A stretch of 28,294 bases of DNA from IMG/VR virus record IMGVR_UViG_3300022225_000838, positions 1-28,294 of that record; one strand, given 5' to 3'. A program made the position numbers and the translations under genes. Below, piece after piece: positions 1 to 28,294 of this stretch. This DNA comes from a virus. How positions within the stretch are numbered: the stretch's first letter is position 1; each line of letters begins with the position of its first letter. A model generated the notes under the pieces. The model had not been told where the DNA came from and ran no database searches. It worked only from the letters and a program-made list of their open reading frames with translations.

Positions 1-2
1 CC

Positions 3-137
3 ATCAAGCAGATTTGGAATTACGTTGACGGCCTTCCAAAGGCACAGTTCGGTATTGATGTAGACAAGGAGAATCTTGCTCAATTAACCGAGTTCTTCCG
101 GCTTGTTGCGGGAGATAAAGATGATGACAAAACTTAA
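3..137 (+). CDS. Terminase small subunit, C-terminal end (partial)
   Basis: Only the last 44 codons are visible and the start lies left of the window. The tail reads IKQIWNYVDGLPKAQ and then an acidic stretch ending KDDDKT. A C-terminal segment with a Y-x-DG-x-P motif, directly upstream of and overlapping a large terminase gene, is what I would expect of a phage small terminase, which recognises the packaging site and hands DNA to the motor. The HTH domain that would prove this lies outside the window. The stop overlaps the start of the large-subunit gene by 17 nt, which suggests translational coupling. The call rests mainly on position. Confidence 0.55.
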   Translation: MKQIWNYVDGLPKAQFGIDVDKENLAQLTEFFRLVAGDKDDDKT

Positions 138-1602
138 TGAACAAGACCAACAAGCGTTTGATATCGTTCGCAAGTTATTTAAGAACGATTACGCAAAGCC
201 CTTTGAAATGACCGAGGGGCAGATTTCTCTCTTCCGTGCAATCTACGAAAAGCAGTCCCCACGAAACATCTTTGAGTGCTACACGCAATATGGGAAGTCA
301 GATGTTGTTTCAATGGCCGTTCTCTTGAGAGCGACAACCTTCCCCGAACGATGGCCGATACTTGGTGGAACAAAAGACAAAGCTGGTATCATAATGAACA
401 AGGTCATCAAGCACATTTTTGAGAATGACTACACGCTCGGAAAGTTTGAGATTGGGCCCGAGGAGAGCATGGAGTTCATCAAGCGACACCGAAGCAAAGA
501 CAAGATTTCTTTTAAGGTTGATGGCTCGGGAAACATGGGAGAGGTTTTCATTCTCTCGGCAGATGCAAGACGCAAGGGAGAAGATGCTGGAGATATTCTT
601 ATCGGACACGGTGCTCCAAACTTGATTCAAGATGACTCTGCACTTATTCCCGATGCGATTCATGGTAAAGCAATGCGTATGCTCGGAGGCCACACGGAAA
701 ACTTTTTATTAAAAATCACAAACAGTTTTGGTCGCAACCATGCGTTTCGTTCTCTGAACGACCCGAAGTATAAAAAAATTATCATCAACTGGGAGCAGGG
801 AGTTAAGGAAGGACGTATCACAGAAGATTTTGTTGAAGAGATGCGAGGAGAAGTTGACCCGATTATGTTTGGAATCCTTTACGAGTGCGTTCATCCACCA
901 GAGGACATGATTGATGACGCAGGATGGATGCCATTGTTCACCGAGGAAATGCTTGAACAGGCCCAACAAAGAAAAGTTGAGGCAAAAGGTTTCAAGCGTT
1001 TGGGTGGAGATATTGCCGAAGGAGTGAACTACAACGCTTTTGTTCTTCGTTTTGATAACTTCGCAAAAATCCACAGCAAGAATCGTGAGAGAGACTTAAT
1101 GAAAACTGCTGACAACATTGCTGAAATTCACAGGGGAGAGAAAATAAAATCCCAAAACATTTTTATAGATGCAATTAGTATTGGGTCCGGTGTAGTGAGC
1201 CGTCTCCATCAAATGGATATTCCTGCAACCGGTGTGAGAGTTGGTGAGAAGCCAATGGACCAGAAGGTTATCAATCCGGGAGTTCAAGAGATTCTTGAGT
1301 TTTCAAATCTTCGTGCTCAATTGTATTGGTTGGCCCGGAACTGGGTGAAGCAGGGAGGGGCACTTGAGCCAGATAAAGATTGGAGCCAGTTGTTGAAGAT
1401 TCGTTATAAAGAGGACCAGAGCAAAAAAATAAAGATAATGCCAAAAGATGAGATGAGGCGTAATGGATTGCTTTTACCTTCCGAGAGTACAGATGTGCCG
1501 GATGCGTTTGTTCTCACATTTTTTAAGGGCAAGGAAGTTGATTTGAGTAAAGTAAAAGCCACGGGTTCAACAAAGCCCTACTACCCAGAGTTGGGAATTT
1601 AA
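121..1602 (+). CDS. terL: Terminase large subunit (ATPase and nuclease)
   Basis: This is the DNA-packaging motor, which docks on the portal, pumps DNA into the head and cuts it. With the ATG at 121 it is 493 aa, a normal length. A deviant Walker A (YTQYGKS, with G58-K59-S60) is followed by a Walker B-like strand NLIQDDS (D171-D172). The C-terminal RNase H-like nuclease shows its three acidic positions: GGDIAEG (D297), FIDAISIG (D350) and VPDAFV (D461). A TTG at 103 would add six residues. I prefer the ATG at 121, which has GGGAG a few bases upstream, or the adjacent ATG at 124. The order small subunit, large subunit, portal is typical of tailed phages. Family membership is clear; the closest subfamily (Terminase_6-like) is an inference. 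Confidence 0.95.
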   Translation: MMTKLNEQDQQAFDIVRKLFKNDYAKPFEMTEGQISLFRAIYEKQSPRNIFECYTQYGKSDVVSMAVLLRATTFPERWPILGGTKDKAGIIMNKVIKHIFENDYTLGKFEIGPEESMEFIKRHRSKDKISFKVDGSGNMGEVFILSADARRKGEDAGDILIGHGAPNLIQDDSALIPDAIHGKAMRMLGGHTENFLLKITNSFGRNHAFRSLNDPKYKKIIINWEQGVKEGRITEDFVEEMRGEVDPIMFGILYECVHPPEDMIDDAGWMPLFTEEMLEQAQQRKVEAKGFKRLGGDIAEGVNYNAFVLRFDNFAKIHSKNRERDLMKTADNIAEIHRGEKIKSQNIFIDAISIGSGVVSRLHQMDIPATGVRVGEKPMDQKVINPGVQEILEFSNLRAQLYWLARNWVKQGGALEPDKDWSQLLKIRYKEDQSKKIKIMPKDEMRRNGLLLPSESTDVPDAFVLTFFKGKEVDLSKVKATGSTKPYYPELGI

Positions 1603-1603
1603 T

Positions 1604-1924
1604 ATGTCATCACAAGGAATGATAAATATAAAATTAGATGGAGTTTCCTTTGAAGAAACAGAGTATTTTCGTAAAGTTATACACACCCTATTTCAACAAG
1701 GAGTTTTTAACATAAAGAATGGAACTGCTACTTTGGCCTTTAATAGAGAGGGGGAACTGGCTAGTATAGAATTGAAGTTCCTAAAATGGCGAGACAAAGA
1801 CCCAGATAAGCCAGATAAGCCAGATGAGCCCTTGCGTAATCCGTATGAAGGTGCTACAATAGAGACAACAGGAGACAATCCAAAAACCCTAACCTCTAGC
1901 AAAGAGCGGGAACCACATCAATAA
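1604..1924 (+). CDS. Hypothetical protein, AT-rich, with (PDK)n tract
   Basis: 106 aa that I do not recognise. The N-terminal half looks like a small alpha/beta fold (IKLDGVSFEETEYFRKVIHTL), the middle carries DKPDKPDEP, and the C-terminus is polar and probably disordered. The gene is clearly more A/T-rich than the terminase and portal genes on either side. It starts two bases after the terminase stop, and an intrinsic terminator overlaps its own stop codon. A small AT-rich gene with its own terminator inside a late operon is what a moron (recently acquired accessory gene) looks like, but no separate promoter is visible. Function unknown. Confidence 0.7.
   Translation: MSSQGMINIKLDGVSFEETEYFRKVIHTLFQQGVFNIKNGTATLAFNREGELASIELKFLKWRDKDPDKPDKPDEPLRNPYEGATIETTGDNPKTLTSSKEREPHQ
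1802..1828 (+). repeat. 9-bp tandem repeat (CCAGATAAG) x3
   Basis: Three consecutive 9-mers CCAGATAAG, CCAGATAAG and CCAGATGAG encode PDK-PDK-PDE within the 106-aa protein. The unit is in frame, so copy number could change without breaking the gene. Confidence 0.85.
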
Positions 1925-1937
1925 GGTTCTCGTTTTT
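1907..1937 (+). terminator. Intrinsic terminator between terminase and portal genes
   Basis: An 8-bp stem (1907-1914 with 1925-1932, CGGGAACC against GGTTCTCG, one G-T pair) and a 10-nt loop are followed directly by TTTTT at 1933-1937. It overlaps the stop codon of the 106-aa gene and ends ten bases before the portal start. There is no room for a promoter between it and the portal, so the structural operon would need read-through or antitermination. Confidence 0.7.
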
Positions 1938-1946
1938 ATTTTATAT

Positions 1947-3764
1947 ATGCCAATAAGTACACCATTTAAGGACATCCCCGTTGCGTCAGTCGCAAACCTT
2001 TCAGTGTTGATGGCGAAACTCATCAAGGAGAAGAAAATCTCCCGTGAGTTTCAGGAGCGAAGGCACAAGGAGTGGAATGTAAATTACGAACTCTATCGTA
2101 ACAAGGTTAAGACCAACAGATTAACGCAACGTCAAGCGGTCAATATTCCGCTTATGAAAGAAACAGTGAAAACGCTGCTCTCTAAAATTGATGACCCGCC
2201 TTCTGTTGATTGGAAGGAACTCGGAGGCAACCAAGACAAAGAGATTATTCTTCAAGAGATTTGGAATGATGATTTTGAGAGGTTGAACTTTGAGGGAGTT
2301 GACATTCAAGACAAAAAGACGGTGATGCTTTGTGGCCGTGCTTTCAAAAAACTAAACATTGATGCAAAGGGATTCCTAGACGTGAGGCCTTTGGATATTT
2401 TTGATGTTGTCGTGGACCCAATGGTGGACCCACTTGATATTGAGACAGCACGTTTTATAATTCACCAAAACATTTTTCGTTCGTTGCGGGAAGTGCTCGC
2501 AGACGAACGATACAGTAAAGATGCAAAATCAAAACTTCGCATCTGGGCATCCGGTACTGATGCAATTGTTCAGTCAAATAGAAATAAACAGGAATGGGAA
2601 AAGAAAGTTGAGCGTCTCAAATCAATGGGTGTTGAGAACGACCAGTTTGCACAGTTTGCGGGTGGTGATGTTATTTTGAATCTTTCCGAGCACTATACAT
2701 TGATGTGGAATACCAAGAAACAAGATTTTGAGAAACGAGTGATTGTGTATGCTGATGATGAGCACGAACTCTTAAATGAAACCCTTGAGGACCTTCTTGG
2801 CGTAGACTTCTGGCCGTTTGTAACATGGGGTGAAGATATAGAGACAATGGACTTTTGGAGTGATGGTCCTGCTGACCTTGTGCGAACACCAAACCAGATT
2901 CTCAACGTGTGGTTTTCTCAAATGGTAGAAAACCGAACGCTCAAGAACTTTCAAATGCACTGGTACGATGCCACTGTGCAGGGATATAAACCGCAGACGT
3001 ATGAGCCGGGTGCCGGACGCATGCTTCCTGCTCCGGGCAATCCTAAAGAGACAATCATGCCAGTTGATATCTCTGGTCTTGATGACACTTTCACAGCAAT
3101 TGACTTCCTTATACGAGTTATTGAACGAGGCACCGCAGCGACAGCGATTGAGAAAGGTGTTTCCGAAAAGAAACAAATCACTCTTGGTGAAGTTGAAATG
3201 CTCGTTGGGAAAGCCCTTGAGCGTACTCTTTCAATGGCCAAGATGTACCGTAGGAGTTGGTTTGACCTTGCTCTTAAATGGGAGAGAATCCTTGACGCAA
3301 ACAGTGGTGAGAATAGAACGCTCCACAAAACGGCACGGTCTGGGAAGATATGGGAGAAAGTTGTCTACCCTTCTGACTGGAAGAGCGACAAGGGATACAA
3401 GCCAATTGTTCGTTCAACATCCGAGCAGGAAGAAGAGCAGACAAAGGGTATTCAAAAATTCATGTTCATTCAGAGCAGGTTCCCAGACAACTTTGTTCTT
3501 AATCGCATTGTTCAAAAGAGGATGCTTGAGATTGTTGACTTGACCCCAGAAGAAATCCGTGAGGTTCAAGAAGCAGAGAAAAAGAAACAAGAAGCCATCC
3601 AACGTGAAGCGGAAGCAGCAGCACGAGCAGAAGGAACTCCGGGTGAAGCACCGACAGAAGGCACTCCAGTTGCAGAGGCAGTTGTTAAAGAGCCCGCAAC
3701 TGATGCGGAGGAAGATGAACTATTGAGCCAACTTGAAAGCCGACTAAACAAAGTAAAAGGATAA
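1947..3764 (+). CDS. Portal protein
   Basis: 605 aa. The portal is the dodecameric ring at the capsid vertex through which DNA enters and leaves and to which the terminase docks. Supporting features are its place right after the large terminase, a usual portal length, and a conserved-looking core (VDIQDKKTVMLCGRAF, then LDVRPLDIFDVVVDPMVDP) that resembles the portal clip and stem segments of podophage portals. The C-terminus (about 525-605) is a charged helix followed by an Ala/Pro/Glu-rich tail. The start codon has no Shine-Dalgarno; TTTTATATATG follows a terminator T-tract. I recognise it by position and overall pattern rather than by a single motif. Confidence 0.85.
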   Translation: MPISTPFKDIPVASVANLSVLMAKLIKEKKISREFQERRHKEWNVNYELYRNKVKTNRLTQRQAVNIPLMKETVKTLLSKIDDPPSVDWKELGGNQDKEIILQEIWNDDFERLNFEGVDIQDKKTVMLCGRAFKKLNIDAKGFLDVRPLDIFDVVVDPMVDPLDIETARFIIHQNIFRSLREVLADERYSKDAKSKLRIWASGTDAIVQSNRNKQEWEKKVERLKSMGVENDQFAQFAGGDVILNLSEHYTLMWNTKKQDFEKRVIVYADDEHELLNETLEDLLGVDFWPFVTWGEDIETMDFWSDGPADLVRTPNQILNVWFSQMVENRTLKNFQMHWYDATVQGYKPQTYEPGAGRMLPAPGNPKETIMPVDISGLDDTFTAIDFLIRVIERGTAATAIEKGVSEKKQITLGEVEMLVGKALERTLSMAKMYRRSWFDLALKWERILDANSGENRTLHKTARSGKIWEKVVYPSDWKSDKGYKPIVRSTSEQEEEQTKGIQKFMFIQSRFPDNFVLNRIVQKRMLEIVDLTPEEIREVQEAEKKKQEAIQREAEAAARAEGTPGEAPTEGTPVAEAVVKEPATDAEEDELLSQLESRLNKVKG

Positions 3765-3766
3765 TC

Positions 3767-3961
3767 ATGGCCAGAGATAAGAAAAAATTATTAAGAGAAG
3801 CACTGGATTTGATGCAGCAGGCAGAGGACCTTCAAGAGAAGGAAGGCAGTGAGAAAAGGGAAGAGTTTGATTTATTTTTGCGACTTACATTACATAACGA
3901 GGTCGTTGGTATCCTTGAGGATATCAAAAGTTTATTAGAAGGTAATATAAATAAAAAATAG
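3767..3961 (+). CDS. Hypothetical small helical protein
   Basis: 64 aa, highly charged and almost certainly all-helical: K/R-rich start, heptad-like leucines (LLREALDLMQQAEDLQEKE) and a second helix (FLRLTLHNEVVGILEDIKSLL). It begins two bases after the portal stop and ends just before the next structural gene, so it is in the late operon. Small coiled-coil proteins at this position are sometimes head-completion or chaperone-like factors, but nothing here proves that. Unknown function. Confidence 0.7.
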   Translation: MARDKKKLLREALDLMQQAEDLQEKEGSEKREEFDLFLRLTLHNEVVGILEDIKSLLEGNINKK

Positions 3962-3964
3962 CGT

Positions 3965-5725
3965 ATGCCTAAAAAAGACCCAAGAGAGATTCTTAAAGGA
4001 GTGAACGCTGCTTTTGATGCCGTGGACCAAAATAAGCAAAAAGAGCGAAACCGTCAAGAAGATGACAGGCGGAATCTTGTGCTTGGTTTAGGCAACCAAA
4101 TAGTAGATGTGGTCCGACCTCTCCTTGAGAAAATTACCTCTCAAACAAAATTAAGTAGGGATGACCTTCGTGAAGCGTTAAAGGAAATCAAGATTGATTC
4201 TCCTTCAATGCCCGAAGTTAAAATCCCAGAGATTCGTGTGCCGAAGCCGGAAGTAACAGTCAATGTTCCTCCAATCAAGGCACCAAAAGTTACAGTTCAA
4301 CCCGCACAAGTGAACTTCCCTGCTGAAATGGGAACTCGTTTGTTGGGCGTGGACTACAAAAACCCAATCCCCGTCATTCTTACAGGACCAGACGGGAAAC
4401 CCTACATGGCGGGGATGTTTTCCGCAGGTGGAGGCGGTAAAATGTCCGACATCATCAAAGGTATGGACGGCAATGTTCCACGGCCCGTTCTCGTTGATGA
4501 AGGAGGAAGATTGCAAGTAGATATTATTACAGGTGGAGGAGCGGGCACTCAATACGACGAAGATGCCGCACACACATCCGGTGATACGGGTACCCTTGCA
4601 CTTGTAGTTCGTCAAGATACTCCCGCAAACCTCTCCGGTACTGATGGAGATTATGAGGGACTTTCAGTGTCAGATGGACTCCTATGGACTCGAATCCGAG
4701 ACATTCAAGGTTCTGCCGGTGCAAGTCTAGTGAATCCCGACAATCGTATTCAAGTTTCTGTTGACCAAACTGGTGCAGGAACGCAGTATACGGAAGGAGA
4801 CACTGACACAAGCGTTACTGGAACGGCCATGCTTGCCGAAGGTGGAGATAACGATGCTGCCAATGACGTACTTCGTGTACTTCAAATGGGTGGAGGTGTT
4901 TCATCTTCTGCCTTGAGAGTTGTTCATGCTGTTGATGCCGTAACCTCTGTTAGAGCAGTTTCTAACTCGGGAGTAGATATTGGAGACGTTGATGTTCTTT
5001 CAATGCCAGACCAAACGATTGCTGCCGGTGAAGAAATTGACATATCTCCAAACCAAGCAGGAAATGAACTATCACCAGAAACAATCCGTGTTGAACACGT
5101 TACTGATGTTGGAATGAGTGCGAAACTTTTGTCAAACTCTGGTGTAGATATTGGTGATGTAGACATTCTCTCCATTGCAGCAGGAAACAACAATATTGGT
5201 AATGTTGATATTGTTACTCTTCCGGCTTCTACCAACACAATTGAGGTTGTTGGAGATGCTGCACATGACGCTGCGGTTGCCGGCAATCCCCTTCTTCAAG
5301 GTGGAGAGGCAAGAACTTCAAACCCAACTGCGGTTGCAAGCGGGGATGTTGTTCGTTCAATGCATGATGACCTTGGAAAGCAAATCACATATCCTTACAC
5401 TGTACGAGACCTTATTAACACAGCGTATGTTTCTCTTGCGAATGGAACTGAAACAACCTTGCTTGCTGCAACGGCAGGTTCATTCAATGACCTTATTTCG
5501 GTCATGGGAGCCAATCAATCAGACGCAGCAGTAACGCTTGACCTTCGTATGGTTACGGCAGGAAATGTGGTCATGTCTCTTGAAATCCCCGCAAATAGTA
5601 CGGCAGGTATAGTGCCCGCAGTTCCGTATCCTCAAAGCGATACTGGCAATAACTGGACAATAGATATGGGAGACATCACTGGTACAACTGTTGATGTAAC
5701 CGGGCTCTTCGTTCAGAATGTGTAA
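3965..5725 (+). CDS. Structural protein, fibre/decoration-like, modular
   Basis: 586 aa. Residues 1-75 are a charged coiled coil. About 78-118 is a Pro/Val/Lys tract with alternating PEVKIPEIRVP-type strands, like fibre shafts. About 150-460 is a beta-rich region rich in G, D, T and S with internal repeats: GTQYDEDAAHTSGDTG recurs as GTQYTEGDTDTSVTG, and SNSGVDIGDVD occurs exactly twice, with a degenerate third copy (NNNIGNVDI). From about 465 to the end there is a domain clearly related to the whole 146-aa protein encoded at 7548-7988. Such modular beta proteins are usually virion-surface or tail-fibre components that meet the host. That role is an inference; the repeats and paralogy are seen directly. 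Confidence 0.75.
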   Translation: MPKKDPREILKGVNAAFDAVDQNKQKERNRQEDDRRNLVLGLGNQIVDVVRPLLEKITSQTKLSRDDLREALKEIKIDSPSMPEVKIPEIRVPKPEVTVNVPPIKAPKVTVQPAQVNFPAEMGTRLLGVDYKNPIPVILTGPDGKPYMAGMFSAGGGGKMSDIIKGMDGNVPRPVLVDEGGRLQVDIITGGGAGTQYDEDAAHTSGDTGTLALVVRQDTPANLSGTDGDYEGLSVSDGLLWTRIRDIQGSAGASLVNPDNRIQVSVDQTGAGTQYTEGDTDTSVTGTAMLAEGGDNDAANDVLRVLQMGGGVSSSALRVVHAVDAVTSVRAVSNSGVDIGDVDVLSMPDQTIAAGEEIDISPNQAGNELSPETIRVEHVTDVGMSAKLLSNSGVDIGDVDILSIAAGNNNIGNVDIVTLPASTNTIEVVGDAAHDAAVAGNPLLQGGEARTSNPTAVASGDVVRSMHDDLGKQITYPYTVRDLINTAYVSLANGTETTLLAATAGSFNDLISVMGANQSDAAVTLDLRMVTAGNVVMSLEIPANSTAGIVPAVPYPQSDTGNNWTIDMGDITGTTVDVTGLFVQNV

Positions 5726-5727
5726 CA

Positions 5728-6921
5728 ATGATTAGAGACCTTATAAAAAACAAACCCGCAAAAGAGAGGGCGGATATCAAGGGCAAGGAAATTGCTAAAA
5801 TAAAGACTATCGCCAAAACACGGCAGGGTAGTTATTTCATTGAAATTGTAGATATGAAACCGATAGATGGTGGAATAGAGGTTTTTGTCAAAGCGTGGAC
5901 AGGTAGTAGCCCAAAGGTTATTTACAAAGACATAGGTGATGAAATCGGAAGGTTTGTTAGAAAAGATGTAGTGCGTACTATTCCGGCAAATACTCAAATT
6001 GGTTTTGGTAAAGATGGCACAGTGGACATAGAAAGGTTTGTTATTATCAACCCGCCTGTTTTAATAGACGACCCCAATGGAAACATTGTTCGTGAGTCAG
6101 TCATAGACGGGCAAATAAGACAACGAAAACTCCGTGAAAGTCCGAAAGACACACTGTTAGAATATCTTGCCAAAATCATTTCCGTAAAAACCCAAGTACA
6201 CGGTTCAGAGAATATCATTCAGGGGAAGATAGGCAACACCACAACGACAGTCCTACCAGACGATGACCCCGAGTCAACATCGGTGGACGGATGGGTTTAT
6301 TATGATACACAGGCAGGTGGTTCGTGGGCTGAGGCACATGATGCCGCAAGCGGAACAGCCGTAAATGATACGGCGGATAATTCAATTATTGCCAACTCGC
6401 AAGAAGTTAGTGGGGCGTCTAATAGATACCAAATTGTTCGTGGGTTTTTCTTATTTGACACTTCAGGGATGCCAGACACAGACACCATAGACTCTGCAAC
6501 ACTCAGCGTAAAAGTTACGGAAGTAGATAACCAAGATACTACTGGACCAGACTACATAAATATCTATACCACAACCCCGGCTTCAAACACCGCACTTGTA
6601 ACTGGCGACTTTGACCAAATCGGAACAACCGCACAAGCAACTGCAATAGACCTCGGAGATATAAGCGTTGCCACGACCACTTGGACATTAAACGCTACTG
6701 GACTAGGCAACATAGACAAAACGGGAATTACAAAGTTTGGTATGCGAGAGGGACACGATGTTGAAGATACACCAATCGCCGACAACGCAAGAAACCGTAT
6801 AGGTGTTAATACAGCCGACCTCGCAGGAACAGCAAACGACCCTACATTAACAATAGAACATAGTGCGGCGGCAGTAGCAGGAGGTGGCGGACATCAATTA
6901 TTAACCTTAGGAGTAGGATAA
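5728..6921 (+). CDS. Structural protein with DNRLRE-like beta-sandwich
   Basis: 397 aa. Residues 1-145 form a charged N-terminal part (KGKEIAKIKTIAKTRQGSYFIEIVDMKP) that may anchor it. From about 170 a beta-sandwich of the DNRLRE/CBM-like type is suggested by VDGWVYYDTQAGGSWAEAHD, then IVRGFFLFDTSGMPDTDTID with a SATLSV strand. This 'rod or shell of beta strands' pattern is frequent in phage surface and fibre proteins and in carbohydrate-binding modules. The C-terminus is Gly-rich (AAAVAGGGGHQLL). It starts two bases after the previous structural gene. Codon choice (more ATA and AGA) and base composition are more A/T-rich than in the coat gene. Likely a second virion-surface or receptor-contact protein; the exact role is unknown. 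Confidence 0.7.
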   Translation: MIRDLIKNKPAKERADIKGKEIAKIKTIAKTRQGSYFIEIVDMKPIDGGIEVFVKAWTGSSPKVIYKDIGDEIGRFVRKDVVRTIPANTQIGFGKDGTVDIERFVIINPPVLIDDPNGNIVRESVIDGQIRQRKLRESPKDTLLEYLAKIISVKTQVHGSENIIQGKIGNTTTTVLPDDDPESTSVDGWVYYDTQAGGSWAEAHDAASGTAVNDTADNSIIANSQEVSGASNRYQIVRGFFLFDTSGMPDTDTIDSATLSVKVTEVDNQDTTGPDYINIYTTTPASNTALVTGDFDQIGTTAQATAIDLGDISVATTTWTLNATGLGNIDKTGITKFGMREGHDVEDTPIADNARNRIGVNTADLAGTANDPTLTIEHSAAAVAGGGGHQLLTLGVG

Positions 6922-6925
6922 ATAT

Positions 6926-7072
6926 ATGACTGATTTATTACCATGCAAATATTGCGGTGAGAAGAAAGAGGATTCAACTCAAACTGTAACTTTTGCAGTG
7001 TGTACGGATTGTAAAATTCGTAAACGTAGAGCAACTCTCACAAGAGAAAAACAAAATGAAAATAACAAATAA
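6926..7072 (+). CDS. Small zinc-ribbon protein
   Basis: 48 aa. Two CxxC knuckles, CKYC near residue 7 and CTDC near residue 28, are spaced as in a single zinc ribbon and followed by a basic tail (KIRKRRATLTREKQ). The start ATG at 6926 follows AAATAT, the local start-codon style. It lies within the structural operon. Small zinc ribbons often bind nucleic acid or proteins; nothing more specific can be said. Confidence 0.75.
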   Translation: MTDLLPCKYCGEKKEDSTQTVTFAVCTDCKIRKRRATLTREKQNENNK

Positions 7073-7099
7073 AAGGCGTAAGCCAAAACCATATTAAAT

Positions 7100-7432
7100 A
7101 TGCACCCTTTAATAGCAAAATTGCTTGAAAAACGTGGGATTGAGGACCTTTCTCAACTTGATTTGGAGAGTGGTGAAAAGGCCACATTTCAACAATGGGA
7201 GCAAATTCTCTCCGAAGGCAAAATAACTGTGGATAAGATTGCCGAGTTTTGTGGACGGCAATTGAAGGTAATTGAGAAGCAATGGCGTGAATTAGATAAT
7301 GATAAGGTCAAAAATGAGCGTTTGGTTATACAACATACTGTGTATTCATCCATTTTAGAGGCGATTGAAGCACCTCAAGCAGAGAGAGAATCTCTTGAGA
7401 GACGTTTACAGAAACTTGTGGATGAAGCGTGA
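7100..7432 (+). CDS. Hypothetical protein, helical
   Basis: 110 aa, no recognised family. The sequence reads as several amphipathic helices (MHPLIAKLLEKRGIEDLSQL, FQQWEQILSEGKITVDKIAEF, AEFCGRQLKVIEKQWRELD). It ends with TGA, which shows TGA is a stop codon here. A reverse-strand DnaA-box sequence TGTGGATAA (7228-7236) falls inside the gene, probably by chance. It closes the first structural block; a promoter follows a few bases after the stop. Confidence 0.75.
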   Translation: MHPLIAKLLEKRGIEDLSQLDLESGEKATFQQWEQILSEGKITVDKIAEFCGRQLKVIEKQWRELDNDKVKNERLVIQHTVYSSILEAIEAPQAERESLERRLQKLVDEA

Positions 7433-7439
7433 TGTGTGG

Positions 7440-7468
7440 TTGTGTATTTAGTCGGTATTTGTTATAAT
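7440..7468 (+). promoter_or_regulatory. Promoter: TTGTGT - 17 bp - TATAAT (extended -10)
   Basis: A perfect -10 TATAAT (7463-7468), preceded by TG at the extended -10 position, lies 17 bp after a TTGTGT -35 (7440-7445). It sits in a 115-bp gap, so transcription would start near 7475 and serve the structural, scaffold and coat block. It shares TATAATATAA with two other promoters in the window. Confidence 0.75.
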
Positions 7469-7510
7469 ATAAGTAACAATTGAATATTTTGCCTTAACCT
7501 TTTGCAAAAA

Positions 7511-7539
7511 GCGGGCAGTCTCAAAAAGAGATTGTCCGC
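7511..7539 (+). promoter_or_regulatory. Leader hairpin just before a start codon
   Basis: A 12-bp stem (7511-7522 with 7528-7539, two G-T pairs) and an AAAAA loop are followed by ATATTTTT and the ATG at 7548. It could be an intrinsic terminator or attenuator, given the T-rich tract, or a translation-control hairpin. It lies about 35 nt into the leader of the 7440 promoter. Confidence 0.65.
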
Positions 7540-7547
7540 ATATTTTT

Positions 7548-7988
7548 ATGAAAAATTCAATCAAAACACTATTCCGAGTATTAACCTCTCTCCCTGCTGC
7601 TCTCACGGGCGGAACACTTGTTGAGCCGGCCGTTGACCAGATAGGAAGAACTGTTGTGTATCCGTACCAAGTACGTGAACTTACGTCAACCGCAGAAGTA
7701 ACCTTGTCAGATGGTGATGCTGCTGTGTTGCTCTCTGGGGTTACCTCAACATTCCATGACCTTCTTGAAGTAACGTGTGCAAACACATCTGACGCTGCCA
7801 TCAATATCTCTTTGACAGATGATGGAAGTGTGGTACGCAACCTTGAACTTCCTGCAAACGATACGAAAGGATTTACATTTCCGGGACCAATTCCTCAAAG
7901 TGCGTCTGGTGGTACGTGGTACGCAGACATGGAAGATGTTACCGGTACTACTGTAAGGGTCGGAGCGACATTTATTAAAAGTTCTTAA
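7548..7988 (+). CDS. Structural protein, paralogue of the C-terminal domain of the 586-aa protein
   Basis: 146 aa. From about residue 28 it aligns by eye with the last ~120 residues of the protein at 3965-5725: YPYQVREL against YPYTVRDL, then NTSDAAINISL against NQSDAAVTLDL, LELPANDTKGF against LEIPANSTAGI, and DVTGTTVRV against DITGTTVDV. The fold is probably a small beta jelly-roll used in virion decoration or fibres. It has its own promoter and leader hairpin, so it may be made in a different amount from the long protein. The paralogy is seen directly; the decoration role is an inference. Confidence 0.75.
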   Translation: MKNSIKTLFRVLTSLPAALTGGTLVEPAVDQIGRTVVYPYQVRELTSTAEVTLSDGDAAVLLSGVTSTFHDLLEVTCANTSDAAINISLTDDGSVVRNLELPANDTKGFTFPGPIPQSASGGTWYADMEDVTGTTVRVGATFIKSS

Positions 7989-8002
7989 TCAACAATAAAC
8001 GT

Positions 8003-8128
8003 ATGCCTAAACCAATGAAAACACGAAGGATTACAAGCAAGGTGCGTTCCGGCTCTGTGAAAATCAAGTCGCAACACAATAGCACCAGTTCTTTCCGTAA
8101 GCACGGAGGGAGCGTAACCAAAAAATAG
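8003..8128 (+). CDS. Small basic peptide
   Basis: 41 aa, very rich in Lys, Arg and Ser (KTRRITSKVRSGSVKIK) with no hydrophobic segment. The ATG at 8003 follows AAACGT, matching the start context of neighbouring genes (ACGTATG). It may be a DNA- or RNA-binding peptide, or a virion-internal basic peptide that neutralises packaged DNA. No family recognised. Confidence 0.55.
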   Translation: MPKPMKTRRITSKVRSGSVKIKSQHNSTSSFRKHGGSVTKK

Positions 8129-8177
8129 TTTTATGCCTATCCGTGAACAATAAAGGAGCATTTAATTAAGACTCAAC

Positions 8178-8247
8178 CCTCTTCGGAGGACGTGTCAATC
8201 ACGACAAGTTAGGTCGTAAAATTACAAATTAACTTCGTCTACGGACG
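8178..8247 (+). promoter_or_regulatory. Three-hairpin leader upstream of scaffold gene
   Basis: The 128-bp gap before the scaffold gene holds three small stems. 8178-8189 is CCTC(TTCG)GAGG; 8201-8217 is ACGAC with GTCGT and a 7-nt loop; 8236-8247 is CGTC(TACG)GACG. The first and third have UNCG tetraloops with C-G closing pairs, which are unusually stable. The third ends 9 nt before the scaffold start. The gap also holds a six-codon ORF at 8133-8153. Confidence 0.55.
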
Positions 8248-8256
8248 TAAAAATGT

Positions 8257-8979
8257 ATGCCTGAACCTAGAAAAGATATGTTGCCCGACAAAGAGGTAAC
8301 CGACACAGATGTCGTAAACACTCCTGCACCTGCCGGTGATAAACCGGAGCAAACGGACAACCCCACTGGAGATGAGGGAAACCCGGATGCAGACCAAGGA
8401 ACACCCCCTGCCAATGCACCTGCTGATTCACCTTCTGGTGATGATGGAGAGGGAGGAGACGACTTTGGGAGTAAAACCCCAGACCGTAACCTCGCTGCTG
8501 CTCTTAAAGAGGAGCGTACAAAACGCAAGGACCTTGAGAAAAAGGTGAAGGATTTAGAATCATCTTCTGCACCTTCTGGTGATGATTACCAAGAGGAGGA
8601 TGATGCTGATTCTCTTCGCAAGCAGTTGAAGGATACCAATGCTCGTTTAGATGCAATGGAAAGTCAATCAACTCTTGATGGATTAGAGAAACAGTATCCT
8701 GCCTTGAAGGACAAAGCCGACGAGTTTGAGGACTATCGTGATGACCCAGACAACGCTGGAATGTCTGTCAAGACAGCAGCAAAAGCATTTCTTGCTGAAA
8801 ATGGATTGCTTGGTGGTAAATCAAAAGCCCGCCCGGGCCTAGAGAAGCCAACAGGTGGTTCAAAAGTCCCCCAAGGGAAATTATCAAAAGACGATATCAA
8901 AGAGTTACGGGAGAAGCAACCCCGAAAGTATCAGAGAATGATACAGGACGGCACGCTCAAACCAGAAGATATTGTTTAA
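8257..8979 (+). CDS. Capsid scaffolding protein
   Basis: 240 aa, directly upstream of the coat gene. It has the classic scaffold layout: an acidic, disordered N-terminus (about 1-75, many D, E, G and P), a central coiled coil (LAAALKEERTKRKDLEKKVK, then DSLRKQLKDTNARLDAMES), and a basic C-terminal helix-turn-helix end (LSKDDIKELREKQPRKYQRM) of the kind that binds coat protein. Scaffolds guide procapsid assembly and then leave. No protease gene is visible nearby, so release rather than proteolysis is more likely, as in P22. The assignment is by architecture and position. Confidence 0.85.
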   Translation: MPEPRKDMLPDKEVTDTDVVNTPAPAGDKPEQTDNPTGDEGNPDADQGTPPANAPADSPSGDDGEGGDDFGSKTPDRNLAAALKEERTKRKDLEKKVKDLESSSAPSGDDYQEEDDADSLRKQLKDTNARLDAMESQSTLDGLEKQYPALKDKADEFEDYRDDPDNAGMSVKTAAKAFLAENGLLGGKSKARPGLEKPTGGSKVPQGKLSKDDIKELREKQPRKYQRMIQDGTLKPEDIV

Positions 8980-9018
8980 GTCGCAGAAGGGGCAACTTAA
9001 GTTCAATTTTTAACGTAT

Positions 9019-10329
9019 ATGTCCCTTTCTAATTTTGGAGAACAATTTGCTGCAAAGACACTTCGTATGTTTTACCAAACTGCGATTACTCCTGCTGTAA
9101 CAAACACCAACTATGAAGGCGAAATCCGCAAAGCGGGCGACAGAGTAAACATTCTATCTTTCCTTTCAGATATCACGCTCGGTGATTATGCTGCAAATAC
9201 TGATATGAATGTTGAAGCCATCGTTGATGATGAGGACCAATTGATAGTTGAGAAGAGGAAGTATTACAACTTCCCTATTGACCGCCTTGAGGACCTTTTC
9301 ACCTACGCTGACGACATTGACGACACGCTTGTGGAAAACGCTAACAAAGTTTTGGAACGTTCTATTGACTCTTATGTCTTGGAGAATGTTCAGTTTGCAA
9401 AAGCAGGTTCGTGGATTGGTATTGACATGCGAATAACTGGCTCCGCCGGTGATACCCAAGCGTCAATTACAACTACTGCTGCCGGTGGTACTTTGAATAC
9501 TCAAAGTGGCCCTGTCAACGGTGGTACAGTCGCAACGGTAGAACACGGAGACGGCTCTCTTGACTACTCTGGATTTGAGGACCCGCAAGATATTGGCAAA
9601 CCGGTTCGTTTGACATCCGGTACAACTTGGGCAACCGAGTGGTATCGAATAACTGCTGTTACCGATTCGAACACAGCAACGATAACCAACTGGGATGCTG
9701 CAACTGCGGGCTCTGACATTCCTGCCGGAGACATCCTACGAGGGCTTGGTGGAGGTTCGGAGTTTACTTCGTCCCAAAACACTGATGGAAAAGTTACATC
9801 AGAAGCCGGGTGGGGTTGGGAACTACAAGCGGTACGAGCAACTACGATTGCAAGTGGTACGGTTTATGAGCAGATTACGGAACTTGCTGAAAAGTTGGAC
9901 CGTAATGAAATCCCAGACTCCGACCGACACGTTACTGGTACACCTGTATTTACTAAAATCTTGAAGCAGGCAGCAGAACTGCAACCTGCAATTGAGATGG
10001 CGTACACAGGCGTTATCCTTAACGGACACGTTGGACGAGTGGGTGGATTTATGGTTCATCAAGCAGCAGGTACTCGTGTATCTACTCGGCTTGAAAAATC
10101 TACTGCAAGCGGTCAAGGTGCTGACGTATCTCTTTCAGACGGAACCCGTGCGACTATGGTACTCGGTAACCACATTTCATTCTGTACTTTTGCCTACAAG
10201 TGGGCAGAATCCCGAATAGTGGATGCAGAGGACCAGTTTGCCAAGAAGTATCAAGGACTTCACCTTTACGGTGCTCTTGTCCCTGCTATGAGGCGAAAAG
10301 CCGGTGCTTGTCTGTTCGGCTTGCTATAA
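9019..10329 (+). CDS. Major capsid (coat) protein
   Basis: 436 aa, right after the scaffold. An N-terminal arm is followed by IRKAGDRVNILSFLSDITLGD and VEKRKYYNFPIDRLED, a pattern I associate with HK97-fold coats of the P22 gp5-like kind. A Thr/Gly-rich beta insert (about 140-260) probably forms a surface Ig-like or insertion domain. The C-terminal ALVPAMRRKAGACLFG is the usual last strand of the fold. The start has no Shine-Dalgarno (TTTTTAACGTATATG), surprising for what should be the most abundant protein. A short inverted repeat (TTAAGT ... ACTTAA) lies about 20-40 nt upstream of the start. Confidence 0.88.
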   Translation: MSLSNFGEQFAAKTLRMFYQTAITPAVTNTNYEGEIRKAGDRVNILSFLSDITLGDYAANTDMNVEAIVDDEDQLIVEKRKYYNFPIDRLEDLFTYADDIDDTLVENANKVLERSIDSYVLENVQFAKAGSWIGIDMRITGSAGDTQASITTTAAGGTLNTQSGPVNGGTVATVEHGDGSLDYSGFEDPQDIGKPVRLTSGTTWATEWYRITAVTDSNTATITNWDAATAGSDIPAGDILRGLGGGSEFTSSQNTDGKVTSEAGWGWELQAVRATTIASGTVYEQITELAEKLDRNEIPDSDRHVTGTPVFTKILKQAAELQPAIEMAYTGVILNGHVGRVGGFMVHQAAGTRVSTRLEKSTASGQGADVSLSDGTRATMVLGNHISFCTFAYKWAESRIVDAEDQFAKKYQGLHLYGALVPAMRRKAGACLFGLL

Positions 10330-10336
10330 CCTAACC

Positions 10337-10412
10337 TGTGGTTCGTCTTTGCGGTGGAGGGTGCTTCCTCCCGAAACACTCTTCACCGCATTACGGGAGG
10401 AGGTGAACCACA
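10337..10412 (+). promoter_or_regulatory. Structured intergenic element with sequestered Shine-Dalgarno
   Basis: Nested helices fill the gap after the coat gene: 10337-10344 with 10405-10412 (8 bp), 10350-10356 with 10384-10390 (7 bp) and 10357-10360 with 10367-10370. The single-stranded side holds GGAGGTGA (10399-10406), a perfect anti-SD complement, yet no start codon follows within 5-10 nt; the next ATG is at 10426. CCTCCC (10367-10372) could instead pair with GGGAGG (10395-10400) and mask it. Confidence 0.6.
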
Positions 10413-10425
10413 ACTCACAACCTCT

Positions 10426-11268
10426 ATGATAAAAAAAATCATTAAGTTCTTTTTCAACCGTTGGTATAAAATCCGTCCGCCAGAAATGGTTGAGTATTGG
10501 AAATGGTCCGATACCGCACGGGCTCGCATAGCGACTGCCCCCGATGGCTCGTTTCAAATGGAGATTAAGGGAGAGAAATATCCCCTTGCGGGATTCCCTC
10601 GTGGCCATGTGCTTACCGGTTCATTGGCCCGATTCAAGCATAAAATAAAGAACCTCGTATTTAACGATACATGGGCCATGCTTGAACAAAATGCTACTGC
10701 ATACGGAATTGCAGAGCATTTCAGAGAGAATGTTATCCCTCAACTCGTTGAGGAGATAAAAAAATGCAAGCCGGATATGCTCCCACCGCAACGAATGGCC
10801 GCATCTGTTCGTGAAGTGAATCGTGCCCTTGAAACACTTGAGGGAAAAGTTGCACATCCAGACAACCGTTTTCTCATTGCAAGGATGAGAGAGGGTATCA
10901 CCTTCTTTCTGCAAGAAGATGACGCATATCGTTTTCGCCTTCAATGGGCAGCACAATATGTGTGGTACTGGATGCTTGGCCGGAAACTTCTCCGACTTAT
11001 AGGAATCAAAACAAAGCCACTTCCATTTCAGAAGTTATCAAAGGCGTTTGACCTTATAAAAGATGCGGAAGTAGTGCCAGATATGAAAGCACGAATTGAA
11101 TTGATACAGACGGTGCTCAAGGTTATGCTTCAAGAACCGTTTTTCAAAACAGTTATTGAGGCGACCATTGACGAAATACGGTGGAGAAAGATGTTTTTAA
11201 CGAAAGCAGATAAATACTACTTTAGAGGTAAATACTTCAAGGTAGACCACCATAAATACGATTATTAA
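10426..11268 (+). CDS. Hypothetical virion-region protein
   Basis: 280 aa from the ATG at 10426. A longer reading from 10354 would run through the structured leader and is less likely. Positively charged N-terminus (MIKKIIKFFFNRWYK), then a mostly helical, Trp-rich protein (RLQWAAQYVWYWMLGRKLLR) ending in a Tyr/His-rich tail. No family recognised. It sits between the coat and the beta-propeller tail gene, where podophages encode connector or tail-assembly proteins. It could be a head-completion factor, but that is only position. Confidence 0.75.
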   Translation: MIKKIIKFFFNRWYKIRPPEMVEYWKWSDTARARIATAPDGSFQMEIKGEKYPLAGFPRGHVLTGSLARFKHKIKNLVFNDTWAMLEQNATAYGIAEHFRENVIPQLVEEIKKCKPDMLPPQRMAASVREVNRALETLEGKVAHPDNRFLIARMREGITFFLQEDDAYRFRLQWAAQYVWYWMLGRKLLRLIGIKTKPLPFQKLSKAFDLIKDAEVVPDMKARIELIQTVLKVMLQEPFFKTVIEATIDEIRWRKMFLTKADKYYFRGKYFKVDHHKYDY

Positions 11269-11269
11269 A

Positions 11270-12907
11270 ATGCCCGCACGACCATTCACAATTAAAATAA
11301 ATTCAATCTTGGGAGGCATAAACCCTGTCAACAATATTCCTTATCAGTTGGCAGATACCAATACCGGATTTGATGCTTCAATAGGAATTGACCCAGACCA
11401 ACCCCTGACTGCGTTTAGGGATACAGGGTTTCTTATGCCCACCAGTTACTCCGATTTTACCTCAACACTTTTGAATGGCGTGCCTTACTGGCTTATGACC
11501 CCTCCTCGGGGTACAGAGTTGCTCTATTCTTACTCAAGTGCAGGGCGACTTAATTCATGGAACACATCTTTTGGAGGTGAGGCAACTGTAACAACTACCG
11601 GAGGGACCCAAGGATTAGCAGGACGAGGCGGAGCGTACTACAACAACTATATTTATATGGCTTATGGCTCAAGTGAAACTCGGCTTGCTGATATTGCACG
11701 TTGGGGTCCACTTGATGGCTCGGCAGCACTTCAAGAGTCTTGGTGGAACAGTACAATAGCCCAAACGGCACTTGATGACTTTGGTTATCCTTCAATTGAG
11801 GGCCTTACTGTGCCGAATCACCCAATGCACGTTCATAATGATGGACGACTTTATATTGGAGATTTTGATTCTTCCACATCAACTGCATCAACTCGTGGTC
11901 GTGGACTCGTTCACTATATTGAAACACAGTTTGCTACTGATGAAGGAACCGGAGACAATGGGTCAACATACAATGCTCTTGACCTTCCTTTCAATCAGAT
12001 GCCTGTGGATATTGAGAGTTATGGCACTGATATCGTTGTGCTCACAGTTCCCAATACAGCAAACGCAACCTTTGGTGGAGGGAACGCAATGCTCCATTTT
12101 TGGGACACATTTTCACCTTCTCCATATAGGCATGTCAACCTTCAAGACCCCGCAGCATCCGCACTTCTTTTTCATAATGGACTTCTCTATGTTTGGTCCG
12201 GTAGTTATACACAAGGAACTCGGCTCTCTGTGTATCGTGGTGGCCAAGTAGTAGAACAAATAGGATTTCTCTCTTTTGCAGACTTACCGCTTGCCGGTGG
12301 TGTAGCAGCAAAAGGAAACCGAGTATTTTGGGGAAGCCATAATACACATCCCGATAGTGCAGCAGGTGTATATGCGTATAGTCTCAAGGGAGTCAACGCA
12401 CCTGCAATTCATCACATTATCAGCACCGATGGTACTGGCAGTGCGATGGTTGCATCACTTCTTCGTGCAAGACAAGATTCATTTAATAACACAGATTTGG
12501 TTGCAGGATGGTCAACTGGTTCGGCAGAGGGAATTGACAGACGGGTTGCAGGAAGTGCTAACACAGCAGCGTGGCGTTCAAATATTTATCAAATGGGTGC
12601 TCCGTTTAGAATCACAAAGGTCATTATTCCTTTTGGAGAAGCAATTACCTCAAACCAAACAATCACCGTTCGTTTATTTGAAAGCATTGACAGCAACTTT
12701 GTGGACCCGGGTGGTACAACAGGGGTTGCTCTTGACACCATAAACAATACCAACTTTCCAAATAGTGAACGAAGGGTTGAGTTAGATTCTGATTTCCGAG
12801 GCCTCAATGATTTTCAGATTCAATTAAAGTGGACCGGAACCAATGAATTACCAGTCGTTCTTCCAATAGTTATTGAGGGAGAATTTACTAAAGAAAAAAC
12901 AGCATAA
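11270..12907 (+). CDS. Tail protein, beta-propeller-like
   Basis: 545 aa starting one base after the previous stop. It shows repeated blades with hydrophobic strands around YIYMAYGSS, DGRLYIGDF, TDIVVLTVP, NGLLYVWSG and GNRVFWGSH at spacings of roughly 50-70 residues, typical of a propeller. The C-terminal ~120 residues form a separate beta-sandwich (FRITKVIIPFGEAITSNQTI). P22-type phages place a propeller protein (gp10) in the tail hub between adaptor and needle, so that analogy fits the gene order. No sequence motif proves the match; a receptor-binding or fibre role is the alternative. Confidence 0.65.
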   Translation: MPARPFTIKINSILGGINPVNNIPYQLADTNTGFDASIGIDPDQPLTAFRDTGFLMPTSYSDFTSTLLNGVPYWLMTPPRGTELLYSYSSAGRLNSWNTSFGGEATVTTTGGTQGLAGRGGAYYNNYIYMAYGSSETRLADIARWGPLDGSAALQESWWNSTIAQTALDDFGYPSIEGLTVPNHPMHVHNDGRLYIGDFDSSTSTASTRGRGLVHYIETQFATDEGTGDNGSTYNALDLPFNQMPVDIESYGTDIVVLTVPNTANATFGGGNAMLHFWDTFSPSPYRHVNLQDPAASALLFHNGLLYVWSGSYTQGTRLSVYRGGQVVEQIGFLSFADLPLAGGVAAKGNRVFWGSHNTHPDSAAGVYAYSLKGVNAPAIHHIISTDGTGSAMVASLLRARQDSFNNTDLVAGWSTGSAEGIDRRVAGSANTAAWRSNIYQMGAPFRITKVIIPFGEAITSNQTITVRLFESIDSNFVDPGGTTGVALDTINNTNFPNSERRVELDSDFRGLNDFQIQLKWTGTNELPVVLPIVIEGEFTKEKTA

Positions 12908-12908
12908 T

Positions 12909-13370
12909 ATGACAGATGGAATCACAGAAGTACAAGACGGAGAGTTGTTACCGGAACACTTCCACACTTCCGACAGGATTGATTGGCGAGATTTGAGCAA
13001 GAAGAAGATTTATGTGGAGCATACCGTTCAGGGTGCCGAAGTGCTTACGTCTGACAATTACGGAACATTTTGGATTTCACCGTTTGACTGTGCCGTGCTT
13101 GAGGTCCGACAGATTCACCAGTCCGCATTTTCATCAGGAACTCTCAACATTGAGAAACTCACTGGAACGACTGCACCGGATTCAGGGGTTGAAGTGCTCG
13201 CAGCAGACCTTGACCTTACTGGAACAGCAAATACAGTGAATACGCCCGCATTAACAACAACTTTGGCAAATAAACAATTAAACCGTGGGGACCGCCTTGC
13301 CCTTAAAGATGGGGGCACATTGGTCGGAGGTTCTCACATAAACGTAACAATTGAGGTTCAAATAAGATAA
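12909..13370 (+). CDS. Beta jelly-roll virion protein
   Basis: 153 aa from the ATG at 12909, one base after the upstream stop. An upstream in-frame TTG would overlap the previous gene and I reject it. Residues 60-153 are alternating beta strands with GTLNIEKLTGTTAPDSG and LTGTANTVNTPALTTT, a pattern often seen in phage proteins annotated as decoration or tail-associated jelly-rolls. The N-terminal part (EHFHTSDRIDWRDLSKKKIYVEH) is polar. The role as a virion component is inferred from neighbours. Confidence 0.65.
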   Translation: MTDGITEVQDGELLPEHFHTSDRIDWRDLSKKKIYVEHTVQGAEVLTSDNYGTFWISPFDCAVLEVRQIHQSAFSSGTLNIEKLTGTTAPDSGVEVLAADLDLTGTANTVNTPALTTTLANKQLNRGDRLALKDGGTLVGGSHINVTIEVQIR

Positions 13371-13374
13371 AAAT

Positions 13375-14088
13375 ATGCTTAACAATTTAGATGACATAAT
13401 GACAGAGGTTTTGGTTCGGCTTGATGAGGGCACGACCGCCGCATCATCTGGGGGTATTACTGACACCATCTTAAAGAGTTGGTTCAATCAAGCGTATGCG
13501 TGGGCATCTTCTTATAAGAAATGGCCATTTACCGAAAGGCGAGACAACACTCAAACATACGCATCTGGTACGGAAGATTACGCATATCCCGACAACTTCC
13601 GTTCTGACAGCATCCGGTTCCTCCAAGTGGGAAGCGACCGACTCCGAAAGGTAAACTTTGCGGATTATCAAATTTATAAAGAGGACTTTTCAAGTGGTGA
13701 GGATAAGATTTTTACTGACCTTGGCCGGAGATACTATATCAATAATAATGCTCAAATTTCAGGCACCATTACCGCATGGGGTCAATTCACGCCCGTTCCT
13801 GTTGATACCACCGACCTTACCATAACAACTGTGTTCTCTGACGCAGAGGAGGAGGGGAACGAGGCAATCGTTGAACGAATGGTTGGATACGCAAAGATTC
13901 GGGCCCAGAAGTCGAAAGAAACGAGAGAGCATTTTGCAACCGCAAAGGACCTTCTTGATGGTGTTTGGGAGCGACACAAGGACGAGCAATTTGCATATCA
14001 CACGCACGAGCGGGGGATGTTTAAGCGAATAGACGTTCTCGGAGGTGCGATGCGTGAGGATACCCTTAAAAGAGACCAATGGTATTAA
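13375..14088 (+). CDS. Head-to-tail adaptor (P22 gp4-like)
   Basis: 237 aa. The N-terminal helices (ILKSWFNQAYAWASSYKKWPFTE), the YAYPDNFRSDSIRFLQVGSDRL segment, the beta stretch around 90-150 and the C-terminal helix (EGNEAIVERMVGYAKIRAQK) match the pattern I know from podophage tail accessory or adaptor proteins that bind under the portal ring. Length and position between the propeller protein and the ejection proteins fit. Family assigned from pattern memory, without a search. Confidence 0.7.
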   Translation: MLNNLDDIMTEVLVRLDEGTTAASSGGITDTILKSWFNQAYAWASSYKKWPFTERRDNTQTYASGTEDYAYPDNFRSDSIRFLQVGSDRLRKVNFADYQIYKEDFSSGEDKIFTDLGRRYYINNNAQISGTITAWGQFTPVPVDTTDLTITTVFSDAEEEGNEAIVERMVGYAKIRAQKSKETREHFATAKDLLDGVWERHKDEQFAYHTHERGMFKRIDVLGGAMREDTLKRDQWY

Positions 14089-14097
14089 AATAAAACT

Positions 14098-15609
14098 ATG
14101 GTAACAACAGACCCACTAAAAGACGAAGAATTAAGAAAACTACGGCAAGACAAAACTTTTGCCGGTGGTAAGTTCTTTGGGCGTACACCCGGAGGCATCG
14201 TTGACCTTTCAACTCAAAAGGTGGTCCCCGAGGCGGAGGCAGATGTTATCCCAGAAGTTACCCCAGAGGACGCTCGGCCAACAGATGCCATCCCAGATGT
14301 AACCAAGATTACAGGAGAGTTTTCTCCCGAGCAGTTTGGCATTACCATAGCAGACCTTGAGCGTGCCGGAGGTGAAGGAGTTATTGTTCCTGTGGGCGAA
14401 CGAAGATTCCAAGTAACCCCCGGAGGTACTCTCCGTGAGATTGCGAAAGCACCAATCTTTGATGAGGAACCGGTGCCAGAACGAGCAGAAGAAGCACCAA
14501 CTGTTTCTGCGGGTGCGTTGCCCGAGGAACCAACTGCTGCTCCTGCTGTCCCTACCGTACCTCCTACACCCACACCCGAGGACCAAGGCACTCTTGATTT
14601 TCTAAAAACTGAATACGGGATTGATGTCGGGGCACAGGACTTTTTCACAAATCCAACAAAAGCAATTAAGGATATTGTCAAGGAGGTCATGGCAACAACC
14701 CAGATACCGGAAGCGAACGAACAACTTGAGGCCATTGCCGGTGAAGTTGAAGAACTTGAAAACGAACGAGATGAGCAAATTGAGAAGGTCAATGAAAATC
14801 CATTCTTAAGTGAAGGAACCCGAAGGTCCCGAGTAGAAAGGATTGAAGATAAATTTGAAGGTAAAATCAATGCTCGAGTGAATCGTCTCCGGCTTCTTGA
14901 GGGAACTCGGGATGACGCACGACAGCAAGCACAGTTTGCTGCAACGCTCGCACTCAATGTTTTTGATAAAGAGCGAAGATTTAAGCAAGACCAATTAGAA
15001 TTTTTCACAGAGCAAGCGGAAAAAGAACTTGAGGCCCGCAGGAAAGTTGAGGACAAAGACACTATTGTTCGCTCGGTTGTCAAGAACGGTATTGAAACCG
15101 ATGTACTCTTTGATAAGCGAACTGGTGAAGAGATTGCGGAACTTGGAGCCGTGAGAGGACCCGCAGGAAAAGAGACACCCGTTGATAAAGGATTTGAATT
15201 TTCAAGCGGGGATATTGGAACTCTTCTTGGAGGTGGATTCGCAAGTGATGAAATTGCTCTTATAGAGAACGACATCCGTGAATTTGGACTTGATGAAACT
15301 CTTAAGGGACTTCCCGTTGAACAAGCAAACGCACTTCGTGAAGCCGTTACTGGGGAGAAAGTGGAAGAAGAAAGATTGCCTGCTGATAAAGAAGGTATCA
15401 AGGAACTTTTCCGACAAATGTTTACTGACGAACAATTGGCCGAGCAAGCCGAAGCAGAAGGATTTACCAGAGGTGGGTCTGGGATATTCAAACGAGGAAC
15501 CGGTGAGGAAGGAATCAGTGATTACCTTGATTCAGTAGCAGAGGGAATCCTTGCACGGAAACGCTTTGGAGTGAGCGACAAAGATATCTTAAAAGAGATT
15601 TTACCTTAA
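14098..15609 (+). CDS. Internal virion protein, coiled coil
   Basis: 503 aa. Residues 1-165 are acidic and Pro/Ala/Glu-rich (VPTVPPTPTPED). About 200-330 is a long coiled coil (EVEELENERDEQIEKVNENP, then RVERIEDKFEGKINARVNRL). The C-terminal part is helical, ending LARKRFGVSDKDILKEILP. It starts ten bases after the adaptor gene and is followed by a giant protein, the arrangement of podophage ejection proteins that leave the capsid with the DNA. Function inferred from context only. A long antisense reading frame exists but is a shadow of the biased codons. Confidence 0.65.
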   Translation: MVTTDPLKDEELRKLRQDKTFAGGKFFGRTPGGIVDLSTQKVVPEAEADVIPEVTPEDARPTDAIPDVTKITGEFSPEQFGITIADLERAGGEGVIVPVGERRFQVTPGGTLREIAKAPIFDEEPVPERAEEAPTVSAGALPEEPTAAPAVPTVPPTPTPEDQGTLDFLKTEYGIDVGAQDFFTNPTKAIKDIVKEVMATTQIPEANEQLEAIAGEVEELENERDEQIEKVNENPFLSEGTRRSRVERIEDKFEGKINARVNRLRLLEGTRDDARQQAQFAATLALNVFDKERRFKQDQLEFFTEQAEKELEARRKVEDKDTIVRSVVKNGIETDVLFDKRTGEEIAELGAVRGPAGKETPVDKGFEFSSGDIGTLLGGGFASDEIALIENDIREFGLDETLKGLPVEQANALREAVTGEKVEEERLPADKEGIKELFRQMFTDEQLAEQAEAEGFTRGGSGIFKRGTGEEGISDYLDSVAEGILARKRFGVSDKDILKEILP

Positions 15610-15611
15610 CT

Positions 15612-18600
15612 ATGGCGTATGTACCCGTTGCACAACGAAACAATGAATCTATAAGCCCTCCTACTACCATAAATGACACTGGAACGGAGGGTGGTTTTCA
15701 ATATACTCCCGTTGCGGTTCGCAGAGAGCAGGCACCTCTTATTGAGAGACAAACACGCTTAAAGAAAATCAGACGACTTGCATTTGAGGCACAGGCAGCA
15801 CAAGCCAATGTTGAGGCATCAAAGGGAGTATTTCTTACTTTTGCCGAGGAGTTGGGTGTGGTAACACCAATGGAGATTAAACAACCCAAGGTTACGTTCG
15901 GGCAGTTCGTGGCCGGTTTTGGTGAGGTTGCAAAAGACATTGCTCAAACACTTGCAAAGGAAGCCGGGTCCATTGGCCAAACGATTCTAACCGGAGACCC
16001 GGAATCAGAGATTGTCGCAGAGACAACATTTCAAAAGAATCTTGCAAAAACTATTTACGGTACTGACAAGCCCTTCTCTTTGAAGAGCACCGCAAAAGAG
16101 ATTGGAGGAGAGTTCCTTGTTACGGCAGGAGCCAAAGAAGGAGCAGCAGAGGACTTCGCACTTCCTGTGGGACTCTTTTTCATGGGACTGGACCTCTTTG
16201 TTGGTGGTGGCACAAAAGCAGGCCAGGCAAGAATAAAGTCTGCTGCTACTGACCTTTCAAAGTTCAGCGGAGACGTGAGTCGTACACAGGCCCGATTGAG
16301 TGAAGTCATTACTGGCACGGATGCTGAACTTCGTCAACTAGCACAGACAATTGATGGGATGCGAGACCCAAACAAAATTGAGAAACTTATTACTGATATT
16401 GGAAAAAAGAAGCCCGGAGATGTTCAAGCCATGCAAGCAACAAGAAAGGGTGTTCCGATTTCAAAAGAACTAGAACCCCTAGCAGTAGAAGCAAGGAAAG
16501 TATTTAATGAAAAAACAGGTATCTTTAATCTTGACGAACTTATAGGTAAAAATATAAAAGGGAAAACGGCTGATGTAGTTAGAATGACACCTGATGAGTA
16601 TTTAGCAAGAATCCCCGAAGTAGAACCAACTGGGAGTAGTTTGGCGTTTATGAGAAAGCAATTATCTGAAGGAAAAAAACTTAGTGCTCCTTCATTAGAT
16701 TTTTCTGGAAAAACCCTATCGCAAGAGGGACGAAATAGAGCTATCCTTGCAAAAGAACTAGGAATTAAAGAAATCCCCGTTGTTATTGTAAGAGACTCCA
16801 AATCCCAACTCACCGACTTCTTTAATCAAGCAAAAATCACTGATTTCGCAGCACCGGCAAGAAGATTAAGGGTAAGACGTATTACAGAGGAAGAATCGCT
16901 TGAGGGCATTGCTCGGGAACAACTCTCTCTTGAGGCCGAACGTAAGGCACTTGACGATATCACAAACACATTGGATTCCGTTGCAGATGACCTTATTACC
17001 ACAGAGGAGTTGGACCTGTTGAGATTGGAACTCGGATTCACACAGCAAGCACTTGAAGCCAACCCCGCCCGCCAATTGACTCGTTATACGAATAAAAGAA
17101 CTGGCGAATTACCGGAGGTTACTGGCCGTGGGCCATCAGAGTTTGCTCGGCGTGGTGATGATATCGTTACGGAACTTGGATTTAGAGATTCAGAAGAGGC
17201 CCGGGCGGCATTTGGAAAATATCTTATAGAGAAAAGAAGTTTTAATGAATTAAAGGGAAGTGTCCGTCAATCAACAGATATTTTCCAAAGACAAAAACGA
17301 GTAGCATCAGAACTTGTTGAGGGTCGTGAGCGAATGACCCGGGCCCTACAACGTGAGATTAAACAGGCCGTATCAGAGGCGATTGGAGAAGCCCGCAAAA
17401 TCGCACGAGTTGAGACACGTGCAAAAGTTAAGGGGTTTAAGGAAGGACGACTGGCCGGATTTCAAGAGGCCCGTATGCGTATACGAACTGCAAAGAAAGC
17501 AGAGCGTCAACGATTCATGGCATTTCAAAAGCGTATTAAGGAGCGTTCTCGCAAGGTTAAAGCCGCACAGGAGTTCTTCAACCTTACTGATGTTGAAATG
17601 GCCAAAATTACCAGAAGGCGTGATGTGCGTCTAATGGACAAAAAACAATTTGATAACTTTATGCAGGAGGTGGCCGGAAAAGCACAGGCGTTTGCAGAGC
17701 GGAGCAAGGCGGTTGCTCAACTCAAAGGAACCATTTTTGACAAGGAACTCCGAAAAACAGAGAACATTCGTAAGGCCATGAAGTTCCCGACAGTGGAAAA
17801 TATGTCTATTAGTCAACTTACTGAATTTGATAATCTTCTTTCTCAATATAAACGAGGAGATGAGTTTTTGGGTCTCCGAAAATTAGAGACCGTTGACCGC
17901 ACTGACCTCAAGGGAATTAAAACCTTGCGTGAAGCACGTGAACGTCTTGCAAAAGAGGCGGGAGTATCCGTGAAAGAACTTGAGAGCATCAAGGTTGTAT
18001 CAACAGACCGGCTACGTTTTGACACTTCACTTGCAGAGAAAAACCCATTTTATCGCAACATGGTTGAGGGGTATTCAAAATCAATGTTGGAAGGTGAGGC
18101 CCGATTCTTTGAGATACGGAGAACTGCCAACACTCTTATAAAAGAAGCACGTAAGTCCCGGAAGCGTGGACTTGTTGAGCGTGCCGTTCCAACCGATGAA
18201 CAGATTTTCAAATACATTGAGGCACCAAGTGAAGGACCTGTTATAACAAGTGGACTAGCAGGTAAGGCAAGGAAGTTTGATACTGCGGATGAGTTTGTGG
18301 AGAGTCAAAGAAAAGTTTTTCATCAGACATCTCCAGAAGTTGCGGCAAAAATTGAAAAAGAAGGATTTCGGGTGGATATTCAAGGAAGTGGTGCGAGTGA
18401 TACCCTACCTTTAGGAGTAAACACAAAAGCAACAACAAAAGAATTGCTAATAAAAGGGAGAGGTTCACAAGTAGAAGCATTTTTACCTGCTGACGCAAAA
18501 GTTAAAAGTTTTGCCACAAGAAACGAAGCAGAACGATTTTTCAGGAATGAATCAGATGTTTTTAGAAAAGCCGATGATAATGTAAATATAATAGATAGGG

Positions 18601-20474
18601 ATATAGCAAAGAGGGCTAATGAAATACTAGACAGGAAAGGCAGAACTCGCACTCAAGTATTAGCTGAAAATAAGGAAGCACAAAGAATTTTAGATGAGGG
18701 TCGCCCAAAAATGTTAGAACAAGCCAAAATAGCAAAAGAAGAAGCAACCAGAATAATGCGTGAACAAGGATTTGATGCTATAGAAATAAAAAGAGATATT
18801 GGCGGGTTTGGCGAAACTGATAATTTAATTGTTCTTGACCCAAAACTTCTCAAAACCAAATCCCAACTAACCGACATCTTTAATCAAGTAAAAGAAACAA
18901 GAATTGAAACAAAAACCCAACTTGCAAAACAGATGACCAAAGAAGAGTTGGATGCTTCCAATTTCATCATTGGAGAATATGCTCGTATGAGGGACTACCT
19001 TGTACAGTTTCAGGTCCTCAAAAAATATCGTAGCGATTACATCACCCACATTCGCAGAGGGTTTCTTGAAGAGTGGCGAGCCGGTGGTCCGGCAAAGGGA
19101 CTTCTCAATGGTTTCAAAAGCGTGTTCAAACAATATCAACTTGATGAGGCCGTTTTCAATATTCTTGACTCTGATACAGGACAGATACTTCCTCTTGAAA
19201 AGTTCTTCCAGTTTTCAATGAGACGTACTGGCCAAATTGCACCAACTCAAAACGTGGCCCGTGCATTTTTGACTTACGCAAAGACATTTGAAAAGAAGGC
19301 AGCATTGGACTCTGTGGTGCCTAAATTGGATATCTACGCACACTCTCTTACTCCTGCACGTACAACACCTCGTGGTCTTGAGTTTGACCGTTCTCTCAAG
19401 CGTTTTGTGAACGAGTGGGTAAACACTAAAAAAGGACGTGTTTCCCGAGGTCTCTTTTCAAAGCAAGGAGACGAACTTGATATTGGTCTCCGGTTCGTGA
19501 AGATGTTTACTTTATTACATGACCTTGGATTGAACATTCCAGTATCTATTGCTGCACAGTTTGGTGAACAGGCAACCACCTTCACCATGCTCGGTACAAA
19601 AAGATATGCTCGGGGAATTGCACGGTTGAACTCTAAAAGAGGAAAGAAAATTGTGAGAGAAAATGAGGCATTTCTTGGCCGAACACCGTGGGATGCGTTC
19701 CATGATGCAAGCAACAACATTGCGGACCGTCTCTCAATTGGTTTGATGGGGCTCTTCAAAGATGCCACAGTACGGGCCAATAAAATCTTTATGCTCGGTT
19801 CAATGAGTGATGCAGAATGGAAAGCAGCACAAATTTCATCTGAACGACTCTCCGGGCTCCGAACAGAGATGGGAAGATACCGTGTTGTTGAGGATGCTTC
19901 GTCAATTGTTGGTGCTACCACAGAAGGACAGATACTCACACAATATAAAAAATGGGCTATTCCAATTGCTCGTACCACATTTGTCAATGCGGGCCGGCTT
20001 GCGAAGATGCTTGCAAAGAGGGACCCGAATGTATTAAAGTCAAGAGAGTTTCAGGAATTATTCCGGTCAACAGTGGTAATAAGTTCTTTGGTTCTTGTGG
20101 CAAGTGCAGTTATCGGAGAAGATGAGGATGACAAGTCTTTCACAGCACAACTCATTTCAAAAGCACGCAGAGATGCTCTCTCTACAATCGGGGCATTGGA
20201 CCCCACAGCGTTTGCAAATGCTCCTCGTGTAATTACATTTCTTGAGGACCTTGCAACGGCAATGAAGCAGATTGCATTTCTTGAAGAATACAAAACCAAA
20301 GAAGGCCTCGTGGGTGTTCAGAAGTTAAAGAGAACTATCACCCCCGTTGCAGTTAAACAATTTATTCCTTCCGAGGAAAAGAAAAAGGTCGGACAAAAGG
20401 GAACTGGTATAAGCGTTCCCTCATTACCAAGTTTACCAAGTTTGCCGAAATTGCCTGCACTACCAAAACTATGA
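15612..20474 (+). CDS. Giant internal/ejection protein with ParB-like and ART-like modules
   Basis: 1620 aa, the largest protein here, and the natural candidate for a virion-internal protein injected with DNA. It has an N-terminal helical region with a hydrophobic stretch (LPVGLFFMGLDLFVGGG). A module at about 277-405 resembles ParB-like domains (VVRMTPDEYLARIP, EGRNRA at 372-377, then LGIKEIPVVIV). A long basic coiled region spans about 430-870. An ADP-ribosyltransferase-like module at about 880-1093 has VFHQTSPEVAAKIEKEGF (H904), GFDAIEI and LIVLDPKLLKTK. The helical C-terminal region ends with a membrane-like segment (STVVISSLVLVASAVIG) and LPx repeats. Both modules are A/T-rich, use AGA for Arg and end in the same motif (SQLTD-x-FNQ). 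It resembles phage polyvalent proteins. The domain names are inferences. Confidence 0.75.
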   Translation: MAYVPVAQRNNESISPPTTINDTGTEGGFQYTPVAVRREQAPLIERQTRLKKIRRLAFEAQAAQANVEASKGVFLTFAEELGVVTPMEIKQPKVTFGQFVAGFGEVAKDIAQTLAKEAGSIGQTILTGDPESEIVAETTFQKNLAKTIYGTDKPFSLKSTAKEIGGEFLVTAGAKEGAAEDFALPVGLFFMGLDLFVGGGTKAGQARIKSAATDLSKFSGDVSRTQARLSEVITGTDAELRQLAQTIDGMRDPNKIEKLITDIGKKKPGDVQAMQATRKGVPISKELEPLAVEARKVFNEKTGIFNLDELIGKNIKGKTADVVRMTPDEYLARIPEVEPTGSSLAFMRKQLSEGKKLSAPSLDFSGKTLSQEGRNRAILAKELGIKEIPVVIVRDSKSQLTDFFNQAKITDFAAPARRLRVRRITEEESLEGIAREQLSLEAERKALDDITNTLDSVADDLITTEELDLLRLELGFTQQALEANPARQLTRYTNKRTGELPEVTGRGPSEFARRGDDIVTELGFRDSEEARAAFGKYLIEKRSFNELKGSVRQSTDIFQRQKRVASELVEGRERMTRALQREIKQAVSEAIGEARKIARVETRAKVKGFKEGRLAGFQEARMRIRTAKKAERQRFMAFQKRIKERSRKVKAAQEFFNLTDVEMAKITRRRDVRLMDKKQFDNFMQEVAGKAQAFAERSKAVAQLKGTIFDKELRKTENIRKAMKFPTVENMSISQLTEFDNLLSQYKRGDEFLGLRKLETVDRTDLKGIKTLREARERLAKEAGVSVKELESIKVVSTDRLRFDTSLAEKNPFYRNMVEGYSKSMLEGEARFFEIRRTANTLIKEARKSRKRGLVERAVPTDEQIFKYIEAPSEGPVITSGLAGKARKFDTADEFVESQRKVFHQTSPEVAAKIEKEGFRVDIQGSGASDTLPLGVNTKATTKELLIKGRGSQVEAFLPADAKVKSFATRNEAERFFRNESDVFRKADDNVNIIDRDIAKRANEILDRKGRTRTQVLAENKEAQRILDEGRPKMLEQAKIAKEEATRIMREQGFDAIEIKRDIGGFGETDNLIVLDPKLLKTKSQLTDIFNQVKETRIETKTQLAKQMTKEELDASNFIIGEYARMRDYLVQFQVLKKYRSDYITHIRRGFLEEWRAGGPAKGLLNGFKSVFKQYQLDEAVFNILDSDTGQILPLEKFFQFSMRRTGQIAPTQNVARAFLTYAKTFEKKAALDSVVPKLDIYAHSLTPARTTPRGLEFDRSLKRFVNEWVNTKKGRVSRGLFSKQGDELDIGLRFVKMFTLLHDLGLNIPVSIAAQFGEQATTFTMLGTKRYARGIARLNSKRGKKIVRENEAFLGRTPWDAFHDASNNIADRLSIGLMGLFKDATVRANKIFMLGSMSDAEWKAAQISSERLSGLRTEMGRYRVVEDASSIVGATTEGQILTQYKKWAIPIARTTFVNAGRLAKMLAKRDPNVLKSREFQELFRSTVVISSLVLVASAVIGEDEDDKSFTAQLISKARRDALSTIGALDPTAFANAPRVITFLEDLATAMKQIAFLEEYKTKEGLVGVQKLKRTITPVAVKQFIPSEEKKKVGQKGTGISVPSLPSLPSLPKLPALPKL
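16798..16834 (+). repeat. Module-end direct repeat, copy 1
   Basis: A 37-bp stretch that differs at 3 positions from the copy at 18856-18892. It encodes KSQLTDFFNQAK at the end of the ParB-like module. Both copies are in the same reading frame and 2058 bp apart (686 codons). Confidence 0.85.
18856..18892 (+). repeat. Module-end direct repeat, copy 2
   Basis: The second copy (34/37 identical) encodes KSQLTDIFNQVK at the end of the ADP-ribosyltransferase-like module. Recombination between the copies would delete the intervening part of the giant protein in frame. Confidence 0.85.
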
Positions 20475-20557
20475 TTTTAGAGTACGTTTTCGTTATTTTA
20501 TTTTTCGGTGCGGTCATCATGGGCTTTTCGTGGCTTGTAGACCGTTATGGAAATTAA
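20471..20557 (+). CDS. 28-aa single-span membrane peptide
   Basis: The ATG overlaps the stop of the giant gene (ATGA), and the peptide is essentially one hydrophobic helix (VFVILFFGAVIMGFSWLV) ending DRYGN. Its last codons overlap the start of the next gene. Position at the head of the lysis cassette suggests a holin, pinholin or antiholin accessory role; unproven. Confidence 0.55.
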   Translation: MILEYVFVILFFGAVIMGFSWLVDRYGN

Positions 20558-20750
20558 GAACGGAGAATACAAAGTGAGTGTTGAGGGTCGCCTCTCTACT
20601 GTTGAGGCAGAGATTAGAGAACTCCGGGGTGAACTCAAACACATCAGAGACAACCACTTAAAACATCTTGGAATGAAGATGAATTGGCTCCTTGGGCTTT
20701 TCATCACGCTCCTCTTTACTATAATTGGGGCGTTAATTGCATTTATATAA
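20547..20750 (+). CDS. Holin-like membrane protein (coiled coil plus one TM)
   Basis: 67 aa. Residues 1-45 form a charged helix (VEGRLSTVEAEIRELRGELK), followed by one membrane span (NWLLGLFITLLFTIIGALIA). This layout resembles XhlA-type hemolysin or holin accessory proteins. It overlaps the preceding 28-aa peptide by 11 nt and comes just before the peptidase gene, so a lysis role is likely. A spanin-like role is less likely because there is no lipobox or long periplasmic part. Confidence 0.65.
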   Translation: MEIKNGEYKVSVEGRLSTVEAEIRELRGELKHIRDNHLKHLGMKMNWLLGLFITLLFTIIGALIAFI

Positions 20751-20751
20751 T

Positions 20752-21261
20752 ATGTTCAAAGCACTTTTCAATGCCATTCTCGCAATGCAACAAAAAAATG
20801 CGGGAAAACATTTTATCTCAAAACATCTTTCTCGGGTGGCTCTTTATGAATTGCGAGGAAGGGAGGCACTGTTGCCGGACCTTAAGACGAAGTTTGAGCA
20901 ACTTGAGGAACAGATGAAAAATTACACAATCAATGATTCATACGAAATTGAACTCGTTGAGAGTTTTCGTACTGCAAAAACACAGGATGGTTACTATGCA
21001 AAAGGTAGAACCAAAGACGGCAACATCATCACGAACGCAGAAGGATTGGAGAGTTACCATCAATACGCACTTGCATTTGATATCAAGTTTAAGCACTATG
21101 GTTGGTCCCCGCCTGCGGGCTATTGGGATGTTCTCGGTGAGAAAGGAGAATCTCTCGGTCTTGAGTGGGGAGGTCGTTGGCAATCACGAGATGTCGGGCA
21201 CTTTCAATATAGGCCCGGTGGTGCTACTTGGGAAAAGTTAAAACCACATTTTGAATTATGA
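20752..21261 (+). CDS. Endolysin, M15-family (VanY-like) peptidase
   Basis: 169 aa from the ATG at 20752, two bases after the previous stop. M15 metallopeptidases cut peptidoglycan stem peptides (L-Ala-D-Glu or D-Ala-D-Ala bonds). The zinc-site pattern is present: SYHQYALAFDIKF supplies H103 and D110 with the family spacing, and GLEWGGRWQSRDVGHFQ supplies H150 and the acidic residue before it. The N-terminal ~65 residues form a charged helical region that may bind the wall or a partner. No signal peptide, so export would need the neighbouring holin-like proteins. Family membership is confident; bond specificity is not known. Confidence 0.88.
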   Translation: MFKALFNAILAMQQKNAGKHFISKHLSRVALYELRGREALLPDLKTKFEQLEEQMKNYTINDSYEIELVESFRTAKTQDGYYAKGRTKDGNIITNAEGLESYHQYALAFDIKFKHYGWSPPAGYWDVLGEKGESLGLEWGGRWQSRDVGHFQYRPGGATWEKLKPHFEL

Positions 21262-21455
21262 CTAAGAAAAAAAAACGAAACATTTTTGAGATGATTGATG
21301 GCTACAAAACATTTATTGCCGGATGGGCCGGTGTTGTTGTTGTTGCCCTCGCTCTCTTCGGATTCATTGACGGGAATACCGCAAACACACTCCTTGTGCT
21401 TCTGGGATTCGGAGGCATGATTGCCTTGAGGCATGGAGTTAAAAAATTAGAGTAA
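21258..21455 (+). CDS. Holin-like protein, two membrane spans
   Basis: 65 aa starting inside the end of the peptidase gene (ATGA-type overlap). A strongly basic N-terminus (MTKKKKRN) is followed by two hydrophobic segments (FIAGWAGVVVVALALFGFI and TLLVLLGFGGMIAL) separated by a short DGN turn, and a basic C-terminus. This is the classic small class II holin layout, and linkage to the endolysin supports it. Confidence 0.72.
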   Translation: MTKKKKRNIFEMIDGYKTFIAGWAGVVVVALALFGFIDGNTANTLLVLLGFGGMIALRHGVKKLE

Positions 21456-21486
21456 TCGTATTCGTACTACAATATACATTTTTCTG

Positions 21487-21864
21487 TTGTCAATCCCCTT
21501 CTTCTTCCTACTTCCTACGACAACAGAGATATATACCGCCCCAGTGAAGCCACAATCAACGCAGGAGGCGTTTGATGCGGAACAGGTCATCTTGGCCTAT
21601 TCAGAGCAATATCGGGTCAATTTTGACGAATTATGGGCCGTTATGATGTGCGAGTCTGGGGCCTCTACAACCGCTCGTGGAAGAGCCGGTGAAGTTGGTA
21701 TATTTCAATATATGCCCGCAACTTTCAAACAGTTTTCTCAAGAGTTTGGCCAAGCACTTGATATAGAAAACCCACGCCATCAAGTAGAATTGACAGCGTG
21801 GGCTTTTTCATTGGACTATAAATATCACTGGACTTGTTGGCGGAATATGTATCAAGTATACTAG
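21487..21864 (+). CDS. Lytic transglycosylase (SLT-like) with signal peptide
   Basis: 125 aa from a TTG at 21487. It carries the lysozyme-like SLT pattern: the catalytic Glu in MMCESG (E56), then AGEVGIFQYMPATF (the G-x-x-Q-x-x-P loop), and a helical end. It cuts the glycan strands of the wall. The N-terminus is hydrophobic (IPFFFLL). Reading upstream in the same frame to an ATT at 21460 adds RTTIYIFLL and makes a normal secretion signal with a positive n-region, so the true start is probably non-ATG and upstream. It sits in the lysis cassette before the operon terminator. With the M15 peptidase it gives two complementary wall cuts. Confidence 0.78.
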   Translation: MSIPFFFLLPTTTEIYTAPVKPQSTQEAFDAEQVILAYSEQYRVNFDELWAVMMCESGASTTARGRAGEVGIFQYMPATFKQFSQEFGQALDIENPRHQVELTAWAFSLDYKYHWTCWRNMYQVY

Positions 21865-21871
21865 AGGTGCA

Positions 21872-21895
21872 AAGTTAGATTGCAAAATCCAACTT
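21872..21895 (+). other. 3'-end hairpin with GCAA tetraloop
   Basis: AAGTT-a-GATT (GCAA) AATC-c-AACTT forms nine base pairs with one mismatch and a GNRA loop. It lies 8 nt past the last lysis gene and 12 nt before the terminator, so it would be part of the mRNA 3' end, where it could protect against exonucleases. Confidence 0.6.
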
Positions 21896-21907
21896 GGCAG
21901 TTTTAGC

Positions 21908-21949
21908 AAAAAGACCTCGGAGGGACGGAATCCCTTTAGAGGCCTTTTT
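21908..21949 (+). terminator. Bidirectional intrinsic terminator of the lysis operon
   Basis: An outer stem of A-run, GACCTC against GAGGCC, T-run (about 21910-21918 with 21939-21947, one A-C mismatch) encloses GGGA/TCCC. Runs of A on the left and T on the right make it work in both directions. The rightward late operon and the leftward gene at 21978-22088 converge on it. Confidence 0.85.
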
Positions 21950-21977
21950 GTTTGTTTAGAAGGGTGGTACAATTAGA

Positions 21978-22088
21978 TTACTCACTCGCACCGCCTCCTT
22001 CATCTTCACCTGCTTCCGGAGTTGTTTCTTCTCCGTCTTTTTTTTCTGCTCCTTCTTCCGGAGCAGCAGTTGTGTCATCAAAAGACAT
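21978..22088 (-). CDS. Small acidic Gly/Glu-rich protein
   Basis: 36 aa on the minus strand, the only leftward gene. It starts MSFDDTTAAPEEGAEKK and ends GEDEGGGASE: strongly acidic and probably disordered. I recall many short MSFDD- or MSFDE-type acidic Gly-rich peptides in Patescibacteria genomes, which is part of the host guess. An extended -10 promoter lies about 70 bp upstream, a 7-bp hairpin (22098-22116) sits just before the start, and a bidirectional terminator follows. So the transcription unit looks complete despite its size. Function unknown. Confidence 0.6.
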   Translation of the reverse strand: MSFDDTTAAPEEGAEKKDGEETTPEAGEDEGGGASE

Positions 22089-22154
22089 AAGCATTAAATG
22101 CACATTTTTTGTGCATTGAAATTAAAACATTGTAAAAAAGTCCGACCTTCTTAC

Positions 22155-22162
22155 ATTATACC
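22155..22162 (-). promoter_or_regulatory. Leftward extended -10 promoter
   Basis: On the minus strand the sequence is TGGTATAATGTAAG: a perfect TATAAT with TGn in front. No good -35 is seen, as expected for an extended -10. It points at the small acidic gene and resembles the promoters at 25751 and 26723. Confidence 0.6.
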
Positions 22163-22173
22163 ATCTTCAAATG

Positions 22174-22196
22174 TTATCCACAGGACACTTGTGGAT
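22174..22196. promoter_or_regulatory. Inverted DnaA-box pair
   Basis: TTATCCACA (22174-22182) is an exact consensus DnaA box. After 7 nt comes TGTGGAT (22190-22196) as its mirror, the second box being TGTGGATTT. They form a 7-bp inverted repeat (ATCCACA ... TGTGGAT), next to A/T-rich sequence and between divergent promoters. It could be a replication-start element or a DnaA-controlled operator. Confidence 0.6.
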
Positions 22197-22219
22197 TTTT
22201 TTATTTGACATTCTATAAT
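22190..22219 (+). promoter_or_regulatory. Rightward promoter candidate (weak -35, TATAAT)
   Basis: TATAAT at 22214-22219 has only a poor -35 (TGTGGA, 18-bp spacing) that overlaps the second DnaA-box arm. A TTGACA at 22205-22210 is too close to this -10. It would start transcription near 22226, just upstream of the strong hairpin and the structured RNA region. Confidence 0.4.
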
Positions 22220-22260
22220 TAAGACATGATGATGGCAGTATACAATTTCATATTGCGTAT

Positions 22261-22314
22261 AAAAAAACCCTCGCAACCTTTGCGACTGCCGTTGTCAGTT
22301 GTGGGGGTTTTTTT
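22261..22314 (+). terminator. Strong hairpin, bidirectional terminator or attenuator
   Basis: A 17-bp stem runs from AAAAAAACCC at 22261 to GGGTTTTTTT at 22314, with inner pairs TCGCAAC to GTTGTGG (two G-T pairs). The same inner sequence can instead fold as TCGCA(ACCTT)TGCGA at 22271-22285 plus CTG(CCGTTGT)CAG, making a three-way junction on a 10-bp A/T-G/C base. It can therefore stop transcription in either direction, or act as a switchable attenuator for the RNA downstream. Confidence 0.7.
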
Positions 22315-22327
22315 GTTTGTAATTTTT

Positions 22328-22660
22328 TGACGGGGGGAGTTAGATAACGGTCCGGCATCGGGGTGCTTAATTCTCATCCCGCCGGTGCAAAGTAAATCCA
22401 TCGCCGTTATCTCTCCTCGTCAGAGAATTACTCTGAACCACTGGGAGTAAGGGTTGGCGAATCCACAAGCCCCTCCCGGATGCCAATTAAATTGTGGAAG
22501 GGTGGATACCTCATTGTACTGGGCAATACACCCCTCGCTCACATCGTTAAATGCAAAGTCGCTCTTGCGTTGTGAGGAGAAGGTCTTGGGGGCAACAGAT
22601 ACCAAGATACCGTTGAGCGTTGCAGCGAGCCGAGAGAAAACGGAGCAACTCGTTGTGCAT
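22328..22660 (+). ncRNA. Large structured RNA candidate (~330 nt)
   Basis: No plausible gene fills this stretch, but helices cover nearly all of it: 22328-22350 with 22404-22422 (about 19 bp with two 2-nt bulges); 22352-22364 with 22376-22385; 22453-22464 with 22478-22487, competing with 22441-22447/22473-22479; 22500-22504 with 22529-22533 enclosing an ATTG/CAAT hairpin; 22534-22543 with 22571-22579; 22582-22589 with 22602-22611; and 22619-22623 with 22645-22649. ATCCAC (22461-22466) can also pair with GTGGAT (22502-22507) as a pseudoknot. The G-T pairs favour the plus strand. It is GC-richer than nearby intergenic DNA. It does not match what I remember of tmRNA, RNase P or SRP RNA. Confidence 0.65.
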
Positions 22661-22724
22661 AACACACGTATTATAAACGGCTAGGGTGTTTCCTATTGCC
22701 TGAACAATAATTTATCTTATATAT

Positions 22725-23033
22725 ATGAAAAACTTAAACGGTGAACAGTTACAACTTGGTGGATACATGGACGTTATAAAAAAAAGAGGAGAGGAAAGAG
22801 AAAACAAAGCAAACAACGAGAGAGCAGATATAGTCCACAAGTTTGAAAAAATAATCAACGAGTCCAGAGAAAAATCTGACCGAAAGCCGTACACATCAAA
22901 ATGGATAGCGATAAAAATGTCGCACCTTGATTTGTGGACACTCAAGTCCTTTCTTCAAGATTGCGAGCGAGCCAATAGTTTTTCTGCATATTGGCACTGG
23001 GCACTTAATCCACAGAACTGCAAAAATACTTGA
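22725..23033 (+). CDS. Hypothetical protein, 102 aa
   Basis: The N-terminal half is a charged helix (MKNLNGEQLQLGGYMDVIKK, then NKANNERADIVHKFEKIINE). The C-terminal half is compact and Trp-rich (TSKWIAIKMSHLDLWTLKSF, ANSFSAYWHWALNP). I recall small proteins with a 'K-x-SHL ... W-x-L-x-P' ending in Patescibacteria genomes and plasmids, but know no function. The ATG follows TTATATAT without a Shine-Dalgarno. It is the first gene after the structured RNA, so the two may be co-transcribed. The next promoter overlaps its stop codon. Confidence 0.7.
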   Translation: MKNLNGEQLQLGGYMDVIKKRGEERENKANNERADIVHKFEKIINESREKSDRKPYTSKWIAIKMSHLDLWTLKSFLQDCERANSFSAYWHWALNPQNCKNT

Positions 23034-23057
23034 CTCTTATTTTCAGTAGTATATAAT
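23030..23057 (+). promoter_or_regulatory. Promoter TTGACT - 16 bp - TATAAT
   Basis: TTGACT (23030-23035) overlaps the stop codon of the upstream gene, and TATAAT lies at 23052-23057. Only seven bases separate the -10 from the next ATG, so the transcript would start at or right beside that ATG (a leaderless mRNA). Confidence 0.75.
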
Positions 23058-23064
23058 AGAAGTA

Positions 23065-23229
23065 ATGCCTATTAAAAAAATCCGAGACGACTTGGGCCGG
23101 ATACTACACCTAAGAAAATGTGAACGCTGTAAACTTACCTTTGAAGAGATAGGAAGGATTTTTGGTGTTACAAAGCAACGCATAAAGCAGATAGTACAAG
23201 GCGAAGAGTTATCCACAGATGATACTTGA
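23065..23229 (+). CDS. Small HTH regulator (sigma region-4-like)
   Basis: 54 aa. LTFEEIGRIFGVTKQRIKQI is a clear helix-turn-helix of the sigma-70 region 4 type, which in full sigma factors reads the -35 box. It is preceded by a CERC pair (residues 19-22). The protein is too small to be a sigma factor, so it is probably a DNA-binding regulator or an RNA-polymerase-directed phage factor. The promoter is so close that the mRNA is probably leaderless. The last codons contain an exact DnaA-box sequence (TTATCCACA, 23209-23217), and the next promoter's -35 overlaps its stop. Confidence 0.75.
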   Translation: MPIKKIRDDLGRILHLRKCERCKLTFEEIGRIFGVTKQRIKQIVQGEELSTDDT

Positions 23230-23254
23230 CTTATATTTGACTTACAATTAAAAT
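23226..23254 (+). promoter_or_regulatory. Promoter TTGACT - 17 bp - TAAAAT
   Basis: TTGACT (23226-23231) overlaps the stop of the HTH gene. After 17 bp comes TAAAAT (23249-23254), one mismatch from consensus. It repeats the layout of the 23030 promoter. Transcription would start near 23262, giving the next gene a leader of about 160 nt. Confidence 0.65.
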
Positions 23255-23261
23255 TAAAATA

Positions 23262-23423
23262 CTGGAGTACTCGTGGCGAGCGATACTCTGGGCACCGGCC
23301 TTCGGGGGCAACGATAAGATTCTCAACACATAAACATTTTAGATTCACAGAGTCTTTAATGTAAGTCCTCCGGCTCAAGGCCAGTGCAGGTCGTACTTTT
23401 ACAAGTTTAATATCGTTAATTCT
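23262..23423 (+). promoter_or_regulatory. Long structured leader RNA
   Basis: About 160 nt without a gene lie between a promoter and the zinc-ribbon gene. Visible stems are 23265-23273 with 23277-23288 (GAGTA plus CTCG, 9 bp, a CGA bulge), a C(TTCG)G tetraloop near 23300, ACATT ... AATGT (23334-23338 with 23358-23362) and ACTT(TTAC)AAGT (23395-23406). This could be a riboswitch-like or protein-binding leader, or a separate small RNA. I do not recognise a known class. Confidence 0.5.
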
Positions 23424-23624
23424 ATGGCAGTAAAACATTGTAGTAAGTGTAACTATTACTCTTCATTGAACGATTCAAACTTCTGTTCAATGTGTGGTGG
23501 CCAGATGGGAGAAGGAAAACGTGATTGTGAAAAATGTGGCAAAAAGATTTTCCTTTCAGACCCATTCTGTCAACACTGTGGAGTTGCACAAAAAAAAGCA
23601 CATGTTCCCCATTTTAGAAAGTAA
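23424..23624 (+). CDS. Double zinc-ribbon protein
   Basis: 66 aa with four CxxC pairs: CSKC, CSMC, CEKC and CQHC, forming two consecutive zinc ribbons, with a basic tail (KKAHVPHFRK). Such proteins often bind nucleic acids or act as adaptors. The start ATG at 23424 ends a long structured leader, and a switch-like RNA element follows the stop. The regulated setting suggests a regulatory role; no function is proven. Confidence 0.8.
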   Translation: MAVKHCSKCNYYSSLNDSNFCSMCGGQMGEGKRDCEKCGKKIFLSDPFCQHCGVAQKKAHVPHFRK

Positions 23625-23640
23625 TTGGTCGTGTATTTAA

Positions 23641-23685
23641 CTCTTACGTCTCTCTTCCACGCCATACTCGTAAGAGGTGGTGTGG
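23641..23685 (+). promoter_or_regulatory. Switch-like RNA: two interlocked 8-bp helices
   Basis: Helix A pairs CTCTTACG (23641-23648) with CGTAAGAG (23669-23676), all Watson-Crick. Helix B pairs CCACGCCA (23657-23664, inside A's loop) with TGGTGTGG (23678-23685), one G-T pair. The connecting loop of one nucleotide is too short for both full helices to coexist as a normal pseudoknot, so they look mutually exclusive. It ends 16 nt before the exonuclease start. Confidence 0.6.
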
Positions 23686-23701
23686 GAAAGGGAAAACTAT
23701 A

Positions 23702-24481
23702 ATGCAAATACCAAAAGAAGGTTTCTTCTTTAATGAGGAAACTCACCGTTATTACTATGACGGCAAAGCAATGACCGGAGTAACTACTATTCTGAATGTT
23801 ATCGCAAAACCTGCTCTCATTGGTTGGGCAGCAAGAATGGCAGTAGAGCATATTGAAAAGAACTTTCCAACAGCAGAGGAGCTATTTGAGAACCCAAAGA
23901 TATTTACAGAACTATTAGAGGAGGCAAAAACTGCTCATGCTCAAAAAAGAGACAAAGCCGGAGACGTTGGAAAGATTGCTCACAAATTATGTGAGTTATA
24001 CATCAAGTCAGAGGACGGAGAGGTTGAGGGATACAACGAGTTGCCCGATGAGAAAAAGAAATTGGTGGACACAATGCGGGACCACTTCGTTTCTTGGGCA
24101 GAGAAAAACAGCGTTAAGTTCCTTGAATCAGAAAAGAAGGTATACAACAAAGATTGGTTTGTTGGAGGAACCTATGACTTTAAGTGTGAGATTGAGGGCA
24201 AGGTCTATATTGGAGACATCAAGACTGGTGGAGTATATGACAGGACTCCTTTCGCCCAGTGTGCAGCGTATCAGTATATGGAGCAAAAAATGAATCCCGA
24301 GGTTAAGATTGATGACAGGTTGATTGTCAATCTTAAAAAGGACGGGAAGTTTGATGAGGAGAAAGATGTGTATGTTTCGGAGCACTACGAAGATGACCTC
24401 AAGTTGTTTGAAGCAGCACTTGAGATTTACCGGAACATGAAAAACCGCTTTGAACCATTAAAAGTAAATTACTCAAAGTAA
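23702..24481 (+). CDS. PD-(D/E)XK exonuclease (RecB/Cas4-like)
   Basis: 259 aa. The nuclease core is visible in order: VTTILNVIAKPALIGWAARM (N-terminal helix), GGTYDFK (D159), VYIGDIKTG (D172 and K174, the D-x-K pair), then FAQCAAYQYM (the Q-containing motif). This is the PDDEXK_1 pattern of phage and bacterial exonucleases that resect double-stranded DNA ends. The next gene encodes an SSB-like protein, so this looks like a recombination or replication pair. The start is set by the leader; no Shine-Dalgarno beyond GGGAAA. Substrate polarity is not known. Confidence 0.85.
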   Translation: MQIPKEGFFFNEETHRYYYDGKAMTGVTTILNVIAKPALIGWAARMAVEHIEKNFPTAEELFENPKIFTELLEEAKTAHAQKRDKAGDVGKIAHKLCELYIKSEDGEVEGYNELPDEKKKLVDTMRDHFVSWAEKNSVKFLESEKKVYNKDWFVGGTYDFKCEIEGKVYIGDIKTGGVYDRTPFAQCAAYQYMEQKMNPEVKIDDRLIVNLKKDGKFDEEKDVYVSEHYEDDLKLFEAALEIYRNMKNRFEPLKVNYSK

Positions 24482-24484
24482 TAT

Positions 24485-24937
24485 ATGAAAATGCAAAAAA
24501 AAGTAAACGTAGGTGGTGATTGGGCCAAGGTAGGTGTTGATATAAAAGACCAAGATGTTATCACCATTTTGGATGAAGGACAAACTGTTGTCGGTGAATA
24601 CGGCGACCGTGATGTCTTTCAAGTTGAACTCGCATCGGGAGAGAAGAAAAATCTCTCATTTAATCAAACGTCAGTAAACAACCTTGTTGATGGTCTTGGG
24701 GATGAGTCAACAACTTGGGTTGGTAAAAAAATCAAGGCGTGGGTCATCCGTGCTCTCGTGTCCGGGAAGATGCGAAACATTGCGTATCTTGCTCCCGAAG
24801 GTTGGGAAATGAATATTGACGAGAAGGGAAACGTGGTGTTTGCAAATCCTAATTCTACTCCACAAGAAACACCATCTGGTAATGATGACCTTCGTGAAGC
24901 GTTAGGGGAAGTGAACCCGGATGACATCCCCTTCTAA
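24485..24937 (+). CDS. SSB-like protein with DDIPF tail
   Basis: 150 aa. The body is beta-rich (DVFQVELASGEKKNLSFNQ, KIKAWVIRALVSGKMRNIAYL), compatible with an OB fold. It ends with a disordered acidic tail finishing in PDDIPF, which is the C-terminal tip by which bacterial SSB recruits DNA-repair and replication partners. It starts four bases after the exonuclease gene. The tail is seen directly; ssDNA binding is an inference. It could instead be an anti-recombination or OB-fold factor that mimics the SSB tail to attract host proteins. Confidence 0.75.
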   Translation: MKMQKKVNVGGDWAKVGVDIKDQDVITILDEGQTVVGEYGDRDVFQVELASGEKKNLSFNQTSVNNLVDGLGDESTTWVGKKIKAWVIRALVSGKMRNIAYLAPEGWEMNIDEKGNVVFANPNSTPQETPSGNDDLREALGEVNPDDIPF

Positions 24938-24940
24938 ATT

Positions 24941-25306
24941 ATGGCGGACTTCACAGAAAAAGAAATAATTGATACCTCACGCTTGATTCTGTCGGAGATA
25001 GGGAGTGCTAGGAAATGGTCAAGGTCTCACAATATGACGGATTTATTCCTATCGTGCGAGAACTTGATTAGTGGCCTAGCGTTCCTTATTGGTCCGCTCA
25101 TGGACCGAGAACAGAAGTATCGTGCAGAAGTTCAAAAGAACATTGATGAGGGAATGAGTGTTGCCGCATCAGAGGCGAAAGCCAAAGCAGGTATTGAGTA
25201 CATCAAATGGCGTAAACTTCATTACGTATACAACATCGCAGAGGAGCAAATTAAATTGCTCAAAAAATTTAGTGATAAAATTGAGTCAGAGTATAATCGT
25301 TCTTAA
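24941..25306 (+). CDS. Hypothetical helical protein in recombination block
   Basis: 121 aa, all-helical in appearance: TEKEIIDTSRLILSEIGSAR, then LFLSCENLISGLAFLIGPLM, a long charged helix, and IAEEQIKLLKKFSDKIESEY at the end. No known motif. It begins three bases after the SSB-like gene and is followed at once by another small gene, so it belongs to the same operon and may be a partner of that pair. Function unknown. Confidence 0.72.
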   Translation: MADFTEKEIIDTSRLILSEIGSARKWSRSHNMTDLFLSCENLISGLAFLIGPLMDREQKYRAEVQKNIDEGMSVAASEAKAKAGIEYIKWRKLHYVYNIAEEQIKLLKKFSDKIESEYNRS

Positions 25307-25308
25307 AC

Positions 25309-25590
25309 ATGGTTAAAATTAAAATTAACAAAGGTTGGTTTTGGAGTGCGGGACAAGGAGTGTGGACTGGAGACATGGTTGGAGTATCAATCCCGCTTGA
25401 TATATTGAGAAACAACGATGAAGTTTTAATAGAAATTGACGGAGGAACGCATCTTTTACGGAAAAACAAACTTAAGGAGTGGGCAAAAAGTGAGAAGATA
25501 TCATTGAAACAACTCATTGAAATACGCAAAAGAAAAAAACTCGTTCGTATACCAAAGTTCTTGCTATCAGAACCACCAAAATTATTATGA
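25309..25590 (+). CDS. Hypothetical protein, 93 aa
   Basis: The N-terminal half looks beta-rich (KIKINKGWFWSAGQGVWTGD, then DEVLIEIDGGTHLLRKNK) and the C-terminal half is a basic helix (LKQLIEIRKRKKLVRIPKFL). It could be a small nucleic-acid-binding fold, but I recognise no family. The start is two bases after the previous stop, and its stop overlaps the next gene (ATGA). Confidence 0.7.
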   Translation: MVKIKINKGWFWSAGQGVWTGDMVGVSIPLDILRNNDEVLIEIDGGTHLLRKNKLKEWAKSEKISLKQLIEIRKRKKLVRIPKFLLSEPPKLL

Positions 25591-25712
25591 AACAATATAC
25601 AACATTAAGGCAATTCTATGCGTGGATTGGATTCGGCACATTGCTGTTTCTTGCTTATAAGTTACTTGTATGGCACGCATGGGCAATTGAGTTTATTAAA
25701 ATTCACACATAA
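25587..25712 (+). CDS. Small membrane protein, 41 aa
   Basis: The ATG overlaps the upstream stop (ATGA), suggesting coupling. One hydrophobic segment (FYAWIGFGTLLFLAYKLLVW) is flanked by KQYTTLRQ and HAWAIEFIKIHT. Probably an inner-membrane peptide; function unknown. Confidence 0.55.
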   Translation: MKQYTTLRQFYAWIGFGTLLFLAYKLLVWHAWAIEFIKIHT

Positions 25713-25750
25713 TCTGGCATGGACTATAAGCGGGAGACAGGGCGAAGATG

Positions 25751-25759
25751 TGGTATAAT
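25751..25759 (+). promoter_or_regulatory. Extended -10 promoter (TGGTATAAT)
   Basis: TGG precedes TATAAT (25754-25759), followed by ATAAAAAG, giving the shared 10-mer TATAATATAA. No -35 is visible. Transcription would start near 25766, right at the duplicated leader. Confidence 0.7.
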
Positions 25760-25767
25760 ATAAAAAG

Positions 25768-25801
25768 AGGTTTACAATGTGAAAGTGGGAGGTTTACAAT
25801 G
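25768..25801 (+). promoter_or_regulatory. Duplicated start signal with AUG-UGA start-stop
   Basis: The 12-mer AGGTTTACAATG occurs at 25768-25779 and again at 25790-25801. Each has a good Shine-Dalgarno (AGAGG or GGGAGG) six bases before ATG. The first ATG is followed at once by TGA, so a ribosome starting there stops without elongating. The second ATG begins the double zinc-ribbon gene. Confidence 0.7.
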
Positions 25802-26098
25802 GAAAACATTCCTTACTATACTTGTGATAAGTGTGGCAGATGGTTTCAAGAAGGCCCCGAAGAGGTGAAGATTGAATACATTTGCAAGTCGTGTAAAGAC
25901 AGAATCAAGACAGAATCAAGGAGGACTGCCATGAACATGAATAACAAGTCCCCATATTGTAAAGGAAAAGTCAATGTTGTATTCCGTTTTTGCAAAAAAT
26001 GCAATAAGTGGACGGTCGCAGAAGAAAAGAAAGTAATGGTTAATACTTGTGTATCATGCACGAACAGAATCAAGGAAGGAGATATGAGATTTAAGTAG
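25799..26098 (+). CDS. Zinc-binding protein, two CxxC pairs per half
   Basis: 99 aa from the ATG at 25799 (MENIPYYTCDKCGRWF). CDKC and CKSC form one ribbon in the N-terminal half; CKKC and CVSC form a second, with an added CKGK between. The linker and tail are basic. A longer reading from 25748 is unlikely because it would pass through the promoter. It is one of the few genes here with a strong Shine-Dalgarno (GGGAGG, six bases upstream). Probably a nucleic-acid-binding or adaptor protein; no named family. Confidence 0.75.
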   Translation: MENIPYYTCDKCGRWFQEGPEEVKIEYICKSCKDRIKTESRRTAMNMNNKSPYCKGKVNVVFRFCKKCNKWTVAEEKKVMVNTCVSCTNRIKEGDMRFK

Positions 26099-26107
26099 GG
26101 GTTTACA

Positions 26108-26230
26108 ATGAAAAACCTAAAGACAAAAGCACTGATAATTCTGGTAGTAATTCTGGTGTGCCTTGCGGTAATACTACAAAAAAAGTATATTGCTCTTTCA
26201 AAACTGTTCGGTGGACACAGGAGCAAGTAA
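26108..26230 (+). CDS. Small membrane protein, 40 aa
   Basis: It has the same start signal GGTTTACAATG (26100-26110) as the preceding gene, with AGGGG as Shine-Dalgarno. One hydrophobic helix (ALIILVVILVCLAVILQ) is followed by a basic end (KLFGGHRSK). Co-transcribed with the zinc-binding gene; function unknown. Confidence 0.6.
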   Translation: MKNLKTKALIILVVILVCLAVILQKKYIALSKLFGGHRSK

Positions 26231-26334
26231 TTGCCAAAGTCCGCCACCATTAACAATAACTCCTCACCCTTATCTCACCACACATGGGCTTGACAGGTTT
26301 TGACGGAACATTAAATCAAAATACCTTAATAAAT

Positions 26335-26682
26335 ATGGCGAGTACCACGAGTAGAGGAAATTACTATAAGAGAAAAACAAAGGAATGGTTTGAAGCCCGA
26401 GGGTATACAGTTCAAATTACAGAGTTTACCTGTGGCATGAAGTTGCCGGGCCGGATGCTCTACCGAAAGATTGATATATATGGCTCTGACGGTATTTCAA
26501 TGAACGGAAAAGAGATAATTTTTTGGAACTCAAAGGCCACAACAGAGGACCGAGAAGATGGAATTAGTAAAGAAAAATACAATGGGCGGATTGGGTTTGA
26601 AAAATATCCTTTTCCTCCTTGTGTTAAAAAACAAGTGTTTGTATGGCTTCCTCGTAAGGAGCCCCTTATTTTTGATGTATAG
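26335..26682 (+). CDS. Putative PD-(D/E)XK-type nuclease
   Basis: 115 aa from the ATG at 26335 (MASTTSRGNYYKRKTKEWFE). An in-frame ATG at 26284 would add 17 residues over promoter-like sequence, so I prefer the later one; it also fits the local TAAATATG start style. The core, KTKEWFEARGYTV, then RKIDIYGSDGIS and KEIIFWNSKATTED, resembles small VRR-NUC or Holliday-junction-type nucleases (D in DIYGSD, then x-x-K in the next strand). The catalytic acidic residue before the Lys is replaced by Asn or Ser (WNSK), so activity is uncertain. The end (WLPRKEPLIFDV) is compact. Confidence 0.55.
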   Translation: MASTTSRGNYYKRKTKEWFEARGYTVQITEFTCGMKLPGRMLYRKIDIYGSDGISMNGKEIIFWNSKATTEDREDGISKEKYNGRIGFEKYPFPPCVKKQVFVWLPRKEPLIFDV

Positions 26683-26691
26683 TTATCCACA
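26683..26691 (+). promoter_or_regulatory. DnaA box upstream of the sugar-transferase promoter
   Basis: An exact TTATCCACA begins one base after the nuclease stop codon and 32 bp before the -10 of the next gene. It could tie this promoter to DnaA or be chance. Confidence 0.45.
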
Positions 26692-26722
26692 AACTGCATT
26701 TTCCCTCTAGTCAAATAAAAGG

Positions 26723-26728
26723 TATAAT
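26723..26728 (+). promoter_or_regulatory. -10 box TATAAT for the carbohydrate genes
   Basis: TATAAT followed by ATAAATAATATT and the ATG at 26741. No convincing -35. Transcription would start near 26735, giving a leader of only about six bases. It shares the 10-mer TATAATATAA with two other promoters. Confidence 0.6.
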
Positions 26729-26740
26729 ATAAATAATATT

Positions 26741-27229
26741 ATGCTCTACAAATCCACCAGAATCGGCAAAAACCTTGAACCATTCGTGCTCTATAAGTTC
26801 AGAACGATGGTCAAAGATGCGGACAAGATTGGTCCGCCCTCCACCGCCGATGATGACCCCCGTATTACAACTATCGGAAAGTTCCTACGCAAAACTAAAC
26901 TTGATGAGATACCTCAACTTTGGAATGTCCTCAAGGGAGACATGGCTATTGTGGGTCCTCGGCCAGAAGTTCCGGGTGTTGTTGATTTGATGACGGATGA
27001 GGAGAAGGAGGTCATTTTTTCTGTTAAACCCGGAATCACAGACCTTGCAACACTCTCAAACATGGACGAGGGAGCAGTTCTTGAGGGAGAGTTCAACCCG
27101 CACCAAGCATATCTTGAGAAGATTTGGCCCGAGAAAAAGAGGTTGCAGATTTTATATGTTCAAACCAAGTCATTTTGGGGTGATGTTAAAATAATATTAT
27201 GGACTATCAAAGGACTGCTTTGGAAGTAA
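26741..27229 (+). CDS. Sugar (phosphoglycosyl) transferase, catalytic domain only
   Basis: 162 aa of the bacterial sugar transferase family (PglC/WcaJ type), which moves a sugar-phosphate onto undecaprenyl phosphate to begin a glycan. The conserved blocks are present: RIGKNLEPFVLYKFRTM, DDDPRITTIGKFLRKT, the catalytic Asp-Glu pair in LDEIPQLWNVLKGDM (D55-E56) and IVGPRPEVPG. The usual N-terminal membrane helix of 30-40 residues is absent, and a stop codon lies in frame at 26708 with nothing helix-like between. Either it is a soluble variant, or the gene lost its start, perhaps by phage integration. It overlaps the transketolase gene by 31 nt. Confidence 0.85.
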   Translation: MLYKSTRIGKNLEPFVLYKFRTMVKDADKIGPPSTADDDPRITTIGKFLRKTKLDEIPQLWNVLKGDMAIVGPRPEVPGVVDLMTDEEKEVIFSVKPGITDLATLSNMDEGAVLEGEFNPHQAYLEKIWPEKKRLQILYVQTKSFWGDVKIILWTIKGLLWK

Positions 27230-28005
27230 GAAGGAAGGTCCTTGAGATGATTCACAAGGCCCAGACTTCACATATAGGTTCCAACTTGTCGTGCATTGAT
27301 TTGCTCGCTGTTCTTCACGATAAGGTTCTTCGCTTTGAGGGACCAAAAGACGGAGGTTATGACTATCACGACAAACTCATTTACTCAAAAGGATGGGTTG
27401 CTGCAACAGCGTATGCGTTCTTGGCTCGGCACAAAATTATCCCAGAAAAAGACTTGGAAACTTATTGTGCTGATGACAGTAAATACATAGGTCTTGTTGA
27501 GCCAACGGTAAAAGGAATTATTGCTGCGGGTGGGGCAATGGGCCATGGATTACCAATGGGCGTTGGGATGGCCATGTCCTACAAGAAGAACGATTCAGAT
27601 GACCGCAAGGTATATGTTTTGATGAGCGATGGAGAAATGCAGTGTGGAACTACGTGGGAATCTGCTCTTTTGGGTGCTCACCACAACCTTGATAATTTGA
27701 TGGTGATAGTAGATTACAATAAACTTCAAGCAATGGGAAGGACCAACGAGGTCTTGAATCTTGATTCACTTCCGAGAAAATGGAACGCATTTAATTGGGA
27801 AGTTCGTCAAGTGGATGGACACAATCCCCTAGAAATTGAAAGAGCACTCACCTCTCCCCCACTCAAAGGGGGTGCCCCAATTGCCGTTATAGCCCATACT
27901 GTGAAGGGGAGGGGAGTGTCGTTCATGGAGGACAAATTGGAGTATCATTACAAAAATATCAGTGATGAAGAGTACGAAAAAGCACTTGAGGAATTAAGCA
28001 CATAA
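27199..28005 (+). CDS. Transketolase, N-terminal subunit
   Basis: 268 aa, the size of a split N-terminal subunit. It binds thiamine diphosphate: SHIGSNLSCIDLLAVLH, the loop GGAMGHGLPMGVGMA, and MSDGEMQCGTTWESALLGAH with VDYN (the GDG ... N motif, here SDG). Late motifs are VDGHNPLEIE and HTVKGRGVSFME. With the C-terminal subunit next door it would move two-carbon units between sugar phosphates (pentose phosphate pathway or sugar-precursor synthesis). The start lies inside the end of the sugar transferase gene, so the two are translationally linked. Its codon choice does not stand out from the phage genes. Confidence 0.92.
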   Translation: MDYQRTALEVRRKVLEMIHKAQTSHIGSNLSCIDLLAVLHDKVLRFEGPKDGGYDYHDKLIYSKGWVAATAYAFLARHKIIPEKDLETYCADDSKYIGLVEPTVKGIIAAGGAMGHGLPMGVGMAMSYKKNDSDDRKVYVLMSDGEMQCGTTWESALLGAHHNLDNLMVIVDYNKLQAMGRTNEVLNLDSLPRKWNAFNWEVRQVDGHNPLEIERALTSPPLKGGAPIAVIAHTVKGRGVSFMEDKLEYHYKNISDEEYEKALEELST

Positions 28006-28058
28006 CCGGTGCCGGTGGTCATCGTGAGGCAATCTGTCCAAGCCACCACCATTTATCT

Positions 28059-28294
28059 ATGAGAAAAGCATTTGTAGACACACTTACAGATATTGCAAAA
28101 AGAGACCCTAAAGTCATTTTAATTGTCGGGGATGTTGGCTTCTCATATATTGAGGATTTTGCGGAGCAATTCCCCTCTCAATATTTGAACGTGGGAGTTA
28201 CCGAGCAATCAATGATGGGCCTTGCTGCGGGCATGGCCATTGCCGGATGGAAGCCGTATGTGTACTCAATGATTCCGTTCGTAACGATGCGGAA
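28059..28294 (+). CDS. Transketolase, C-terminal subunit (partial)
   Basis: The first 78 codons are visible and the window ends inside the gene. MRKAFVDTLTDIAKRDPKVI, then IVGDVGFS and LNVGVTEQSMMGLAAGMAIAGWKPYVYS, match the pyrimidine-binding domain of transketolase, with the catalytic Glu in GVTEQ (E49). It follows the N-terminal subunit after 53 nt that contain a hairpin (28014-28019 with 28045-28050). The gene is split from its partner, as in many archaea and some bacteria. Confidence 0.9.
   Translation, partial: MRKAFVDTLTDIAKRDPKVILIVGDVGFSYIEDFAEQFPSQYLNVGVTEQSMMGLAAGMAIAGWKPYVYSMIPFVTMR

Follow-up and report, generated by a model that had tools for sequence, protein, structure and literature searches.

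The window, that is the whole stretch of 28,294 bases that was analysed, is an IMG/VR virus record with a gene order typical of a tailed phage: genes for a terminase, a portal-like, a capsid-like and a 1620-aa protein, an M15 peptidase and an SLT lysozyme are followed by an intergenic region and by early-type genes. The 1620-aa protein (15612-20474) has no Pfam match and may be a large protein of the virion or one that is ejected. The RNA described here lies between the lysozyme gene and the next gene, which encodes 102 aa (Table 1). No credible forward gene was found in this interval (21864-22725), in agreement with a preliminary description of this DNA, which had noted about 330 nt without a credible gene upstream of the 102-aa gene. 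ARAGORN detected neither a tRNA nor a tmRNA in the window. The structured RNA that had been proposed at 22328-22660 is confirmed by the results below, with a revised 3' end.

Table 1. Features in and around the RNA region of the window
Feature	Position	Strand	Description
SLT lysozyme gene	ends 21864		last gene before the RNA region
Candidate promoters	22205..22246	+	TTGACA-17-GATGAT (10/12) and TTAAGA-16-TACAAT (9/12); consensus scan
Terminator-like hairpin	22275..22309	+	14-pair stem, 7-nt loop, T-run
5' accessory hairpin	22321..22429	+	long closing helix of ~18-19 bp; MFE fold
Pseudoknot hairpin	22441..22479	+	helix C 22441-22447/22473-22479; clamp GGC 22456-22458/GCC 22469-22471
Linker	22480-22491	+	AUGCCAAUUAAA, near-invariant; spanned by helix B
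Pseudoknot helix B	22462..22498	+	loop UCCACAA 22462-22468 with UUGUGGA 22492-22498
Multibranched 3' domain	22519..22703	+	closed by helix D, 22519-22534 with 22684-22703; constrained MFE fold
Helix E hairpin	22538..22576	+	strands CUCACAUCG/CGUUGUGAG
Hairpin G	22619..22649	+	conserved loop AGAGAAAA at 22633-22640
102-aa gene	starts 22725		next gene after the RNA region

Homologues were identified in at least four further, divergent IMG/VR phages (loci L016, L032, L121 and L228), plus one truncated possible case (L049). The twin contig G001 is identical to the window over the RNA and therefore adds no information. G002 is a divergent syntenic phage (63% identity to the window in the terminase, 58% in the lysozyme) that carries a comparable RNA in the same slot (L016 503-800), and motifs common to the RNAs of the window and G002 were used to scan IMG/VR. 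A scan with CYGGAWGCCAHTTAAANT returned 28 stretches; among these, besides the twin contig and G002, the rest of the element was present in L032 and possibly in L049, and the other stretches were rejected as they had no correctly spaced helix B of 7 bp. No part of the 5' half was included in CYGGAWGCCAHTTAAANT, so that L032, with the helices it shows, confirms the structure independently. Two further IMG/VR scans yielded L121 and then L228, and the members listed here are minimum counts. A core model (R1; 71 positions, built without L228) scores L228 with 40.2 bits (E 5.6e-10), a score to be read in the light of L228 having been picked by part of the same motif. L049 reaches 27.9 bits, is truncated and does not form helix B; it is kept only as possible.

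Other candidates were discarded. Matches of R1 at 15-28 bits in L189, L051, L026, L037 and others concern loci chosen by motif, in which helix B is not at the right spacing. In 395 Bacteroidota genomes, R1 gave three matches at 25-26 bits, about what chance yields for that amount of sequence, and none was RNA-like on inspection. The four matches of the motif GAGAGAAAAC...ACGGCTAG in IMG/VR other than the twin contig were chance hits in repetitive, protein-coding-like sequence. A nucleotide search of the INPHARED phages with four members found no match, nor did a single-protein search with the neighbouring exonuclease, and an alignment of the SLT lysozyme recovered only the two phages already known. 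As no further member turned up in 925 kb searched, mostly terminase-family relatives, the RNA is sporadic.

The conserved heart of the RNA is a 58-nt H-type pseudoknot (22441-22498, plus strand). What had first been listed as a possible pseudoknot is thus real, both of its helices being complete and covarying in all five members. Helix C comprises 7-9 bp and is fully paired in each of the five homologues, with up to four pair types per position; its pairs were read from the ends inward, not from a sequence alignment, and every pair was tabulated. The 5' strands are CUGGGAG in the window, CUGGUGGGG in L016, CUGGUUAGA in L032, CUGACAG in L121 and CUGAGUGAA in L228. The loop has the same form across the five members: GAA (UAA in L016), then the first strand of helix B. 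This helix has 7 bp in all five, namely UCCACAA:UUGUGGA, GCAAUAC:GUAUUGC, CUUACAA:UUGUAAG, CCCACAA:UUGUGGG and GUGAUAA:UUAUCAC (window, L016, L032, L121 and L228, respectively). In a sequence-only MAFFT alignment (A9), five of the seven helix B pairs show changes on both sides, and 98% of the alignment cells of clamp and helix B pair, against at most 56% in all slid controls. The covariation score of 0.600, compared with 0.177 in shuffles, was reached by none of 500 shuffles; the covariation rests on five full sequences. Helix C, the GGC:GCC clamp, helix B and the linker AUGCCAAUUAAA, which together define the family, are found in all five members.

Pair 2 of helix C is U-G in all five members and pair 3 is G-U in three of them; on the complementary strand, these would turn into A-C or C-A mismatches. 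Since the G-U pairs are kept in the homologues, the RNA strand must be the plus strand, which bears out the rightward reading that had been deduced from G-T pairs in the window. No reading frame is conserved across the homologues: the longest open stretches differ in frame, and no homologous translation was found beyond a trivial 9-residue antisense match. Strong covariation is hence combined with the absence of a conserved frame, and the stretch encodes a structured RNA, not a protein. Judged by these substitution patterns, selection acts at the RNA level, on the plus strand, on the pseudoknot and a hairpin loop (see below) in several phages.

The folding energies can be compared with this picture. 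The minimum free energy (MFE) of 22328-22660 on the plus strand is -121.1 kcal/mol (z -3.2), and the longer stretch 22320-22720 reaches z -3.7, with none of 100 dinucleotide shuffles as good in either case. For the minus strand, z is -0.8, with 20 of 100 shuffles as good. L016 (405-800) has a z of -3.6; values are weak in L121 (-0.3) and L032 (-1.5), the fold model being one without pseudoknots.

Downstream of the pseudoknot, the whole 3' domain is predicted to be multibranched with a long closing helix in the window, and the predicted fold of L228 contains a similar domain, also with a long closing helix; comparative support for this domain is weaker than for the core. Because the helix closing this second half is predicted to pair up to 22703, we place the 3' end of the RNA there; the end at 22660 given before would cut helix D. 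Helix E covaries between the window, L016 (CUUAUAUCG/CGAUAUAAG) and L121 (CUUGUAACG/CGUUACAAG) in the sequence-only alignment, and L228's own fold includes a comparable hairpin. The preliminary description had called for a search for homologues and for covarying pairs; covariation is now seen in helices B, C and E. Hairpin G presents an identical 8-nt loop, AGAGAAAA, in four of the five members (window, L016, L032 and L228), closed by differing stems (CCG/CGG, GCAG/CUGC, CAG/CUG and CUCUG/CAGAG); this hairpin was not found in L121. At the other end, a helix of ~18-19 bp does exist as described before, but it closes only the 5' hairpin (~22321-22429) and not the whole RNA. An analogous hairpin occurs in L016 only; as it is absent from L121, L032 and L228, it does not belong to the conserved family, and only the window phage and its nearest relative have the first 95 nt.

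The carrier phages are mosaic relatives (for L228, the whole record was compared). The L228 phage has portal (35%), capsid and exonuclease in common with the window and the terminase (54%) with L032, and for the L121 phage the links are limited to a segment of the lysozyme and a weak match of epimerase type with the window, and to a remote portal with L032. The RNA sits at the boundary between lysis-type and early genes in the window and G002, at a similar site in L121, and at a divergent junction in L228. In L032 it lies alone between terminase and portal, antisense to both, with no downstream gene on its own strand. We found no adjacent gene common to all carriers; given this and the differing positions, there is no obvious target in cis, and the lack of a common adjacent protein makes a host partner more likely than one encoded by the phage. 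The record ends of G002 hold alternative versions of the same slot, with 86 bases of the right flank at 97% identity: L016 1-936 contains the large RNA, L017 18879-19825 a short hairpin RNA and an 80-aa gene. These two versions make the RNA look accessory and exchangeable, and their simplest source is two strains merged by assembly.

The evidence for transcription signals differs between carriers. The promoter candidate previously noted upstream in the window corresponds to the sites in Table 1, but it is weak on its own, as the consensus scan found three promoter-like sites where 1.9 are expected by chance. In L032, a promoter with a perfect 12/12 score (TTGACA-17-TATAAT), its -10 box preceded by TG, lies ~107 nt upstream of the core, and a terminator-like hairpin follows ~360 nt after the point where the core begins. 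In L228, the -10 of an 11/12 promoter (TTGACA-17-TATACT) ends 6 nt before the pseudoknot, which would put the predicted transcription start at about the first base of the core; an A/T-rich terminator-like hairpin ~350 nt further on was seen by eye, the scan having missed it. In the window, L016, L121 and L032 (by inspection or scan), the core comes after a terminator-like hairpin; in L228 it does not. The one in the window, with its U-tract, is the element earlier described as a switchable hairpin. An inverted-repeat/terminator element of the order A-B-A'-B' was observed at 22230-22315 of the window, in L016 (300-410) and in L017 (19195-19270); A lies close to the putative promoter, and the terminator is made up of B and B'. 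The two versions in G002 have the element in different sequence, which suggests a switch or a pseudoknotted terminator. A small, very acidic minus-strand ORF, MSFDDTTAAPEEGAEKKDGEETTPEAGEDEGGGASE, lies between two terminator-like hairpins (window ~21980-22090, L016 50-170, L017 18930-19060) and is kept in both G002 versions.

With Rfam 15 at gathering score, there was no match in the window, in keeping with the initial statement that the RNA is unclassified and its fold not recognised. At relaxed E-values over the RNA in the window, L016, L032 and L049, only chance-level matches appeared, in the window to a plant miRNA model and to leader/sRNA models. As no relative was found in Rfam 15 or in the open-licence PMC literature, this is a new, previously uncatalogued RNA family. 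For its kind, a large phage non-coding RNA of unknown function, GOLLD and ROOL are precedents, but it belongs to neither. To our knowledge, the number of known families of large structured RNAs in phages is small.

On balance, we think that the locus forms a stand-alone gene whose product is an accessory, structured non-coding RNA acting in trans and carried by tailed phages of a mosaic group, and that the gene spans 22441-22703 of the window with a lineage-specific 5' extension back to ~22321. Phages infecting uncultured bacteria probably use this RNA as a tool that has so far gone unrecognised. The RNA would be transcribed independently from a sigma-70-type promoter and would be stable because of its fold. 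In trans, the pseudoknot and the AGAGAAAA loop would be offered to a conserved protein or ribonucleoprotein of the host and thereby occupy or redirect it for host takeover or counter-defence, and phages that are otherwise similar would gain or lose the cassette.

We regard a cis-acting leader, be it a 5'-UTR or a put-like antiterminator or riboswitch for downstream genes at the late-to-early junction, as rather unlikely. In the window, L016 and L121, terminator-like hairpins come just before the RNA and genes on its strand lie after it, as expected for a leader, and H-type pseudoknots with conserved linkers such as the present one are typical of ligand-binding RNAs. The downstream genes differ, however: the 102-aa protein of the window and the 93-aa protein of L121 have no BLASTP similarity, and L016 has yet another gene. 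Moreover, these terminator-like hairpins come before the core rather than after it. What speaks most strongly against a cis leader is L032, where the RNA stands alone in antisense orientation, has nothing downstream to regulate and is followed by a terminator-like hairpin. The put RNA of phage HK022, EAR and JUMPstart are cis antiterminator RNAs and, like the RNA described here, structured phage or operon RNAs near promoters and terminators, but the present core is longer and pseudoknotted, and no same-strand gene follows it in L032.

A special form of action in trans would be that of an RNA decoy against an RNA-dependent host defence, mimicking an antitoxin RNA, a crRNA repeat or an AbiF RNA in the manner of pseudo-ToxI or Racr. 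Phage-encoded RNA decoys do exist: pseudo-ToxI of phage PhiTE is a pseudoknot decoy (PMC3475682), and RNA anti-CRISPRs are encoded by phages (PMC10651486). Like ToxI and pseudo-ToxI (PMC3475682), the present RNA is a pseudoknot RNA carried by a phage, and an accessory, interchangeable locus would suit counter-defence. ToxI consists of tandem 36-nt units, though, whereas here one 58-nt pseudoknot is joined to a ~200-nt multibranched domain; the core is single-copy, neither direct nor tandem repeats were found in the RNA of three members, Rfam contains no matching antitoxin or repeat family, and ~300 nt is far larger than such mimics. We therefore judge a decoy unlikely.

There is little to be said for an RNA-only or RNA-scaffold assembly comparable to the ROOL and GOLLD cages, which we consider very improbable. 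ROOL and GOLLD are large, elaborate phage-encoded RNAs whose function is still open, and the likeness consists in a large non-coding phage RNA without known protein partner, with a multibranched domain and a pseudoknot, as described for ROOL (PMC12286853). The present RNA is much shorter (~260-370 nt), has another conserved core, matches neither the sequences nor the Rfam covariance models of GOLLD and ROOL, and adjoins no tRNA island in the window, whereas GOLLD and ROOL often, though not in every case, lie close to such islands; in L016, one isolated tRNA-Thr was found by ARAGORN ~0.9 kb downstream. An element acting as DNA (replication origin, pac or att site, or ssDNA hairpin) is disfavoured and hardly to be expected: the intergenic location at a module boundary and a DnaA-box-like TTATCCACA at ~22174 would fit, but strand-specific G-U pairs are kept by covariation, cumulative GC skew has no turning point in G002 or the window, and the positions in L032 and L228 are others.

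Most remote of all is the guide RNA of an RNA-guided nuclease or a TIGR-Tas array. Long structured RNAs do accompany IscB and TnpB, and the present RNA resembles HEARO/omega RNA (IscB) and TIGR arrays in being a long structured RNA of mobile elements or phages. TIGR-Tas arrays have alternating 8-12-nt repeats with ~9-nt spacers and an adjacent Nop-domain gene, and occur in phages and Patescibacteria (PMC12045711). Here, a search of six records, some possibly incomplete, revealed neither the zinc-binding domain of the TnpB/Cas12f type (PF07282) nor a Nop/Tas domain, and there is no repeat array. The previous statement that no IscB or TnpB gene is present is borne out in these six records for the PF07282 domain; IscB is covered only through its HEARO RNA, for which Rfam gave no match.

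To return to the stand-alone trans-acting RNA that we prefer, Patescibacterial hosts are plausible yet unproven. In L049 (350-4027), a GroEL-like fragment and terminase-like genes (families assigned by reading) can be read through only with TGA reassigned, which is consistent with TGA encoding glycine, as in the SR1/Gracilibacteria code. The sugar-biosynthesis genes of G001 are of a type reported for groundwater Patescibacteria phages. Against such hosts stands a capsid relative on a 9-kb contig in a Bacteroidetes MAG, possibly mis-binned, which is the only relative in a named genome. It is conceivable, though we propose it tentatively, that the pseudoknot and the AGAGAAAA loop attach to some conserved machine in ultra-small hosts of the Patescibacteria type and reprogram it, as a trans-acting weapon or takeover factor that has no phage protein partner and works by an undescribed mechanism. 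If the RNA acts in trans, it would offer an entry to how phages handle hosts not yet culturable. The RNA is compact, its conserved core is clear, its covariation is defined and its residues in helix B, the linker and the AGAGAAAA loop lend themselves to testing; the motif and the 71-position core model permit a direct search of metagenomes and metatranscriptomes.

Some further observations concern the same phages. In G001 (L001 1342-9462), a cluster of aminotransferase, amidotransferase, epimerase and acetyltransferase genes (by reading) resembles surface-sugar synthesis, and the window (26741-28005) and G002 have sugar transferase and transketolase-like genes, the sugar transferase having been tested and the rest assigned by sequence reading. 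Downstream of a sigma-70-region-4-like gene, we noted a second candidate for a structured intergenic RNA (window 23236-23425, L016 2048-2245), for which there is no Rfam match. Window and G002 are 61% identical here (E 2e-8), with z values of -3.1 (window) and -5.1 (L016), and the candidate combines a hairpin with CUGG ends and a long stem with a conserved UUCACRGAGUC.
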